Source: an uncultured Phycisphaerae bacterium (GTDB lineage Bacteria; Planctomycetota; Phycisphaerae; UBA1845; Fen-1342). From it: a stretch of DNA of 64,000 nucleotides. The stretch spans positions 62,001 to 126,000 of the forward strand of contig CALGJV010000007.1 of the NCBI GenBank assembly GCA_937928595.1, in the 5' to 3' direction. A program made the position numbers and the translations under genes. The first letter of the stretch is position 1; each line of letters starts with the position of its first letter. The notes below the pieces were generated by a model. It saw nothing but the letters and a program-made list of their open reading frames with translations, searched no databases and was not told where the DNA came from. Positions 1-64,000 of the stretch are shown here, piece after piece.

Positions 1-158
1 TCGACCCGTGGCTGGCATGGTTGCAAGCGCAACGGAGCGCCTGAGTCGCCGCCGCGCGGCACGCGGGTTGCAAGGCCGATTTCGGAACCGGGCGGTGCGC
101 CGGGGTCGCCCGGCTCCGGCTCACGTCGGATGACCGACGGCTGTCAGCGAGGAACGGC
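1..158 (+). other. Leader upstream of the hydrogenase operon; possible 3' end of a preceding gene
   Basis: No complete gene lies here. One frame reads from position 3 through 'DPWLAWLQAQRSA' to a TGA at 42-44, which could be the C-terminus of a gene that begins outside the window; this is a guess based on one short frame. The remaining ~110 bases precede hoxF and should hold the hydrogenase promoter, but I see no convincing -35/-10 pair. A GAGGAA Shine-Dalgarno site lies just before the hoxF ATG. Confidence 0.3.
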
Positions 159-1976
159 ATGAGCGCCAGTCTCGAAGCGACGACCCGCGAGGTGTGCGCC
201 GCCTGCGGGCGCGACCGGACGCGGCTGATGGACATCGTCCGCACGCTACAGGAGCGGCTGGGGTACATCGGCGGCGACACCGCGGCCGCGCTCGCCCGCG
301 AACTCGGGATCCACCGCGTCGAGGTCGAGAGCATGGTTTCTTTCTACGCGTTCCTGTCGCATCGGCCGCAGGGCCGGATCGTCATTCGCCTCTGCAACGA
401 CTACCTGGACCGGATGCTGGGCGCGGACGAGGTCGCGGCCGCGTTCGAGGCCGAGCTGGGCATCCGGTTCGGCCAGACGACGCCGGACGGCGCGATCACG
501 CTCCAGCACGTGCCGTGCATCGGAATGTGCGACCAGGGGCCGGCGGCGCTGGTGAACGACGTCGTGGTGACGGAGCTCTCGTCGGACGCGGCGCGGCGGA
601 TTGTCCGCGAGCTGCGCAAGCACGGCGACCCCGCGCGGCTGGTGACGCGACTGGGCGACGGGAACAACGCGCATCCGCTGGTGCGCGCCATGGTGAACAA
701 CAACATCCGCCGGCGCGGCCCGGTGATCTTCAGCCCGATGGTTCGCGGCGAGGCGATCCGCAAGGCGTTGGCGATTACGCCGGCCGAGGTGATCCGCGCG
801 GTCAAGACCGCCCGGCTGCGCGGGCGCGGCGGGGCGGGCTTCCCGACCGGCATGAAGTGGGAGTTCGCGCGGGCCGCCGCGGGTGAGCCGAAGTACGTGG
901 TCTGCAACGCGGATGAGGGCGAGCCGGGCACGTTCAAGGACCGCGTGATCCTGACGGAGCTGCCGGACCGCGTGTTCGCGGGCATGACCATCGCCGGGTA
1001 CGCGATCGGCGCCGCGGAGGGCGTGCTTTATCTGCGGGGCGAGTACGCCTACCTGCGCAAGTACCTTGAAGACGTGCTCGCCCGGCGGCGGGCCGACGGG
1101 CTGCTCGGGCAGCAGATCTGCGGGCGCAGCGACTTCAGCTTCGACATCCGCATTCAGATGGGGGCCGGGGCGTACGTCTGCGGTGAGGAGACGGCGCTGC
1201 TGAGTTCCTGCGAGGGGCTGCGGGGCGACCCGAAGAACCGTCCGCCGTTCCCGGCCCAGAAGGGCCTGTTCGGGCGGCCGACCGTCGTCAACAACGTCGA
1301 GACGCTGGCCTGCGTGACCAAGATCCTGGAGGAAGGTCCCGCGACGTTCTGCGAGCTCGGCTCGCAGGGCAGTCCCGGCACGAAGGTGCTCAGCATCTCG
1401 GGCGACTGCCGCAGTCCGGGCGTCTTCGAGGTGCCCTTCGGCATCAAGCTCAGCGAGGTCCTGGCGCTGGCGGGCGGCGAGGACGCGCTCGCCGTGCAGG
1501 TCGGCGGGGCCAGCGGGCAGATGGTCGCGCGCGAGGAGTTCGACCGCACGATCTGCTACGACGACCTCGCGACCGGCGGCTCGATCATGGTTTTCGGCCC
1601 GGACCGCAACGTGCTCGAGATCGCCGAGTCGTTCCTCGACTTCTTCATCGAGGAAAGCTGCGGCTACTGCACGCCCTGCCGCGTCGGGAACGTGCTGCTC
1701 AAGGAGCGCCTGCACCGCATCAACGCCGGCCAGGGCGAGTCGGCCGACCTCGACTATCTGCAGGACCTGGCCCAGACGGTCAAGACCATGAGCCGCTGCG
1801 GCCTGGGCCAGACCTCGGCCAACCCGGTCCTGACCACGCTTAAGAACTTCCGCGTTACGTACAACGCGCTGGTGCGCAAGCGGACCAACGGCCTGGTGCC
1901 GGCGTTCGATCTGGCGGCGGCCGTGGGAGCGGCCGAGGCGCTCGTCGGCCGTAAGTCGGAGCACGCGCACGCTTGA
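159..1976 (+). CDS. hoxF: NAD-reducing [NiFe]-hydrogenase diaphorase subunit HoxF (NuoE-NuoF fusion type)
   Basis: This is the diaphorase subunit that passes electrons between NAD(H), FMN and the iron-sulfur chain of a cytoplasmic bidirectional (group 3d) hydrogenase. At 605 residues it matches the Cupriavidus-type HoxF, with a NuoE-like thioredoxin-fold domain (about 1-155) fused to a NuoF-like domain. The NuoF part shows the glycine-rich RGRGGAGFPTG (221-231), the FMN motif CNADEGEPGTFKDR (249-262), GAGAYVCGEETALL (335-348) and [4Fe-4S] ligands C501, C504, C507 and C547. In the NuoE part C79, C120 and C124 remain, but the second Cys of the usual C-x4-C is Asp84, so a normal [2Fe-2S] cluster is doubtful. 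The start has GAGGAA 6 nt upstream. It is the first gene of a hoxFUYHW operon. Confidence 0.95.
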   Translation: MSASLEATTREVCAACGRDRTRLMDIVRTLQERLGYIGGDTAAALARELGIHRVEVESMVSFYAFLSHRPQGRIVIRLCNDYLDRMLGADEVAAAFEAELGIRFGQTTPDGAITLQHVPCIGMCDQGPAALVNDVVVTELSSDAARRIVRELRKHGDPARLVTRLGDGNNAHPLVRAMVNNNIRRRGPVIFSPMVRGEAIRKALAITPAEVIRAVKTARLRGRGGAGFPTGMKWEFARAAAGEPKYVVCNADEGEPGTFKDRVILTELPDRVFAGMTIAGYAIGAAEGVLYLRGEYAYLRKYLEDVLARRRADGLLGQQICGRSDFSFDIRIQMGAGAYVCGEETALLSSCEGLRGDPKNRPPFPAQKGLFGRPTVVNNVETLACVTKILEEGPATFCELGSQGSPGTKVLSISGDCRSPGVFEVPFGIKLSEVLALAGGEDALAVQVGGASGQMVAREEFDRTICYDDLATGGSIMVFGPDRNVLEIAESFLDFFIEESCGYCTPCRVGNVLLKERLHRINAGQGESADLDYLQDLAQTVKTMSRCGLGQTSANPVLTTLKNFRVTYNALVRKRTNGLVPAFDLAAAVGAAEALVGRKSEHAHA

Positions 1977-2019
1977 GGCGGTTCCGGCCGCGGACCCGCG
2001 CGTCACAAGGAAACCCGCG

Positions 2020-2736
2020 ATGAGTGCGACTGTCGAGTTCACGATCGACGGCAAGGAGATTCCGGCTCAGCCGGGGCAGACGATCCTGGAGGCGGCTCAG
2101 CAGGCGGGCGTGTACATCCCGCGCTTGTGCTGGTGCAAGGGACTGGTGCCGCACGGGAGCTGTCGCGTCTGCACGGTGCTGGTCAACGGCCGACCCCAGG
2201 CGGCGTGCACGCAGCCGGTGGCGCCGGGCGTGGTCGTCGAGAACAACACGGAGAAGGTGACGGCCCTGCGGCGGAACATCATCGAGATGCTGTTCGTCGA
2301 GGGCAACCACTTCTGCATGTTCTGCGAGAAGAGCGGCAACTGCGAGCTGCAGGCGCTGGCGTACCGCTTCGGCATCACCGCGCCGAAGTACCCGTACCTG
2401 TTCCCGCAGCGCGACGTGGACGCGTCGCATCCGGACGTGCTGCTCGACCGCAACCGATGCATTCTGTGCGGGCGCTGCGTGCGGGCCTCGCGCGACGTGG
2501 ACGGCAAGCACGTGTTCGATTTCGTGGGCCGCGGACCGCACAAGCGCATCGCGGTGAACGCCGCCGCGCGGCTGGCGGAGACCGATCTGAAAGTCGCGGA
2601 CAAGGCCGTCGAGGTGTGCCCGGTCGGCGCCATCCTGAAGAAGCGCGTGGGCTACGCCGTGCCGGTCGGGCAGCGGCAGTACGACCAGCAGCCGATCGGC
2701 AGCGACATCGAGGCCGCCCCGGCCGGCGGCCGGTGA
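2020..2736 (+). CDS. hoxU: NAD-reducing hydrogenase diaphorase small subunit HoxU
   Basis: This electron-transfer subunit carries clusters between HoxF and HoxY. The N-terminal ferredoxin-like domain has the [2Fe-2S] pattern CWCKGLVPHGSCRVC with a further Cys in AACTQPV. It is followed by the NuoG-type His/Cys motif GNHFCMFCEKSGNCEL, then two [4Fe-4S]-type groups (NRCILCGRCVRASRD and EVCPVGAI). The length (238 aa) is usual for HoxU. The gap after hoxF is 43 nt and an AAGGAA site precedes the ATG. The C-terminal tail is short and poorly conserved in appearance. Confidence 0.95.
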   Translation: MSATVEFTIDGKEIPAQPGQTILEAAQQAGVYIPRLCWCKGLVPHGSCRVCTVLVNGRPQAACTQPVAPGVVVENNTEKVTALRRNIIEMLFVEGNHFCMFCEKSGNCELQALAYRFGITAPKYPYLFPQRDVDASHPDVLLDRNRCILCGRCVRASRDVDGKHVFDFVGRGPHKRIAVNAAARLAETDLKVADKAVEVCPVGAILKKRVGYAVPVGQRQYDQQPIGSDIEAAPAGGR

Positions 2737-2758
2737 GAGTCCCGCGGAAGGAAGTGCC

Positions 2759-3313
2759 ATGAGCCAGAACGGAAAGCCCAAGGTCGCGACGACATCGCTG
2801 GCGGGCTGCTTCGGCTGCCACATGTCGCTGCTGGACATCGACGATCGGATCCTGAAGCTGGTCGAGCTGGTCGATTTCGACAAGTCGCCCGTGGACGACA
2901 TCAAGGAGTTCACCGGGCGCTGCGCCGTCGGCCTGATCGAGGGCGGCTGCTGCAACGAGGAGAACGTCCGCGTGCTGCGCGATTTCCGCGCGCACTGCGA
3001 CATCCTCATCGCGGTCGGCGACTGCGCCACGATGGGCGGCATCCCCGCCCTGCGCAACAACATCCCGCTCCAGGAATGCTACGACGAGGCCTACCGCAAC
3101 GGCCCGACCGTCTACAACCCCAGCGGCCGCATCCCGGACGATCCCGAGCTGCCGCTCCTGCTGAACCGCGTCTACCCGATCCAGGAAGTCGTGAAAATCG
3201 ACTACTTCCTGCCGGGCTGCCCGCCGCCGGCCGATACGCTCTGGGCCGCGCTGACCGCGCTGCTCGGCAACCAGCCGGTGCAGTTGCCCTACGGGCTGCT
3301 CAAGTACGACTGA
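2759..3313 (+). CDS. hoxY: NAD-reducing hydrogenase small subunit HoxY
   Basis: This is the small subunit of the hydrogenase module; it holds the proximal [4Fe-4S] cluster facing the NiFe site in HoxH. Likely ligands are C17 and C20 (AGCFGCHMS), C89 (VGDCATMGG) and C154 (LPGCPPPADT). At 184 residues it is short like other HoxY proteins: it has no Tat signal and no extra cluster domain, consistent with a cytoplasmic enzyme. It lies 22 nt after hoxU with a GGAAGGAA ribosome site. Confidence 0.95.
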   Translation: MSQNGKPKVATTSLAGCFGCHMSLLDIDDRILKLVELVDFDKSPVDDIKEFTGRCAVGLIEGGCCNEENVRVLRDFRAHCDILIAVGDCATMGGIPALRNNIPLQECYDEAYRNGPTVYNPSGRIPDDPELPLLLNRVYPIQEVVKIDYFLPGCPPPADTLWAALTALLGNQPVQLPYGLLKYD

Positions 3314-3374
3314 GTTTCGACGCCCCGCCGGCCGCCCCGCCGGGCTGCGGCCGGCCGAGACCGGAGAGATCGCC

Positions 3375-4823
3375 GTGGTCGCCAGTACATCGAACGGTCT
3401 GAAGCGCGTCGTGATCGAACCCGTGACCCGCGTCGAGGGCCACGGCAAGGTCACGCTCCTGCTGGACGAGCAGAACAAGGTTCACCAGGCGCGGTTGCAC
3501 ATCGTCGAGTTCCGCGGGTTCGAGCGCTTCATCCAGGGGCGCCCGTTCTGGGAGGTGCCGGTGCTCGTGCAGCGCCTGTGCGGCATCTGCCCGGTGAGCC
3601 ACCACCTCGCGGCCGCGAAGGCCATGGACCGCATCGTCGGCGGCGAGCAGCTGACGCCCACCGCCGAGAAGATGCGGCGGCTGATGCACTACGGGCAGTT
3701 CTTCCAGTCGCACGCGCTGCACTTCTTCCACCTGGTTTCGCCCGACCTGCTGTTTGGCTTCGACGCCGACGTCGCCATCCGCAACGTGATCGGCGTGGCG
3801 GCGAAGTACCCGGACCTGGCGGTCCAGGGCGTGATGATGCGGAAGTACGGTCAGGAGATCATCCTCCGTACGGCCGGCAAGAAGATCCACGGCACCGGGG
3901 CGATCCCCGGCGGCGTGAACAAGAACCTGTCGATCGCGGAGCGCGACTTCCTGCTCAAGGACGCCGAGCAGATGCTCACGTGGGCGCGCGGGGCGCTCAA
4001 GCTCGCGAAGGACTACACGCTGGCCCACCTCGACGAGCTGCGGGACTTCGGCTCGTTCGAGTCCAACCACCTGTCGCTGATCGGCGCGAGCGGCGAGCTG
4101 GATCTCTACCACGGCGGCCTGCGGGCGATCACCGCGACCGGCGAGAAGATCTTCGACCACGTGGACTACCAGCGCTACCTCGACTACATCGCCGAGGAAG
4201 TCCGGCCGTGGTCGTACATGAAGTTCCCGTTCATCAAGTCGCTCGGGCCGGAGAGGGGCTGGTATCGCGTCGGGCCGCTGGCGCGCCTGAACACGGCCGA
4301 CCGCATCGACACGCCCGAGGCCGAAGCCGCCCGCCAGGAGTTCATGGCGGTCACGCAGGGCAAGCCGAACAACATCTCGATGGCCTATCACTGGGCCCGG
4401 ATGATCGAGCTGCTGCACAGCATGGAGAAAATCCACGCGCTGCTGCACGACCGCGACCTCCAGGGCACGGATCTCGTGGTCCGCGGCCCGCGGCGCGAGG
4501 AGACCGTCGGCCTGATCGAGGCCCCGCGCGGCACGCTTTTCCACCACTACGTCGTGAACAAGGACGACCAGATCGTCCGGGCGAACCTGATCGTCTCCAC
4601 GACCAACAACAACGAACCGATGAACCGCGCCGTGCAGAAGGTCGCGCAGGACCACCTCAGCGGCCGGCAGCTCACCGAGGGGCTGCTGAACCGCATCGAG
4701 GTCGCGATCCGGGCGTACGACCCGTGCCTGTCGTGCGCGACGCACGCGCTCGGCAGGATGCCGCTCGAGGTCGAGCTCCTGGCCGCCGACGGCACGCGGC
4801 TCGACCGCCGCAGCCGCGGCTAG
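3375..4823 (+). CDS. hoxH: NAD-reducing hydrogenase large subunit HoxH, [NiFe] active site
   Basis: This catalytic subunit interconverts H2 and protons/electrons. The two nickel-binding motifs are intact: [11 protein letters not shown] (C69, C72) and DPCLSCATH (C451, C454, H457). About 24 residues follow the second motif. That tail is the extension expected to be removed by HoxW after cofactor insertion. The start is a GTG preceded by GGAGAG. The gene continues the operon from hoxY after 61 nt and is followed within 9 nt by the maturation protease. No hypA-F genes are in the window, so cofactor assembly proteins must be elsewhere. Confidence 0.96.
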
Positions 4824-4831
4824 AGGACGCC

Positions 4832-5374
4832 ATGACGCCCGCCCGCGTGCTCGTGCTCGCCTATGGCAACCCCGGCCGCCGGGACGACGGTCTGGGCCCG
4901 GCGTGCGCCGCCGCGGTCGAGCGCTGGCAGGTGCCCGGCGTGACCGTGAGCAGCGATTACCAGCTCACGGTCGAGGATGCGGCCGCCGCCGCGCAGCACG
5001 ACGTCGTGCTGTTCGTGGATGCGGCCTGTGCCGGGCCGGAGCCGTGGGCGCTGCGGGCGCTGGGGCGGTCGACGGAGGTCGCGGCGGCGCGCCGGACGGG
5101 CGGCGTCGGCTTCAGCTCGCACAGTGCCGCACCGGAGGACGTGCTGGCGCTGGCGGCGCTGCTGTTTAACGCCGATCCGGCCGGCTATGTGCTGGCCGTT
5201 CGCGGCTACGAGTTTGACGAGTTCGGCGAGGGGCTGTCGCCGGCGGCCGGCCGGAACCTGGCCGCGGCCCTGGCGGCGCTGGAGCCGATGTTGCGGAATC
5301 GAACCTTGGGCGCGGACGCCGCGCCGGCCGACCGGCCGGTTGCGGCCGCCGCAGGCAGCGGGACGGACCGATGA
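4832..5374 (+). CDS. hoxW: Hydrogenase maturation protease HoxW
   Basis: This 180-residue protein belongs to the HyaD/HybD/HoxW endopeptidase family that trims the HoxH C-terminus. The N-terminal 'VLAYGNPGRRDDGLGP' is the family signature (G-N-x3-R-D-D-G-x-G), whose Asp takes part in nickel binding. A second acidic site, 'VLFVDAAC', follows, and 'FSSHSAAPEDVLALA' fits the conserved His region. The ATG at 4832 follows a GAGGA site. A much longer open frame containing it begins inside hoxH but is an overprint. Its stop overlaps the next start (ATGA), indicating coupling to the response regulator. Confidence 0.9.
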   Translation: MTPARVLVLAYGNPGRRDDGLGPACAAAVERWQVPGVTVSSDYQLTVEDAAAAAQHDVVLFVDAACAGPEPWALRALGRSTEVAAARRTGGVGFSSHSAAPEDVLALAALLFNADPAGYVLAVRGYEFDEFGEGLSPAAGRNLAAALAALEPMLRNRTLGADAAPADRPVAAAAGSGTDR

Positions 5375-5748
5375 AAGACGGAAAGTTCGTGATCCTCTGT
5401 GTCGACGACGACCAGGACCTGCTCGACGCGCTGCGGCTGGTGCTCGAGAAGAACGGATACGTGATGGTGGAGGCGCGCAGCGCGGAGCAGGGGCTGAAGC
5501 GCTATCACGAGACGGCGCCCGACCTCATCATCGTGGACCTGATGATGGAGGAGGTCGACGCGGGCACCAGCCTGGTCCGCAACCTGAAGGCGGCGGGCAA
5601 CACGCGGCCGGTCTACATGCTCAGCTCGGTGGGCGACAACCTGAGCGTGAACGTGGACTTCACGGAGCTGGGACTGGCGGGCGTGTTCCAGAAGCCGATC
5701 GACAACCAGCAGCTTCTGAACGTGCTGCGGACGAAGTTGAAGGCGTAG
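5371..5748 (+). CDS. Stand-alone receiver (CheY-like) response regulator coupled to the hydrogenase operon
   Basis: A 125-residue single REC domain. The acidic pocket is D12-D14 (CVDDDQD), the phospho-acceptor is D56 (LIIVDLMM), the switch Ser is in MLSSVGD (85-86) and the invariant Lys is K108 (FQKPID). There is no output domain, so it probably acts by protein-protein contact. Its start overlaps the hoxW stop by 4 nt, so it is co-translated with the hydrogenase maturation gene. No histidine kinase is nearby. A regulatory or partner-binding role toward the hydrogenase is inference from position only. Confidence 0.88.
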   Translation: MKDGKFVILCVDDDQDLLDALRLVLEKNGYVMVEARSAEQGLKRYHETAPDLIIVDLMMEEVDAGTSLVRNLKAAGNTRPVYMLSSVGDNLSVNVDFTELGLAGVFQKPIDNQQLLNVLRTKLKA

Positions 5749-6493
5749 CGCCCGGGGGCGGCGGGAGGAAAGCTCCGCGGCCGTCCGAGGCCGAGCGGGA
5801 GCCAGACGCCACGGGCGAGGGATTGAGGGACTAAAGGACTGAGAATTTGGGGTTGCGTCTGCGGCGGACCCTGTAGCGGCCGATGCCCCCGTCGGCCGTC
5901 CGTCCGAACGCGAAGCGCCGGCGAGCGCGACCGCGAATCTGCTTGATCCGCCGCGCTGCCCAAGACACTGCTCAAGAGCAGTGGCACCCGCGCAGTGGCA
6001 CCCGGCCCCCATGCGTCCCGCAGGGACGGCATGACCGTAGCCCAGCACGGAGTGCTGGGTCCGAACGACGCGGCGCCGCGGTGCGTCCCGTAGGGACGCG
6101 GTGAAGACCGCATCCGTCTCCCACCCCCGAGCGTGCCGCTACAAGATGGGGACGCCGTGATGAGGGCTGGGGCGCCCCATTGCACCTGCGTCGGCCATTG
6201 GCCGGTGCCACACGGACCGCCCGAGCCCCCCTCGTATTCGAACGCGAAGCGTTGGCGACGGCGGCCGGTACACCGGGGCTGACGTGAGCAGCCGGTACAC
6301 CTTGGCCGACGGGGGCCGGCCGCTACCGCGATCTGGTGGTACCCGCTTGGGACGCGGCACGGTTGCGACGCCCGCGCGCGCTCCGCCCGGAGTCGGACTC
6401 TACGGGCGGGACGCCCGCGTTCCCCTCGACGCAACATGCAGAGGAAGCGCCCGGGCCAACAGTGCCCCCCCCGCGGACCTGCATCGGCAGCCC
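5749..6493. repeat. Repeat-rich non-coding region between the hox and lut operons
   Basis: No credible gene is visible in about 745 bases. The stretch is built of short repeats. The phrase CGAACGCGAAGCG-YY-GGCGA occurs at 5905 and 6239. GCAGTGGCACCCG is repeated in tandem near 5980-6005. CCGGTACACC occurs at about 6265 and 6292. Short perfect hairpins are frequent, for example CGGGCG-GGA-CGCCCG at 6403-6417. The pattern resembles REP-like intergenic elements; no transposase is present. Confidence 0.6.
6015..6106. repeat. Pair of CGTCCC-n3-GGGACG hairpin repeats 70 bp apart
   Basis: Two near-identical 22-bp units begin at 6015 and 6085: GCGTCCCG(C/T)AGGGACG followed by a variable trinucleotide and TGA. 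Each is a perfect hairpin (CGTCCC/GGGACG with loop GCA or GTA). Between them lies another perfect hairpin, CCCAGCAC-GGA-GTGCTGGG (6043-6061). The even 70-bp spacing and paired hairpins are typical of REP/BIME-type dispersed elements. They could also act as a bidirectional transcription stop between the convergent operons. Confidence 0.6.
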
Positions 6494-7234
6494 TCAGCAC
6501 AGCACGCAGTGCACGTGCCCAGGGCCGTGGACGCCCGTCACGAGCACGCCTTCAATGTCCGCCGTCTTGCTGGGGCCCGTGATGAGGTTCACATTCGCCG
6601 GCAGTGTCGCCCCGAGCCGCGGGTCGGCGAAGTACTCCAGCAGGTCGCCCACGATCTGCGCCGGGTCCACCAGCGCCACGAGCGCCGGCGGCACCAGCGA
6701 CGTGCCGCGCGCGGTCTGCGGCCCCGTCGCCGTCACCAGCGTGCCCGTTTCCGCGAGCGCCGCCGTCACTCCTGCCACGGCGGCGTCCACCCCGTCGAAC
6801 AGCGTGTCGTCATCCGGCCGCACCAGGGGCTCGCGCCCGGCTGCCCGCAGAGCCGCGGCCAGCGCCTCGGCCTCGGCCGCGCGAAACGCAGTGTGGTCGG
6901 CCGCCTCCAGCAGAATCCGCCGGGCGCCGAGTTTCTCCAGCACTGCCAGCACGACGGGCACCCAGGCCTGCCGCGCCGCGCGGTGGACCGTCACACCCAC
7001 GGCCGTCGCGGCCGCGGTGAAGACGGCGACGCGGTCGGCGTCCGGCGGCACGGCGCGGAGGTCGAGGTGATCGCCGGGCAGCGGCGCGTCGGGGGAGTCC
7101 GCGGACACCGCGCGTTCACCGGGCGCAGCACCCCGGGCGTCGCCGCCGGCCGCGCGCGGCGCGGCCGCCCGCAGCCGGGCCAGCAGCGCGTCGAACGTGG
7201 CGGGCGGCGCGGGTGGCCGCGAATCAGCGTTCAT
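6494..7234 (-). CDS. lutC: LutC/YkgG-type LUD domain protein, L-lactate utilization
   Basis: This third member of the LutABC iron-sulfur lactate dehydrogenase system is 246 residues long. The C-terminal half is a LUD domain, with 'ETGTLVTATG' and the final 'TGPSKTADIEGVLVTGVHGPG' region that is diagnostic of the family. The N-terminal ~60 residues are Ala/Pro-rich and probably poorly ordered. Its start overlaps the end of lutB by 11 nt, so it is the last gene of a three-gene minus-strand operon (lutA-lutB-lutC). Confidence 0.9.
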   Translation of the reverse strand: MNADSRPPAPPATFDALLARLRAAAPRAAGGDARGAAPGERAVSADSPDAPLPGDHLDLRAVPPDADRVAVFTAAATAVGVTVHRAARQAWVPVVLAVLEKLGARRILLEAADHTAFRAAEAEALAAALRAAGREPLVRPDDDTLFDGVDAAVAGVTAALAETGTLVTATGPQTARGTSLVPPALVALVDPAQIVGDLLEYFADPRLGATLPANVNLITGPSKTADIEGVLVTGVHGPGHVHCVLC

Positions 7235-8618
7235 CGCGCAGCTCCGTGTGCCACAGCTCCCGGAAGCTCCGCGCGGGCGGGCGGCGCAGGTCGCGGCCGG
7301 CGGTCCAGAGGCCGAGCGGGCCGGGGCCGTGGCGGGCGAAGCCGTCGCCGTCGTCGCGCACGATGCGGCGCAGCACGCGCTGCCCCAGCCGGTACAGCCA
7401 CGGTCGTTGCATGGCCCAGGCCCACAGGCGCAGGCCGATCCGCCTGGACAGCGGCCGGCGGGCCCGGTGCTCGGCCCGCAGCGCGACCAGCAGGTGCGGG
7501 ATGTCGATCTTCACCGGGCAGGCTTCGAGGCAGGCGCCGCACAGGCTCGAGGCGCGCGGCAGGTCGGCGTGCGACGGCCCGTCGAGCAGCGGCGAGAGCA
7601 CGCTGCCGATCGGGCCGGGATAGACGCTCGCGTAGGCATGGCCGCCGACGTTGCGGTACACGGGGCAGGCGTTCAGGCACGCGCCGCAGCGGATGCAGCG
7701 GAGAACTTCACGGTGCGGCCCGGCGAGGATGGTGCTGCGGCCGTTGTCGAGCAGCACGATGTGCAGCTCGGCGGGTCCATCCGAATCGTCCGGGCGCTTC
7801 GGGCCGGTGATCAGCGTGGTGTACGCCCCCAGCGCCTGCCCGGTGCTGGAGCGCGCGATCAGCTTGAGCAGCACGGGCAGGTCGACCAGGCGCGGGATGA
7901 TCTTCTCGATGCCGAGCAGCGCGACATGCACCCGCGGGCGCGACACGCACATGCGGCCGTTGCCCTCGTTCGTGCAGAGGACAAGCGTGCCGGTCTCGGC
8001 GACGGCGAAGTTGACGCCGGTGATGCCGAGGTCGCAGCGGCGGAAGATTTCGCGGAGGTGCCGGCGGGCGATGAGGCTCAGCTCGGTCGGGTCTTCCGTG
8101 TAGCGGCAGCCCAGCTCGCGGACCAGCGCTTCCGCCACCTGGCGGCGGTCCTTGTGGATGATCGGCGTGATGATGTGGCTGGGCCGGTCGCGGTCGAGCT
8201 GCACGATGAACTCGCCGAGGTCGGTCTCGACGACGCGCAGTCCCGCCCGCTCCAGCGCGGCGTTCAGGTGGATCTCCTCGCTCGTCATGCTCTTGCCCTT
8301 GACGGCGAGGCGCAGCCCGCGCTGCACGGCCAGCGCGGTGATGAGACGGACGGCCGCGTCGGCGTCGGGCGCGAAGTGCACCTGCGCGCCGCGGGCCGTG
8401 GCCTGCGCGACGAACTGTTCGAGGTAGTCCGGCAGATGGGCCACGACGTGCGCCCGGATCTGCGCGGCCCGGTCGCGCAGCGCCCCGGCGTGGGGCAGCG
8501 CGGCCAGCGCCGCCTCGCGCTGCGCGACCTTGCGCCAGGTGGCCTGGTGCACGGCCGCGACCACGCGCGCCGCCCGGGTGCCGGCGGCGAGCTGCTCGCG
8601 GAAGTCCGCCACGCTCAC
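7224..8618 (-). CDS. lutB: LutB-type iron-sulfur protein, L-lactate utilization
   Basis: At 464 residues it has the LutB architecture: an N-terminal LUD domain (with 'AETGTLVLCTNEGNGRMC') and a C-terminal ferredoxin-like part. The latter has two [4Fe-4S] motifs, CIRCGACLNACPVY and CGACLEACPVKIDIP. LutB transfers electrons from lactate oxidation toward the respiratory chain together with LutA and LutC. The start overlaps the lutA stop by 4 nt (ATGA), indicating translational coupling. Confidence 0.92.
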   Translation of the reverse strand: MSVADFREQLAAGTRAARVVAAVHQATWRKVAQREAALAALPHAGALRDRAAQIRAHVVAHLPDYLEQFVAQATARGAQVHFAPDADAAVRLITALAVQRGLRLAVKGKSMTSEEIHLNAALERAGLRVVETDLGEFIVQLDRDRPSHIITPIIHKDRRQVAEALVRELGCRYTEDPTELSLIARRHLREIFRRCDLGITGVNFAVAETGTLVLCTNEGNGRMCVSRPRVHVALLGIEKIIPRLVDLPVLLKLIARSSTGQALGAYTTLITGPKRPDDSDGPAELHIVLLDNGRSTILAGPHREVLRCIRCGACLNACPVYRNVGGHAYASVYPGPIGSVLSPLLDGPSHADLPRASSLCGACLEACPVKIDIPHLLVALRAEHRARRPLSRRIGLRLWAWAMQRPWLYRLGQRVLRRIVRDDGDGFARHGPGPLGLWTAGRDLRRPPARSFRELWHTELRDER

Positions 8619-9358
8619 GCCCCGGCCTCCGCCGGGAGCAGGCCGAGCGATTCCGCCAACAACTCGGCGATGTGCCGGAAGCGCAGCGGCAGGCCGCGGC
8701 GGTGCGCGCCGCCCTCCAGTTGCAGCGTGCAGGCTCCTTCGTTGCTGATGACGAGGCGCGCGCCCGACGCCGCGAGGCTGTCGAGCTTATCGCTCAGCAT
8801 GGCCGTGCTCACCTCGGGCAGGTCCACCGCGAAGAGCCCGCCGAAGCCGCAGCAGAGGTCGGGGTGCGCAGGCTCGGCCGGCGCGGCGGTGGTGGTGAGC
8901 CAGCCGCGCAGGTCCGCGAGGTCGTACTCGGCCCGGGCGTGACAGGGGTAGTGGTACGTCGCGGGTTCGCTCAGCCGCAGGTGCGCCGCGACGTCCACGT
9001 GCAGCACGTCCCGCAGAAACGTCGTGAACTCATGCGTGCGGGCCGCCAGGTCGAGCGCGGCGGCATGCGCGGCCGGATCCGCCGCGAGCAGCTCGGGGCC
9101 GTGCCGCTTGACCATCGTCGCGCAGGAGGCGGAGGGCGTCACGACATGGTCGTAGCCCGCGAACAGCGTGGTCATCCGTCGGATAAGCGCGGCGGCCTCG
9201 GCGTGGAAGCCGCTGTTGTAGGCGGGCTGGCCGCAGCAGGTCTGTCCGGAGGGAAAGCGGACGCGGCAGCCGAAGTGCCGCAGGACGCGCACGACCGCCA
9301 GGCCGACGCGCGGAAAAAACGTGTCGGTGAGGCACGTCACGAAGAGCGCGACGTCCAT
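8615..9358 (-). CDS. lutA: LutA-type CCG-domain protein, L-lactate utilization
   Basis: This 247-residue protein has two cysteine-rich CCG domains, seen as 'GQTCCGQPAYN' in the first half and 'DLCCGFGGLFAVDLP' in the second. These domains bind an iron-sulfur cluster in LutA/GlpC/HdrB-like proteins. It opens the lutABC operon, which oxidizes L-lactate to pyruvate. No lactate permease or LutR-type regulator is adjacent. The ATG has only a weak upstream site. Confidence 0.92.
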   Translation of the reverse strand: MDVALFVTCLTDTFFPRVGLAVVRVLRHFGCRVRFPSGQTCCGQPAYNSGFHAEAAALIRRMTTLFAGYDHVVTPSASCATMVKRHGPELLAADPAAHAAALDLAARTHEFTTFLRDVLHVDVAAHLRLSEPATYHYPCHARAEYDLADLRGWLTTTAAPAEPAHPDLCCGFGGLFAVDLPEVSTAMLSDKLDSLAASGARLVISNEGACTLQLEGGAHRRGLPLRFRHIAELLAESLGLLPAEAGA

Positions 9359-9403
9359 CGGAGCATTCCGCGGAGACGTCCGGCCCCGGGAGTGGCGGTA
9401 CTA

Positions 9404-9670
9404 CTACTGTCCGGTCGGCGTGCTCGAGACGAACGGATCGTCCGGACAGTACGGCGGATACGTGCAGGCCAGGTCGACGCCCGGATCCGCACCGGGCCCG
9501 CGATAGCCCGACCGAATGAACTCGTATGTGACCGGGTCGCAGTTGAGGATCGTGCCGCAGGGGTTCAGGTTCGCGATGAAGTTCCAACCGCCGCTGATCG
9601 GGCAGCCGAGCTGGAAGCACAGCCCACCCGCGGCGGCAGCAATCAGACTGAGGGTACGACGTCGACTCAT
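9404..9670 (-). CDS. Small secreted Cys-rich protein, paralog of its neighbour
   Basis: An 88-residue protein that begins MSRRRTLSL followed by a hydrophobic segment, a plausible signal peptide ending near 'CFQLGC'. The mature part has Cys in 'LNPCGTILNCDPVTYEF' and 'ACTYPPYCPDD', suggesting disulfides. GAGGT precedes the ATG. The next gene upstream encodes a shorter protein with the same C-x(3-4)-NC-x3-TY spacing, so the two look like diverged paralogs in one transcript. The function is unknown. Confidence 0.65.
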   Translation of the reverse strand: MSRRRTLSLIAAAAGGLCFQLGCPISGGWNFIANLNPCGTILNCDPVTYEFIRSGYRGPGADPGVDLACTYPPYCPDDPFVSSTPTGQ

Positions 9671-9689
9671 GATTACCTCGCGGGTCGGG

Positions 9690-9920
9690 TCACGGGGTCG
9701 GGGTGGTCGTATTCGTCGGGCAGTCGATCAGGATCGAGAACGGCGCGCACAGGTCAAAGTACGTGCCGCCGGTGCAGTTGAAGACGGCACAGAAGTCGAA
9801 CGCCGCCAGGGCCGTGCTCGCCATGTACTGGTTGCAACCGGTCGGCAGCGCCTGGAGGGCGGTGCCCGCCCCACACACGACCAGAGCCGCCAACCATTTC
9901 CGACGCTGCGCGCGCGACAT
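9690..9920 (-). CDS. Small secreted Cys-rich protein, first of a tandem pair
   Basis: A 76-residue protein beginning MSRAQRRKW then a hydrophobic stretch, probably a signal peptide or lipoprotein signal ending near 'LPTGC'. The mature region contains 'FDFCAVFNCTGGTYFDLC' and a final 'LIDCP', an even number of Cys suited to disulfide pairing. I place the start at the ATG with AAAGGAG 8-9 nt upstream rather than at an upstream in-frame ATG. It is separated by 19 nt from its paralog and has a good sigma-70 promoter. The function is unknown. Confidence 0.68.
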   Translation of the reverse strand: MSRAQRRKWLAALVVCGAGTALQALPTGCNQYMASTALAAFDFCAVFNCTGGTYFDLCAPFSILIDCPTNTTTPTP

Positions 9921-9965
9921 AGGCACTGCTCCTTTGCCAAGACCCAGGATCGGCAAGTCTGCGGA

Positions 9966-9995
9966 AGTATACGGGTGCCCCGGTCCGCGCATCAA
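9966..9995 (-). promoter_or_regulatory. Sigma-70-type promoter for the Cys-rich pair
   Basis: On the minus strand TTGATG is followed after 18 bases by TATACT. The predicted transcript start is about 40 nt before the ATG at 9920. The -35 box overlaps the stop codon of the upstream cyclodeaminase-like gene. Confidence 0.6.
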
Positions 9996-10585
9996 GGGGG
10001 CGCCGGCGGGCCCGCCCGCGACGTGAGTCCGTCCAGTTGCGCCGTAAACTCCGCCGCGTCCGAAGCTTCCAGCAACGGCAGATTTGCCCGCACGTTCGCC
10101 GCCGCCGCCGCCAGGGCCGCGTCGGCCAGATGGGCGGCCGCTTCCGCGTCCGACCGCAGCAACGGATTCCCCAGTCGCACCAGCTCTTCCGCAGCCCCGC
10201 GCACGGCGCGACTGAGCGCGGCCGTTTCGAGCGGCACACTCGCAGCCAGCCGGGCCGCAGCGGCCACGCGTGCCGGACGCTCGGGGTTCGCCTGGTCGAG
10301 CTTCAGCGCGGCGCTCAGCACCTCGTACGCCGCCGCGTCTTCGTCCAGCAGGGCCGTGAGCGCGCGCGCCGCCCGCACGAAGCGGTCGGCCAGCGCCTGC
10401 ACCTGCGGCGCGACCGCCGCGAAGCGCGGCTTGCCGAGCGTGTAGCCGCAGACCATGCGACCGAGGGATGCGGCTAGGGCGCCGGCCAGCGCGGCGACGC
10501 TGCCCCCGCCGGGCGTGGGCGTCGTGGCGGCCAGGCGCTCGAGAAAAGCGGTGACGGGCAGGTCGGCGAGGCGCGGGGTGTGCAT
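9992..10585 (-). CDS. Cyclodeaminase/methenyltetrahydrofolate cyclohydrolase (FTCD_C family)
   Basis: This 197-residue protein belongs to the formiminotetrahydrofolate cyclodeaminase/FchA family. The hallmark 'TPTPGGGSVAALAGALAASL' lies at about 22-41, and the rest is Ala-rich helix typical of this all-alpha fold. Members either deaminate formimino-THF or hydrolyse methenyl-THF. With no histidine-degradation genes nearby, I favour the cyclohydrolase (FchA-like) role, but the sequence alone does not decide. The start is the ATG with CGGAG about 8 nt upstream; the open frame extends further without support. Confidence 0.82.
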   Translation of the reverse strand: MHTPRLADLPVTAFLERLAATTPTPGGGSVAALAGALAASLGRMVCGYTLGKPRFAAVAPQVQALADRFVRAARALTALLDEDAAAYEVLSAALKLDQANPERPARVAAAARLAASVPLETAALSRAVRGAAEELVRLGNPLLRSDAEAAAHLADAALAAAAANVRANLPLLEASDAAEFTAQLDGLTSRAGPPAPP

Positions 10586-10650
10586 GCGGCGACTCCGGGG
10601 AGACGCGGCCGGCGGCCGCGTTCCGCGCATGATACGCCGCGGAGGGCGGA

Positions 10651-13329
10651 TCAGGCCAAGGCGGGATCGACCGCGTCCGGGTCGAGCTGAAGCTCTTTCA
10701 GTGCCGCGGGCAAGTCGCCGGCGTCGTACTTGCCCTGGCGGGCGAGCGCGACCAGCGCCGCGTAGGCCACGTGCTCCGCGTCCGTGCCGAAATGCCGGCG
10801 GAGGGCGGCGCGGGTTTCGCTCCGGCCGAAACCGTCGGTGCCCAGCGCCGTCAGGCCGGCCGGGGCCCACGGGGCGAGACGGAGGGCGACGGCGGTGATG
10901 TAGTCCGACGTGGTGACGATCGGCCACGTTTCGCAGCCGAGGGCGCGCACGAAGTACGGCACCCGCGCTGCGGCCTGCGGGTGCAGCCGGTTCCAGCGCT
11001 CGCAAGCGAGCGCATCGCGGTAAAGTTCGTTGTAGCTGGTGGCGCTCCAGACGTTGGCAGCGACCTTGAACCGCTCGCGGAGGAGCTCCTGCGCCCGCAG
11101 CGCGTCGCGCAACAGCGGTCCGCTGCCGAACAAGTGGACCCGCGGCAGCTTGCCGGGGCGCGGGGCGGCGCTGACCTTGTACAGGCCGCGCAGCACGCCT
11201 TCCTCGACACCCCGCGGCTGTGGCGGCATCGGGTAGGTCTCGTTGTAGACCGTCAGGTAGTAGAAGACCGACTCGCCCTGCTCGTACATGCGGCGGATGC
11301 CGTCGCGGATGATGAGCGCCAGCTCGTAGGCGTAGGCCGCGTCGTACGCGATGCAGTTGGGCACCGTGCTGGCGTGCAGCAGGCTGTGACCGTCCTGGTG
11401 CTGGAGACCTTCACCGTTGAGGGTCGTGCGGCCGGCGGTCGCCCCGATGAGGAAGCCGCGGCAGCGCATGTCGCCCGCCAGCCAGATGCTGTCGCCGACG
11501 CGCTGGAAGCCGAACATCGAATAGAAGAGGAAAAACGGGATCGTGTTCAGGCCGTGGGTGGCGTAGGCGCTGCCGGCCGCGATGAACGAGGCCATGGAGC
11601 CGGCCTCGGTGATGCCTTCCTCGAGGATCTGCCCGTTCTTGCGCTCTTCATAGCGCATCAGCAGGTGGGCGTCGACCGGCTCGTAGAGCTGCCCCGTGTG
11701 GGCGTAGATGCCGTAGGAGCGGAACAGCGCCTCCATGCCGAACGTGCGGGCCTCGTCCGGCACGATCGGCACGATGAGCTTGCCGAGCCGCTCGTCGGCC
11801 ATCAGCCGCGCCAGCATGCGGACCACCGCCATGGTGGTGGCGACCTTGCGGTCGCCGCTGCCCTCGCTGAATTCGGCGAACAGCTCCGGCGGCGGCGGCG
11901 CCAGCGGCTGCGCCCGAACCAGCCGCCGCGGGACGTAGCCGCCCAGAGCGGCCCGGCGCTCCTGAAGGTACTTGTACTCCGGCGTGTCCGGCGCGAACCG
12001 GCAGAACGGCGCGTCGGCGATTTCCCGATCGCTGATGGGGATCTCGAACCGGTCGCGGAACGCGCGCAGCTCCTGCTCGTTGAGTTTCTTCTGCTGATGC
12101 GTGATATTGCGGCCCTCGCCGGCCTCGCCCAGCCCGTAGCCCTTGATCGTCCGCATCAGGATGACGGTCGGTTGTCCCACGTGCTGCGTCGCCCGCGCGC
12201 AGGCCGCGTAGACCTTCTCCGGGTCGTGGCCGCCCAGGCGCAGGTTGCGGAGCTGCTCGTCGGTGAACCGGTCCACAAGCTGTAGGAGGCGCGGGTCGCG
12301 CCCGAAGAAGTGCTCGCGCGCGTACGCGCCCGACTCGACCGTGAAGCGCTGCCACTGGCCGTCGACGATCTGCGCCATGTGCTCGATCAGCAGCCCCTCC
12401 GTGTCGGCCGCGAAGAGCGGATCCCAGTCGCCGCCCCAGATGACCTTGATGACGTTCCAGCCCGCCCCGCGGAACGCCGCCTCCAGCTCCTGGATGATGT
12501 TGCCGTTGCCGCGCACCGGCCCGTCGAGCCGCTGGAGGTTGCAGTTGATGATCCAGGTGAGGTTGTCGAGCTGCTCGCGGCCGGCCAGCGTGATGGCCCC
12601 GAGACTCTCGGGCTCGTCCATCTCGCCGTCGCCGAGGAAGGCCCAGACGCGCGAGCCGCTGGTGCGCAGCAGGCCGCGGTCCTCGATGTAGCGGTTGAAG
12701 CGGGCCTGGTAGATGGAGTTCAGCGGCCCGAGGCCCATCGAGACGGTCGGGAACTCCCAGAAGTCCGGCATCAGCCACGGGTGCGGGTAGGACGACAAGC
12801 CGCCGCCGGCCGCCAGCTCCCGCCGGAAGTTGTGCAGATGCGACTCGTCGATCCGACCCTCGAGATACGCCCGGGCGTAGATGCCGGGCGCGGCGTGCCC
12901 CTGAAAGTACACATGGTCGCCCGACGAGCTCTCCGTCTTGGCCCGGAAGAAGTGGTTGAAGCACACCTCCAGACACGTGGCCACCGACGCGTACGTGGAG
13001 ATGTGCCCGCCGATGCCCTCCGATTGTCGGTTCGCGCGGACCACCGTCGCCATCGCGTTCCAGCGCACAAAGCTCTTGATGCGCCGCTCCAGGGCCCGGT
13101 CGCCCGGATAGGGCGGCTGCTCGGAACGCGGGATCGTGTTGATGTACGGCGTGTTGGCCGCGTACGGCACCGGGACCTGCCGCCGGAGCGCCCAGCGGTG
13201 CAGCTCGGACATCAGGTACTGAACGCGGCGGGCGCCGCTGTGGTGGTGCACGGCCTCCAGCGAGGCCAGCCATTCGGCCGTTTCGAGCGGGTCGGTGTCC
13301 ACGGCGCTTGGGTGCGGGTTCTCAGCCAT
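10651..13329 (-). CDS. aceE: Pyruvate dehydrogenase E1 component, homodimeric AceE type
   Basis: This is the thiamine-diphosphate-dependent decarboxylase of the pyruvate dehydrogenase complex. At 892 residues it has the size of the homodimeric gammaproteobacterial-type E1. The ThDP/Mg motif GDGEMDEPES (233-242) runs to N262 (INCN), and 'SGDHVYFQGHAAPGIYARA' (136-154) is the active-site His region. No E2 or E3 gene is adjacent, so the complex partners are elsewhere. There is no Shine-Dalgarno before the ATG, while a -35/-10 pair ends only 6 nt upstream, so the mRNA may be leaderless. Confidence 0.94.
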   Translation of the reverse strand: MAENPHPSAVDTDPLETAEWLASLEAVHHHSGARRVQYLMSELHRWALRRQVPVPYAANTPYINTIPRSEQPPYPGDRALERRIKSFVRWNAMATVVRANRQSEGIGGHISTYASVATCLEVCFNHFFRAKTESSSGDHVYFQGHAAPGIYARAYLEGRIDESHLHNFRRELAAGGGLSSYPHPWLMPDFWEFPTVSMGLGPLNSIYQARFNRYIEDRGLLRTSGSRVWAFLGDGEMDEPESLGAITLAGREQLDNLTWIINCNLQRLDGPVRGNGNIIQELEAAFRGAGWNVIKVIWGGDWDPLFAADTEGLLIEHMAQIVDGQWQRFTVESGAYAREHFFGRDPRLLQLVDRFTDEQLRNLRLGGHDPEKVYAACARATQHVGQPTVILMRTIKGYGLGEAGEGRNITHQQKKLNEQELRAFRDRFEIPISDREIADAPFCRFAPDTPEYKYLQERRAALGGYVPRRLVRAQPLAPPPPELFAEFSEGSGDRKVATTMAVVRMLARLMADERLGKLIVPIVPDEARTFGMEALFRSYGIYAHTGQLYEPVDAHLLMRYEERKNGQILEEGITEAGSMASFIAAGSAYATHGLNTIPFFLFYSMFGFQRVGDSIWLAGDMRCRGFLIGATAGRTTLNGEGLQHQDGHSLLHASTVPNCIAYDAAYAYELALIIRDGIRRMYEQGESVFYYLTVYNETYPMPPQPRGVEEGVLRGLYKVSAAPRPGKLPRVHLFGSGPLLRDALRAQELLRERFKVAANVWSATSYNELYRDALACERWNRLHPQAAARVPYFVRALGCETWPIVTTSDYITAVALRLAPWAPAGLTALGTDGFGRSETRAALRRHFGTDAEHVAYAALVALARQGKYDAGDLPAALKELQLDPDAVDPALA

Positions 13330-13335
13330 ACGGCT

Positions 13336-13363
13336 AGGGTAGCCGGCCGCGGCGGGTCGTCAA
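13336..13363 (-). promoter_or_regulatory. Putative promoter of aceE, possibly giving a leaderless mRNA
   Basis: On the minus strand TTGACG is followed after 16 bases by TACCCT. Only 6 bases separate the -10 box from the aceE ATG, so transcription would start at or next to the start codon. Confidence 0.45.
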
Positions 13364-13427
13364 CCGACCAGGCGCGCGGGTATAGTCCCCCCGTCGGGGG
13401 ACGTGCTGACGCCCGGACAGGGGCCGC

Positions 13428-14165
13428 ATGACAGGCAGCGCGACACTGGGTTCCGAACGACCGCGACCGGGCGCTCTCGATCGCCTTGGCGCCGCGCGCC
13501 CCGACGTCGTGTTGATGACCCCGTTCCTGATCTACCTCGTGCTGCTGGGCCTGGCCGGCGTGGTGCCGGCGGTCTGGCAGCCGGTCGTCATCGCGCTCCG
13601 GGGCGTCGCGTCGCTGGCTGCCGTCTGGGTCTTCCGCCGCCACCTGCCGCCGTGGGGCGCGCCGTACTGGCCCGTCGCGATCCTCGGCGGGGCGGTGGTA
13701 GCGTGGGGCTGGGTCGCCGGGCAGTACCTGAGCGACCAACTCGGCCTGCCTCGCTGGCTGCCGTTCTACCCCGGCGGCGGCGAAACCACCGACTTCCGCA
13801 CCGGGCTCGGTGCGGACGACCTCCTGTGGACGACCTGGACGCTCCGGCTGATCGTGGCCTGCACGGCCGTGCCCGTGGTCGAGGAGCTCTTCTGGCGCGG
13901 GTTCCTGCTGCGGGCGCTGATCGACTGGCACCACTTCGAGCGTGTGCCGCTGGGCACCTTCACCTGGGCGTCGTTCCTCGGGACATCCCTGCTTTCGATG
14001 CTCCAGCACCCCGGCAACTGGGGCGTGAGCATCCTGTGCTGGATGGTCTTCAACCTCGTGTTCTACCGAACGCGCAGCCTCCTGTGTCTCGTGCTGTTGC
14101 ACGGGGCGACGAACCTCATGTTGTACCTGATCGTGCTGCGCGTCGGCGACTGGACCTTCATCTGA
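13428..14165 (+). CDS. CPBP-family CAAX-protease-like membrane protein, PEP-CTERM-associated type
   Basis: This 245-residue polytopic membrane protein carries the CPBP/Abi (type II CAAX protease) motifs: EELFWR at 152-157, a conserved His in 'LSMLQHPGNW', and HGATN near the C-terminus. The overall pattern matches the CAAX-protease-related proteins that accompany PEP-CTERM/exosortase systems, and three PEP-CTERM proteins occur in this window, though no exosortase does. A -10-like TATAGT lies at 13381, without a clear -35. Its TGA overlaps the next ATG (TGATG). Confidence 0.82.
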   Translation: MTGSATLGSERPRPGALDRLGAARPDVVLMTPFLIYLVLLGLAGVVPAVWQPVVIALRGVASLAAVWVFRRHLPPWGAPYWPVAILGGAVVAWGWVAGQYLSDQLGLPRWLPFYPGGGETTDFRTGLGADDLLWTTWTLRLIVACTAVPVVEELFWRGFLLRALIDWHHFERVPLGTFTWASFLGTSLLSMLQHPGNWGVSILCWMVFNLVFYRTRSLLCLVLLHGATNLMLYLIVLRVGDWTFI

Positions 14166-15349
14166 TGCCCCCGCGAACCAGCCGCATGTCATTTGCTCCG
14201 CTTCGCCGCGGTCTGCCCGCGACGCTGGTGCTCGCGGTGCTGCTGGCCGCGCCGGCCGAGGCCCAGACCGCGCCGGCGCCCGAGCGCGACGCGGAGGGCC
14301 GCTTGTGGGCGACCATCGTGGCGCTGCGCGACCCCGGCCCGGCCACGCAACCGTTCGCCAACTGGTTCGACCACGCCCTCTCGCGCGCCGCCGCCCGCCG
14401 GGCCGCCCTCCGTTCCTACCTGACGATCTACCCGGGCGGCCGCCATCGCGACGAGGCCATCGCGCTCGAGCTCGACACGCTCTTCGAGCTGGCCACGCTC
14501 CAGAGCCGCCCACCCGACGAGCTGCGGCAGCGGATTGCCGAGCTCCGTCAGAATCCGCCGAACCGCGCCGCGCTGCACGAGGCGGCTTACTGGGAGCTCA
14601 TCTGTCGCCGTTATGACAGCCCGCCGCCGACCGCCTCCGCCACGCAACCAACGCCCGCGGACATCCGCGGCCCGGACGCCGACCTGCTGGCCGGCATCCG
14701 CGAGTACCTCCGGCTCTACCCGGACAGCCGCTACAGCCCGCGCCTCACGCACGTGCTCTTCGACGAAGCCCAGCTCCGCGGGGACGTCGATGCCCTCCGC
14801 GGGCTGGCCGCCTACGCCCAGGAGCACTTCCCGCAGCACAGAATTGCCGACGAGCTCGCGGCCCGCCTGCGACGGGAGGACGCCGTCGGCCGCCCGTTCA
14901 CCCTGCGGTTCACCGACACCGACGGCCGCGACATCGACACCAGCGCCGGCCGTGGCCGCCCCGTGCTCGTGGTCGTCTGGGCCGGGTTCGACGACGGGGC
15001 CCGCCGCTGTGTGCAGGCGGTGGAGCGCTTCCGCCGCGACAACCCGCAGTTTCGGGTCCTGGGCGTCAATCTGGACGAAAGCCGGGCCGCCCTGGCCGCG
15101 GCCGCCCGCGACCTGGACATCGATTGGCCGCAGTATCACGACGGGCTGGGCTGGGGCCACGCGTTCGTGCGCGCCTGGGGCATCCTGCGGATTCCGACCG
15201 TGTTCGTGGCTGACGCCGAAGGCCGGCTGGCGGGCGTGACCGGCGGGGATCGCTGGGTGGACCTGGCCCGCGAGGTCCTGCGTCGGCCCCGCCCTGCGGC
15301 GGACGAGCCGGCGCCCGCGGCCGCGACGCAGCCCGCGGCGTCCGGCTGA
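14165..15349 (+). CDS. Secreted thioredoxin-fold (TlpA/AhpC-like) protein lacking CXXC
   Basis: A 394-residue protein with a signal peptide (hydrophobic core LVLAVLLAAPAEA), a helical, TPR-like middle region with repeated 'YLRLYPDSRY'-type segments, and a C-terminal thioredoxin fold (about 245-375). In a normal TlpA the active site would be W-C-x-x-C. Here it reads VVVWAGFDDGARRC, so the redox pair is missing and a classical disulfide reductase role is unlikely. The TGATG overlap with the CAAX protease suggests coupling. An in-frame ATG at 14186 is an alternative start. The C-terminus has a 'TQPAA' tract. Confidence 0.7.
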   Translation: MPPRTSRMSFAPLRRGLPATLVLAVLLAAPAEAQTAPAPERDAEGRLWATIVALRDPGPATQPFANWFDHALSRAAARRAALRSYLTIYPGGRHRDEAIALELDTLFELATLQSRPPDELRQRIAELRQNPPNRAALHEAAYWELICRRYDSPPPTASATQPTPADIRGPDADLLAGIREYLRLYPDSRYSPRLTHVLFDEAQLRGDVDALRGLAAYAQEHFPQHRIADELAARLRREDAVGRPFTLRFTDTDGRDIDTSAGRGRPVLVVVWAGFDDGARRCVQAVERFRRDNPQFRVLGVNLDESRAALAAAARDLDIDWPQYHDGLGWGHAFVRAWGILRIPTVFVADAEGRLAGVTGGDRWVDLAREVLRRPRPAADEPAPAAATQPAASG

Positions 15350-15360
15350 GCGCCCCTGAT

Positions 15361-15389
15361 TTGACACCGGTTTCGACGGCGGTTAAACC
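15361..15389 (+). promoter_or_regulatory. Putative sigma-70 promoter for the coiled-coil gene
   Basis: A perfect TTGACA at 15361-15366 is followed after 16-17 bases by TTAAAC/TAAACC. It lies about 85 nt before the GTG start of the downstream coiled-coil membrane protein. Confidence 0.5.
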
Positions 15390-15473
15390 TCGTCGCGGGA
15401 ACGGTCTGTCGCCGGCCGGCGTGACGCGTGGCGCCGGTCCGCGGTGGGTTGTTTCGCACCCCGGAGGTCGGTC

Positions 15474-17213
15474 GTGAAAGCTCCGTACGTCGTCGGCGTG
15501 GTTCTCGCCGTGATCATCCTGGCGGCGGGCGTCTTCGCTCCGCAGTTGCGGAGCAGCGACGCGAAGACCGCGGCCCGCGCGGTCGCGGAGGCCACGACCG
15601 CGCAGCACAAGCTGGCGCAGGTGGACACGACGCTGACGCGCCTGCGGCGGCACCTGGATGAGGACCGGCTCAAGGAAGGCCCGGCGGAAGTGCGGTCCGT
15701 CGCGGCCGACCTGTTCAAGACGATGCAGGATCACGAGGCGCTGCTGGGCACGGCCATTCGTGAGGCGGCGGCGGCCGTGGGGATCGACGCGACGGCGCTG
15801 GGCGTGGCCCAGGTGCAGGGCATGGCCCAGTACGTGCAGGCGACGGCTCTTTACACGGATGCCGTCGCGGTGCGAACACAGCAGGTCCGGGCGGCGGCCC
15901 GCTTGCTGGGGCTGGCGGATGACTGGCTGCGGGCCCGCGGCTTTCTGGACCACTACCGGGGGCTCGATGTGGCGCCGGTCCTGGCGCGGCTCAAAGCCGA
16001 CGTCGAGGAGCTGGCTGCGCTGCGCACGCAGGCCCAGGATGACCTGGCGGCGCTCACCGCCCGGACCCGCGCGGCGGAGCAGCAGCTCGCGGAGGCGGAG
16101 CGCGCCTTGGCCGACGCCCGGGCCGAGCTGCTCCAGGTCGAGGAGCAGGGCTTCCGGGCGGGCGACGATGCCTCGTTCGAGGCCTACCGGCAGCGTTACC
16201 TGGCGCTGACCGCGCGGCTCAGTGAACTCCAGCAGGCGGAGCAGGAACTCCGTTACGGAGGGCTGCGGGGCGCGACGTTCACGGGCGATGATCTCGCCAC
16301 GGCCGAGCTCGCGGGCGGCGAGACCGTCGTCGGCGTCGAGGAGTTGCAGCGCAAGCTGGCCACGGCCGAGGAACGGGCCCGGCGGCTCGAGGGCGCGCAC
16401 CTGTCCCTCGAAGACCGCATGAAGACGGTGACGGAAATGGGGCGGCAGGCGCAGGCCGAGGCCGAGCGCTACCAGAAGCGTGTCGACGAACTCGCCGCCG
16501 AGCAAAAGACCGCGGCCGAGGCCGTGATCGCGCTGGCCAAGCAGGCCGAGGAGCTCGCAGGGCGGGCGCTGCAGAGCGCCGAGGCCGCGGCCCGTTCGTA
16601 CCGGCAGTCTCACACCGCGGTGGAGGCGTTCATCCGCGCGGCCCGCACGGCCAAGAGCGAGCGGGACCCCGAGGGCCGCAACGCCCGGCTGAAGGCGATC
16701 ACGCAGGCGCCGTACCTGGCGCAGTATGCGCAAAGCGCCGAGGCCGCGGCCCTGGTGCTCGCGGCCCGGATTCAGGCCCAGCGCGTGGACGCCTGCCAGC
16801 AGATCATGGCCGACATGCGGCTTCTGGCCGAGATGAACAGCGCGTTCGCGCGGGCGTTCGACCCCGCACCGCTCATGACGATCGTGGAGACGGCCCGCCC
16901 GGCCGGGCTCGACGCGCTCGAGAAGGCCCGCGGGATCTACGAGAAGCTGAGCACCGACCCGGCCGCGACGGCGTGGGTTTCACAAGCGGCGCTGGCGGCG
17001 GCCTATCATTTGACCGCCCGGCTGGACCCCGCGAATGCGTCCACGCACCTGAGCAAGACGGCGGAGCTGATCCAGAAAGCGGTAGACAAGCGCGAGCTGT
17101 CGCCGTATGTTCAGCCGCTGGTGCCGTTCCGAGACCACATCGGGCTGACCGCGACGCCGGCAAAGCCCGCGGGTGACGGCACCGGCGCCGGCTTCTTCGG
17201 CGACGAGAAGTAG
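15474..17213 (+). CDS. Membrane-anchored coiled-coil protein of unknown function
   Basis: A 579-residue protein with one N-terminal membrane segment (about 5-24: 'VVGVVLAVIILAAGVFA') followed by long heptad-rich helices. Examples are 'AARTRAAEQQLAEAERALADARAEL'-like repeats around 190-240 and again at 290-390. There are no enzymatic motifs. I chose the GTG because GGAGG lies at optimal distance before it; an upstream in-frame ATG lacks a ribosome site. It may be a periplasmic scaffold or envelope-spanning protein, but that is inference. Confidence 0.7.
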   Translation: MKAPYVVGVVLAVIILAAGVFAPQLRSSDAKTAARAVAEATTAQHKLAQVDTTLTRLRRHLDEDRLKEGPAEVRSVAADLFKTMQDHEALLGTAIREAAAAVGIDATALGVAQVQGMAQYVQATALYTDAVAVRTQQVRAAARLLGLADDWLRARGFLDHYRGLDVAPVLARLKADVEELAALRTQAQDDLAALTARTRAAEQQLAEAERALADARAELLQVEEQGFRAGDDASFEAYRQRYLALTARLSELQQAEQELRYGGLRGATFTGDDLATAELAGGETVVGVEELQRKLATAEERARRLEGAHLSLEDRMKTVTEMGRQAQAEAERYQKRVDELAAEQKTAAEAVIALAKQAEELAGRALQSAEAAARSYRQSHTAVEAFIRAARTAKSERDPEGRNARLKAITQAPYLAQYAQSAEAAALVLAARIQAQRVDACQQIMADMRLLAEMNSAFARAFDPAPLMTIVETARPAGLDALEKARGIYEKLSTDPAATAWVSQAALAAAYHLTARLDPANASTHLSKTAELIQKAVDKRELSPYVQPLVPFRDHIGLTATPAKPAGDGTGAGFFGDEK

Positions 17214-17275
17214 CGGCCGACGGGGGGTCGCCCGCCTTGGGTGTGCGGACACGGCTGACACGGGCGTCGGCCGCT
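17212..17275. terminator. Inverted repeat at the end of the coiled-coil gene
   Basis: A perfect 11-bp inverted repeat, AGCGGCCGACG (starting within the stop codon) and CGTCGGCCGCT, is separated by 42 bases. It lies between convergent genes and could act as a factor-independent or roadblock terminator, though there is no U-tract. Confidence 0.35.
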
Positions 17276-17482
17276 GCGACGCGGCGTCGGTCGCGTGTCA
17301 CACGCTCAGGTTCCCGTGCCCTCGATGATACCCCCGCTTGCGGCCTCGTGGTCCCGACCCCCCGACTGCGGGCGGTACGCCGTGCGTGATTGCGGGCGAA
17401 ATGCCCGCGCGCCCCGAAACGCCGCCCGCGCTCCCGATTCGCACATTCGTGTGCCGGTCGCGGGCGCCATGCCCCCGTGCGC

Positions 17483-17716
17483 TTACCGCGCCCGGAACAT
17501 CCGCGCCGGTGTGCCGTCTGGACCGACTCGCAACTCGAGGGGGCGCAGGCATTTCGGACAGCGTCCCCGGTACCGGTCGTCGTCCGGCCGGCGATAGATC
17601 CGCGCGTAGACCTGGCAGCACTCGAAGAGGATCGAGATGTAAGGCCAGCCGCGCGCGGCGCCGCTGTCGTCGCCCCCCGCCAGCCCGGTGTCGTAAAGGT
17701 CCAGTGGCATCGCCAC
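17483..17716 (-). CDS. Small zinc-ribbon-like protein (ECC...CPKC family)
   Basis: A 77-residue protein with four Cys arranged as 'FECCQVYARIYRR' and 'GRCPKCLRPLELRVGPDGT', spaced as expected for a treble-clef or zinc-ribbon site. From memory of the family, near-identical layouts (xCCxVYxRIYR...G-x-CPxC...VxVGPDGT) recur in planctomycete genomes as short uncharacterized proteins; I have not searched this. Start is GTG at 17716 or the ATG at 17710, with a GGCGGGA site upstream. It is isolated, with ~270 nt of empty DNA on its 3' side and ~200 nt on the other. The function is unknown. Confidence 0.65.
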   Translation of the reverse strand: MAMPLDLYDTGLAGGDDSGAARGWPYISILFECCQVYARIYRRPDDDRYRGRCPKCLRPLELRVGPDGTPARMFRAR

Positions 17717-17922
17717 AATCCCGCCGACGCCGCGGCCCGCGACCGCGGCCCTACTACGACGAGTATCGGCCGGCGCCGGCGGCCGGCTTGCGCGGCGTCG
17801 CGCCCCGCTCCGCGAAATGATGACTTATCGGGCTTTTCGGCACACCCGCGGGCAGAACCACCGGCGCCGGCAGCAGCCCGCCGACCTCCGACGCAGGCCC
17901 CCAAAGATCGCGGCCGGCACCG

Positions 17923-19539
17923 TCAATGCGCTCCGTTGAGCGCCCGGCGGCGGTGCAGCGCCTCGAGCCGCATGGTGTCCTTGGCGTTGTCGTTGCGCTC
18001 GATCGTGGCCGCGTCGATCGAGTGGTCCGTGCCGCCCGAGTGGCGGATGACCTCGTAGATGGGGTCCCACACGCGGCCGATCATGTAGCGCTCGCTGATG
18101 CGCAGCACGAGGTCGTAGTCCTCGCCGTAGTTGCGGCTCTGCGGCGTGTCGTTCACGCCGAACCAGCCGGCGTCGGCGATGACCTTGATGTGCGCGCTGC
18201 GCGGTGCGCCGGCCCCATTGATCCGCAGCAGGTTGTTGCGGCCGTTGTCGGCCGTCCACTCGTCGTGCGTGACGACGGGGATTTCCTCGTTGCGGTGGAG
18301 CCGTCCGGTCTGCTCGTCGAGCGTCCAGACCTCGTACGAACCGACGACCATGCCGACGGTGGGGTCCGCGGCGTAGACCCGGAGGATCTTCTCGATCGCG
18401 TCCGGCTTGAGCCGGTCGTCCGAATCGAGCTGGACGTAGTACTTGCCGCGGGCGTGCTGGAGACCGTAGTTGAAGCACAGCCCGAGGTTGTTGATGTCCA
18501 CCACGAGCAGCCGCACCGGCGGCCGGTCGGCGCGGTACCGGTCGCCGCCGGGCATGTAGCGGTGGACTTCCGCCGCGGTCGGATCGGCCGGACCGCCGTT
18601 GACCACGACGATCATCTCCACCCGCTGTTCGGTCTGGGCCTGCACGCTCTCGATGGCCCGGCCGATGAACTGCGGTCGCTGGTTGACCGGCGTGATGACC
18701 GAGGCGAGGCAGTCCCGGAAGCGGGCCTCCTCGGCCGCGGTGTACGTCACCTGCCGCACGTGGGCGCCGGGGGCGAGATAGGCCCCGATGCGCCGCAGGT
18801 GCGCGGTGCAGGCCCGCTCCATCTCGAGCTGGGTGGCCTTGCCGGCGAGCAGGTACGCGAAGACGTTGTGCGCCGCCGCGGGCGCGGCGACGGTGTAGAG
18901 CGCGCCCGCGTAGCGGTTGGCGATGTGGGCGAGCCCCCACCGCTCGCTGATGCGCAACCGCAGGTCGTACAGGTCCGCCGCCGTGTACGCCTCGTCCCAG
19001 CCGCCCAGCTCACGCAGTGCGGCCGTACGGTAGAGCAGCACCGCGCCGAAGTCGGTCGTGTCCCGCAGGCGGCCGGCGTGCCAGTCGAGCAGGTGGATGT
19101 CCCGGCGGTTGCCCTGGGCGTCGATCCGCTCGTAGTCCGCGTAGACCATCCCGACCGGCGGGGTCTGGGCGTGCGGCACCGTCCGCAGGGCCGCCATGAC
19201 CAGGGTCTGGACGGCGGACTGGCGCAGCGTGACGGCCGCGGCGTCGTTGTGCACCGCGAGGAACAGATCGCCGCGGGCGGCCTTCAGCGCCGCGTTGTAC
19301 ATCGCCGCGCGCGAGGCGTACGCCCCCGGCAGGTGGCGGACCCGCGCGGCGTCGACGTCGGCCGGCAGGTCCAGCTTCGCGCCCGGCCCGCGCCCGTCGA
19401 CCACCAGCACTTCGAGCGGCGGGTGGTCCTGCCCGAGCGCGGAGCGGAGCCCCGCCTCCCACGCCGCGCGGTCGTACGGCAGGTCGTCCTTCAGAATCAA
19501 GGCGATCGATACGGTGGCGTCTTGGAAGGTCGCTGTCAT
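17923..19539 (-). CDS. Tandem two-domain family 2 glycosyltransferase
   Basis: A 538-residue soluble protein with two GT-A/GT2 domains. The first (about 10-260) opens with 'VSIALILKDDLPYDRAAWEAGL' and has 'LFLAVHNDAAAVT' in place of a classic DXD. The second (about 265-500) has 'ASVITPVNQRPQFIGRAIES', 'MIVVVNGG', 'YYVQLDSDDRLKPDAI' (DSDD nucleotide-sugar site) and 'NYGEDYDLVLRISERY'. The N-terminal copy looks degenerate and the C-terminal copy active. It follows mutM by 43 nt on the same strand. ATG choices at 19539 or 19548 both lack a strong ribosome site. The donor and acceptor are unknown. Confidence 0.78.
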   Translation of the reverse strand: MTATFQDATVSIALILKDDLPYDRAAWEAGLRSALGQDHPPLEVLVVDGRGPGAKLDLPADVDAARVRHLPGAYASRAAMYNAALKAARGDLFLAVHNDAAAVTLRQSAVQTLVMAALRTVPHAQTPPVGMVYADYERIDAQGNRRDIHLLDWHAGRLRDTTDFGAVLLYRTAALRELGGWDEAYTAADLYDLRLRISERWGLAHIANRYAGALYTVAAPAAAHNVFAYLLAGKATQLEMERACTAHLRRIGAYLAPGAHVRQVTYTAAEEARFRDCLASVITPVNQRPQFIGRAIESVQAQTEQRVEMIVVVNGGPADPTAAEVHRYMPGGDRYRADRPPVRLLVVDINNLGLCFNYGLQHARGKYYVQLDSDDRLKPDAIEKILRVYAADPTVGMVVGSYEVWTLDEQTGRLHRNEEIPVVTHDEWTADNGRNNLLRINGAGAPRSAHIKVIADAGWFGVNDTPQSRNYGEDYDLVLRISERYMIGRVWDPIYEVIRHSGGTDHSIDAATIERNDNAKDTMRLEALHRRRALNGAH

Positions 19540-19582
19540 GCCGGGCATTGTACGGGGCGGCGCTGCGGCGGCCAGCCGCCCC

Positions 19583-20389
19583 TCACCGCCGGCGAGGCTG
19601 GCACCGCGGGCAGACGTGCGTGCCGCGCTGCCCGACGCGCAGGCCCACAATGGGCGTCCCGCACGTCCGGCACGGCTCCCCGGTCCGGCCGTAGACCCGC
19701 AGCCGCCGCTGCATCCATCCGCCGGGGTAGATCCAGTCGAGCGAGGTGCCGTGGCAGCGGATGGCTTCGCGGAGCACCGCGCGGATGGCCGCGTGCAGGC
19801 GCGCGACGTCGGCCGCCCGCAGCCGGTCCGAAGGCGTGAGCGGGTGCAGCCCCGCGCGGTGCAGCGCTTCGTCGGTGTAGATGTTGCCGAGCCCCGCGAT
19901 GACGCGCTGATCGAGCAGCAGCGGCTTGAGCTGCCGCCGCCGCGCCCGCAGCAGCCCGCCCAGCACGTCCGGCGTGAAGCCGCGCGCCAGCGGCTCCGGG
20001 CCGAGGTCGGCCGTCGCGGCCGCCAGGTCACGCGTGTGCATGACGCGGCCGAACTTCCGCGCATCGCACAGCAGCAGCCGCCCCCCGTCGTCGAGGTCCC
20101 AGGTGGCCCGCACGTGCGGCGGCTCCGGGGCGTGATCGGCGGCCCACTCCAGCCGCCCGCTCATCCGCAGGTGGACGAGCAGCGCGGCTCCGTCGTCGAA
20201 CCCGAGCACGACGTACTTGCCCCGCCGCGCGACCGCCGCCACCCGCCGCCCGACCACCGCCCGCCGCACCGCCGACAGTCCCGGCTCGACGTTCTTCGGC
20301 CAGCGCGAGTCGAACGCCACGATCGTCCGCCCGAAGAGCCGCGGCCGCACCGCCCGGACGATCGTCTCGACTTCTGGCAGTTCGGGCAT
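19583..20389 (-). CDS. mutM: Formamidopyrimidine-DNA glycosylase (Fpg/MutM)
   Basis: A base-excision repair enzyme removing 8-oxoguanine and FaPy lesions. It starts MPELPEVET, giving the catalytic N-terminal Pro and adjacent Glu after Met removal. 'ARRGKYVVLGF' supplies the conserved Lys, 'GLGNIYTDEALHRAGLHP' is the H2TH region, and C240, C243, C260 and C263 form the C-terminal zinc finger. At 268 residues it is full length. There is no Shine-Dalgarno; a TAGAAT box ends 6 nt before the ATG, suggesting a leaderless transcript. Confidence 0.95.
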   Translation of the reverse strand: MPELPEVETIVRAVRPRLFGRTIVAFDSRWPKNVEPGLSAVRRAVVGRRVAAVARRGKYVVLGFDDGAALLVHLRMSGRLEWAADHAPEPPHVRATWDLDDGGRLLLCDARKFGRVMHTRDLAAATADLGPEPLARGFTPDVLGGLLRARRRQLKPLLLDQRVIAGLGNIYTDEALHRAGLHPLTPSDRLRAADVARLHAAIRAVLREAIRCHGTSLDWIYPGGWMQRRLRVYGRTGEPCRTCGTPIVGLRVGQRGTHVCPRCQPRRR

Positions 20390-20447
20390 GACGGTATTCT
20401 ACGGGCGCCGGTCCGCCCGTCCGTGCGGGCCTCCCCGAGGAGCAACC

Positions 20448-21656
20448 ATGATCGCGTCGAAGCGAGTGCGGTTCACGGCGTGTGGCGGTCTGCTGGCTCT
20501 GGCTGCCATCGGGCCGTGGCTGGGTGTCGGCTGCGAGCAGGCCCCGCCGACGCCGCCGAAGGCGGCAACCACCCCGGCGGCCGCCGTGGCGGCGGCGAGT
20601 ACGCAGCCGGCCGGGCCGGCCACGCAGCCCGCGGCGTCCGAGCCGGTGGCGATCACGCCGCCGCCGCTGCCGCCGCTGAAGCGGCCGACGGGCACGTTCC
20701 TCGATCGCGAGGATCCGGCGGCGCTGCGGCTGCTGAACTACAACATCAAGTGGAACAGCATCTTCATGGACGTCGATCCGCGGCACGCGCAGCGTTTCGC
20801 GCGGGTGCTGCGGGCGGTTGACCCCGACGTCGTCGCGCTCCAGGAGATCGGCATCCACCCCAACGACCGTGGCAAGGCCGGCGTGCGGAAGCGGCGGGCC
20901 GACGAGGTCGCGGCGGTGCTGAACGTCGTGCTGCCGCTGCCCGGGGGGCGGACGTGGCACGCCTATCAGGGGCAGTCGAACGTCATCGCGGCGCGCTTCC
21001 CGCTGAAACTCACCCGCGACAAGCTCGTGCCGGCGGGCGAACGCGACCTGGCCATCGCGCTGATCGATCTGCCGGACGACCGGTTTCCCGTCGATCTGTA
21101 CGTACTGAACAACCACTTCAAGTGCTGCGACGGCGAAAAGAACGACCCGCTGCGGCAGCAGCAGGCGGATGCGATCGTCGCGTGGCTCCGCGACGCCCGG
21201 ACCGCCGGCGGCGAGATCGACCTGCCGGACCGCACGCCGATCGCCGTGGTCGGCGACCTGAACCTGGTCGGCGGCCCCCGGCCGCTGGAGACGCTGCTGA
21301 CCGGCGACATTCTCGACGAGGAGCGGTACGGCCCCGACGCCGTCCCCGACTGGGACGACACGCCGCTATCGGACCTGCGCCCGCGGCACAACCTGACCGG
21401 GGTCGAAGACTGGACCTGGCGCGATGACACGCAGCAATGGCCGCCGGGCCGGCTCGATTTCATCCTTTACACCGACAGTGTGCTGCATCCCGTCAAGTCC
21501 TTCGTGCTGAACACGACCAAGATGACCCCGGACGAGCTGGCGGCCGCCGGACTGGAGCCGCTCGACGTGTGCCAGGACGACGAGGGCGCGGAATATGACC
21601 ACCTGCCGCTGGTGGTCGATTTTCTCGTCGGCACCACGGCTCCGGTCGCTCCCTGA
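20448..21656 (+). CDS. Endonuclease/exonuclease/phosphatase-fold lipoprotein
   Basis: A 402-residue exported protein. The N-terminus is a lipoprotein-like signal ('LALAAIGPWLGVGCEQ'), then an Ala/Pro/'TQPA' linker to about residue 75, then an EEP domain. Family motifs visible are 'LNYNIKWNS', 'VVALQEIGI' (metal-binding Glu), 'VVGDLNLVGG' (D-x-N) and a terminal 'EYDHLPLVV' (Asp-His). It probably hydrolyses phosphodiesters or phosphomonoesters outside the cytoplasm; the substrate is unknown. The ATG follows GAGGAGC and is divergent from mutM with 58 nt between them. Confidence 0.82.
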   Translation: MIASKRVRFTACGGLLALAAIGPWLGVGCEQAPPTPPKAATTPAAAVAAASTQPAGPATQPAASEPVAITPPPLPPLKRPTGTFLDREDPAALRLLNYNIKWNSIFMDVDPRHAQRFARVLRAVDPDVVALQEIGIHPNDRGKAGVRKRRADEVAAVLNVVLPLPGGRTWHAYQGQSNVIAARFPLKLTRDKLVPAGERDLAIALIDLPDDRFPVDLYVLNNHFKCCDGEKNDPLRQQQADAIVAWLRDARTAGGEIDLPDRTPIAVVGDLNLVGGPRPLETLLTGDILDEERYGPDAVPDWDDTPLSDLRPRHNLTGVEDWTWRDDTQQWPPGRLDFILYTDSVLHPVKSFVLNTTKMTPDELAAAGLEPLDVCQDDEGAEYDHLPLVVDFLVGTTAPVAP

Positions 21657-21677
21657 CGGCCGCACGAAGAGCGCACC

Positions 21678-22085
21678 GTGATCGAGCGCCTCGACATCAT
21701 GACGCGCGGGCGGGGCCTGCACGAGATCACGGCCGCGGTGGCCGCGTGCGTGCGAAAGGCCGGCCTGGCCGAGGGGCTCTGCACGCTGCTGATCCAGCAC
21801 ACGTCGGCGAGCCTGGTGATCCAGGAGAACGCCGACTCGACGGTCCGGCAGGACCTGGAGGCCTGGCTGGATCGGCTGGTGCCCGACGGCGACCCGGTCT
21901 ATCGCCACGACGCCGAGGGCCCGGACGACATGCCCGCGCACGTCCGGGCGGCGCTGACGGCCGCGTCGCTGTCGATCCCCGTCGTGGGTGGGCGGCTGGG
22001 GCTCGGCACTTGGCAGGGGGTCTACGTGTGGGAGCACCGACGCCGCGGCCGCACGCGGCATGTGCTGGTGCATGTCGGCGGCTGA
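21678..22085 (+). CDS. YjbQ/UPF0047 family protein
   Basis: This 135-residue protein has the conserved 'LIQHTSASLVIQENAD' and 'SIPVVGGRLGLGTWQGVYVWEHR', the signature of the YjbQ family (beta-barrel trimers with a His-containing metal site, reported to have thiamine-phosphate synthase side activity). The start is GTG. It lies 21 nt after the EEP lipoprotein gene and is probably co-transcribed. Confidence 0.9.
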   Translation: MIERLDIMTRGRGLHEITAAVAACVRKAGLAEGLCTLLIQHTSASLVIQENADSTVRQDLEAWLDRLVPDGDPVYRHDAEGPDDMPAHVRAALTAASLSIPVVGGRLGLGTWQGVYVWEHRRRGRTRHVLVHVGG

Positions 22086-22510
22086 GGGGGCTTTCGACGC
22101 GCGCCGGTTGAGCGGGCGGGCAGGCAAACGGGTGAGCGAACGGGAACGTGAGCAGGCGGGCCCGTGCGCGAGGGGCGCAGCGGCCGGAGCGGCCGGGTTG
22201 GATGTTCGAGCCCGGGCGGTCGCGAGGGACGCGGCGTCGCAACGAGGTCACCAGGTCACAAGCTGAAAAAGAACACGCCCCGGCACGCGTTCCTGACACG
22301 CCGTTATCAGCCGCCGCAGCGCCGGGGTCTGGACAGGATCGCAAGAAATAACCGCTTGTCGCGCGAGAGGTTGCATCGCGAGCGCCATCGTGAATCTTTG
22401 GTTTGGAAGAGCCCTTCTGCTTGCGGAGCATGAGCCCGTCGTGTTACAAGAAAGAAACATCGAGGTAGGCCCTCGCTCGTATTTTCCTCGGAGTAGAAGG
22501 AGTAAAGCGA
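22086..22510. other. Intergenic region upstream of a PEP-CTERM gene
   Basis: No gene is visible. It contains a tandem AGGTCAC-C-AGGTCAC direct repeat near 22245-22260 and a lower-GC stretch over the last ~180 bases that should hold the promoter for the gene at 22511. Only a weak TTGCGG-N17-TTACAA pair is visible (about 22420-22450). Confidence 0.4.
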
Positions 22511-23167
22511 ATGCGTTATTCGAAAAGTGTTGCGCTGACGCTCGCCCTGTTGGCCGGCGCGGCGGCCGGGCAGGCCGGCACGGTCGCGTGGGTCGACTGG
22601 CTGAGTGCGACCAACGGAACCCCGGGTTCGGCGTCGGGCGTGGCGACGCTCGGCTCGACGACCGTTTCCGTGAGCTACAGCGGCGAGATCCTCTTCGCGC
22701 AGACCAATGCCGGCACGAACTACTGGATTCCGAGTGCGCCGTACCTGAGCAGCGTCGTCAGCAACCCGCCCTGGCGCAGCGAAATCATCGCGCTGGAGGG
22801 TGGGTCGACGCTGGTGAACACGATTACGTTCTCGTCCCCGGTCACGGACCCCGTGATGGCGATTCTCAGCCTGGGTCGGGCGAACTTCCCGGTCACGTAC
22901 AACTTCGACACGCCCTTCGACGTGTTGAGCTACGGCACCGGTTACTTCGGGCCCGGCACACTGACCGAGCTGCCCGGCAACGTCCTCGAGGGTCAGGAAG
23001 GTCACGGCGTTATTCAGTTCCAGGGGACGGTCAGCTCCATCAGTTGGACTGTGCCCGTCTACGAGTCGTGGCACGGTTTCACGTTCGGGATCATCCCGGA
23101 GCCGGGCGGGCTGGCACTCTTTGCCCTCGCCGCGTTGGTCCTGACCGGCTGGCGACGGCGCGGCTAG
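22511..23167 (+). CDS. PEP-CTERM domain secreted protein
   Basis: A 218-residue exported protein with a signal peptide (MRYSKSVALTLALLAGAAAGQA) and a Gly/Ser/Thr-rich beta body. The C-terminal sorting signal is classic: PEP motif in 'GIIPEPGG', hydrophobic helix 'LALFALAALVLTG', then WRRRG. Such proteins are processed and anchored by exosortase. No catalytic motif is seen in the body. A strong AGAAGGAG site precedes the ATG. Its cargo role is unknown, probably extracellular matrix or surface. Confidence 0.9.
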   Translation: MRYSKSVALTLALLAGAAAGQAGTVAWVDWLSATNGTPGSASGVATLGSTTVSVSYSGEILFAQTNAGTNYWIPSAPYLSSVVSNPPWRSEIIALEGGSTLVNTITFSSPVTDPVMAILSLGRANFPVTYNFDTPFDVLSYGTGYFGPGTLTELPGNVLEGQEGHGVIQFQGTVSSISWTVPVYESWHGFTFGIIPEPGGLALFALAALVLTGWRRRG

Positions 23168-23988
23168 GACCGGTCGTCTTTCGGGACTCGCCGCTGGCCA
23201 CCGTGCCGCGGCTGCTCTGGATCCAAGGAGGGGAGGGGAAAACCGGGGCCGCCGGGTCACCGCCCGGCGGCCTCGCTCCTTCACGACCGATCGACGAAAC
23301 CGGGCGGCCGCACGGCCGCCGATGCCTCGCGTGCGCGGGGGGCCGCCGCAGTAGAGCCGCATCCGAGTTTGACGCCGCGCGGGCGGCCGGCGATGCTTGC
23401 TCGTACGCTGGCCGCTCCCCGTACCGGGAGCCTTTTCAGCAGAGGGGGCGCGCACGCACGTGATGGCGGTGTCGGACCGCGGTCCCGGCGGTTTTCCCCA
23501 GCCGCTCCGCGGTTTGCGGTCCGCCCAGCCACCTCGCCGAACGGGACATGCCATCGAAAAAAGAAAAAAGCGTGTCAGAACCCGCCCGAAGCCGCGCTAG
23601 GAGGGAGCGAGGGCCGTAGGCAGGTGTGCCCTTCGCGGATGAATCTCACGAGGTCTTGAAGCGCCGCTCGACGCCCGGAGCGAAGGCCCGGGTTCTTTCG
23701 GCACAGGCGTGCTCCGCCCGCTCCCGGGCCACGGGCGCGCAGGTGATGATCCGGTTCCGGGGTTCGGTCACCCCGAACGGCGGCGCCGCGACGGGACGGC
23801 AGCGCAAGCCGGTCTGGCGGACAGGCTTACGCTGAAGCCGGCCGGTGCGGCGCTGCGGTCGGCGGGCAGCGTATCGCGGAGGTGGCGTCTGCGGCGGCCC
23901 GGTGTTTGGTTCGTCGGGTGCTTTCGGCGGGTCAGCGGTTCTGGCCCGGGCACCGCCCAGTTGCTCTGCTCTTGAGGAGGAGAAACTC
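23168..23988. other. Long gene-free stretch between two PEP-CTERM genes
   Basis: About 820 bases without a credible coding region; the open frames show only high-GC composition. It contains a perfect hairpin soon after the first PEP-CTERM gene, a purine block with two A6 runs at 23555-23572 and the 5' leader of the second PEP-CTERM gene. I see no clear promoter or RNA motif. Confidence 0.45.
23247..23272. terminator. Hairpin terminator-like element after a PEP-CTERM gene
   Basis: Perfect 10-bp stem GGCCGCCGGG / CCCGGCGGCC with a 6-nt loop, 80 nt after the stop codon. There is no T-tract; an A4 run precedes it. Confidence 0.45.
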
Positions 23989-24693
23989 ATGCGTCGGATT
24001 CTGGTTCTGGCAACGATCGGCGTGCTCAGTCTGACCCCGGCCGCACTGGCCGATGATTGGGTGATGACGATCACGGTGGACAATCAGTACGACATCTACT
24101 TCGGCACCCCCACCACGACGACGTTCCACGCCGGCGGCGACAACAACTGGTTCACGGTTGAAACCTGGAACGCCTACGGTCGGGCGCCGACCGACTACCT
24201 GTACGTGGTGACGGCCTCGGACCACGCGGTCGCCCAGGGCTTCCTCGGCCACTTCGTGAACGTGACCACGGGGCAGTCCATCTCGACCGGCGACCAGGTG
24301 TGGGAAGTCTTCCCGGCCGGCGCCTACCTGTCGCAGATCGACCCGGCCTGGCCGAATCCGTGGCCGTACATGCTGCAACCCACCCAGACGCAGGTGGACG
24401 CCGCGATCGCGTACGCGACGGCCAACAACCTGTGGATCGCGCCGAGCACGCTGCCCGGCTGGACCAACGCGAGTCACCCGGGCCCGTGGACGCACAACCT
24501 CCCGGGCATTCCCGGCAACGCGCAGTGGATCTGGCACGACGCCGGCACGTACACCGGGTCCGGCTATCCGGCGCCGTTCGGCGGCTGGAACCATGATGAG
24601 TTCCTCATCTTCCGCGTCCCCGGCATCGTTCCGGAGCCGGCCGCCGCGCTGCTGCTCGGCCTCGGCACGCTGCTGATCCGCCGCCGCGGCTAA
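23989..24693 (+). CDS. PEP-CTERM domain secreted protein, Trp/Asn-rich
   Basis: A 234-residue exported protein with a signal peptide (ILVLATIGVLSLTPAALA) and an unusual body rich in Trp, Asn, Gly, Thr and Pro. The C-terminus is a PEP-CTERM sorting signal: 'GIVPEPAA', hydrophobic 'ALLLGLGTLLI', RRRG. The second half of the body has repeated 'PGW...PGPWTHNLPGIPGN'-type segments, suggesting a beta-rich or carbohydrate-contacting surface; that is inference. The ATG follows GAGGAGG. It has its own terminator. Confidence 0.9.
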   Translation: MRRILVLATIGVLSLTPAALADDWVMTITVDNQYDIYFGTPTTTTFHAGGDNNWFTVETWNAYGRAPTDYLYVVTASDHAVAQGFLGHFVNVTTGQSISTGDQVWEVFPAGAYLSQIDPAWPNPWPYMLQPTQTQVDAAIAYATANNLWIAPSTLPGWTNASHPGPWTHNLPGIPGNAQWIWHDAGTYTGSGYPAPFGGWNHDEFLIFRVPGIVPEPAAALLLGLGTLLIRRRG

Positions 24694-24743
24694 GCACGCC
24701 CGGACGACGGGCATCGCAGAACGCTCGCACTCCGGCCTCGTGA

Positions 24744-24770
24744 ACGGGCGACCCGTGGGTCGCCCGTTTC
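24744..24770 (+). terminator. Rho-independent terminator after the second PEP-CTERM gene
   Basis: Perfect 10-bp stem ACGGGCGACC / GGTCGCCCGT with a 4-nt CGTG loop, directly followed by TTCT on the plus strand, 50 nt after the stop codon. Confidence 0.75.
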
Positions 24771-24906
24771 TCTGCGCACTGAAAAAGCGCGGCGGACCGC
24801 CGGCCGCGGGCCGGCCGGCCCCCGGGACCGCGCGCGCCGACCCCGAGCGGCGGCGCCGGCGGGCGGTGGCGGCCCGCGGCCGCGTCCGGCTATCGTGTTG
24901 CCCGCC

Positions 24907-25767
24907 ATGACCGATGGTGCGCCCGCCCCGCTCTCTGCGCCTGTCGCCGACACCGGCCTGCGCTGCCCGCGGTGCCGCTACAACCTCACAGGCCTGGCGC
25001 AGCCGCGCTGCCCCGAGTGCGGCACGGTCTTCGACTGGGAGGACGTCCGGCGCGCGGCCGACCCGACGCCGACGATCGCCTTCGAGCGGGCCCGCGGCCG
25101 GCACCGCGTCCCGGCGTTCCTCTGGACCGCCCTCACGGTGCTCTTCGCGCCGTGGGTGTTCGCGCGGCAGGTGGTGCGGCGCGCCCGCCTGCGCAGCGCG
25201 CTGGGGTTCGCCGCGCTTTGCCTGGCGGCGACGGCCCTCTCGCTGTTGTTCGACTGGGCGCCGGACGTTTACGTCGTTTGGATGGTGACGGCCGCCGCGT
25301 ACCTGCCGGTGCAGGCTCTCGCGCTGAGCCTGCTGGACGTGCCCGGCTGGTCGCAGCCGCTCCGCGCGCTGCGTTTCTGGCTGATCGTCGGCGGCTACAC
25401 CTGCGCGGTCATGGTCCCCGAGATCTACACCGGTCCGCCGCTGCTGACGTTCCGCGATTTGTGGCTGCAACTCGACTGGCACTTCATCGGCACGCCCGGC
25501 GCCGCGCCGACCGCGCAGTGGCGCTTCGCGCCGACACTGTGGGAAGGCAGCCTCGACGCGCTGATCGGCTGGTCGCAGCTCGGACTGTGGCTGGCCGGGC
25601 CGGCGTGCTGCATGTACGCGCGCTGGCGCACCGCGCGGCAGCCGCGGCTCCGCAGCGCGGTCGCCGCCCTGCTGGTGGTGCCGGCGGGCCTGGGGCTGTA
25701 CGCGGTAGCGGTCGAGTTCGTCGGCCTGCCGCTCGGGGTCGCGTTGAACCGGTGGAACCTGTTCTGA
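24907..25767 (+). CDS. Zinc-ribbon membrane protein of unknown function
   Basis: A 286-residue protein starting with a zinc ribbon ('LRCPRCRYNLTGLAQPRCPECGTVFDW', about 17-43, shown here as CPRC and CPEC pairs) followed by about six hydrophobic segments. The 'CxYNLTGL' ribbon fused to membrane helices is common in planctomycetes and uncharacterized. A TATCGT box lies 10 nt before the ATG and no ribosome site is evident. It is convergent with pntB (14 nt apart). Confidence 0.75.
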   Translation: MTDGAPAPLSAPVADTGLRCPRCRYNLTGLAQPRCPECGTVFDWEDVRRAADPTPTIAFERARGRHRVPAFLWTALTVLFAPWVFARQVVRRARLRSALGFAALCLAATALSLLFDWAPDVYVVWMVTAAAYLPVQALALSLLDVPGWSQPLRALRFWLIVGGYTCAVMVPEIYTGPPLLTFRDLWLQLDWHFIGTPGAAPTAQWRFAPTLWEGSLDALIGWSQLGLWLAGPACCMYARWRTARQPRLRSAVAALLVVPAGLGLYAVAVEFVGLPLGVALNRWNLF

Positions 25768-25781
25768 CGACCCCGGCGGCC

Positions 25782-27191
25782 TCAGTGCAGGCCGCCGCCG
25801 CCGAGCTGCTTGGCGAGGTCGCCGATCACGGCCTTGGCGTCGCCGAAAAGCATGAACGTCTTGTCGAGGAAGTACAGCTCGTTGTCGATGCCCGCGAAAC
25901 CGGGGTTCTTGCTGCGCTTGATCGCGAACACCGTCCGGGCCTTGTCCGCGTCGATGATCGGCATGCCGTAGATCGGGCTGGTTTTGTCGGTGCGGGCGGC
26001 CGGGTTCACGACGTCGTTGGCCCCCACGACCAGGCACACGTCGCACTGCGGCATGTCGCCGTTGATCGCGTCCATCTCCACCAGGTCGTCGTACGGAATC
26101 TCGGCCTCCGCCAGCAGCACGTTCATGTGCCCCGGCATGCGGCCCGCCACCGGGTGAATCGCGAACTTCACCGTGATGCCGCGCTTCTTGAGCAGGTCGT
26201 ACAGCTCCCGCACCTTGTGCTGGGCCTGCGCGACGGCCATGCCGTAGCCCGGCACGACCACCACCAGGCTGGCCTGTTCGAGAACCTGGGCCGCGCCTTC
26301 GATCGTCTCGGCCTTGTAGAGTTTCTGCTCGCCGCCCGCCTGGGCCGCCTGCACCTGCCCGAACGCGCCGAACAGCACGTTCGTGAACGAGCGGTTCATC
26401 GCCTTGCACATGATGATCGACAGGATCAGACCGCTCGAGCCGTCCAGCGCGCCGGCCGTGATGAGCAGCTTGTTGTCGAGCACGAAGCCCATCGCCACCG
26501 CCGACAGGCCCGCGTAGCTGTTCAGGATGCTGATCACCGTCGGCATGTCCGCGCCGCCGATCGGCATCACCAGCATCCAGCCGAAGTTGAGCGCGAGCAG
26601 GATGATGGCGACGAAGAGCACCGGTGAGAGGATCCGCATGTCCGGGCGCAGGACCAGAATCACCCCCAGCAGAAGCGCCAACGCGAACGCGCCGAGATTC
26701 ACGAAGTTCTGGCCCTTGTACGTCCACGGCCGCTGCGGAATCCACTTCACTTCCTGGAGTTTGCCCGCCGCGACGATGCTGCCCGTGAACGTCAGGTAGC
26801 CGAGGATGATCTCCGCGATGATCGCCGTCATGCGGAAGGCGGTCAGCATCTCGGGCTCGTGCCCAAGCCAGTAGAAGTACTTGGCCGTGCCGACCAGGCC
26901 GGCGGCCAGGCCGCCGAACGCGTGCGACAGCGCCGTCCGCTGCGGGACGGCCGTGAGCGGCACGAGCGACAGCCAGACGCCGGGCACGATGGCGATGAGG
27001 ATCGGCACGGTGATCCACCAGTGGTGCAGGATCTGCGGCTTGGCCCAGGTCGCCGCCACGCCGAGCAGCATCGCCGCCACGCCGGCGAACACGCCCCGGC
27101 GGGCACTCTTCGGGTCGCTCATCCAGTGCAGCGACAGGATGAACAGCGCCGTCGCGACGAGGTAGGCGAGCTCGATCGAGTAGCGCGTCAT
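25782..27191 (-). CDS. pntB: NAD(P) transhydrogenase subunit beta
   Basis: The 469-residue beta chain of proton-translocating transhydrogenase. The N-terminal half has about nine membrane helices. The C-terminal NADP(H)-binding dIII domain shows 'VVVPGYGMAVAQAQHKVREL', 'FAIHPVAGRMPGHMNVLLAEA', 'VGANDVVNPAARTDKTSPIYGMP' and 'VFAIKRSKNPGFAGIDNELYF', all characteristic. The start overlaps the stop of the alpha-2 gene (ATGA). The enzyme couples the proton gradient to NADPH formation from NADH. Confidence 0.96.
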   Translation of the reverse strand: MTRYSIELAYLVATALFILSLHWMSDPKSARRGVFAGVAAMLLGVAATWAKPQILHHWWITVPILIAIVPGVWLSLVPLTAVPQRTALSHAFGGLAAGLVGTAKYFYWLGHEPEMLTAFRMTAIIAEIILGYLTFTGSIVAAGKLQEVKWIPQRPWTYKGQNFVNLGAFALALLLGVILVLRPDMRILSPVLFVAIILLALNFGWMLVMPIGGADMPTVISILNSYAGLSAVAMGFVLDNKLLITAGALDGSSGLILSIIMCKAMNRSFTNVLFGAFGQVQAAQAGGEQKLYKAETIEGAAQVLEQASLVVVVPGYGMAVAQAQHKVRELYDLLKKRGITVKFAIHPVAGRMPGHMNVLLAEAEIPYDDLVEMDAINGDMPQCDVCLVVGANDVVNPAARTDKTSPIYGMPIIDADKARTVFAIKRSKNPGFAGIDNELYFLDKTFMLFGDAKAVIGDLAKQLGGGGLH

Positions 27192-27808
27192 GCCGGGCCC
27201 CCCTGCTTCGTCTTGAACATCTTGAGCATGCGGTCGGTGATGAGGAACCCGCTGATGATGTTCGTCATCGAGGCGAACACGGCGATCGCGCCGAGCGTCC
27301 GGATCCAGACGGGGTACTGGCGGTCCGCGCCGGTCGGCTCCATGCCCGCCACGAGGATCGCCCCGACCACCGCGATCGCCGAGATCGCGTTCGTCAGCGA
27401 CATCAGCGGCGTGTGCAGCAGCCGCGAGACGCGGCGGATCACGCCGATCCCGATGAACGTGGCCAGCATGAAGACGAACACCATCGACATGTAGTCGAGC
27501 GGGACGTGTTCGCTGCCCGCGTGCCCGTCGGACGCCTTTGGCGCGGGACCGGTCGCCGGCGCGGGCGGCTTCGCGCCGGGCGCGGGGGTGGCGGCCGGCG
27601 TCGTCCCCGCCGCCGCCCGGGGCGGCAAGGCCGGACGCGTCGGCGACATCTGGGGGGCCGACGTCGCGGCCGGTGGCGGCGTGACGACGGCCGGCGGCTC
27701 GGCCGGAGCCGTCTCCGGCGGCGGCGGGGTGTCCTGGGCGGTGGCGAGTGCGGCCGCGGCCAAGCTCGCGATCAGCCCACAGAGCCCGAGACGTAAGCGC
27801 ATCAGCAT
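27188..27808 (-). CDS. pntAB: NAD(P) transhydrogenase subunit alpha part 2 with secreted Pro/Ala-rich N-terminal extension
   Basis: The last ~100 residues (from 'VPLDYMSMVFVFMLATFIGIGVIRRV') are the three-helix alpha-2 membrane subunit, with 'HTPLMSLTNAISAIAVVGAILV' and 'ASMTNIISGFLITDRMLKMF'. Usual alpha-2 proteins are about 100 residues; this one has 206. The extra N-terminal part begins with a signal-peptide-like segment (LGLCGLIASLAAAALATAQ) followed by ~80 residues dominated by Pro, Ala and Thr. Because alpha-2 of three-subunit enzymes is thought to begin outside, an exported N-terminus is topologically reasonable. The role of the extension is unknown. Confidence 0.88.
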   Translation of the reverse strand: MLMRLRLGLCGLIASLAAAALATAQDTPPPPETAPAEPPAVVTPPPAATSAPQMSPTRPALPPRAAAGTTPAATPAPGAKPPAPATGPAPKASDGHAGSEHVPLDYMSMVFVFMLATFIGIGVIRRVSRLLHTPLMSLTNAISAIAVVGAILVAGMEPTGADRQYPVWIRTLGAIAVFASMTNIISGFLITDRMLKMFKTKQGGPA

Positions 27809-27860
27809 CGCCCGAGTTCTCCTGGCGGCGCCGCGGATCCGGCGGCGTCGCGGCGGTCCT

Positions 27861-29012
27861 CTACGCGGCGGCGGTCGCCAGGGCCGTCCGAGTCGGCTCG
27901 TGGACGACCTCGCCGTTGTGCGTGATCAACGCCCCCTTCTGAATGTCGTCGTTCAGGTCGAGTTGGAACGTCTTGTCCTTCGTGAACGTCGTCACGAAGT
28001 TCGTCAGGTTCCGCGAGAAGAGCAGGCTCGCGTGCGTCGGCATCGTCGCGGGCAGGTTCAGCGGCGCGACGATCTTCACGCCGTGGTCCGTCACGATGGT
28101 CCGACCGGGCTGCGACAGCTCGCAGTTGCCGCCGCCGTCGGCCGCCAGATCGACGATCACCGCGCCGGGCTTCATGCGCCCGACGATCTCGGCCGAAATG
28201 AGCTTCGGCGCGAACACGCCGCCGATCAGCGCCGTGGTGATCACGACGTCCGACTGGGCGCACTGCTCGGCCAGCAATTCGCGCTGGCGGGCCTTGTCCT
28301 CGTCCGACAGCTCCTTCGCGTAGCCGCCCCCGGCGGCCGCGCTCTGCTTGAGCTCGATGCCGACGTAGCGCCCGCCGACGCTCTCGATCTGCTCCTTGAC
28401 CTCCGGGCGCACGTCCGTCGCGGCGATCTTCGCCCCGAGCCGGCGGGCGGTGGCGATCGCCTGGAGGCCGGCCACGCCGGCCCCGATCACGAACACGTTC
28501 GCCGGAAACACCGTGCCCGCCGCGGTCATGAACATGGGGAAGTATTTGCCGAGCTCGAGCGCACCGAGCAGCGCGCCCTTGTAGCCGATGATGTTGGCCA
28601 TCGACGAGAGCGTGTCCATCGCCTGGGCCCGCGTCGTCCGCGGAATGGCGTCGGTCGAGAACGCCGTGACGCCTTGCGCGGCCAGCGCCCGCACCGTGTC
28701 GAGATGGCGCGTCGGCATCAGGCTGGCCAGCAGCAGCGCGCCCCGTCGCAGCGGCGTCACCTCATCGCGCGGCGCGACCTGCGGCGCCGTCACCTTCAGC
28801 ACGAAGTCGCCCTCGCTCAACAGGGCGGCCGCCTCCGGCACCAGCCGCGCGCCGGCCTCGGCGTAGGCCGCATCGGGAAACCCGGCCGCCGTGCCGGCCC
28901 CCGCCTCGACCAGCACCTCGTAGCCCGCCTGCGCGAGCTTCTTGCACGATTCCGGTACGAGAGCCACGCGGCTCTCGCCCGGCCGCGTCTCTTTCGGAAC
29001 GGCGATCTTCAT
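27861..29012 (-). CDS. pntAA: NAD(P) transhydrogenase subunit alpha part 1 (NAD-binding)
   Basis: A 383-residue soluble dI domain related to alanine dehydrogenase. Motifs include 'IAVPKETRPGESRVALVPES' at the N-terminus, 'VFVIGAGVAGLQAIATARRLGA' (Rossmann NAD site), 'TDVRPEVKEQIESVGG' and 'VITTALIGGVFAPKLISAE'. It heads the pntAA-pntAB-pntB operon, an arrangement like Rhodospirillum with alpha split in two. GAGGT precedes the ATG. The gap to pntAB is 52 nt. Confidence 0.96.
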   Translation of the reverse strand: MKIAVPKETRPGESRVALVPESCKKLAQAGYEVLVEAGAGTAAGFPDAAYAEAGARLVPEAAALLSEGDFVLKVTAPQVAPRDEVTPLRRGALLLASLMPTRHLDTVRALAAQGVTAFSTDAIPRTTRAQAMDTLSSMANIIGYKGALLGALELGKYFPMFMTAAGTVFPANVFVIGAGVAGLQAIATARRLGAKIAATDVRPEVKEQIESVGGRYVGIELKQSAAAGGGYAKELSDEDKARQRELLAEQCAQSDVVITTALIGGVFAPKLISAEIVGRMKPGAVIVDLAADGGGNCELSQPGRTIVTDHGVKIVAPLNLPATMPTHASLLFSRNLTNFVTTFTKDKTFQLDLNDDIQKGALITHNGEVVHEPTRTALATAAA

Positions 29013-29132
29013 AGGGACCTCGACACTGGGCGCACGCCGGCGATTCGACCCATCGCCGGCGCGGAATGCCGGACCGCAAACGGGACTGCATTGTAGCCGC
29101 GGCCCGCGGCCCGTAAAGCATGCGCGCCGTCG

Positions 29133-29750
29133 TCAGTCGGCGCGATACAGCCCGCGCGCCGCGATATACGCCCGCACCGCTTCCGGTACGAGGTACCGGA
29201 CGCTCTGGCCGCGCCGCACCCGCGCCCGAATCTCGCGCGCCGCGATGTCAAGCGAGGGACTCGGGAGGACATTCGCCAGCAGCCGCGCGATCTGCTCCGG
29301 CGAGAACTGCGCCGCCAACGCCTCCGCCGGCGGTGCCGTGCTGCCCGGCCGGGCCACCGTCACGATCGTGCAGGCGTCGACCAGCTCGGCCGCCCGGTAC
29401 CAGGTGCCCAGCTCGACCAGGCTGTCCATGCCTATCAGCCAGCACACTTCGGTGCCGGGCCCGCCCGTCGCCCGGAAGTGCTCCACCGTGCGGATCGTGT
29501 AGTTGGGCCCCGGCTGCGAGAGCTCCCAGTCGCTGACCTCGAACTGCGGATCGTCGGCCGTCGCGGCCCGGCACATCGCGAGGCGATCCGCCGCCGCCGC
29601 CAGCCGCTGTGTGCGCTTGTGGGGCGGTGCGGCGCTGGGGAGCAGCACCACGCGCGGCACACCGAGAACCTCGGCGGCGTGACGCGCGACGATCAGGTGC
29701 CCGTGATGAATGGGATCGAACGACCCGCCATACAGTAGGACGCGCGCCAC
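29133..29750 (-). CDS. nadD: Nicotinate-nucleotide adenylyltransferase NadD
   Basis: A 205-residue nucleotidyltransferase of NAD synthesis. The N-terminal 'YGGSFDPIHHGHLIVAR' contains the HxGH nucleotide-binding motif. 'LPSAAPPHK' and 'WLIGMDSLVELGTWYRA' fit NadD, and 'AAREIRARVRRGQSVRYLVPEAVRAYI' corresponds to the C-terminal ISST-like/RxG region, with the usual SxT partly changed. It lies 21 nt after the TPR gene, so both probably share a promoter. Proximity to the NAD(P) transhydrogenase genes may reflect a cofactor theme. Confidence 0.93.
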   Translation of the reverse strand: MARVLLYGGSFDPIHHGHLIVARHAAEVLGVPRVVLLPSAAPPHKRTQRLAAAADRLAMCRAATADDPQFEVSDWELSQPGPNYTIRTVEHFRATGGPGTEVCWLIGMDSLVELGTWYRAAELVDACTIVTVARPGSTAPPAEALAAQFSPEQIARLLANVLPSPSLDIAAREIRARVRRGQSVRYLVPEAVRAYIAARGLYRAD

Positions 29751-29771
29751 GGTTTGCCGTCCGGCGGCGGC

Positions 29772-30440
29772 TCAGCCGGCGTCCGAGCGCGGCCGCACGC
29801 GGGGTGCGAGTTCGTCGATCAGTTCCTGGACGCCTTCCAGACGCGGGTGAATCTGCACCGCGCGCCGGTAATTCTGCAGCGCGGCCGGCAGTTTGCCCAG
29901 TTCGACCTCGGCGTGCCCCAGCGCCGCGGCCGCGGCGAAGTGGTAGGGATTGTGCTGAAGCGCCCGGCGGTAGGCCCGAGCGGCCATATCCGGCTGGTCG
30001 AGCAGGGCGCGGGCGACCCCGAGCTGGAACCACGCCTCGGCGAACTCGGGCTCCGCGCGGGTCAGACGCTCCAGGGCGGACACGGCGTAGACCGCCCGGT
30101 TGTCGCGGAGCGCCGCGACCGCCTCGGCGAGGGACTGGTTGCCCTCTTCCGACCCCGCCTGCATCCAGAGGCTCCAGAGGCAGTGTTCCGCGAGCCGCGC
30201 CACCCCCTCGTCCCGGTGCCGCAGGCACAACGCCAGCACCGGCACGTCCTGCATCGTCCCGCAGACCCCCAGGTACACAACGGCCGCGCGGGCCGCGAGC
30301 GGCGAAGCGTCCGCCAACATCGCGAGGATCTGGTCCGGCCGCGGTGGATTGTCCAGCAAGGCCGCGACCTGCTCGCGGTCTACGGATACCGCCGGTGCGA
30401 CGGATCGCAGCACCCGTTCAACCGTCGCATCTGACACCAC
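29772..30440 (-). CDS. HEAT/TPR-repeat protein
   Basis: A 222-residue cytoplasmic helical protein. The N-terminal half resembles HEAT-like segments ('ARAAVVYLGVCGTMQDVPVLALCL'). The C-terminal half has TPR units, e.g. 'AEAWFQLGVARALLDQPDMAARAYRRAL' and 'FAAAAALGHAEVELGKLPAALQNYRRAV'. There is no enzymatic motif. The start is a GTG with GGAG 9 nt upstream and a well-placed promoter. It precedes nadD in an apparent two-gene unit. Confidence 0.78.
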   Translation of the reverse strand: MVSDATVERVLRSVAPAVSVDREQVAALLDNPPRPDQILAMLADASPLAARAAVVYLGVCGTMQDVPVLALCLRHRDEGVARLAEHCLWSLWMQAGSEEGNQSLAEAVAALRDNRAVYAVSALERLTRAEPEFAEAWFQLGVARALLDQPDMAARAYRRALQHNPYHFAAAAALGHAEVELGKLPAALQNYRRAVQIHPRLEGVQELIDELAPRVRPRSDAG

Positions 30441-30567
30441 GCGGCGATACTCCAGCTAGACCGTATCCGCTCTCGGTGGAGGCCGGGGCGGGCTGTGCGG
30501 ACAACGTGCGGCCGCAGGGTCATGGAGAGTGGCCGCTCAGGGGCGAGGCTAGCCATCCTCGCATTGG

Positions 30568-30596
30568 ATGCTAGGCCGCCGAAAAACGGGGGTCAA
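30568..30596 (-). promoter_or_regulatory. Sigma-70-type promoter for the TPR-nadD unit
   Basis: On the minus strand TTGACC, 17-base spacer, TAGCAT; about 120 nt before the GTG of the TPR gene. Confidence 0.6.
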
Positions 30597-30672
30597 ACCG
30601 CGTTCGTACGTTCCGAGCGGCACCGTGCGCGATTGCGATACCGGGTTCCCCTAATAACCAGGCGGGCACGTC

Positions 30673-30690
30673 GCAGTGCGAACGCACTGC
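30673..30690. terminator. Hairpin downstream of the sigma factor gene
   Basis: Perfect 8-bp stem GCAGTGCG-AA-CGCACTGC, about 75 nt beyond the sigma-factor stop codon on the minus strand. There is no T-tract, so terminator function is tentative. Confidence 0.35.
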
Positions 30691-30765
30691 CCGCGCCCGG
30701 AATCGGAGAAGTTGCAGACCAAACGGGGAACTGCCGGTAACAAAGGAATGGCGGCCCCGAGGGGA

Positions 30766-31731
30766 TCAACTCGTGAGGACGGCGTTCTCCAGGGCGGAAC
30801 GGAGCTTCAGCAACGCCTTGTTCTGAATCTGACGCACCCGTTCCTTGGTGACGCCGATCATCTCACCGACCTGCTCGAGCGTCTTCGCACGCCGCTCGAG
30901 CGCCGGGGCGGTATCGTCGAGCGCGAAGCGGGCGCGAATGACCGCCTGCTCCACGTCGGTCAGTTGGGCAGCGTTCCTCTCCATGATGCTCCTCAACTCT
31001 CCCAGGCAGTCGGCCTCGAGCGAGGTCCGACGCTCGTTTCCGGTGTCCCCCTTCTCCATCGTCGGGTCGAACTCCGTCGGAAAGTGGCCGCGATGACGCG
31101 CGGACCTGGTTGCGACCCTCGAGAAGCTCTTCAGAATCGCCCGGCAGGCGTACGTGCTGAACTTGTAGCCGCGCGCGACGTCGAACTTGAAGACCGCCCG
31201 CAGCAGGGCCAGGTTGCCCTCGCTGATGAGGTCCGTCAGGTCGATGCCGACGATCCGGGTGCGCTTGGCCATCGCCAGCACCAGCGGCATGTTTTCACGG
31301 ACGATTTCGCTGCGGGCGTCGAGTGCCGCCCGCTCCCACAGCAGCAGTTCCTGGACGTCCGCGGCCGACAGGCGCGTGACCCCGCGTGCCTGAAGCAGGT
31401 CCACAACCCGCTTGCGGCAGTAGTTGAGCCGCAGGAACATGCGGATCTCAGGGTCGCTCACGCCGGCCGCGGGCGGGTCGAGCTGGTACACGCCGCTGTC
31501 GTCTTTCGCCGGCGCGGGCCGGTCGAAGAGCTGGGCCTGCACGTCGGGGTGGTCAAACAGGTCGTTCGGGATGTACTCCACGACGTCGCTGAGCAGGTTC
31601 CGAAGAATCTTCTGATCCTCGGGACTCAGCGCACGCAGGAGCGTGGCAGGCGGGAGCTTGCCCCGCGGATCGAATTCGCACGCCTTCGCCGCTGCTTCGT
31701 TGGACTGGCTCGGAAGCATCGCTTCTCCCAT
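30766..31731 (-). CDS. Sigma-70 family RNA polymerase sigma factor (group 2/3-like)
   Basis: A 321-residue sigma factor. Region 1.2/2.1 includes 'LLLWERAALDARSEIVRENMPLVLAMA'. Region 2.2-2.4 is 'LTDLISEGNLALLRAVFKFDVARGYKFSTYACRAILKSFSRV', which differs from the primary-sigma 'TYATWWIRQAI' sequence. Region 4.2 is 'TLEQVGEMIGVTKERVRQIQNKAL'. There is no long region 1.1 and region 3 is short, so it is an alternative (RpoS/SigB-like size) factor, not the housekeeping one. An ~80-residue N-terminal segment has no recognised domain. It has an upstream promoter plus an AT-rich palindromic island. Confidence 0.85.
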   Translation of the reverse strand: MGEAMLPSQSNEAAAKACEFDPRGKLPPATLLRALSPEDQKILRNLLSDVVEYIPNDLFDHPDVQAQLFDRPAPAKDDSGVYQLDPPAAGVSDPEIRMFLRLNYCRKRVVDLLQARGVTRLSAADVQELLLWERAALDARSEIVRENMPLVLAMAKRTRIVGIDLTDLISEGNLALLRAVFKFDVARGYKFSTYACRAILKSFSRVATRSARHRGHFPTEFDPTMEKGDTGNERRTSLEADCLGELRSIMERNAAQLTDVEQAVIRARFALDDTAPALERRAKTLEQVGEMIGVTKERVRQIQNKALLKLRSALENAVLTS

Positions 31732-31896
31732 CCGGTCGCGCCAGAGTGCGGAGCACGGCCGCTGCCATGCGCCGCATACGTCGGGTCAGACCGCGCCGAG
31801 GCGCAGCATGCCCGCGACACAAAGTCAAGTATGGGCCGACCGTCCGACAGGGGGAGCCAGTCATCGTCGGACACGGCATTCTGGGGAGCCGGGTGA

Positions 31897-31925
31897 AGTA
31901 TACCGTTTGGCGGGAGCGTGGGCAA
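31897..31925 (-). promoter_or_regulatory. Putative promoter of the sigma factor gene
   Basis: On the minus strand TTGCCC, 17-base spacer, TATACT; a TTGACA hexamer sits 7 nt further upstream of the -35. The predicted 5' leader is about 160 nt. Confidence 0.55.
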
Positions 31926-31957
31926 GTGTCAACTGAAGAACTTTGGGCTTGACTTTA

Positions 31958-32008
31958 GTTCGCGCAAATTAATTTCCATTAATCGATTATTAGCAATAAT
32001 TTGCGAAC
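31958..32008. promoter_or_regulatory. AT-rich palindromic island upstream of the sigma factor gene
   Basis: In otherwise ~70% GC DNA a ~70-bp AT-rich patch carries an inverted repeat, GTTCGC(GC)AAATTA and TAATTTGCGAAC, around a perfect central palindrome TAATCGATTA (31980-31989). It lies just upstream of the sigma-gene promoter. This is a candidate operator or UP-element region for regulating the alternative sigma factor. Confidence 0.5.
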
Positions 32009-32109
32009 GTTCCGCCGCTGCCTCAGGAACGCTCCTGCACGTGCCCGGGGCACATAACTCGGTCGGCACGGCCGGGAACACCCCGCGGATGCGCGTTACG
32101 CTACGCCCA

Positions 32110-33273
32110 TCACTCTTCCGGTGTCGACTCGCCCACGTTCGGTCCGGTAGTGTGGGGCCCGCCGGGGCCGCCGGTTGAGGCCGGTGCCGTGGCCGGCACG
32201 GGCGTGACGATCTGAATTGGGATGACCAGGGTCTGGTACTGCGGGTCGCGCGAGGTCGTCTCGATTTCGATCCGCGGCGTCGCGCCGTCCGGGATTCGGT
32301 CGCCCGGGGGCAACGTGACCACGATGTCGTACTGGGGGCGGGTCGCCTGGGTCGTGCCCGCCGGTGCGGGTCGCAGTTCAGCGTGGATCGACTCGACGTT
32401 GCTGCGCACGGCCTTGATCTCGATGGGCTCGTCCGGCGCGTAGCTGATCTTCACGACGCGCCGGATGTCGAGCACCGAGTTCTTCGGCAGCCGCAAGGTG
32501 GCCGGCTGCACGGTCACGGGCGGCTGCACGAATCCGTAGACGTTCACGCGAATCTCAGGCAGCAGGCTCAGGTTGGTTTCCAGCAGGACCGGCACCTGCA
32601 ACGCGCCGACCTTGAGCGGCGGCCGCGTGGTCGCCGTCACCTCGTAGCGGCGTCCCGCCTCCAGCTCCTTGAGCTCGATGGCGTACGGGCCGAACTCCTG
32701 CTGTGGCTTCAGCTTCAGCAGGAGCGGCTCCTCGTACAGGCTCGTCAGTTCCACCCTGCGGGTCTCATTCGACCGCTGGAAAAGCTGTCCGAACGCGATA
32801 CCGCCATCGGGTGTGAGCTTGTAGAGCGGCGACACGTTCCCCCTGATCGCGATACCGACCACCGGCGTCACCGGGTCGTTGCAGGTAATGGTGACGGTCT
32901 GATTCGCCTTGCCGAGCTTGGTTCGACTGTCGTACCCGATCTTCATGCGGTCCTGGCCACCCGGCTCCAACGGCGAGCGCGGCTTGCTGGTGACCGTGCA
33001 ACCGCAGGAAGTCTTGACGTCCAGCGTCAGCATTTCGTCACCGAGGTTCCGGATGGTCACCTCGAACTCGAGCGGCTGACCCTGCCAGACCTCGCCGAAG
33101 TTCCACTCGTGCGCGCTCACATCAATCCGTGGTACGAGAGTCGGCTTCGGAGGAGGCGGAGGAACGACCTCCGGCGGCGGAAGCTCGATCGGCTGAGCGC
33201 CGGCGCTTATGCAAAGCATTGCCGAGAAGAGTGTTGCGCGCACAACGCTGACTGTCCGCCGCGCCATGCTCAT
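32110..33273 (-). CDS. DUF1573 secreted protein, downstream member of a tandem pair
   Basis: A 387-residue exported protein: signal peptide (VVRATLFSAMLCISAGA), a Pro-rich linker, then a DUF1573 (immunoglobulin-like, ASH/PapD-type) domain with 'HEWNFGEVWQGQPLEFEVTIRNLG' and the hallmark 'TSCGCTVTS'. Two further beta-sandwich-like segments follow. DUF1573 proteins are typical of planctomycetes and Bacteroidetes envelopes; their function is not established. AGGAGT precedes the ATG. It lies 24 nt after its paralog and at the end of the Tad pilus locus. Confidence 0.85.
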   Translation of the reverse strand: MSMARRTVSVVRATLFSAMLCISAGAQPIELPPPEVVPPPPPKPTLVPRIDVSAHEWNFGEVWQGQPLEFEVTIRNLGDEMLTLDVKTSCGCTVTSKPRSPLEPGGQDRMKIGYDSRTKLGKANQTVTITCNDPVTPVVGIAIRGNVSPLYKLTPDGGIAFGQLFQRSNETRRVELTSLYEEPLLLKLKPQQEFGPYAIELKELEAGRRYEVTATTRPPLKVGALQVPVLLETNLSLLPEIRVNVYGFVQPPVTVQPATLRLPKNSVLDIRRVVKISYAPDEPIEIKAVRSNVESIHAELRPAPAGTTQATRPQYDIVVTLPPGDRIPDGATPRIEIETTSRDPQYQTLVIPIQIVTPVPATAPASTGGPGGPHTTGPNVGESTPEE

Positions 33274-33297
33274 TACTCCTGAGCCCCCGCCTTGTTC

Positions 33298-34392
33298 TCA
33301 ACGACCCCCGTCTCCATCCGTCCCCGGCCCGGGCAGCCCGTGGATACGCCGCTGAAACTCGGCCAGGTCGCTTGTCACAAGCACTTTTACGACAGGAACT
33401 TGCGGGTCATTCGTCTGGAACTCGAGCGTCAGTCCCTCCTTGGGCAGGGACTTTGCCGGCGGCAGTTCGACCACCGCATATGTGTAGTACGTCGGTCGCG
33501 GATCGAGTTCGGCCATGCCGCCGGTGGGCGGCTGCGACGGGTTCAGTTTGAACTTGACGTCGGGGTGCGCGCAGGTGGCCCCCGTGATCTCGAACTTCGC
33601 CTCGCCGTAGTACCGCAGCGTTACGGTCCGGCTATCCGGCTTGTCGGACGTCCTCGGGTCGTCGGGCTTGAGGTAGATCGCCGGCGGTTGGGCTTCCACG
33701 AGGCCGAGGATGACCACCTGGAAGGGGACCGTCACGTTGGGATCGCGCGGCGAACTGGTCCGCAAGACGATGTTCCCTCGGTACGTGCCCGGCGACAGGG
33801 CGCGGTTCGTGCGCCCGACGAGGTCCCATGTGAGGCCCGGGGCCGTCTCCACCAGCTCCACGTCGAGGAACGCGGCGTCCTTCGAGAGCACCTCGAGCTG
33901 GAGCGGCTGACTGAGCTGGTTCTCGAGCCGGCACCGGCCCGTCAGGCCCGGCTTCTGTTCCAGGGACCGCAGGACCAGGCCGCCGATCGGCCTGGTGAAC
34001 AGCGTCCGCTTCACGTGGCCCTTGATGTCGAACTGGACCTCGGCGCGGGCGGGGTCGTTGCTCTTGATGATGACCTTGGACCCGACTTCGCCCTGCTTGC
34101 CGTTGGTGTCGAACACGACCGGGATATTCGTGGACTCGCCCGGCGGGATCCGCATCCGGTCCGGCTGGGCCACGGTGCAGCCGCACGTGGACCTGACCTC
34201 GCTGAGCACCAGCTCGGCCTCGCCGGCGTTGCGGAGCGTGAGCCGGAGCGACGGCTTCTCGCCGTGCCACACCTCGCCGAAGTTCCAGGATGGCTGAGAC
34301 AGGACGAGGCGTGGTGCCGGGGCTTGGGCGGCCGCGCCCCCCGCGAGTCCGGCCGTGACGACGATGGCGAGTCGGAAGCAGTGGCGGTTCAC
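33298..34392 (-). CDS. DUF1573 secreted protein, upstream member of a tandem pair
   Basis: A 364-residue paralog of the following gene. It has a signal peptide (LAIVVTAGLAGGAAAQA), then 'PSWNFGEVWHGEKPSLRLTLRNAGEAELVL' and 'STCGCTVAQPDRM', the DUF1573 core, followed by two more beta-rich regions including 'NIVLRTSSPRDPNVTVPFQVV'. The start is GTG with GGGAGA upstream. It is 90 nt downstream of tadC on the same strand and may be co-transcribed with the pilus genes; a structural or chaperone-like role in the envelope is only inference. Confidence 0.85.
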   Translation of the reverse strand: MNRHCFRLAIVVTAGLAGGAAAQAPAPRLVLSQPSWNFGEVWHGEKPSLRLTLRNAGEAELVLSEVRSTCGCTVAQPDRMRIPPGESTNIPVVFDTNGKQGEVGSKVIIKSNDPARAEVQFDIKGHVKRTLFTRPIGGLVLRSLEQKPGLTGRCRLENQLSQPLQLEVLSKDAAFLDVELVETAPGLTWDLVGRTNRALSPGTYRGNIVLRTSSPRDPNVTVPFQVVILGLVEAQPPAIYLKPDDPRTSDKPDSRTVTLRYYGEAKFEITGATCAHPDVKFKLNPSQPPTGGMAELDPRPTYYTYAVVELPPAKSLPKEGLTLEFQTNDPQVPVVKVLVTSDLAEFQRRIHGLPGPGTDGDGGR

Positions 34393-34482
34393 GAGACGTC
34401 TCCCAACGATGGGCGCCCTCGCGGACGCTCTGGGCGATTATAACCGCGCGGGGGGCGGCCCGTGACCGATGGACGCCGGTGC

Positions 34483-35436
34483 TTACCGGCCGAGCGAGGG
34501 GTTCTCCTTGAGCGCCCGCAGCGTGTTGATGACGGCCGGGCCGCCCAGCACGGCGAACAGGGCCGGGAAGATGAACATGATCAGCGGGACCAGGAGCTTG
34601 ACGGCGGTCTTCTGGGCCTGCTCCTCGGCCTTCTGTCGGCGGCGCGTCCGCATGGCCTGGGCCTGATTGCGCAGCGCCCGGGCGACGCTCGTGCCGAACT
34701 TCTCGGCCTGCGTGATGACCGAGACGAGGCCGCGGACCTCGTCCAGGCCGGTCCGGCGGGCCATGTTGCCGAGGGCCTCGCCCCGCGGGAGCCCCATCTG
34801 GGTCTCCAGGGTGGCGATCTGGAGCTCCTCGGCGAGTTCCGGGTGGACGGGGGCCATCTCGTCGCCGACGCGCTTGAGCGCGGCATCGAGGCCCAGCCCG
34901 GCCTCGACCGAGACGACCAGCAGGTCGAGGCTGTCCGGGAGGGCATGGCGCAGCTTCTGCTGACGCGCGCTGATCGAGGTCGACAACCAGATGTTGGGCA
35001 GCATGAGCCCGAGGCCGGCTCCGCCGGCCGCGGCGCCGAGGATCGTGAGCACGCCGGCCTGGAGCGCGAAGCCGCCGGCCACGGCGAGGAGGATGCCGAC
35101 CACGGCGCAGATCGACTTGCTGGCGAGGAACATCGTCTGGGCCTGGGGCTGGCGGAAGCCGGCGGTGGCCAGGCGCTGCTTGATGTTGGTCTGCTCCTCG
35201 TCGCTGGCGGGGAGGGTGATGCGGCGCAGGAGCTGCTTGTTGCGGTTGACGAACTCGGACGCGGCCGAGGCCCGGGCCTGGGCGCGGATCTCGGCGACCT
35301 GGTCGACGCCGCGTTGGCCGCCGAGCCGGCGGCGGACGGCCTCGCGGTCGTCGCGCTTGCGGGGCCACAGGCCGTAGCCGATCAGCGCGAGGGCCAACAC
35401 GCCGAGCAGGGCGAGCAAGGTCGGATTCGCGGGCAT
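34483..35436 (-). CDS. tadC: Tad pilus inner-membrane platform protein TadC
   Basis: A 317-residue T2SSF-domain membrane protein. There is an N-terminal helix (LLALLGVLALALIGYGL), a central pair of helices around 'SICAVVGILLAVAGGFAL', and the conserved 'LPDSLDLLVVSVEAGLGLDAALKRV' typical of TadB/TadC, with a final helix pair at the C-terminus. It sits with TadB beneath the TadA ATPase to build the Flp pilus. Start: ATG with GGGAG upstream, chosen over an upstream in-frame ATG. It lies 32 nt after tadB. Confidence 0.9.
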   Translation of the reverse strand: MPANPTLLALLGVLALALIGYGLWPRKRDDREAVRRRLGGQRGVDQVAEIRAQARASAASEFVNRNKQLLRRITLPASDEEQTNIKQRLATAGFRQPQAQTMFLASKSICAVVGILLAVAGGFALQAGVLTILGAAAGGAGLGLMLPNIWLSTSISARQQKLRHALPDSLDLLVVSVEAGLGLDAALKRVGDEMAPVHPELAEELQIATLETQMGLPRGEALGNMARRTGLDEVRGLVSVITQAEKFGTSVARALRNQAQAMRTRRRQKAEEQAQKTAVKLLVPLIMFIFPALFAVLGGPAVINTLRALKENPSLGR

Positions 35437-35468
35437 GGCGGACTCCCGAACGGGCGCGGCGGGGCGCC

Positions 35469-36470
35469 TCACACCTTGATGTTCACGATCTTCTTGATCA
35501 TGGCCCAGCCCATCAGTTGCATGACGCCGGCGACCGTGAGCAGCATCTTGCCCATCGGGTCGGTGAACAGCGTCTTGCCGTAGTCCGGGTTGAGCCCCTG
35601 CATGGCCAGCAGGCAGATCAGCGGCAGCGCCAGCAGCACGTAGCCCGAGAGCCGGCCTTCCGCCGTCAGCACCTGCACCATTCCGTGCAGCTCGATGCGC
35701 TCGCGAATCAGCGCGCCGATCTTATCGAGCACCTCGGCCAGGTCGCCGCCGACCTGGCGCTGGATCAGCACGGCCGTCACGAACAGCCGCACGTCGAGCA
35801 GGTCGACGCGCTCGGCCAGGTTGCGGAGGGCGTCGTCGATCTTCAGACCGAGGTTCTGCTCGTGGAATACGCGGGCGAACTCGGTCCCCGCCGGATCGGG
35901 CACCTCCCGCGAGATGAGCTGCATGGCGCTGGCCAGCGAATGCCCGGCGCGCAGCGCCTGGCTGAGCAGCTCGAACACGTCCGGCAGCTGACCGACGAGC
36001 CGGGCCAGCCGCTTCTTGCGCCGCCGGTAGAAGTACAGGATCGGCACCACGAACGTGGCCAGGGCCGCCGCCACGGCCGCGATGGGGCCGACGCCCAGCA
36101 GAAGCAGCACCGCCAGCAGCACGGTGGCGACGGCGGTCAGGTTGACGAGCGTCTGGGGGGCGGACCAGGCGAGGTTGGCCTGTTCGAGCGTGCGCTGGAA
36201 GTGGCTCGTGAAGCTGAACCGCGTGAACCAGCGGGCCAGCAGGCCGGTGGCCGCGCGGGTCTGCTTGCGGAAGTCGTCGAGCGTCAGCGTCTCGCGGGCC
36301 TCGGCGCGGCGCGGGCCGTCGCCGCGGAGGCGTTCCTTGATCCGTTGCCGGTCGCCCTTGCGCAGGTCGAACACGACGTTGTAGACGCCGTAGGCGAGCA
36401 GGATCGACCCGAGCAGCGGCAGGGCGATCAGCAGCGCTCCGGACGCGGCGGCGGTGCTGGTGGCGAGCAT
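35469..36470 (-). CDS. tadB: Tad pilus inner-membrane platform protein TadB
   Basis: A 333-residue T2SSF-domain protein with four hydrophobic regions and the diagnostic 'LPDVFELLSQALRAGHSLASAMQLI' and 'LLDVRLFVTAVLIQRQVGGDLAEVLDKIG'. It partners TadC in the pilus platform. It lies 16 nt after tadA. The order tadA-tadB-tadC is the usual one. Confidence 0.93.
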   Translation of the reverse strand: MLATSTAAASGALLIALPLLGSILLAYGVYNVVFDLRKGDRQRIKERLRGDGPRRAEARETLTLDDFRKQTRAATGLLARWFTRFSFTSHFQRTLEQANLAWSAPQTLVNLTAVATVLLAVLLLLGVGPIAAVAAALATFVVPILYFYRRRKKRLARLVGQLPDVFELLSQALRAGHSLASAMQLISREVPDPAGTEFARVFHEQNLGLKIDDALRNLAERVDLLDVRLFVTAVLIQRQVGGDLAEVLDKIGALIRERIELHGMVQVLTAEGRLSGYVLLALPLICLLAMQGLNPDYGKTLFTDPMGKMLLTVAGVMQLMGWAMIKKIVNIKV

Positions 36471-36486
36471 GGCAGACTACCTCGCA

Positions 36487-37968
36487 TCAATCGTCAATGA
36501 CCAGGTCCCGCGCCACGAACCACTGGGGGTCGAGCACGGCGCCGGACGCCAGCAGCCGGTCGACGAAACTCGGCCGCACGCCCGTCGATACGATGCGGCC
36601 GAACGCCCGGCCGTTGGCATTGACGCCGTCCTGCTCGAACTTGAACAGGTCCTGCATGGTGACGACGTCCCCCTCCATGCCCTGCACCTCGGTGACCGAC
36701 ACGATCTTGCGCGGCCCGCCGGTCAGGCGCGCCGCCTGGACGATCAGGTTGATGGCCGAGGCGAACTGCTGGCGGATGGCCTTGGTGGGCAGCTCGAAGC
36801 CCGACATCATGACCATGGTTTCGACGCGCTGCACCGCGTCGCGGGTGCTGTTCGCGTGGATGGTGGTCATCGAGCCCTCGTGGCCCGTGTTCATGGCCTG
36901 AAGCATGTCCAGCGTCTCGCCGCCGCGGCACTCGCCGACCACGATCCGGTCGGGCCGCATGCGCAGGGCGTTGATCAGCAGGTCGCGGATCGTGATGCGG
37001 CCCTTGCCCTCGATGTTCGCCGGGCGGGTCTCGAGCCGGACCACGTGCGGCTGGCGGAGCTGGAGCTCGGCCGCGTCCTCGATGGTCACGATGCGCTCGT
37101 CGTCCGGGATGAAGCTCGAGAGGTTGTTGAGCAGGGTGGTCTTGCCCGAGCCCGTGCCGCCCACGATCAGGATGTTCAGGCCGGCGTGCACGCAGGCCTT
37201 GAGAAACTCCACGATCTCCGGCGCCGTGGACTTGAAGCGGATGTAGTCGTCCCACGTGATCGGATCGGCGCCGAAGCGGCGGATCGACATCGACGGCCCG
37301 TCGATCGCCAGCGGCGGGATGATGGCGTTCACGCGGCTGCCGTCCTTGAGCCGCGCGTCCACCATCGGGCACACCTCGTCGCAGCGCCGCCCCAGCGGCG
37401 AGACGATCTTGTCGATCACGTGCAGCAGGTGCGCGTTGTCCTTGAACTTGACGTCCGACAGGATCAGCCGTCCGTTCTTCTCCACGTACACCTGGTGCGG
37501 GCCGTTGATCAGGATGTCCGAAATGCCCGGGTCCGCCAGGAGCGTCTCGAGCGGCCCCAGCCCGAAGGTCTCGTCCAGAATCTCCTGGGCGAGCCTCTGG
37601 CGCTCGGCGTAGTTGAGCAGGGCGTCGGCCTCCTCGCACAGCGCGAGGATGATCTGCCGCACCTGTTCCCGGACCTCCTCCGTCGCGTCCCGCGACAGCT
37701 TCGTCAGGTCGAGCTGGTCCACGAGCTTGCGGTGGATCTCCGACTTCAGCTCGTTCATCCGGGTCGTGCGCTCGTCGACCAGCTTGTCCGGCTTGGCCTT
37801 GACGGCGGCCGGCGGCGGACCCGCTTTCGCGGGCGGCGGCGGCTTGCCCGGCACGCCGGCCGATGGACGCACCGGCGGCGCGGGCACGGCCGAGGCTTCG
37901 GGCGGGGCGGGGCGCGGCGCGTCGGCCCGCGGGGGCGGGGGGCTCGGTTTCTGCGTGAACAAACCCAT
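36487..37968 (-). CDS. tadA: Tad pilus assembly ATPase TadA/CpaF
   Basis: The 493-residue secretion ATPase that powers Flp pilus assembly. After a Pro/Ala-rich N-terminal tail (1-60) come the N-terminal domain and the ATPase core. The core has Walker [10 protein letters not shown] (270-278), Asp box VTIEDAAEL (294-302), Walker [12 protein letters not shown] (341-351) and His box [10 protein letters not shown] (365-374). The proline-rich tail is longer than in most TadA proteins. Confidence 0.96.
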
Positions 37969-38012
37969 CTCGGACTCCTCACGGTCCGCGGCCGCCGGTG
38001 CCTCCGGGCCGC

Positions 38013-39245
38013 TCAGGTGCTGCGGGCCGCGAACAGCGACGACAGCAGGCTCTTGCGGCCGTCACCGTTGCGTTTCTCGGGTCCGCCGGCTTCTTCCGGC
38101 GGCGCGACGGCCGCCAGCGCGGCGGCCATCTGCTGGAGGGCCGCGCGCAGCTTGGACTTCGGCGCGTACGTGACCAGCGGCGCCCCGACGTTCACGGCGC
38201 TGCTGGCGGTCTTCCAGTCTTCGGGCACGATCCAGTTGAGCGGGCGGCGCAGGGTGGCCTCGACGTCCGCCTGCTCGAGGAACCCCGAGTCGCGGTTGAA
38301 GCGGTTGCACACCAGCCGCACCTGCTCGAGGTTGTAGCCGTTGCGGCCGAGCTCGTGGATCAGCCGGTCCGCGTTGCGGACGGCCGGCACGAGCAGTTGC
38401 AGCACGACCAGGTACACGTCGGCCATGTCGAAGACCGCTCGGGCCGAACCGTCAAAGCGGACCGGGCCGTCGACGACGACGTAGTCGTAGTGCTCGAGCA
38501 GGGCCGCCAGGACGCCGGCGGTGTGAGCGGCGCTGATCCGGCCAGCCTGCTCCATGTCGTCCGGGTGCGCGAGGACGTGCACGCCGGTGGGGTGCTTCAC
38601 GACCACGCGCTCGATCATCTGGGGCTCGATGTGCTCGGGCGTGTCGCACAGCTCGGCGATCGTGTACGTGGCCTGGGCGTCGAGGAACATCGCGACCTGG
38701 CCGAACCGGAAATCCAAATCGACGACGGCCACGCGGGCGCGCTCCGCCCCCGGGCCGGGCAGCTGCGCCAGCTCGACCGCCAGATTGGTCGCGATGGTGG
38801 TCGCGCCCACGCCGCCGCACGCGCCGACGACCGGGATCAGCCGGCCGACGCGGCGGCTCCCGGACGGCACTTCCTGCCCGACCTTGCCGAGCAGCTCGGT
38901 CAGCCGCTCCGGGGGGAACGGCTTCCAGAGGAATTCGCGCATCCCGGCCCGCATGGCCTGCATGACCAGTTCCGCGTCGCGGTCCTCGGTCATGCCGATC
39001 GTGACGAGGCTGTCCTTGCGCTCCGCGATCAGCGGCGCCGCGACCTCCATGATCGCCGCGGGCGTCGGATCGAGGTGCACCAGCAGCACCTCGGCCGGGA
39101 ACTGCTGGAGCGCCTGCGCCAGCAGCGCCGGCTCGTCGACCTCGGCCACGATTTTGACCCCCGGAACACTGAGCAGCAGCGCGCGCAGATCCGCGGACGC
39201 CTCCTCGTCCGTGTTGACGATGATCACGCGCACGATCGGACCCAC
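38013..39245 (-). CDS. tadZ: Tad pilus localization protein TadZ/CpaE with degenerate Walker A
   Basis: A 410-residue protein with an N-terminal atypical receiver domain (1-125) and a C-terminal MinD/ParA-like ATPase fold. The receiver has no phosphorylatable motif: 'VIIVNTDEEASADL' and 'VLLVHLDP'. The ATPase P-loop reads ACGGVGATT (142-150), with both the signature Lys and the P-loop Lys replaced, while 'VAVVDLDFRFGQVAMFLD' keeps the A' motif. TadZ positions the pilus machine at the pole. The start is GTG. Confidence 0.85.
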   Translation of the reverse strand: MGPIVRVIIVNTDEEASADLRALLLSVPGVKIVAEVDEPALLAQALQQFPAEVLLVHLDPTPAAIMEVAAPLIAERKDSLVTIGMTEDRDAELVMQAMRAGMREFLWKPFPPERLTELLGKVGQEVPSGSRRVGRLIPVVGACGGVGATTIATNLAVELAQLPGPGAERARVAVVDLDFRFGQVAMFLDAQATYTIAELCDTPEHIEPQMIERVVVKHPTGVHVLAHPDDMEQAGRISAAHTAGVLAALLEHYDYVVVDGPVRFDGSARAVFDMADVYLVVLQLLVPAVRNADRLIHELGRNGYNLEQVRLVCNRFNRDSGFLEQADVEATLRRPLNWIVPEDWKTASSAVNVGAPLVTYAPKSKLRAALQQMAAALAAVAPPEEAGGPEKRNGDGRKSLLSSLFAARST

Positions 39246-39336
39246 TGCTGCCGGTCTCCCAGGTCCGGGGCCCTGCCGCCCGCCGCGGGGTGCGGACGGA
39301 CCCGCCGCCCGCGCCCTGGAGCGTAGCTGCCGTCGC

Positions 39337-41091
39337 CTACTCGATGAGCGCCACGGGGCGTCGCCCGCCGAGCGTGCGGAAAATCATCGCGAGCTGCGCC
39401 GTGTACTCTTCCGGGCTGCCGCCGGCGAAGAACTCCTGCCCGCCGCCGATCGTCGCGATTTCCTGCATCAGCGGCCGGTCGGCCTGCACACCCACGCTCA
39501 CCGTGTAGATGCGCATCCCGAGGTCGGCCGCCGCCTGCGCCTTGGCCAGGGCGTAGCCGATCGCGCCGGGGGCCCCGTCGCCCACGTAAGTGCCGCTCTC
39601 GTCCACGTTCGGCACGCCGTCCGACATCAGCAGAATGACCTTGCGCGCCGCCGGGCGTGCCCGCGCCGAGGTCAACTCGTTGATGGCCCGCGCCAGTCCG
39701 CCGCCGATGTTCGTCGTCGCGTCGTAATGCGCAGCCTGGCGCTGGTAGAGCAGGTCCGCCACGGCCTGAAGGTTGTCGGTCAGGTCTAATTCGTGCTTCG
39801 AGCCGGTCGCGAACACCTCGAGCGACAGATGATCCAGACTGTCGAGCTCGTCGATCGTCGTGACCAGCGTCTGGACGGCATCCTTCACGGCCTGCAGCGG
39901 CTCTTCCGGCGTGGCCCACAGAATGTTCGTCTGGTTGAAACTCCGCTGCGCGTCGAGCAGAAAATCCGTGTACGTCTTCAGCCCGTAGCGATACCGGAAG
40001 GCCGAGTGCGACGTGCCCGCCTGCACGTAATCGATGTAATGCCGCCAGTGCCAGCCGACCCGGTACGGCGGCAGCGGGACCCACACGACCTCGAAATCGT
40101 CGAGTTTGTTGTCGCCGTTGCCGCCGGGCCGCCCGCCCGCCTTCCCGCTGTTCCACGTCGCCAGCCCCAGCAGCACGCCGCACCGGTTCCGCCAGTGCGT
40201 CGTCGTGCTGTCCAGACTGCCCGACACCAGCGCCGCCCGCTCGGCCGCGTTGTAGCCGGCCGCCACCAGCAGCGTGTTGATCTGCGTCACGTTCGTGTTC
40301 TGCGACTTGCGGATGTACCACAGCCCGGGGTCCGCCGCGGCCGTGTAACTGCCCGGCAGCAGCGGATCGCCCCAGTAGGTCATCCAACCGTAGGTCGGGC
40401 CAAGGTCGTCCGCGTACTCCGTCTCGAGCTCCGAGCCGGGCATGTACGGTCGGGACGGCACGGGGCCGTCCAGAGCCGCCCAGATGTCGCGCAGGTTGCT
40501 GAAGCCGCCGTCACTGCGGTTGTAGAACCGCAACTGGCTGTCGTAGTCCATCGAGCCCGACAGGTCGATCACCAGCGCGATGTCGCGCGGCAGCAGCACG
40601 GCCGCCGCCCGCGCGCGCAGCTCGGTCTCGCGAATCCCGAAGATGTTCGCGAACCACAGCGGCACCGCGCCGTTCGGCGAGTCCGCCGTCCGCCGGACGG
40701 TCACCCGCACGGCGTCGAACGCCGTCGCCGACGGCTCAAACGTGAAGCGGTTGGTCGTCGGATCGAGCACCGCGCGGCCGAACTCCACGTCCGACGCCGC
40801 CAGCAACGGCGACGCGTTCCGCACGCGGTTCCGCGCGGCGTAGTTGGCTGCCGCCGCGCGCGCCGCGGTATCCGGATTGAGGCCGCCCTCCCCCATCAGC
40901 GCCCCGGCCGCCGCCAGCGCGGCCGAATCTGCCGCCGCCTGGAGCTCGGTCTGCACCGTGTAAATAGCGCCCACGTCCACCGCCAGGGCCCCGAACCCGA
41001 GGATCAGGGTGGACATCACGGCCACCTGGACCGCGACGGCGGCCCGTCGCGTGTAGCGCCGCCCTCGAAACACACGCCCATACGCCTTCAT
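39337..41091 (-). CDS. tadG: TadG-like Flp pilus protein with von Willebrand A domain
   Basis: A 584-residue protein with an N-terminal TadE/G pseudopilin-like membrane segment (18-45) and 'AAADSAALAAAGAL', the TadG-family signature after it. A VWA domain follows with MIDAS DLSGS at 176-180, interrupted by a long insertion rich in Trp, Tyr and Asn (about 185-390) and resuming with 'VILLMSDGVPNVDES'. It is thought to anchor or cap the pilus. The ATG has GGAGGT 6 nt upstream; an upstream in-frame ATG is rejected. A 200-nt gap precedes it. Confidence 0.85.
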   Translation of the reverse strand: MKAYGRVFRGRRYTRRAAVAVQVAVMSTLILGFGALAVDVGAIYTVQTELQAAADSAALAAAGALMGEGGLNPDTAARAAAANYAARNRVRNASPLLAASDVEFGRAVLDPTTNRFTFEPSATAFDAVRVTVRRTADSPNGAVPLWFANIFGIRETELRARAAAVLLPRDIALVIDLSGSMDYDSQLRFYNRSDGGFSNLRDIWAALDGPVPSRPYMPGSELETEYADDLGPTYGWMTYWGDPLLPGSYTAAADPGLWYIRKSQNTNVTQINTLLVAAGYNAAERAALVSGSLDSTTTHWRNRCGVLLGLATWNSGKAGGRPGGNGDNKLDDFEVVWVPLPPYRVGWHWRHYIDYVQAGTSHSAFRYRYGLKTYTDFLLDAQRSFNQTNILWATPEEPLQAVKDAVQTLVTTIDELDSLDHLSLEVFATGSKHELDLTDNLQAVADLLYQRQAAHYDATTNIGGGLARAINELTSARARPAARKVILLMSDGVPNVDESGTYVGDGAPGAIGYALAKAQAAADLGMRIYTVSVGVQADRPLMQEIATIGGGQEFFAGGSPEEYTAQLAMIFRTLGGRRPVALIE

Positions 41092-41293
41092 CTCACACCT
41101 CCGGAACACCTCTTCCGTTGCACAGCTTCAGCGAAACGACTCCATCCGGAAGCCGTCCGAGGTCCTCCAGAGGCGCACCGGGGCGCCGGGACCGGCCGGA
41201 CCCCCCGCGCGTGTCGCGCGCCGGGCCGCAGCCCGAACGCCGCGCACCGCGCGCGGGATCCGACATGTGTCGCCGCACCATCATCTCCGCTTC

Positions 41294-42832
41294 TCAGACT
41301 CCCTCATCGGCGCCGGCCGGTCCGACCGGACCGCGCAAACGCAAAGTCATCGTTGATCCGGCACCGTCCGCCGACGCCGGGGCGGCCGGGCCCGCCGGAG
41401 CGGCCGGTCGCGGTTGTCCTTCGAGCTGCCCCAGCGCGAACAGCTCCCAGTCGTTCGGGGGCACGTGCCGCCCGCCCGGGACGGCCGCGACCTGGCCCGG
41501 ATCGAGCGCCGCCACCATTTCGGGGGTCACGAGGATCACGAGTTCGGTCTCGCTCGACTGGTAGCGCACGGAGCTGAACAGCGAACCGAGCACCGGGATG
41601 TCGCCCAGGGCCGGGATCTTCTGGCTGGTCGCGCGGGTCCGTTCACTGAGCAACCCGCCGATCGCGAAGGTCTGGCCGGGCCCCAGCTCCACGACCGTTT
41701 CGACGCGGCGCTGGATGAGCCCCGGCACCGAGTAGCCGGCGATCTGCACGGCCGACGAGTAGTCCGGCTCGCTCACCTCGGGCGCGACTTTCAGCCGGAT
41801 GGCGTTGTCGCTCAGCACGGTCGGCGTGAAGTGCAGCCGCACGCCGAACTCGCGAAACTCGACCGTCACCGAGTCGCGCTGGGCGACCGGGATCGGGAAC
41901 TCGCCGCCGGCCAAAAACGTCGCTTCCTGCCCGCTCAGCGTGACCAGGTTGGGCTCCGCCAGAACGTTCAGCAGCCCGTTCTCCCGCAGCGCCTGGATGA
42001 ACACCTGCATCTGCACCCGCGGGAACCCGAAGCTCAGCGTCGGGGCCGGCCCGACCGGGATGCCGTCCTCGTTCACCGCGAACGGAATCCTCTGGTTGGC
42101 CAGCGCTCCGCCCACCGCGCCGATGTTCGACGGGTTGATCTGGCCGATGTTGCTCAACGTGAACATGTCACGCACGTTGTCCCCCGCCAGCCAGCCGTTA
42201 AAGCCGAGCTGCCGTGTGGCCGTGCGGTTCACCTCGGCCACCGTCACGCGCAGGAGCACCTGCTGCGTGCCCGCGACGCGCATGTGGTTGACGATCTTGC
42301 CCGAGTAGATGCCGGTCACCTGAAGAATGCGGTCCGCGGACTCGAGATCCGGCACCGTCCCGGTCAGCACGACCGAGTCAAGCAGCGCCTGGGCCTCCAC
42401 CTTGGCCCGCGGGACCGTGGCGCGGATGCTGGCCTGCAACCGCTCGAGGTCCGGGTCGACCACGACCGTGAAGACCCGCTGCTGCCCGCCGTCCACGACG
42501 GCCAGCAACTGCGTGGTGCCGCACGTCTTGCCGGTCAGCAGAAGCTGTTGCGGCGCGGTCACGTCGACGTCCGCGATTTCGGCGTTGGCCACCCGCACCT
42601 CGCGCAGCGGCACGGTGAAGTCCACCAGCACGCCCTGGTCCTTCGGCACGCTGATGAGCGGGCCGCGCACCGAGGCCTTCGTGACCGTGAACTGCACATC
42701 CGCGGGCGCCGTGGTGGGCGCCTGCGCTCCCGCTCGGGGAGCGAGACTGTGTACCAGGATGCCGGCCGCCACGGCCCACAGGGGCCGACGACGGCGCGAC
42801 GCGGCAACGGCGAGTAAGGTCTGTGGGGTCAT
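41294..42832 (-). CDS. rcpA: Tad pilus outer-membrane secretin RcpA/CpaC
   Basis: A 512-residue secretin. It has a signal peptide (LWAVAAGILVHSLAPRAGA), an N-terminal 'pilus formation' domain with 'LLLTGKTCGTTQLLAVVDGG', a BON-like segment, and the secretin core including 'VQMQVFIQALRENGLLNVLAEPNLVTLSGQEATFLAGGEFPIPV' (given here as family-typical) and 'IPALGDIPVLGSLF'. The C-terminal tail is Pro/Ala-rich. The start overlaps the cpaB stop by 4 nt (ATGA). It forms the outer-membrane pore for the Flp pilus. Confidence 0.94.
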   Translation of the reverse strand: MTPQTLLAVAASRRRRPLWAVAAGILVHSLAPRAGAQAPTTAPADVQFTVTKASVRGPLISVPKDQGVLVDFTVPLREVRVANAEIADVDVTAPQQLLLTGKTCGTTQLLAVVDGGQQRVFTVVVDPDLERLQASIRATVPRAKVEAQALLDSVVLTGTVPDLESADRILQVTGIYSGKIVNHMRVAGTQQVLLRVTVAEVNRTATRQLGFNGWLAGDNVRDMFTLSNIGQINPSNIGAVGGALANQRIPFAVNEDGIPVGPAPTLSFGFPRVQMQVFIQALRENGLLNVLAEPNLVTLSGQEATFLAGGEFPIPVAQRDSVTVEFREFGVRLHFTPTVLSDNAIRLKVAPEVSEPDYSSAVQIAGYSVPGLIQRRVETVVELGPGQTFAIGGLLSERTRATSQKIPALGDIPVLGSLFSSVRYQSSETELVILVTPEMVAALDPGQVAAVPGGRHVPPNDWELFALGQLEGQPRPAAPAGPAAPASADGAGSTMTLRLRGPVGPAGADEGV

Positions 42833-43854
42833 CCGAGGGACTCCTGGGGCTCGGGTTCGACTTCCGTCTGGGGCTCGGGAACCGGCGGCGCGGCCGGCTC
42901 GTTCGCGGCGCCGGGCAGCGGCGGCTTCGGCGGCTGCGGGGCCCCCGCGAGCCGCTCGCGCGACCACTGATTTTCGAACAGGACTTCCGAAAACTTGTCG
43001 CCCTTGCCCACCCGGACTTTCCAGGGCGGTTTCGGCGGCGGCGCGGTCGACGTACGAGTGCGCCGTCCGGCGTTCTCGACCAGCATCTGGAGCCAGTGGC
43101 CGACGGCGGCCAACTGCTCCGCCGTCTGCCGCACGGCCGCCGTGGGCATGACCTCGGGCTCCGCCGGGGGGGCGGGCTCGCCGTCATTGCGCAAGCTCAG
43201 CTTGAGCTTGCCTTCCTGCTCCGCCAGCAGCAGCTTCTGCACGTCCTCGGGCCGCACGCTGAGCGTGACCGCCCGGACGGTGTTGCGGCTGGAATTCTTG
43301 TCCTTTTCGTCCGACGCCTTGCCGGTCTGCGGCGTGATCCGCGGGCCCACCGCGAGGACCTCGACATTCTCGAGAATCGTGCGGGCCGCGAGCTCGGTGC
43401 GGTTGTTGCGGCGCACGCGGACCGTGGCGCTCACATCCACATAGCACCCCGGTTCGAGGTGCCCGTCTACGCCCGAGCTCTCGTCCACCTTGACGGCCAC
43501 GGCGCGGAACCCGGGCTTGGGCACCACGCGCACGCGTTCGCCCGGCGGCAGGAGCATCGTCTCCAGAATCGGCAGCCCGGCGACCGCGTCGAGGTCGACA
43601 ACCCGGCCGACGATCTGCTTCTTCTCCCGCACGACTCCGGTCGGCAGCATCTCCGCCGGGTACCGCTGGACGCGCAGCTTCTCCTCAAGCACCTCGGTCC
43701 CGCGGGGGATGTTCTCGGTGGGCACCCACACCTCGACCGCCGTGGCGGCGCGGGGCGTCCCCTGGGCCCGCTTGAGCGTGTCCAACCCCATCTTGAGCGC
43801 GAGTCCACCGATGCCCAGACCGGCGATCAGAGGAACCAGGGCCTTGGCATTCAT
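42829..43854 (-). CDS. cpaB: Flp pilus assembly protein CpaB/RcpC
   Basis: A 341-residue protein with an N-terminal membrane helix (PLIAGLGIGGLALKMGL), an SAF-like domain ('VPTENIPRGTEVLEEKLRVQRYP', 'GRVVDLDAVAGLPILETML') and the RcpC/CpaB region ('VAVKVDESSGVDGHLEPGCYVDV'). The last ~90 residues are Pro/Glu-rich. It is a periplasmic component working with the secretin. GAGG precedes the ATG; it is coupled to rcpA. Confidence 0.92.
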   Translation of the reverse strand: MNAKALVPLIAGLGIGGLALKMGLDTLKRAQGTPRAATAVEVWVPTENIPRGTEVLEEKLRVQRYPAEMLPTGVVREKKQIVGRVVDLDAVAGLPILETMLLPPGERVRVVPKPGFRAVAVKVDESSGVDGHLEPGCYVDVSATVRVRRNNRTELAARTILENVEVLAVGPRITPQTGKASDEKDKNSSRNTVRAVTLSVRPEDVQKLLLAEQEGKLKLSLRNDGEPAPPAEPEVMPTAAVRQTAEQLAAVGHWLQMLVENAGRRTRTSTAPPPKPPWKVRVGKGDKFSEVLFENQWSRERLAGAPQPPKPPLPGAANEPAAPPVPEPQTEVEPEPQESLG

Positions 43855-43939
43855 GCGTCATCCTCGTTCCGGGCCACGAAAAACGGCAAGACGTCCGCGG
43901 GCCGGCCGGGTCGGGCCGGGCCCGCGTCCGCCCATCGCG

Positions 43940-44353
43940 CTAGTCCACCGCTTCTTTTCTCATCGAGCACGTCGCTTCCAGGTTGAATTCCGTGTTGGTG
44001 AAGAACCCGCCGATCAACGTCACCTGGGCGTACGGCACGGACACCCGCACCGTTTCGGCCTGGCCGTTCTCGGGCGTCGCCCGCGTCAGCTCGAACAGAT
44101 AGGACGTGAGCCCCAGCGGGTTGAGGTAGGTCCGCACGCGCTCCTCGACCTCCGCCTCCGTCGAGCCCGGCAGCGATGCGACGCGCGCGCCTTCGCGCGC
44201 GGCCGTCACCAGGCCCTGCCGCACCGTGAACATCCAGCCGAACTCGATGATGCCCAGCAGCATCATCAGCAGAAACGGCGTCACCGCGGCCAGCTCGACC
44301 GCGGCGGCTCCGCGCCGTCCCGCACCGCCGCGCTTTCCCTGCCTGCGAATCAC
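43940..44353 (-). CDS. tadE: TadE-family pseudopilin
   Basis: A 137-residue minor pseudopilin. 'GAAAVELAAVTPFLLMMLLGIIEFGWMF' is the TadE-like N-terminal membrane segment with the family's Glu residues, followed by 'QGLVTAAREGARVAS', typical of TadE. The GTG start has GGAGGG about 9 nt upstream and overlaps the stop of the prepilin peptidase gene (GTGA). A much longer open frame in the same phase starts far upstream over that gene and is not real. Confidence 0.85.
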   Translation of the reverse strand: MIRRQGKRGGAGRRGAAAVELAAVTPFLLMMLLGIIEFGWMFTVRQGLVTAAREGARVASLPGSTEAEVEERVRTYLNPLGLTSYLFELTRATPENGQAETVRVSVPYAQVTLIGGFFTNTEFNLEATCSMRKEAVD

Positions 44354-44919
44354 GAGAGCCACCCTCCGCAGTAGTAGGTCAGCAGCACGCCGATCGTGCC
44401 CGCCGTGAGCGGCACGCCGTACGGCAGCAGCTGGCTCGTATCTCCGAAGGTGCGCGCGCCGCCGAACTCGCCGAAGGCGGTCTCGAAGCGCCGCATCTTG
44501 GTCATGATCGTCTGGAGATTGGTCAGGGCGTGGACCGTGCGGCCCGTCGTGTAGATCATCACGATCGCCGCCAGGCCGCCGAGCACGGCGCCCACCGCGA
44601 AGCTCACCAGCGTCAGCCACGGGCCGAGCCAGCAGCCGATCGCCGCCATCAGCTTCACGTCGCCCGCGCCCATGCCGTGCATGAGCCACGGGACGATCAG
44701 TACGCCGAACCCGACCAGCAGCCCCAGCAGGCCCCAACCGACTCCGCCGACTCCGTACTGGAACCAGCCGAAGTACGCGCCCTGTGCGGTCAGGCCGGCC
44801 ACGGCCAGCAGCGCGTTGAGCCAGTTCGGCACGCGGCGCTGCGCGTAGTCGATCCACGAGGCATAGAGAATGCCCGGAATCAGGGCGACCAGCGTGATTT
44901 CCCAGTACCCGAAGTTCAT
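44350..44919 (-). CDS. tadV: Prepilin peptidase TadV/CpaA
   Basis: A 189-residue A24-family aspartic protease with several membrane helices. The catalytic Asp residues are D24 (SWIDYAQRRVPN) and D87 in the GMGAGDVKLM motif. It cleaves and matures the Flp pilin. Compared with the shortest CpaA proteins it has an additional loop before the last helix. It lies 176 nt after flp, beyond a hairpin. Confidence 0.92.
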   Translation of the reverse strand: MNFGYWEITLVALIPGILYASWIDYAQRRVPNWLNALLAVAGLTAQGAYFGWFQYGVGGVGWGLLGLLVGFGVLIVPWLMHGMGAGDVKLMAAIGCWLGPWLTLVSFAVGAVLGGLAAIVMIYTTGRTVHALTNLQTIMTKMRRFETAFGEFGGARTFGDTSQLLPYGVPLTAGTIGVLLTYYCGGWLS

Positions 44920-45013
44920 CGCCTCAACCTCGCTGTCGCGCGTTTTTTTCGCGGTCCCTGCTACACCCGCGGACCACGATCCCCACGTAACATCGGACGT
45001 TCCGGGGGGTCAG

Positions 45014-45059
45014 GCGAGAAAGACAGGCGGCGGTCCCGCCAGCCGCGGTCCCGCCGCCA
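45014..45059 (-). terminator. Attenuating terminator between flp and the tad genes
   Basis: On the minus strand a GGCGGCGG / CCGCCGCC stem with internal GGGACC repeats is followed by TGTCTTTCTC. It begins 36 nt after the flp stop. Partial termination here would give high pilin and lower assembly-gene expression, a common arrangement in pilus operons. Confidence 0.55.
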
Positions 45060-45095
45060 ATCGCCTTCGTCTTCGAGACCCCGCGCTGCCGCGGA

Positions 45096-45287
45096 TCAGC
45101 CGCCGGCCTGCTGCGCCGCCAGGTTGTTGTTCACATCCTGGAAGATGCCGTTCACCGTGCGGCCCAGGACGCCGATCGCCACCAGGCAGATGACGATAAT
45201 CAGCGCCAGCATCACCGCGTATTCGGTCGCGGTCGGACCGTCCTCATTGACGAGGAACGCCTTCATTCGCGAAACCAGAGCCTTCAT
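45096..45287 (-). CDS. flp: Flp/Fap type IVb major pilin
   Basis: A 63-residue prepilin. The leader MKALVSRMKAFLVNEDG is cleaved after G17; the mature protein begins PTATEYAVMLALIIVICLV, with the essential Glu at mature position 5 (E22) and the adjacent Tyr of the Flp motif. The ATG follows AAAGGAA. It is the first gene of the minus-strand Tad locus and encodes the pilus subunit itself. Confidence 0.93.
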   Translation of the reverse strand: MKALVSRMKAFLVNEDGPTATEYAVMLALIIVICLVAIGVLGRTVNGIFQDVNNNLAAQQAGG

Positions 45288-45894
45288 GACCGTTCCTTTC
45301 CTTCTCTGCGAAACTTGGCGACCTGCGGCCGCCGGTGCATTTCCCGCTTCCCTGCGTCCCGCTGCGACTCCGTATGCATTCCGCTCCGGACAGACCGGGC
45401 CCGCGGCCCACGCCCTGCCCTCGGTTGAACCCGTCTGGATGCCTCTTGGGCATGCCCCGGACCGGCGGTCGCCGGTCGCGCTGCGGCCTCGACCAGGAGC
45501 CGAAACCGCGTACACCTGAAATGTCAGAAACGTCCGTTTGGGAAGCAAGTAAAAAGAGGCAAACTACATAAAATCCGCGCGAAATGCCGGCACAGTCGGG
45601 CCACCACGCCGTTTATCGGGTGGGGTCCGCGACAAACGCGCTCGCCGGACACAACACGGGCGACGCCCCGCCGCGGCCCATCGCCCCGGGCAATCCGCCC
45701 GTTGGGTCTCCCGGGGTGGCAGCGCCTTGAGGCGTCCCCCGCACGCGTGCCAGCCCCCGCCCGGCCAACGCCCGCACCCGGCGGCGCGCGAAACCGAAAG
45801 CTGGGAAGCGAGCCGCTGCCGTCCCCGGGACAGCCTGGGCGATCTTCCGTCGGCGGTGACCGGACGTGCGCCGCGCGAACCGCTGAACCCGCGC
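45288..45894. other. Long leader region upstream of the Flp/Tad locus
   Basis: About 600 bases without a credible gene between aroDE and flp. The part around 45520-45580 is notably AT-richer (minus strand TTTTATGTAGTTTGCCTC), as expected for a promoter region, but no clean -35/-10 or -24/-12 pair is visible. The rest is high-GC DNA with no recognisable motif. Confidence 0.4.
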
Positions 45895-47433
45895 TTATCG
45901 GTCGGCGACCGCCGCCCGCATCGCCGCGCGCGGCGCGGCTGTCCCATGCCATTGCTCGAACTGCGCCGCGGCCTGCTGAATGAACATCTCGAGGCCGTCA
46001 ACGACGATGCATCCGCGTGCCCGAGCGACGCGCAACAGGCGGGTTTCGCGCGGCCGATAAATCGTGTCCATGACGACCGCGTCACGCGGCACGTCCTCAT
46101 CGGCGAGCGGCGTGGTATCGATGTCCGGCCACAGTCCGACCGAGGTGCAGTTGACCAGCACGTCCGCGAGCGTCCGGCGCGCCTCCCACGGTCGCGCTTC
46201 GCAGCCGAACTCGCGCGCCAGCTCCGCCGCGCGGGCCGCGGTGCGGTTGAACACGGTCACGCGGCAGCCGAGGTCCACCAGCACGGCGACGACGGCGCGC
46301 GCCACGCCGCCGGCGCCGAGCACGCTCGCCGTCCGCCCACGCAGCCCCGCGACGCCGCCCGGCACGGCCGCGTCGAGCGCTGCCCGCACACCCTGCGCGT
46401 CGGTGTTGTCGCCGCACCACGTCGCCGCGGCGGGATCGTGCGTCAGCGTGTTCACCGCCCGGCACCGGGCGGCCGTGGGGCTGAGGATGCCCGCCCCGCC
46501 CGCCAGCCAGGCGTGCGCGTGCTCTTTGTGCGGCAGCGTGACGCTCAGCCCCCGCACGTCCAGCGCCGCGTCCCGGGCCGCCGCCATGAACGCCTGCCAG
46601 CGCTCGGCGTCCGGTCCGACCGGCAGCGGCACGTACACCCCCGCCCGCCCGGTCGCCGCGAGCGCCGCGTTGTGGATGCGGGGGCTGAGCGAATGACGCA
46701 CCGGCCAGCCGGCCACGCCGAACAACGGCGTGTCGGGGCCCACGGCGTCCCAGCGGAGCAGCGTGCGAAGGTCCGATAGCGTTGGTTGCCCCGGCGCGGA
46801 CGCGCGTCCCTCCGCGAGGCTCGCGAACGTCAGAAACGCGTTGAACTTGCGGGCCAGGACGCGCGTCACCAGTCCGGCCTCGCCCATCGCCAGCGCGATC
46901 AGCCGCTCGGGATGCGGAGCCCGCGCCAGCGCCGCCGCCACGCGCAGTGCGTCGGTCGCGTCGCGCGCCGTGAACACCGCCTTGTGCACGTCCGCCGGGA
47001 TCTCGCGCAGCGTGCGCAGCGCGGCCGCGACATCCGCCGGCGTGTCTTCCAGATCATGCTGCGAGATGATGAGTCGCGGGACTCCGCCCGCCCGCGCCGC
47101 GGCCCACCGGCGCACGGGCTCCGCGGCCCGCCAGGTCGCGGCCTCCACGTCCACATAGTCCGGCGCGAGCGCCGCCAGCCGGAGCAGCAGGCCGATGCGC
47201 GCGCGCTCCTCACCGGTCCACGCGCCGCCTTCGGACTTCGAGCGCACGGTCAGCAGGACGGGCAGCACCCGCGGGGCGCGCAGCGCCGCCTCGACCGCGG
47301 GCACGTCGCCGATGCAGTCCACCCGCAGCTCCACGAGGTCGGCGCCGCCGGCGGCCGCGGCCGCCATCTGGGCCGCCGGCGGCGGCTGGGCCGACGTGAG
47401 CGGGACGGCCAGGCGTGTGCGGGGCGGGATCAT
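45895..47433 (-). CDS. aroDE: Bifunctional 3-dehydroquinate dehydratase / shikimate dehydrogenase (AroDE)
   Basis: A 512-residue fusion for two shikimate-pathway steps. Residues 1-~225 are a type I dehydroquinase: 'ADLVELRVDCIG', 'ISQHDLEDTP' (catalytic His) and 'HKAVFTARD' (Schiff-base Lys). Residues ~235-512 are a shikimate dehydrogenase: 'VRHSLSPRIHNAALAA', 'VTLPHKEHA' (catalytic Lys), 'GDNTDAQG' and 'SVLGAGGVARAVV' (NADP site). Such fusions occur in plants and some bacteria, including chlamydiae and planctomycetes. It follows the REC-XRE regulator gene by 15 nt. Confidence 0.93.
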   Translation of the reverse strand: MIPPRTRLAVPLTSAQPPPAAQMAAAAAGGADLVELRVDCIGDVPAVEAALRAPRVLPVLLTVRSKSEGGAWTGEERARIGLLLRLAALAPDYVDVEAATWRAAEPVRRWAAARAGGVPRLIISQHDLEDTPADVAAALRTLREIPADVHKAVFTARDATDALRVAAALARAPHPERLIALAMGEAGLVTRVLARKFNAFLTFASLAEGRASAPGQPTLSDLRTLLRWDAVGPDTPLFGVAGWPVRHSLSPRIHNAALAATGRAGVYVPLPVGPDAERWQAFMAAARDAALDVRGLSVTLPHKEHAHAWLAGGAGILSPTAARCRAVNTLTHDPAAATWCGDNTDAQGVRAALDAAVPGGVAGLRGRTASVLGAGGVARAVVAVLVDLGCRVTVFNRTAARAAELAREFGCEARPWEARRTLADVLVNCTSVGLWPDIDTTPLADEDVPRDAVVMDTIYRPRETRLLRVARARGCIVVDGLEMFIQQAAAQFEQWHGTAAPRAAMRAAVADR

Positions 47434-47448
47434 GGGGCTCCGCGGGGG

Positions 47449-48054
47449 CTATAGGTCGGCCAGGATCCGGTCGGGCGTCGTGTCCAGCGCGGCGCAGAGG
47501 CGCGCGAGCGTCCACGTCGACGTCGCGGTCTTGCCCAGTTCGATCTGTGAGACCTGCGCCGCGGTGAGGCCGCACTGCGCCGCCACCTGCTGGAGTGTGC
47601 GCTGCGCCTGCACCCGGGCGGCACGGACGCGAGCCCCCAGTCGGCGGTTGTATTCGTCCTCGTTGCGCACGGCGGCCCCCAGCACCGCGAGCTGTCGGTG
47701 CAGCGCTTCGCGCAGCGCCGGCTCGCGGATGGGTTTCTCCAACAGGTCCACGGCGCCCGCCCGCATGGCCGCGACGACCTGCGGCACGTCCGGAAAAGCG
47801 GCCAGCGCGATGAGGCGCATCTCCGGCGCGACCTGCCGCAGCTCGGCGATGACCTCGGCGCCGTCGCGATCGGCCAGACGCAGGTCCACCAGCCCCACGC
47901 GGCACGGCGCCCGCGCCACGTGCGCGAGGGCCGCAGCGGGTTCGGGGAACGTCACCACGTCGAGCGCGTCGGCGCGCAGCCAGCCGCCCACCCGGCGGCA
48001 GACGTCGGGGTCGTCGTCGATCAGCAGCACGCGCACGGACAGGACGCGAACCAT
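47449..48054 (-). CDS. Response regulator with receiver and XRE-type HTH output
   Basis: A 201-residue protein. The receiver has acidic pocket D13-D15 (LLIDDDPD), phospho-acceptor D57 (LVDLRLAD) and K107 (LLEKPI). The C-terminus (~140-200) is a lambda-repressor-like HTH: 'RTLQQVAAQCGLTAAQVSQIELGKTATSTWTL'. Receiver plus XRE is an uncommon pairing. It is upstream of and almost adjacent to aroDE. A perfect GC palindrome sits just upstream and may be its own operator. The start may be leaderless: CAGAAT lies 7 nt before the ATG and no ribosome site is seen. No kinase is nearby. Confidence 0.85.
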   Translation of the reverse strand: MVRVLSVRVLLIDDDPDVCRRVGGWLRADALDVVTFPEPAAALAHVARAPCRVGLVDLRLADRDGAEVIAELRQVAPEMRLIALAAFPDVPQVVAAMRAGAVDLLEKPIREPALREALHRQLAVLGAAVRNEDEYNRRLGARVRAARVQAQRTLQQVAAQCGLTAAQVSQIELGKTATSTWTLARLCAALDTTPDRILADL

Positions 48055-48073
48055 CGGCGGTATTCTGGCCCCG

Positions 48074-48099
48074 CCCGGCGGCTTTTCCCAGCCGCCGGG
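48074..48099. promoter_or_regulatory. Perfect palindrome upstream of the REC-XRE regulator
   Basis: CCCGGCGGCT-TTTCCC-AGCCGCCGGG, a perfect 10-bp inverted repeat, is located 20-45 nt before the regulator's start, where a -35 region would be expected. It is a candidate operator for autoregulation. Confidence 0.4.
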
Positions 48100-48278
48100 C
48101 CGCGGGCGGCCGCGGGAGCCACCGCCGGTGGGGCACCGCTGTATGAACTTGTGCGGCCGCGTCGAATCCGGTCGGGCGGCACTGGACACCGCCGCCGCGT
48201 ATCATCAATTGTCGATGCGGAGGGGGCGGCGGCCGGCGCCCGAGAGCGGCCGCTCCGCCCCGGTGGAGGTCTGGGCTC

Positions 48279-49400
48279 ATGCGCGCGACCACTCGCTCGT
48301 GGATGTTGATGTCTGTTCTGCTGGCCGCCGGGACGGCCCTGGCTCAGCCGCGCGAAGGGCGCGGTCCGGGCCGCGGCGGCGAGGAAGTCTTCCTGTTCAA
48401 CGATCGGATCATCGACCTGATGATCGACCGGATCGCGGACGACCTGGGGAAGCAGTACAAGTTCGACGAGGAGCAGCTCCTCAATACGCGCGACTCCCTC
48501 AAGTCCCGCTTTCCCCAATGGCTCAAGGACAACCGGGCCGAGCTGATCGCGCTCGCCAACCAGTGGACCGAGACGATGTTCGCGGCCGACCCGCCGACCG
48601 CGGAGGAGATGGCCGCCTGGTCGCAGCGGGCGCTGCCGCTGCTCCAGCAGTTCGACGAGCTGGTGAAGGAAACCACCGAGGAGATGCGGACGTACATGAC
48701 CGACGAGCAGCAGACGCAGCTCGACGGCGAACTGGCGGCGTACGGCATGGCGATGGGGTACATGCACAAGCGCCTGGGCGAGTGGAGCGCGGGCAACTAC
48801 GACTGGGAAACGGAGTGGCCGCGGAGCGACGCCTTCCGGCAGAACCAGCGCAAACGGGATCGGGAGCTCGAGCAGAAAATGAACGAGGCCCGCCGGCAGG
48901 CCATCGGCGCGGAAGCGGCCACGCCGCCGCCCGCCGGCGGAGGGCCGGAGACGCCGGGCGCCAAACCCGATGCGCCCCGGCCGGCGGCGGCCCCGGCCAA
49001 GACCGACAACAAGGACGACTACGAGGCATACACGACGAACTTCATCAAGCGCTACAAGCTCGACGAGGCGCAGCAGGGGCAGGCCTGGAAGATCTGCCAC
49101 GCGCTCCAGGAGACGCGCGACAAGTACCTGAGCAAGAGCCTCGCGAAGATCAACGACCTCCACGAGCGGCTGGCCAAGGTCAAGACCGAAGAGGACCGCG
49201 AGAAGATCAGCGCCGAGTACCGCCGGCTGACGCAGCCGCTCGACCGCTACTTCAACCAGCTCAAGGACAAGCTCGACAAGATCCCCACCGGTAAGCAGCG
49301 CGCCGAGGCCGCCCGGTCGACGATGTCGGCGGAGCTGAAACCCAAGGACAAGCCGGCGCCCGCGGAGTCAGCGCCCGCCAAGGGGCCGGACAAGCCGTAG
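48279..49400 (+). CDS. Secreted helical protein of unknown function
   Basis: A 373-residue exported protein: signal peptide (WMLMSVLLAAGTALAQ), a helical charged domain (~35-195), a Pro/Ala-rich linker (~205-240) and a second helical domain (~245-330), e.g. 'YKLDEAQQGQAWKICHALQETRDKYL'. The tail is Lys/Pro/Ala-rich. Both helical parts resemble Spy/periplasmic-helix-type folds in composition only. GGAGGT precedes the ATG. There are no catalytic motifs. Confidence 0.72.
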   Translation: MRATTRSWMLMSVLLAAGTALAQPREGRGPGRGGEEVFLFNDRIIDLMIDRIADDLGKQYKFDEEQLLNTRDSLKSRFPQWLKDNRAELIALANQWTETMFAADPPTAEEMAAWSQRALPLLQQFDELVKETTEEMRTYMTDEQQTQLDGELAAYGMAMGYMHKRLGEWSAGNYDWETEWPRSDAFRQNQRKRDRELEQKMNEARRQAIGAEAATPPPAGGGPETPGAKPDAPRPAAAPAKTDNKDDYEAYTTNFIKRYKLDEAQQGQAWKICHALQETRDKYLSKSLAKINDLHERLAKVKTEEDREKISAEYRRLTQPLDRYFNQLKDKLDKIPTGKQRAEAARSTMSAELKPKDKPAPAESAPAKGPDKP

Positions 49401-49417
49401 CGGCCGGCCCCGGCGCG

Positions 49418-49458
49418 AAAAAAAGAGAGGATCCGAGCTCGCCGTCACTCGGACCCTC
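49418..49458 (-). terminator. Strong intrinsic terminator on the minus strand
   Basis: Read on the minus strand, GAGGGTCCGAG and CTCGGATCCTC form an 11-bp stem with one G-U pair and a 10-nt loop, followed by TCTTTTTTT. On the plus strand the same stem has an A-C mismatch and no U-tract, so the polarity is minus. No minus-strand gene ends here, which implies an unannotated minus transcript. Confidence 0.65.
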
Positions 49459-49517
49459 CAAGCGGCTGTCCGCCCGGTCGGGCGGAGACCCACAGCCTTG
49501 CTGGAGGTATCGGCGAG
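49438..49517 (-). ncRNA. Candidate rod-shaped RNA overlapping a minus-strand terminator
   Basis: Nested complementary segments form an 80-nt rod: CTCGCCG/CGGCGAG, CCTCC/GGAGG, GGCTGT/ACAGCC and TCCGCCCG/CGGGCGGA. The outer two arms share bases with the adjacent minus-strand terminator stem, so the two folds exclude each other, as in attenuators. There is no recognised RNA family. It could instead be part of the 5' leader of a plus-strand transcript, but the downstream promoter at 49704 argues against that. Confidence 0.4.
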
Positions 49518-49703
49518 GGGGCCGGGCAGTTGAGTACAACTCGGTCGAGGGCGGGGGCCCCGGCCGGTGCCCGCCTGCCGATTCCCTTTCGGACCCGGGG
49601 GCCCGCGGGCGACCGATCATTCGCGCGGCACGGCCGCGAAGCGCGTGGGCATGGCGGCTCGGCCTCCAGTGTCTGATAACCCCTGCGACCGTGGCCCGCC
49701 TTG

Positions 49704-49732
49704 TTGACTTTTGCGGCCGCCAGTTCTACCTT
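49704..49732 (+). promoter_or_regulatory. Sigma-70-type promoter for the membrane glycosyltransferase
   Basis: TTGACT, 17-base spacer, TACCTT. The predicted start of transcription (~49739) lies downstream of a possible TTG start at 49701, which decides in favour of the TTG start at 49809 for the glycosyltransferase. Confidence 0.6.
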
Positions 49733-49808
49733 CTCGCGCACCTGGCGCGGGTTTCGCGACGGCGACGGCCGTTTTTGGCAGTCCAGGACGCGAGCGAGGC
49801 GGCTTCCG

Positions 49809-51407
49809 TTGCATCTGGCCATCGATATCTTCTGCCTGATTTTGTTTTTTTTCCTCGTCGCGCTGCCGAGCCTGTACGGTTTCCACCTGTACATGCTCAT
49901 GCTGCTTGCCCATCGGCGGCGCGGGGCCGTGCCGGCCGCCCAACGGGCGGTGATCGAGCGCTACCAGCGCGAGACGCCGGAGGACGCCTGGCCGCTGGTG
50001 ACCACCCAGATTCCGCTTTACAACGAGCTGTCCGTGGCGCGGCGCGTGATCGAGGCGGCGGCGCGGATGGACTACCCCGCCGGTCGGCACGAGGTGCAGG
50101 TGCTGGACGACAGCACCGACGGCACCCGTGCGGAGGTGGACCAGGTGGTGTCGGAGCTGCGCGCTCGCGGCTACGACGTCCGCGTGGTCCGGCGGCCCGA
50201 GCGGACGCACTACAAGGCGGGCGCGCTGGCGCACGGCCTCCAGACCGCCCGGGGCGAGTTCGTGGCCATCTTCGATGCTGATTTCGTGCCCGAGCCGCAG
50301 TTCCTGCGGCGGCTCATCCCGCTGATCGCGACCCGCCCGGACGCCTGCGTCGTCCAGGGCCGCTGGGCGCACCTGAACGCGGACGAAACGTGGGTGACGG
50401 AGGCCCTCTCACTCGGTCTGGACCTGCACTTCGCCATTGAGCAGCCGGCCCGCAACTGGAACGGCCTGCTGATGAACTTCAACGGCACCGGCGGCATCTG
50501 GCGGAAGGCCGCCATCGAGGATCCGCGCGTCGGCGGCTGGAGCGGCGACACGATCACCGAAGACCTCGACCTCTCGTACCGGGCGCAGTTGGCCGGCTGG
50601 AAGATGATCTACTGCCTCGACGAGGCCTGTCCGGCCGAGATTCCCAGCGACGTCAACGCGCTCAAGACCCAGCAGCGGCGCTGGGCGACCGGGACCATCC
50701 AGACGGCCCGCAAGGTCCTGCCGCACCTGTGGCGCTCGAACCTCACCTGGGCCCAGAAGGCCCAGGCCTGCATCCACCTGACACAGTACGCGATCTCGAT
50801 CCCGATGGTGCTGGTGGCGCTGTGCGGGCGTTGGCTGCCGCTGGTTCTGTCGGAGCAGACCTGGCCCGAATGGCTTCAGTGGATTTCGGGGGTGTTTCTG
50901 CTCGCGGCGCTGGCGCCCTGCGTCGCCTACATCTACGCCCGCCACACGATTGGCGGCGGCATCCCCGGACCGCTGCGGATCATCAAGCTCATCCTCCTCG
51001 GACTGGGGCTGTGCCTGAACAACGCCACCGCCGTCCTGGCGGGCCTCGTCCAGCGGGGCGGTGAGTTCGTGCGCACGCCGAAGTCCGGAAGCACCGGGCG
51101 GCGGACGCGACCGGCCGTGTACACCAGCCTCCGGTCCAACCTCTGGATCGCCGAACTGGTCCTGGCCGGCGTGTGCCTCGCGCAGTGGTACGCGTTCCTC
51201 CCGATCGACGGCCTCTTCGGCGGGCTGTTCCTGCTCCTGTACGCCGTCGGCCTGTTCCTGATGGGCTGGGGCTCGCGGCCGCGCGGCGCTCGGTCGCCGG
51301 TCCGTCCCGCGGATCGCCGCGTGGTTCTGACGGGTGGACGACCGGCAGCGCCGCCGACCGGCCCCCGGCCGGAACCTCTGCACGCCTCGACGCCGGTGCT
51401 GGACTAG
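49809..51407 (+). CDS. Membrane-bound processive-type family 2 glycosyltransferase
   Basis: A ~532-residue inner-membrane GT2 of the cellulose-synthase-like/BcsA-BcsQ-independent kind. An N-terminal helix (AIDIFCLILFFFLVALPSL) is followed by the catalytic domain with 'LDDSTDGT' (D), 'AIFDADFVPEP' (DXD), 'TEDLDLSYR' (TED) and 'QQRRWATG' (QxxRW). Four or five C-terminal helices follow. It resembles enzymes making beta-glucan or glycolipid products; the polymer is unknown. The TTG start has GAGGCGG upstream and follows the promoter. There is no PilZ domain or partner gene adjacent. The C-terminal ~40 residues are Pro/Arg-rich. Confidence 0.85.
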   Translation: MHLAIDIFCLILFFFLVALPSLYGFHLYMLMLLAHRRRGAVPAAQRAVIERYQRETPEDAWPLVTTQIPLYNELSVARRVIEAAARMDYPAGRHEVQVLDDSTDGTRAEVDQVVSELRARGYDVRVVRRPERTHYKAGALAHGLQTARGEFVAIFDADFVPEPQFLRRLIPLIATRPDACVVQGRWAHLNADETWVTEALSLGLDLHFAIEQPARNWNGLLMNFNGTGGIWRKAAIEDPRVGGWSGDTITEDLDLSYRAQLAGWKMIYCLDEACPAEIPSDVNALKTQQRRWATGTIQTARKVLPHLWRSNLTWAQKAQACIHLTQYAISIPMVLVALCGRWLPLVLSEQTWPEWLQWISGVFLLAALAPCVAYIYARHTIGGGIPGPLRIIKLILLGLGLCLNNATAVLAGLVQRGGEFVRTPKSGSTGRRTRPAVYTSLRSNLWIAELVLAGVCLAQWYAFLPIDGLFGGLFLLLYAVGLFLMGWGSRPRGARSPVRPADRRVVLTGGRPAAPPTGPRPEPLHASTPVLD

Positions 51408-51532
51408 CGGGCGAAGCGCCGCCCCCGGGCGACGCGGGTTTCCAACCCGACCGCCGGCGCCCGGCACTGGCGGGGGGGGACGGCCGCCTCGGGGACCCAC
51501 GGAGCACGCTCCCCGCGCGGGGCCGGTCGTTC

Positions 51533-51561
51533 TTGACGCTCCCGGCGGCGGCCGGTACGGT
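51533..51561 (+). promoter_or_regulatory. Sigma-70-type promoter for the etf-acyl-CoA dehydrogenase operon
   Basis: TTGACG, 17-base spacer, TACGGT; about 45 nt before the GTG start of etfB. Confidence 0.65.
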
Positions 51562-51606
51562 GCCTCATTCATCCCCGTTGCTGGCTGAGAGAGCGGAGTT
51601 TCGAGC

Positions 51607-52521
51607 GTGTCTTACCACAGCGTGGTCTGCGTCAAGCAGGTGCCGGACACCGCGCACATCACCGGCGAGGCCATGAAGGCCGACGGCACGGTCAACCGCG
51701 CCGCCCTGCCGACGATCTTCAACCCCGAGGACCTGCACGCGCTCGAGGTCGCCCTCGAAGTCCGCGAGCGCTTCGGCGGCACGGTCACCGCGCTCACCAT
51801 GGGCCCGCCCAAGGCCGCCGACGTGCTGCGCGACTGCCTCTTTCGCGGCGCCGACCGGGCCGTGCTGGTGACGGACCGCCGCGCCGCCGCCAGCGACACG
51901 CTCGCGACCAGCTACATCCTGAGCCGGGCCGTGCGAACCCTGGGGTCCGTGGACTTCGTATTCTGCGGCCGTCAGGCCATCGACGGCGACACCGCCCAGG
52001 TGGGGCCGCAGCTCGCGGAGAAGCTCGGCTTCCCGCAAGTGACCTATCTGCAGCAGTTCATCGACCTCCGCGACCGCACCGCCCGCCTGCGCCGCAACGT
52101 CGGCAACGGCTGGGAAATCGTGGACGTGCGCCTGCCCGTGCTGATCACCGTGCTGGACGCCGCCGGCGAGCCCCGCCCGCCGGCCGCGCGGCGCGTCATG
52201 CAGTACAAGCGCGCCCGCGTGCGGGCCGAGCTCGAAGCCGAGGTGAAGGCGGAGCGGCCGAGTGCGGCCGGGACGGAGCTGGAGGCCGAGGTGGAGCGCC
52301 GCGCCGAGGCGCTGCGGGCCCGCGGGCTGATGCTGGAGCAGTGGAGCCTCGATGACATCCGGGCGGATCCGGCGTGGTGCGGCCTGGCCGGCTCGCCGAC
52401 GAAGGTCCACCGCGTGCAGTCGATCGTGCTGACCAAGAGCGGGTACACGGAGATCCCGCCGACGGAGGAGGGCATCCGCCGGCTGATCCGCGAGCTCGTG
52501 GTGGACCACACGCTGGGTTGA
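51607..52521 (+). CDS. etfB: Electron transfer flavoprotein beta subunit
   Basis: A 304-residue EtfB. 'VVCVKQVPDT' opens the protein, 'FCGRQAIDGDTAQVGPQLAEKLGFPQVTYLQ' is the conserved nucleotide-binding/GRQxxDGDTaqvGP region, and 'GLAGSPTKVHRV' lies near the C-terminus. It forms a heterodimer with EtfA binding FAD and AMP (or a second FAD in bifurcating forms). A charged insertion (~200-235, Ala/Glu-rich) is present. The start is GTG. It precedes etfA and an acyl-CoA dehydrogenase in one plus-strand unit. Confidence 0.93.
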   Translation: MSYHSVVCVKQVPDTAHITGEAMKADGTVNRAALPTIFNPEDLHALEVALEVRERFGGTVTALTMGPPKAADVLRDCLFRGADRAVLVTDRRAAASDTLATSYILSRAVRTLGSVDFVFCGRQAIDGDTAQVGPQLAEKLGFPQVTYLQQFIDLRDRTARLRRNVGNGWEIVDVRLPVLITVLDAAGEPRPPAARRVMQYKRARVRAELEAEVKAERPSAAGTELEAEVERRAEALRARGLMLEQWSLDDIRADPAWCGLAGSPTKVHRVQSIVLTKSGYTEIPPTEEGIRRLIRELVVDHTLG

Positions 52522-52626
52522 GCGGCGGCGCACCGCGCAAACGCCGCGCGTCGCGTCGGGGACGCGCGGCGGGCGCCGGCGTCGCCCGGACGTTTCGCGT
52601 TCCGGTTGGTTCGTGCTGGAGTGGAA

Positions 52627-53661
52627 ATGATCCCGGTGAACCGCAACGGCGAAGTGTGGGTCTTCGCGGAGCAGGAGGACGGCGCGCTGCACGACATCGC
52701 GCTCGAGTTGTGCGGCAAGGCCCGCGAGCTGGCCGACCGGCTCGGTGTGCAGGTCGGCGCCGTTCTGCCCGGCTGGAACGTGCGCGAGCTGGGCTACCGC
52801 CTCATCCCGCACGGGGCCGACCGCGTGTACCTCGTGCAGGACCGCCGCCTCGAGCACTACCAGACGCAGCCCTACGCCCGCGCGCTGTGCACGCTCGTCG
52901 AGCAGCACCGGCCGCAGATCGTCCTGTTCGGGGCGACCCCGCTCGGGCGCGATCTGGCCCCGCGGGTGGCCTCGGCGCTGCGCTGCGGCCTGACCGCCGA
53001 CTGCACCGACCTGGACGTGGCCGACGTGGACGACCCGGCCGCGAAGACCACGCACCGGAACCTGCTGCTCCAGATCCGCCCGGCGTTCGGCGGCAACATC
53101 ATCGCGACGATCATCAACCCCCAGCGCTGGCCGCAGATGGCGACCGTGCGCGAGGGCGTCATGCCGCTGCGCGAGCCGAACATGCAGCGCAAGGGCGAGA
53201 TCGTCGCAGCCCCGGTGACGTTCGAGGAGGCCGATTTCGCGGTGCGGCTGGTCGAGCGGCACCGCGAACCCCGCAAGGTCAACCTCAAGGGGGCCCGCAC
53301 GATCGTGGCCGGCGGCGGCGGCGTGGGCAGCAAGGCGAACTTCAAGCTGATCCATGACCTGGCCGGCGCGATCGGCGGGGCGGTCGGCGCGAGCCGGGCG
53401 GCCGTGGACGGCGGTTTCATCGGCAAGGAACACCAGATCGGGCAGACCGGCACGACCGTCCGCCCGGCGCTGTACGTGGCCTGCGGCATCAGCGGCGCGA
53501 TCCAGCACCGCGCGGGCATGGAAGAATCGGCCAAGATCGTGGCGGTCAACTGGGATCGCGAAGCGCCCATCTTCGGCGTCGCGCACTACGGCATCGTCGG
53601 CGACCTCAACCAGGTCATCCCGTTGATGATCAAGGCGATCAAGGAGCGGCCGAAGGAGTGA
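52627..53661 (+). CDS. etfA: Electron transfer flavoprotein alpha subunit
   Basis: A 344-residue EtfA. The N-terminal domain has 'EVWVFAEQEDGALHDIALELCGKARELA'. The C-terminal FAD domain has 'GGGGVGSKANFKLIHDLA', 'GASRAAVDGGFIGKEHQIGQTGTTV' and 'YVACGISGAIQHRAGM', all diagnostic. There is no N-terminal ferredoxin extension. I start at the ATG with TGGAG 7 nt upstream; two upstream GTG codons are in frame. The 105-nt gap after etfB has no gene. Confidence 0.94.
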   Translation: MIPVNRNGEVWVFAEQEDGALHDIALELCGKARELADRLGVQVGAVLPGWNVRELGYRLIPHGADRVYLVQDRRLEHYQTQPYARALCTLVEQHRPQIVLFGATPLGRDLAPRVASALRCGLTADCTDLDVADVDDPAAKTTHRNLLLQIRPAFGGNIIATIINPQRWPQMATVREGVMPLREPNMQRKGEIVAAPVTFEEADFAVRLVERHREPRKVNLKGARTIVAGGGGVGSKANFKLIHDLAGAIGGAVGASRAAVDGGFIGKEHQIGQTGTTVRPALYVACGISGAIQHRAGMEESAKIVAVNWDREAPIFGVAHYGIVGDLNQVIPLMIKAIKERPKE

Positions 53662-53726
53662 GGCAGAAGGAGCCGGGGCCCGGGAGCGACGACGGCCGGA
53701 AACGGTAAAGGCTGCGAGAGCTGTGT

Positions 53727-55583
53727 ATGCCCAACTTCTTCACGGACAATGACGACATCCGATTCCTCTTCGACCACCTGGACCTCGGCGAGCTGGCTCG
53801 GGTGCAGGAGCGCGACTTCGCCGACGCCCGCGCCGGGGTGGGCTACGCGCCCGTCGACGAGGCCGACGCGCTCGACAACTACCGCCGCATCCTCGAGATC
53901 ACCGGCGACCTCGCCGGCCGGATCATCGCCCCGCGGGCCGAACGGGTGGATGCCGAGGGCAACACCCTGAACGAGGACGGCACCGTCACGCTTCATCCGC
54001 TCGTCGCGGACAACCTGCGCCGCCTCGCCCAGGCCGACCTGATGGGCTTCACGCTGCCGCGCCGCTACGAGGGCCTGAACTGCCCGAACCTCGTCTACAG
54101 CATGGCCATCGAGATCGTCAGCCGCGCCGACGCGTCGCTGATGAACATCTTCGGCCTCCAGGGCATCGCCGAGACGATCAACGCCTTCGCCGACGAGGAG
54201 CTCAAGCAGGAGTACCTGCCGCGCTTCGCCCGGGGCGAGGTCACCGGCGCGATGGTCCTGACCGAGCCCGACGCCGGCAGCGACCTCCAGGCCGTCCGGC
54301 TGCGCGCCGTCCAGGATCCCGACGGCCGGTGGTACCTGCGCGGCGTCAAGCGCTTCATCACCAACGGCTGCGGCGAGGTTCTGCTCACGCTCGCCCGCAG
54401 CGAGGCGGACATCGCCGACGGCCGCGGGCTGTCGCTGTACCTGTCGGAGCGCGGTCCGCGCATCCGCGTGCGGCACCTCGAGCACAAGCTCGGCATCCAC
54501 GGCTCGCCGACCTGCGAGCTCGTTTACGACGACGCCCCGGCCCGGCTGATCGGCCAGCGGCAGCGCGGCCTGATCACCTACGTCATGGCGCTCATGAACG
54601 GGGCCCGCGTCGGCATCGCGGCCCAGTCGCTCGGCATCGCCGAGGCGGCCTATCGCCTCGCCCGCGAGTACGCCCACTCCCGCAAGCAGTTCGGCGGACC
54701 GATCGAGCGGCTCCCGGCGGTGGCCGAGATGATCACCGACATGAAGATCCAGGTCGAAGCGGCTCGCGCGCTGACCTACGAGACGAGCCGCGTCTGCGAC
54801 TTGGAGAACAACAACACCTGGGTCCTCGAGTGCGACCCGCCGGAAGACAAGGACGAGCTCAAGGTCCGCAAGGAGCTGGCCCGTACGCTCAAGCGTCTGA
54901 ACGGGCTGCTGACGCCCATGAGCAAGTACTACGCCTCCGAGATGTGCATCCGCGTGGCCGACACGGCGCTTCAGGTGCTCGGCGGCTCGGGCTACATGAC
55001 CGACTACCCCGCCGAGCGCTATCTGCGCGACGCCCGTATCACCACGATCTATGAGGGCACCAGTCAGCTCCAGATCGTCGCCGCCGTCCGCGGCGTGTGC
55101 TCCGGCGCGTTCGAGCGCCGCGTGGCCGAGTTCGAGGAACTGGTCTACACCGACCCCGACCTGGCGGCGCTGCGCGAGAAGCTCGTCGAGGGCCGCATGC
55201 AGGTGCTCAGCGCGATCGCGTTCGTGAAGAGCCAGGCCGGCGACTACCTGGACCTCGCCGGGCGCCGCCTCGTGGACGCCGCCGCCGCGGTCTACATCGG
55301 CCACCTGCTGCTCCAGCAGGCCGCGGGACTGCGCGTGTCGAAGGTCGGCGGGCTGGGCTTCCCGAGCGGACGGGCGCCGGGCGACGCCGCTCCGGGGCCC
55401 GCCAGCGGACTCAGCGCGGATCAGCGGGCGGCGCTGCGGGCCCGCAAGCAGCGTGTGGCCCGCCGGTTCATCACGACGGAGATGCCCCAGGTGCGCGTGA
55501 ACTGCGAGCTGATCGCGGCGGGCGATCGCGCCCCGCTGGAGGACTTCGAGTTGCTGGCCGGGCCGCTGCCCGCGAAGGAATAG
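53727..55583 (+). CDS. Acyl-CoA dehydrogenase, long C-terminally extended type
   Basis: A 618-residue FAD enzyme. The core includes 'GAMVLTEPDAGSDLQAVRL' and 'RFITNGCGE' (flavin region), 'AREYAHSRKQFGGPI', 'QVLGGSGYMTDYPAERYLRDARITTIYEGTSQLQ' (catalytic Glu in IYEGTS). An extra ~150-residue C-terminal helical region distinguishes it from ~380-residue short-chain enzymes, as in very-long-chain or DUF1974-like variants. It delivers electrons to the EtfAB encoded just upstream. It is the third gene of the unit (65-nt gap). Confidence 0.93.
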   Translation: MPNFFTDNDDIRFLFDHLDLGELARVQERDFADARAGVGYAPVDEADALDNYRRILEITGDLAGRIIAPRAERVDAEGNTLNEDGTVTLHPLVADNLRRLAQADLMGFTLPRRYEGLNCPNLVYSMAIEIVSRADASLMNIFGLQGIAETINAFADEELKQEYLPRFARGEVTGAMVLTEPDAGSDLQAVRLRAVQDPDGRWYLRGVKRFITNGCGEVLLTLARSEADIADGRGLSLYLSERGPRIRVRHLEHKLGIHGSPTCELVYDDAPARLIGQRQRGLITYVMALMNGARVGIAAQSLGIAEAAYRLAREYAHSRKQFGGPIERLPAVAEMITDMKIQVEAARALTYETSRVCDLENNNTWVLECDPPEDKDELKVRKELARTLKRLNGLLTPMSKYYASEMCIRVADTALQVLGGSGYMTDYPAERYLRDARITTIYEGTSQLQIVAAVRGVCSGAFERRVAEFEELVYTDPDLAALREKLVEGRMQVLSAIAFVKSQAGDYLDLAGRRLVDAAAAVYIGHLLLQQAAGLRVSKVGGLGFPSGRAPGDAAPGPASGLSADQRAALRARKQRVARRFITTEMPQVRVNCELIAAGDRAPLEDFELLAGPLPAKE

Positions 55584-55619
55584 CGCCTCGGGGCCGCTGC
55601 GGCGGTGCGGAGAGTGTCT

Positions 55620-56618
55620 ATGGGCGTCACGCACGGCGACATCCGGCAGGTCGGCGAACTCGTGCGGGAGCACGGGCGGCATTTCGAGCGGGTGCTGAGC
55701 GAGCTGCGGCGCGTGATCGTGGGGCAGGAGGCCCTGCTGCGGAAGATGCTTGCGGGCTTGCTGGCCGACGGTCACATTCTGCTCGAGGGCGTGCCGGGCC
55801 TCGCGAAGACGACCGCGGTCGCGTGCCTGGCCCGCACGATCCGGCTGCTCTTCAAGCGCATCCAGTTCACGCCGGACCTCCTGCCCGCGGACATTCTCGG
55901 GACGATGATCTTCCAGGCCCGGGACGGGACGTTCGAGCTGCGCAAGGGACCGGTCTTCGCGAACATCATCCTGGCCGACGAGGTGAACCGCGCCCCGGCC
56001 AAGGTGCAGAGCGCCCTGCTGGAGGTCATGCAGGAGCGGCACGTCACGATCGGCACCGAGACGCACCCCGTCCCGACGCCGTTCATGGTCCTCGCGACGC
56101 AGAACCCGATCGAGCAGGAGGGCACGTACCCGCTGCCCGAAGCGCAGGTCGACCGGTTCATGCTCAAGCTGCTGGTCGACTACCCGACGGCGGATGAAGA
56201 GCGGCAGATTCTCGACCGCATGGCCCCGCAGCGCGGGACACCGCAGGTGAGCGAAGTGCTCGAGCCGGCGGAGCTCCTCGCCGCCCGCCAGGTACTGGAC
56301 GAGATCTACATCGACGACAAAGTAAAGGATTACATCGTTACGCTCGTGCAGGCCACGCGGACCCCGGCGGCGGCGGGGCTCGAGATCGGGGCGTGGATCG
56401 AGTACGGCGCGTCCCCGCGGGCGACCATCTACCTGGCCCGGGGGGCCCGGGCGATGGCGTTCTTGGCCGGACGGGGCTACGTGACGCCGCAGGATGTCAA
56501 GGACATTGCCCCGGACGTGCTGCGGCACCGCGTGATCGTGAGCTACGAGGCGGAGGCGGAAGAGAAGACCAGCGACGACATCGTGCGGTGCGTGCTCGAC
56601 CGCGTGCCCGTCCCCTGA
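55620..56618 (+). CDS. MoxR-family AAA+ ATPase
   Basis: A 332-residue AAA+ protein: '[33 protein letters not shown]' contains the MoxR GQ motif and Walker A (GVPGLAKT), '[26 protein letters not shown]' Walker B, '[25 protein letters not shown]' sensor 1/Arg finger. MoxR proteins act as chaperones, usually next to VWA and DUF58 genes. None is adjacent here; instead it follows the acyl-CoA dehydrogenase gene by 36 nt. The ATG with GGAGAG upstream is preferred over a longer reading. Confidence 0.93.
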
Positions 56619-56742
56619 GTCGCCGTCCGAAAAGGTGCGGCGGCCCTTTCTCTCACGTGGGGACCGTGATAGCATCACCAAGTTGGGCTATTGTGAGGGA
56701 AAAATCGCTCCCGAGCCGTGCGCCCGATCGGCGAAAAAAAGT

Positions 56743-56863
56743 GGCGGAGGGCAACCTATCGGCGACAGGTGCCCTTCCGCCGGCGCAGCACCACCCCAGT
56801 GGGGAGCCGGGTGGTGCATCTTGCGGCGAGGTGTGTCCTGACGACACGCCTCGTCCGCTTTTT
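56743..56863 (+). ncRNA. Candidate structured RNA: three consecutive hairpins ending in a terminator
   Basis: Hairpin 1 (56743-56781): GGCGGA-GGGC-a-ACCT / AGGT-GCCC-t-TCCGCC, 14 pairs with two single bulges. Hairpin 2 (56788-56817): GCACCACC / GGTGGTGC. Hairpin 3 (56827-56853): CGAGGTGTGTC / GACACGCCTCG with one G-U pair, followed by TCCGC and TTTTT. The last is an intrinsic terminator in the plus direction. It could be an independent small RNA or the structured 3' UTR of moxR. No known family is recognised. Confidence 0.45.
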
Positions 56864-57020
56864 ACGACCGACCTGCAACTACTGGCAACACCGGTCGGAT
56901 GCGAGCGAAGCCGAACCCGCTTCCCCATAAACGCTAGGCCGCGCCGCGCCTTCTTTTCCACCCGCACCGGGAGAAATGCCCCAAAATCGTGGGCTTGCGC
57001 CGCGCCGCCGCCCACTCAAC

Positions 57021-57047
57021 AAAAAGGGCCCGCTCTTAGCGGGCCCT
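57021..57047 (-). terminator. Strong intrinsic terminator (minus strand)
   Basis: On the minus strand AGGGCCCGC-TAAGA-GCGGGCCCT followed by TTTT (five T counting the last paired base). Perfect 9-bp GC-rich stem with a U-tract. No minus-strand protein gene is upstream, so it must end a small transcript. Confidence 0.75.
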
Positions 57048-57099
57048 CTTAGGAGGAGTTCATAGGAGGGTCCTGTGCGACCCTCAGGAGGAGGAGTTG

Positions 57100-57255
57100 T
57101 CAGGTTCTAGGCCCGCTTCCGTCCCCCAGTCCACCAAAACACGTCTTTTTTTGCCGCACCACCGTGCAGCCGTCCCGGTTCGGCTCAAGCGCGCCCCCTG
57201 GAACGAAGCCAAAGAAGAAGGACCAGCTTGGCCAAGCCGGTCCTTCAACAGTCAT
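57100..57255 (-). CDS. Questionable 51-residue open frame in the RNA-rich region
   Basis: The frame encodes MTVEGPAWPSWSFFFGF... ending in ...GDGSGPRT, with an aromatic cluster and two Cys. The ATG has only a weak GGA upstream, and the first third coincides with a long palindromic hairpin, so the peptide may be an accident of the RNA structure. It ends ~50 nt before the intrinsic terminator, which would be a normal gene-terminator distance. Confidence 0.2.
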   Translation of the reverse strand: MTVEGPAWPSWSFFFGFVPGGALEPNRDGCTVVRQKKTCFGGLGDGSGPRT

Positions 57256-57414
57256 AAGCGTCCATTGCTTCGTTCCCGCCCTTCGGCTCCCGTGAAGAGC
57301 AGAAACTCTGGACTCCGTGAAACTATAAGCACCGCAATTCCCGCCTTTCCAGTCTGGCCGAGCAAAAAAGCCGCCGCGCAGCCCTTGGCACTCGGCCGAA
57401 CCGCGCCTTAGTAC

Positions 57415-57442
57415 TTGCGAAAAATAAGTTTATGTTCACAAT
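57415..57442 (+). promoter_or_regulatory. Weak promoter candidate for the GH65 gene
   Basis: TTGCGA, 16-base AT-rich spacer, CACAAT, about 45 nt before the ATG at 57488. Neither box is close to consensus, but the local AT-richness is notable. Confidence 0.3.
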
Positions 57443-57487
57443 GCCCGGTCGACGCTGATCGCCGCGTGGAACCGGGAGAAACTTAGA

Positions 57488-59827
57488 ATGTCCTATAAAA
57501 CGCGGGCTTCGAGACGATCAAAAAGTCGGAAGGTACACGCCGAAAGAACCTCCACCGGTCCCGAAATGGCGCCTGAGCCAACTTGGTTCGTTTTGTGGGA
57601 GCGCTCCAGCATCGCAAGCGCCGGGCACGAAGCCACGGTCTTTTCGCTCTCGAACGGGTACATCGCAGTTCGCGGAACCCATCCCGAGGACGCCGACGGC
57701 GGCTTGCCCGGTACGCCCATCGCCGGCATCTACACCGACGACCGCCTCGGCTTTCGAACGCTCGTCACTTGCGACCACTGGCTCGGCGTGAGCGTGCGGG
57801 CTGCCGGCCGCACGTTGAGCCCGCGGGGCACCGACGTCACCGCGTACGCGCGCCGCTTCGATCTTCGTCGCGGTTGCGTGGCGCGCACGCTGACTTGGGC
57901 GCCGACGCCGCGCGTGGCGCTGGAGATCGAGACCACGCACTTCGCGAGCCGCGCGCACCCGCGCCTCGCGCTCCAGCGGTACGTCGTCCGCGGCCTGCGC
58001 GGCACGGTCGATGTCTTCTGCCGCGCCACGGTGACCGCGCGCGTCCGCACCCGCGGCGAGTACCTGCTGGCCGGCCACCGCACCACGCGTCACGGCCCCG
58101 GCTGCACGACCATCTCGCGCACCCGGGACGGCGGCTACCGCATCGCCCGGCATGCGGTCGCACATTGCGACGACGAACCGGTGGCGCCGCGGACCGACGC
58201 AGCCGGCGCCACCTGGACGGTCCGCCGACGGTTGCGCGCCGGGCAGACGCTCACGCTGGTCAAGTACGTGGGCTTCGCGACCTCGCGCGACGGCGGTCCC
58301 GACTTTGCCGACGTCGCGGCCGCGGTCGCGGCGGGAGCGGCGGAGCACGGCTTCGACGCGGCCCTGGCCGACCATGTCGCGGCCTGGCGGGCCTTCTGGC
58401 GGGACGCCGATCTCGTCCTGGACGGCGACCCGGCGCTTCAGACCGCGACGCGCTACACCGTGGCGCAGCTCCTGAGTCATGCGGCGTCGGAGGACGACAC
58501 GGTCAGTCTTGCGGCCAAGCCGCTGTCGGCCGAGGGCTATCGCGGGCACGTGTTCTGGGACACGGACCTGTTCATGGCGCCGGCGATCACCGCACTGGCA
58601 CCGGAGCTGGGCCGCAATCTCGTCAATTACCGCCACTACACGCTCGACGGCGCCCGCCGCAACGCCCGCCGCTGGGGCTACCGCGGGGCGTGGTACCCGT
58701 GGGAGAGCGCGGACGACGGCACGGAGGTCACACCGCGCTTCTGGCTGCGGAGCGACGGCCGCCGCATGCCGATCACGTGCTGGAAATACGAGATCCACTC
58801 GGTCTGCGGCGTGGCGTACGCGGCCTGGGATTACTACCTCGCCACGGGGGACGAGGACTGGCTGCTCGCGCGTGGCGTTGAGATTCTGCTGGAAACCGCG
58901 CGGTTCTGGGCCTCGCGGGCGGTCTACGTACCGCGCCGCCGGCGCTACGAGATCCACAACGTCTGCGGCCCGGACGAGTGTCACGAGCACGTCGACAACT
59001 CCGCCTACATCAACGTGTTGGCGCAGTGGAACATCGCCCGCGCGCTGGACACGCTCGCGCGGCTGCGCCAGACCCGCCCGGCCGCGGCCCGCGAACTTCT
59101 CCGCCGGCTGGAGCTGAGCGCGGCCGAGCTGGCGGCGGTCCGGCGCGTCGGCCGGCGGCTCTACATCCCGCGCGACCGGGCGACCGGCTGGTACCGGCAG
59201 TTCGACGGCTTCGAGCGGCTCCGCTTCATCGACCCCGCCACCGCGCAGGAGCGGTTCGCGAACCCCGTCCACGCCGAGCGGACGCAGGTCGTCAAACAGG
59301 CCGACGTCATCATGCTGCTCTACCTGCTTCGCGGCCGGCACACGCGCGCCGAGATGCTGGCCAACTGGGACTACTACCTGCCGCGCACCCAGCACAACAC
59401 GTCGCTCTCGGCCGGCACGCACGCCGCGGTGGCCGCCCGGATCGGGCTGCTGCGGACCGTGGTGCGGTTCTTCACCGAAGCGGTGAACATGGACCTGCGG
59501 AACTGGCGCGGCGACAGCGACCGGGGCCTGCACGGGGCGGCGCTGGGCGGCGCGATCTGTGCATTGCTGTTCGGGTTCGGCGGTTTGCAATTCCAGGAAG
59601 AGCAACTCGTCGTCGAGCCGACGCTGCCGCCCGGCTGGCGGCGACTGCGCCTCCCGTTCTGCTACCAGGGCCGGCGCCTGCGGCTCGACGTGACCGCCGC
59701 GGGCTACGAGCTGCGCTTCCGGACCCGCGGCGGCGGACCGGTCGCCATCGTGACGAGCGGTCGGCGGCAAGTCCTGCGGCCGGGCGGCGTGGTCCGCGGA
59801 CCGTTGCAGCCGCCGCTGCGGGAGTAG
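57488..59827 (+). CDS. Glycoside hydrolase family 65 enzyme (disaccharide phosphorylase or hydrolase)
   Basis: A 779-residue GH65 protein. These enzymes phosphorolyse maltose, trehalose, kojibiose or nigerose, or hydrolyse them. The N-terminal beta-sandwich (from 'FSLSNGYIAVRGTHPED') is followed by the (alpha/alpha)6 barrel with 'HVFWDTDLFMAPAI' and the catalytic-acid motif CGPDECHEHVDNSAYIN (493-509, Glu in 497-500). 'VVKQADVIML' and 'RTQHNTSLSAGTHA' form the region that binds phosphate in phosphorylases. The first ~28 residues are basic and of lower GC; translation could also begin at the internal ATG near residue 27. Exact substrate not determinable. Confidence 0.9.
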   Translation: MSYKTRASRRSKSRKVHAERTSTGPEMAPEPTWFVLWERSSIASAGHEATVFSLSNGYIAVRGTHPEDADGGLPGTPIAGIYTDDRLGFRTLVTCDHWLGVSVRAAGRTLSPRGTDVTAYARRFDLRRGCVARTLTWAPTPRVALEIETTHFASRAHPRLALQRYVVRGLRGTVDVFCRATVTARVRTRGEYLLAGHRTTRHGPGCTTISRTRDGGYRIARHAVAHCDDEPVAPRTDAAGATWTVRRRLRAGQTLTLVKYVGFATSRDGGPDFADVAAAVAAGAAEHGFDAALADHVAAWRAFWRDADLVLDGDPALQTATRYTVAQLLSHAASEDDTVSLAAKPLSAEGYRGHVFWDTDLFMAPAITALAPELGRNLVNYRHYTLDGARRNARRWGYRGAWYPWESADDGTEVTPRFWLRSDGRRMPITCWKYEIHSVCGVAYAAWDYYLATGDEDWLLARGVEILLETARFWASRAVYVPRRRRYEIHNVCGPDECHEHVDNSAYINVLAQWNIARALDTLARLRQTRPAAARELLRRLELSAAELAAVRRVGRRLYIPRDRATGWYRQFDGFERLRFIDPATAQERFANPVHAERTQVVKQADVIMLLYLLRGRHTRAEMLANWDYYLPRTQHNTSLSAGTHAAVAARIGLLRTVVRFFTEAVNMDLRNWRGDSDRGLHGAALGGAICALLFGFGGLQFQEEQLVVEPTLPPGWRRLRLPFCYQGRRLRLDVTAAGYELRFRTRGGGPVAIVTSGRRQVLRPGGVVRGPLQPPLRE

Positions 59828-59864
59828 CCGCGGTCCCCACCGGCCCTGCACGGGCGGGAAACAC

Positions 59865-59904
59865 ATCGGCCGCCGAGCGCCGTGCGGGCGGCTCGGCGGC
59901 CGAT
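59865..59904. terminator. Bidirectional hairpin terminator between convergent genes
   Basis: Perfect 14-bp stem ATCGGCCGCCGAGC / GCTCGGCGGCCGAT with a 12-nt loop, between the GH65 stop (plus) and the PEP-CTERM stop (minus). Confidence 0.65.
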
Positions 59905-59936
59905 CGTGATGATCGCCACGCTGGGCGGCGCGGTGT

Positions 59937-60785
59937 CTACCGGCGGCGGAGCGCCAGCAGACCCAGCGCCAACAGCGTCAGCGCACCCGGCTCGGGCACG
60001 ACGCCGACGGCCACAAGGTCCGGGCCGCCGAAGCTCGTGCCCGCGCTCTCGACGCGGATGCCGATCACGTTCTGCCAATCGGCGCCGACGCTCAGGCCGA
60101 CGCCGGTGACCGGCTGCGCGCCGCCGATCTCGAGCGTGTCCAGCGTCCACAGCCCCGGGCCCATCTGCGTGCGGCTGACGAACAGGACCGGTGTGAGAAT
60201 CGCGTTGCCCAGCGGGTCGTACCCGAGAATCCCGTAGACGTTCATGTCGCTGTTGCCGCCGCGCTCGAGCAGCGCCACCTCGACCGTGGTCGCATCACCG
60301 TCGTCGTTGATCTGGAGGCCCCCGCCGAGCAGTAGATCGACGTAGTACCGGCTCGCGACCTCTTCGCCGTCGAGGATCCAGCTCATGTTCTTCTCGCCGC
60401 CGGGCCCCGGGCCGAAAACCTCGGCGAGCGTCGCCGCGCCGCCGGCCTCGCCCGCGAACGCCGAGGCGGTGTCGGCCCGGTCCGGATTGAAGCTGTACAC
60501 GTGGCCGGACGTGCTCATATCCCGCGGCTGCGGGTCGTTCCACCCGAACAGCGCCACGCCCGGTTGCTCACGATAGAGCCACCCGTCGTTGAACCGCAGA
60601 AAGTCCGCCCCCGTCAACACCGTCGCACTGCCGCCGAACGACAGACTGCCCAGCGACCGATCGCCCGCCGCAAGCGTCGTAGCGGCACCAAGCGCCGGGT
60701 AGAACGTCCCCGCGCCGGCGGTTGACGCCAGCCACCCGGCCGACACCGCCGCAACCCAAACCGCGCGTCTGGCTCCAAGCTTCAT
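59937..60785 (-). CDS. PEP-CTERM domain secreted protein
   Basis: A 282-residue exported protein with a signal peptide (WVAAVSAGWLASTAGA), a Gly/Ala/Asp-rich beta body that includes 'NMSWILDGEEVASRYYVDLLLGGGLQINDDGD', and a C-terminal sorting signal 'VVPEPGALTLLALGLLALRRR'. The ATG follows GGAGGAG, and a good promoter gives a ~270-nt leader. The body has no enzymatic motif. It lies between two carbohydrate-active enzyme genes but on the opposite strand from GH65. Confidence 0.9.
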   Translation of the reverse strand: MKLGARRAVWVAAVSAGWLASTAGAGTFYPALGAATTLAAGDRSLGSLSFGGSATVLTGADFLRFNDGWLYREQPGVALFGWNDPQPRDMSTSGHVYSFNPDRADTASAFAGEAGGAATLAEVFGPGPGGEKNMSWILDGEEVASRYYVDLLLGGGLQINDDGDATTVEVALLERGGNSDMNVYGILGYDPLGNAILTPVLFVSRTQMGPGLWTLDTLEIGGAQPVTGVGLSVGADWQNVIGIRVESAGTSFGGPDLVAVGVVPEPGALTLLALGLLALRRR

Positions 60786-61188
60786 AACACGACTCCTCCA
60801 AAGAAATATGGCAATTCCCGGCCATCGGGGGACACGCTCAGAACGCGTCCGAACCCAAACTCCGATACTTCCCGAACAAGCCGCCGGCGCGCAACGTCCG
60901 TGCTGCGTCCCGGCCCGACGCATTCGACGCGTCGGCTGGGACCCGATCCCGACTTATGACACGGCTGGGATTCGCCGGACCGCTAAAGCACCGGGCACTC
61001 GCGGCCTGGCGAGCACCGGATGGCAACCGGCGGGCGGGTGCTCCTTCTCCCTCCAGCCACTGAAATATACCGTGCGCGCGCCCGATCGTCAAAGCAAATC
61101 TGTACAAAAAATGTGCTATTTTACGCGAGCACATCCCCCTGTGCTGCGTCACCCGGAGCGACCACAATCTTTTGTGTGATGAAACGAT
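60786..61188. other. Leader and promoter region of the third PEP-CTERM gene
   Basis: About 400 bases without a gene. It contains the promoter at 61064-61092 and an AT-rich block just upstream of it (minus strand TAAAATAGCACATTTTTTGT near 61100-61125) that could serve as an activating element. The ~270-nt transcribed leader has no recognised riboswitch. Confidence 0.45.
61064..61092 (-). promoter_or_regulatory. Sigma-70-type promoter of the third PEP-CTERM gene
   Basis: On the minus strand TTGACG, 17-base spacer, TATATT, with an AT-rich tract immediately upstream. The best match to a vegetative promoter in the window. Confidence 0.7.
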
Positions 61189-63258
61189 TCAGGCGCTGCG
61201 GACACACCACGCACCCCCGCTCCGCCGCGGAACCAGGATCGTGAGTGCGTCCGCCGCCTGGGACTCACGCTGCTCAGTCCAGAGATCCAGTACGACTAGC
61301 CCCGTGCCGACTGGCACTCCGTCGAGCGCGACGCGCGTTCGCACGTCCGCGTTGTTCATGTTGACCGCGAACAAGAAATACTCGCCGGCCCGCTCGAAGA
61401 CCGCCGTCTGCACGCCGCTCAGCTCGGCTTGCGCGTACAGCGGAAAGCCCAGCCCCCGGTGCAGCGCCCGCAGCAACGAGGGAGACGGCGGCAGCCCCAA
61501 CACGACCAGCCGCCCGCAGCCGCGCGGCTCCACATACCCGCAGGGCCATTGGCGGCCGATACAACTCGTCATCCACTTGTCCGCGTTCTCGACCGCCTGC
61601 TGTCGGCCGGCGACCTGCGTGCCGACCAGCGGTGTCCCGGGTGGGTCGTCCCAAACCCAGACTGCTCCCTCGGCGATGCCTGCGTGTGCACCGATCGCGA
61701 CCGACACCTGCTTGCCCAAGCGGGACAGGATTCGGTCCGGGGGCGCCACGCCGAGGCCGTTGTACGGGCGGAAGTGCTCGTCGCGCTGTGGGAAACGGCC
61801 TTGGAAGACGACCAGGGTGCCGCCGTCCGCGATCCAGTGCACGAGGCGCTCCTGCGCGGCCCGCGGGAGCCAGTCGGCCGAGGCGTACAGCATCAGACCC
61901 GCGGACCGCGCGCCGAGTTCGGGGTCGTAGATCTCGTGGTCGATGTCCGCCGCGTACAGCGCGTCGAGCACGGGGTTGTCGGCCATGATGCGGTCGGTGC
62001 CGATGTGCACGGGCTCGAGCACAACCGCGGTCTGCGTGAGCTTCGTCAGCGTCGGCGGATCGCACGCCTGCACGACGCGGTGGATGCCCATGAAGACCTC
62101 GGCGAGCTCGGGGCGCGGGTCGCCGCGGGCGTTGATCGGGCAGTAGTACCAGTTGTCGCGCTCGGCCAGCATGTACCAATTGAAGCCCTGGACGCCGGCC
62201 AGCAGCGCCGAGAACGCGGTCAGGCGGTAGTGGTTGGGGGTCAGGACGCCGACGTAGTCGTGAAAACCGTGCCACACGCCGCATTCGAACTCCGCCAGGT
62301 GCGGGAGCGGCGAGAACGCCCGCTGGTAGCGGCACGTGTCGAGGAAGCGGCGGTGCTCGCCGCCGGTCGGTGCCGGGCCGGGCCCGGCCCCGAACTCGTT
62401 TTGCGGGTACCAGTCGATCCCGCAGAGATCAACGACCTTCGCCACCTCCCGCCAGTTCTGTACATCGCCGCCGGGGTAGAAGTTCGCCACCAGCGGCACG
62501 TCGACGCCCAGCGCGCGATACTCGTCCGCGTGCCAGCGCAACGCCTCAGCCGTCCCCCAGTGCTGGAACCGCCAGTAGTCCTTGTGGCGGGTCAGCGCGC
62601 CCGCGTCGAACGCGTTGGGTCGCTCGGCCAGCGGCTGGGCGTCTTCGAGGCGGGCGCAGGCGGTGCCCCAGGCCGCGTTGAGGGCGGCGACGTCGCCGTA
62701 GGCCGACCGCAGGAACTCCTGGAAGAAGCCCGCCTGCCGTCCGCTCAGCCCGCAGGGGTCCTCGAACCAGTGCGAGAAGAGGTCCATCTCGTTGTCGGGC
62801 TGCCACAGCACGATCCGCCCGCCGCGGGTCGCGAGGTACGGGCGGAGCACGTCCGTCACGGCCCGCATCCACACGGCGGCTTCCCGGCGGTACGCCGCGC
62901 CCAGACGCGGCAGCGTGACGACGCGGTCGGGGACGCCGGCGTTGGGCCACTCCGCGTAGATGTACGGCCCCGGCCGGATGAAGATCCAGAAGCCCTCGTG
63001 CTGAAGCAGCTCGAGGAACCCGACGAGGTCGCGGGGCGGCTCGGAGGTGCCGTGGAAGTCGAACCGCCCCGGCGCGAGTTCGTGGTATTCCCACGGCACG
63101 TACGTCGCGAGCATGCGCAGCCCCAGCCGCCGCGCCGCGGCCAGCACGTGCGGCCAGCGGGCGGGGTTGAGCCGCCAGTAGTGCACCTCTCCCGCGATCA
63201 ACGGCACGCGCTGCGCGCCCACCCGGATGACGCCGCCTTCGATCCGCACGTCGGGCAT
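61189..63258 (-). CDS. GH35-type beta-galactosidase-like glycoside hydrolase
   Basis: A 689-residue enzyme, apparently cytoplasmic (no signal peptide). The N-terminal TIM barrel opens with 'PLIAGEVHYWRLNPARWPHVLAAARRLGLRMLATYVPWEYHE', typical of GH35, with 'FIRPGPYIYAEWPN', acid/base Glu at about 157 (WQPDNEMD) and a likely nucleophile Glu at about 323-325 (HLAEFECGVW). C-terminal domains are beta-rich. It is expected to release terminal beta-galactose or a related sugar. AAGGAG precedes the ATG. GH35 is favoured over GH42, but exact specificity is unknown. Confidence 0.85.
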   Translation of the reverse strand: MPDVRIEGGVIRVGAQRVPLIAGEVHYWRLNPARWPHVLAAARRLGLRMLATYVPWEYHELAPGRFDFHGTSEPPRDLVGFLELLQHEGFWIFIRPGPYIYAEWPNAGVPDRVVTLPRLGAAYRREAAVWMRAVTDVLRPYLATRGGRIVLWQPDNEMDLFSHWFEDPCGLSGRQAGFFQEFLRSAYGDVAALNAAWGTACARLEDAQPLAERPNAFDAGALTRHKDYWRFQHWGTAEALRWHADEYRALGVDVPLVANFYPGGDVQNWREVAKVVDLCGIDWYPQNEFGAGPGPAPTGGEHRRFLDTCRYQRAFSPLPHLAEFECGVWHGFHDYVGVLTPNHYRLTAFSALLAGVQGFNWYMLAERDNWYYCPINARGDPRPELAEVFMGIHRVVQACDPPTLTKLTQTAVVLEPVHIGTDRIMADNPVLDALYAADIDHEIYDPELGARSAGLMLYASADWLPRAAQERLVHWIADGGTLVVFQGRFPQRDEHFRPYNGLGVAPPDRILSRLGKQVSVAIGAHAGIAEGAVWVWDDPPGTPLVGTQVAGRQQAVENADKWMTSCIGRQWPCGYVEPRGCGRLVVLGLPPSPSLLRALHRGLGFPLYAQAELSGVQTAVFERAGEYFLFAVNMNNADVRTRVALDGVPVGTGLVVLDLWTEQRESQAADALTILVPRRSGGAWCVRSA

Positions 63259-63389
63259 ACGGCACTCCTTGTGCGCGGCGGCATTGTAGCGCCCGCCGCC
63301 CGCGGGAGAACGGGGTGGAAAGCCCGCGGCCCTCGCCCTAGAGTCTGCGGCGCGCGGCGGGTGCCGCGCCCGGCCCCTGAGACCGCCGC

Positions 63390-64000
63390 ATGCGAATCCG
63401 CCTCGCGCACAGCCCCGATCCCGACGACGCGTTCATGTTCTACGGTCTGGCCTGCGGCGCCGTCGATCCCGGGCCGTATCGCTTCGAGCACATCCTCGAC
63501 GACATCCAGACGCTCAACGAACGCGCCTTGCGGGGAGAATACGAAGTCACCGCCATCAGCGTCCACGCGTACCCCTACGTCCGCGACCGCTACGTGCTGA
63601 CGGCCTGCGGCAGCAGCATGGGCGACAACTACGGGCCGATGGTCGTGGCCCGCCGGCCGTTGCGGCTCGAGCAGCTCCGCGGCGCGACGATCGCGGTGCC
63701 GGGGCGGATGACGACCGCGTATCTCGTCCTGCAACTGGCGCTCGGCAAAGACGCGTTCACGCCGCGGGTCACGCTGTTCGACCGGATCCCCGAGGAGGTT
63801 GCGGCCGGCCGCGTGGACGCCGGGCTGCTCATCCACGAGGGGCAGCTCACGTACGAGCGGGCCGGGCTCAAGCTCGTGCTGGAGCTCGGGGTGTGGTGGC
63901 AGCAGCGGACGGGCCTGCCGCTGCCGCTGGGCGGCAACGCGCTGCGCCGCGACCTCGGCCCGGAGCACGGCGCCGCGCTCACCCGGATCATTCGCGCCAG
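63390..64000 (+). CDS. mqnD: 1,4-dihydroxy-6-naphthoate synthase MqnD (partial, runs off the window)
   Basis: The first 203 codons of a periplasmic-binding-protein-fold enzyme of the futalosine pathway to menaquinone. 'LAHSPDPDDAFMFYGLACGAVD' at the N-terminus is the family hallmark; 'LNERALRGEYEVTAISVHAYPYV', 'LRGATIAVPGRMTTAYLVLQLAL' and 'GLLIHEGQLTYERAGLKLVLELGVWW' also match. MqnD converts cyclic dehypoxanthinyl-futalosine to dihydroxynaphthoate. There is no ribosome site before the ATG. The C-terminus is missing. Confidence 0.9.
   Translation, partial: MRIRLAHSPDPDDAFMFYGLACGAVDPGPYRFEHILDDIQTLNERALRGEYEVTAISVHAYPYVRDRYVLTACGSSMGDNYGPMVVARRPLRLEQLRGATIAVPGRMTTAYLVLQLALGKDAFTPRVTLFDRIPEEVAAGRVDAGLLIHEGQLTYERAGLKLVLELGVWWQQRTGLPLPLGGNALRRDLGPEHGAALTRIIRA

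Follow-up and report, generated by a model that had tools for sequence, protein, structure and literature searches.

In the window, the whole stretch of 64,000 nucleotides analysed here from an uncultured Phycisphaerae bacterium, the interval between the moxR gene (55605-56618) and the GH65 gene (57488-59827) is best read, at a probability of roughly 0.7, as a tandem minus-strand array of three predicted small-RNA (sRNA) genes in the order C, B and A, with one promoter type common to all. The two flanking genes were confirmed by Pfam, and the interval had been regarded in a preliminary description of the region as a small-RNA locus lying between them. The same-strand array, the common promoter, the anti-Shine-Dalgarno (anti-SD) stretches of B and the complementarity between the loops of A and C had not been seen in that description. 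The array, its common motif, the terminator-type ends, the covariation, the multi-copy family and the loop complementarity are read from the sequences, and the array is inferred from them to be transcribed.

Each of the three units starts with the motif TGGAM-N15-KGCYTA, which gives three same-strand copies within 420 bp. These exact matches on the minus strand are TGGAA-N15-TGCTTA for C (57326-57351), TGGAC-N15-GGCCTA for B (57108-57133) and TGGAA-N15-GGCCTA for A (56935-56960). The spacing within the motif is kept exactly in 25 of 28 B units and in all eight A units of the close homologues, and an A- or T-tract is found upstream of it in many homologues. The whole 3.69-Mb genome contains eight exact matches, against 15 for a reversed control, and five of the eight are promoters of these RNAs, three in the window and two at additional B copies on contig C9. 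As the pattern was derived from these very sites, its rarity and fixed spacing are informative and its enrichment is not. A pattern combining the promoter with CUCCUCC, searched in 294 genomes of the phylum, did not rise above the reversed control outside the window's genome. The type of a promoter generally points to the sigma factor that reads it, and the 16S rRNA promoter of this genome looks like the ordinary sigma70 type (TTGCAA-N17-TACTAT). Since the promoters of the array are unlike it, an alternative sigma factor probably turns on C, B and A together, and the common promoter provides a handle on that factor. One exact match elsewhere in the genome (L152, G000:C6:121671) shortly precedes a possible start codon, and the protein read from there begins much like a signal peptide; this is perhaps another gene of the regulon, or a chance occurrence.

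The folding of the region was compared with that of dinucleotide-shuffled sequences. The segment 56730-56870 on the plus strand has a z-score of -5.95, with none of 200 shuffles folding as well, 57017-57130 on the minus strand has -3.7, and 57190-57290 has -3.0 on the minus and -3.4 on the plus strand. The predicted units reach -5.3 (A, minus strand), -4.8 (A, plus strand), -4.4 (B) and -4.6 (C), and three neighbouring stretches outside the units only -0.6 to -1.0. A plain terminator scan, taken alone, is not significant (four terminators found, 2.3 +/- 1.8 expected), so the case for small RNAs is built on conservation. Loci carrying conserved blocks were obtained by a DNA search over 61 genomes, in which four relatives, all from this family, matched separate blocks. 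Pairwise comparison delimits the blocks 56686-56865, 57006-57134 and 57257-57352, which adjoin moxR in two relatives. In minus-strand alignments every block opens with the promoter motif and closes with a hairpin, followed by a U run in many copies; as terminator-type ends, those of B and A have a clear U run in the window and that of C has one only in relatives. Rows similar to the C-B-A array are present in other genomes of the same family. All hairpins listed in the preliminary description exist at the positions given there. It had named a lack of conservation or covariation among relatives, beside an absence of transcripts, as a possible refutation of a small-RNA locus; on comparison the stems proved to be conserved, with strong covariation in A, B and C at a level reached by no shuffle or permutation (0/500 for A, 0/500 for B and 0/5000 for C).

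Unit B (57021-57101, minus strand) is a predicted anti-SD sRNA of about 80 nt with a predicted 5' end. It consists of a first anti-SD stretch, CUCCUCCUCC (57087-57096), an internal hairpin of 7 bp (57066-57085), a second anti-SD stretch, CUCCUCC (57052-57058), and an intrinsic terminator (57021-57047) with five U residues (57025-57021), all on the minus strand. The CUCCUCC stretches thus stand on either side of the internal hairpin, the second directly before the terminator. Among the 17 base pairs, 14 have changed on both sides in the homologues (7/7 in the internal hairpin and 7/10 in the terminator). Among the parts that vary least between the B homologues are the CUCCUCC(UCC) stretches, the first of which is invariant in the close ones. 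The 16S rRNA of the same genome ends in CACCUCCUUUCU, which the anti-SD stretches of B repeat; as expected of anti-SD sRNAs, CUCCUCCUCC is unpaired in the predicted fold and identical to the anti-SD tail of the 16S rRNA. Both stretches are present in the window B and its close relatives, and many paralogues carry only one.

As B copies the tail with which the ribosome reads mRNAs, it probably blocks the translation of selected mRNAs. Most likely it acts as an anti-SD sRNA, stopping translation by pairing at ribosome-binding sites: the unpaired CUCCUCC would pair with AGGAGG-type sites of target mRNAs. In the crude set of open reading frames of the window, with starts assigned mechanically, SD sites are not enriched (6/35 against 5/35), so the targets of B may be few.

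B belongs to a multi-copy family with three copies in this genome, the two others being tandem B-type RNAs on the plus strand of contig C9 (G000:C9:6692-6781 and 6980-7072, loci L127 and L171), each with a TGGAM promoter. A first covariance model detected the family in 15 of the 27 genomes of the window's family and a refined model in 17, with tandem pairs frequent. In G030, which belongs to another family of the same order, three tandem B-like copies (G030:C244:133270-133906, minus strand, loci L163 and L167) have an intact promoter and a motif that has drifted to CCUCCUACUCCC. The refined model, applied to a sample of 298 genomes of the class, gave matches in family members only. One match, in G028, has no CUCCUCC motif and appears to overlap a coding sequence; it was not counted as B. 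A search of named genomes guided by MoxR retrieved only distant MoxR genes (57-66% identity), and the 58 loci scanned contained no B unit except for one weak match. Planctomycetota MAGs are among the nearest MoxR relatives with a name, in accord with the preliminary description, which had looked to planctomycete genomes.

The occurrence of several B copies per genome at different places, and of hairpins between convergent and divergent genes, would also suit terminators and dispersed REP-like repeats between genes that give rise to no regulatory RNA. Such an origin is very improbable, as a promoter of fixed spacing precedes the B and A units, the unpaired CUCCUCC and the loops vary less than the stems and, unlike mobile repeats, the copies differ in stem sequence.

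Among known sRNAs, two alphaproteobacterial groups resemble the predicted B RNA. The ar8 family, with SisA-D of Caulobacter (PMC12559287), shares with it a short length, a hairpin, a single-stranded C-rich anti-SD stretch, a Rho-independent terminator and the presence of several paralogues. The layout thus agrees, with the anti-SD core placed after a hairpin and before the terminator, but the core differs, being UUUCCUCCCU in ar8/SisA and CUCCUCC(UCC) in B, so that B was not assigned to that family. Moreover, the promoters of SisA-D are unrelated to each other, whereas the units of the array all use one type. The ar14 family, with NfeR1, the cuckoo RNAs and CcsR1-4 (RF02344; PMC10746234, PMC10253847), is similar in that a single RNA contains an anti-SD motif of the CCUCCUCC type more than once, as do the window B and its close relatives, and in its variable stems; it also has clustered copies in some species, and NfeR1 is Hfq-independent. 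However, ar14 RNAs have three hairpins with CCUCCUCCC in the unpaired regions (PMC10746234), whereas B has one internal hairpin and a terminator, with CUCCUCC(UCC) in the linkers flanking the internal hairpin. At the gathering score, neither the region nor any of five homologous loci matched an Rfam family; the sub-threshold matches are weak, the best being ar14 (E 0.07), with 22.8 bits against a gathering cut-off of 58.8. NfeR1 acts by pairing with SD sequences and SisA is thought to do so (PMC10746234, PMC12559287).

Unit A (56734-56928, minus strand) is predicted to be an RNA of about 195 nt, its 5' end again being a prediction. It comprises hairpin 1 (56743-56781), followed on the minus strand by seven U residues (56740-56734), hairpin 2 (56788-56818, minus strand), whose loop GGCUCCC (56808-56802) is invariant in 14 homologues, and hairpin 3 (56825-56855), which serves either strand: in close relatives it is a terminator on the plus strand, whereas in distant ones it terminates C on the minus strand. 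A model of the unit found it in 12 of the 27 family genomes; the order's 87 other genomes gave no match. Of its 37 base pairs, 23 have changed on both sides.

The hairpins at 56743-56863 had been described earlier as a plus-strand trio. The hairpins themselves stand, but they may belong to either strand. On the plus-strand reading, A would be an RNA of about 190 nt starting from a sigma70-type promoter downstream of moxR and ending at hairpin 3; together with the minus-strand promoter this would make an antisense pair, and the loop of A would then read GGGAGCC, the same as that of C and not its complement. A possible promoter of this kind lies at 56647-56675 on the plus strand, weak in the window and better in six relatives; the pattern TTG-N17-TARANT occurs between moxR and A, at a similar distance, in six of the eight close relatives (L097-L102). 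U runs follow hairpin 3 in six of these eight, in which hairpin 3 also leans to the plus strand (4 G.U and 7 A.C cells); the plus strand has a fold z-score of its own, given above, and folds better in G013, and some relatives have a weak minus-strand U run or none. Against it, the cells of hairpins 1 and 2 speak for the minus strand, with 17 G.U against 2 A.C in the minus reading, and with 11 against 2 in the eight close relatives alone, which are the fairer sample since the search that yielded the distant members used a model of the minus strand. The minus strand folds better in 13 of 14 cases, the minus-strand promoter is exact in 8/8 close homologues, and distant members have the terminator of C where the plus-strand terminator would stand. 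Thus, a plus-strand A appears rather unlikely, and A is taken here as a minus-strand RNA; the plus-strand promoter and the U runs after hairpin 3 in close relatives make transcription from both strands possible.

Unit C (57215-57316, minus strand), for which an RNA of about 100 nt is predicted with its 5' end inferred from the promoter, has a hairpin (57260-57313) with the loop ACGGGAGCC (GGGAGCC at 57291-57285) and a terminator-type hairpin (57217-57246), whose U run is weak here and strong in L010 and L014. The preliminary description had placed in this part a nested structure at 57200-57276; its stems exist, and its 10-bp outer stem was rejected, as the bases belong to the C hairpin and the outer partner has, as judged by eye, no counterpart in the relative L010. 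An identical loop is carried on different stems by nine other hairpins. The stems vary between genomes, and yet each arm fits the partner beside which it occurs (7.5 of 8 pairs; 6.0 when arms are swapped), a difference reached in none of 5000 permutations of the ten hairpins, which were chosen by eye. At five places (L101, L103, L105, L106 and L107) C directly adjoins the core of A, and hairpin 3 is there the terminator of C. In L105 (G023), on the minus strand between its promoter and position 1635, two C-type hairpins that differ from each other stand in a row, both having the loop ACGGGAGCC.

The A loop GGCUCCC is exactly complementary to the C loop GGGAGCC over seven bases, with a loop duplex of -13.7 kcal/mol; A and C thus have the complementary exposed stretches typical of an sRNA and its sponge, provided that A is read on the minus strand. 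The two loops would form a 7-bp loop-loop contact, and as they can pair, C is most likely a sponge or partner of A; both loops being invariant, covariation does not prove their pairing. A parallel is offered by SisA, which is held in check by the sponge CrfA via a complementary G/A-rich stem-loop (PMC12559287). The array likewise has a second sRNA with a complementary stem-loop, and C may play a CrfA-like part toward A. However, SisA itself pairs with CrfA, whereas the loop-complementary pair in the array is C and A, not B.

CsrA binds GGA in hairpin loops, and the known decoys of CsrA carry several such sites. C, and possibly A too, could accordingly be a decoy of the CsrB/RsmZ type, the match to the A loop being a by-product. 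C indeed has GGA within the loop ACGGGAGCC at the tip of a stable hairpin, and CsrA was found in 26 of the 27 genomes of the window's family. This explanation is improbable, as C offers a single site per RNA, or two in L105, and its longer conserved loop extends to GCC, which CsrA does not need.

Hfq (PF17209), on which an Hfq-dependent sRNA would rely, was detected in none of the 27 family genomes, the control genomes being positive. The SisA-CrfA pair uses Hfq; with Hfq not found and CsrA present in these genomes, any chaperone of the predicted RNAs must be another protein. A broader reading, tentative and at somewhat less than even odds, is that this lineage, in which Hfq is not detected, possesses an sRNA regulon of its own, in which a dedicated alternative-sigma promoter serves almost only tandem sRNA genes and the anti-SD sRNA B is combined in one array with A and its sponge C.

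Outside the Proteobacteria and the Gram-positives the number of known sRNAs is small, and a survey (PMC9029176) lists eight annotated ones for the Planctomycetes-Verrucomicrobia-Chlamydiae group as a whole. A literature search found no description of anti-SD sRNAs with a possible sponge pair for this lineage. Anti-SD sRNAs here would be distinct from the families described in alphaproteobacteria and would be at work in genomes with no Hfq detected, which makes it testable whether such RNAs have more than one origin and how they act without Hfq. As to other structured RNAs, no tRNA or tmRNA was found in the window, and an Acido-Lenti-1 RNA (RF01687) was matched at 6014-6059 on the minus strand with 37.9 bits, barely over the cut-off of 37.
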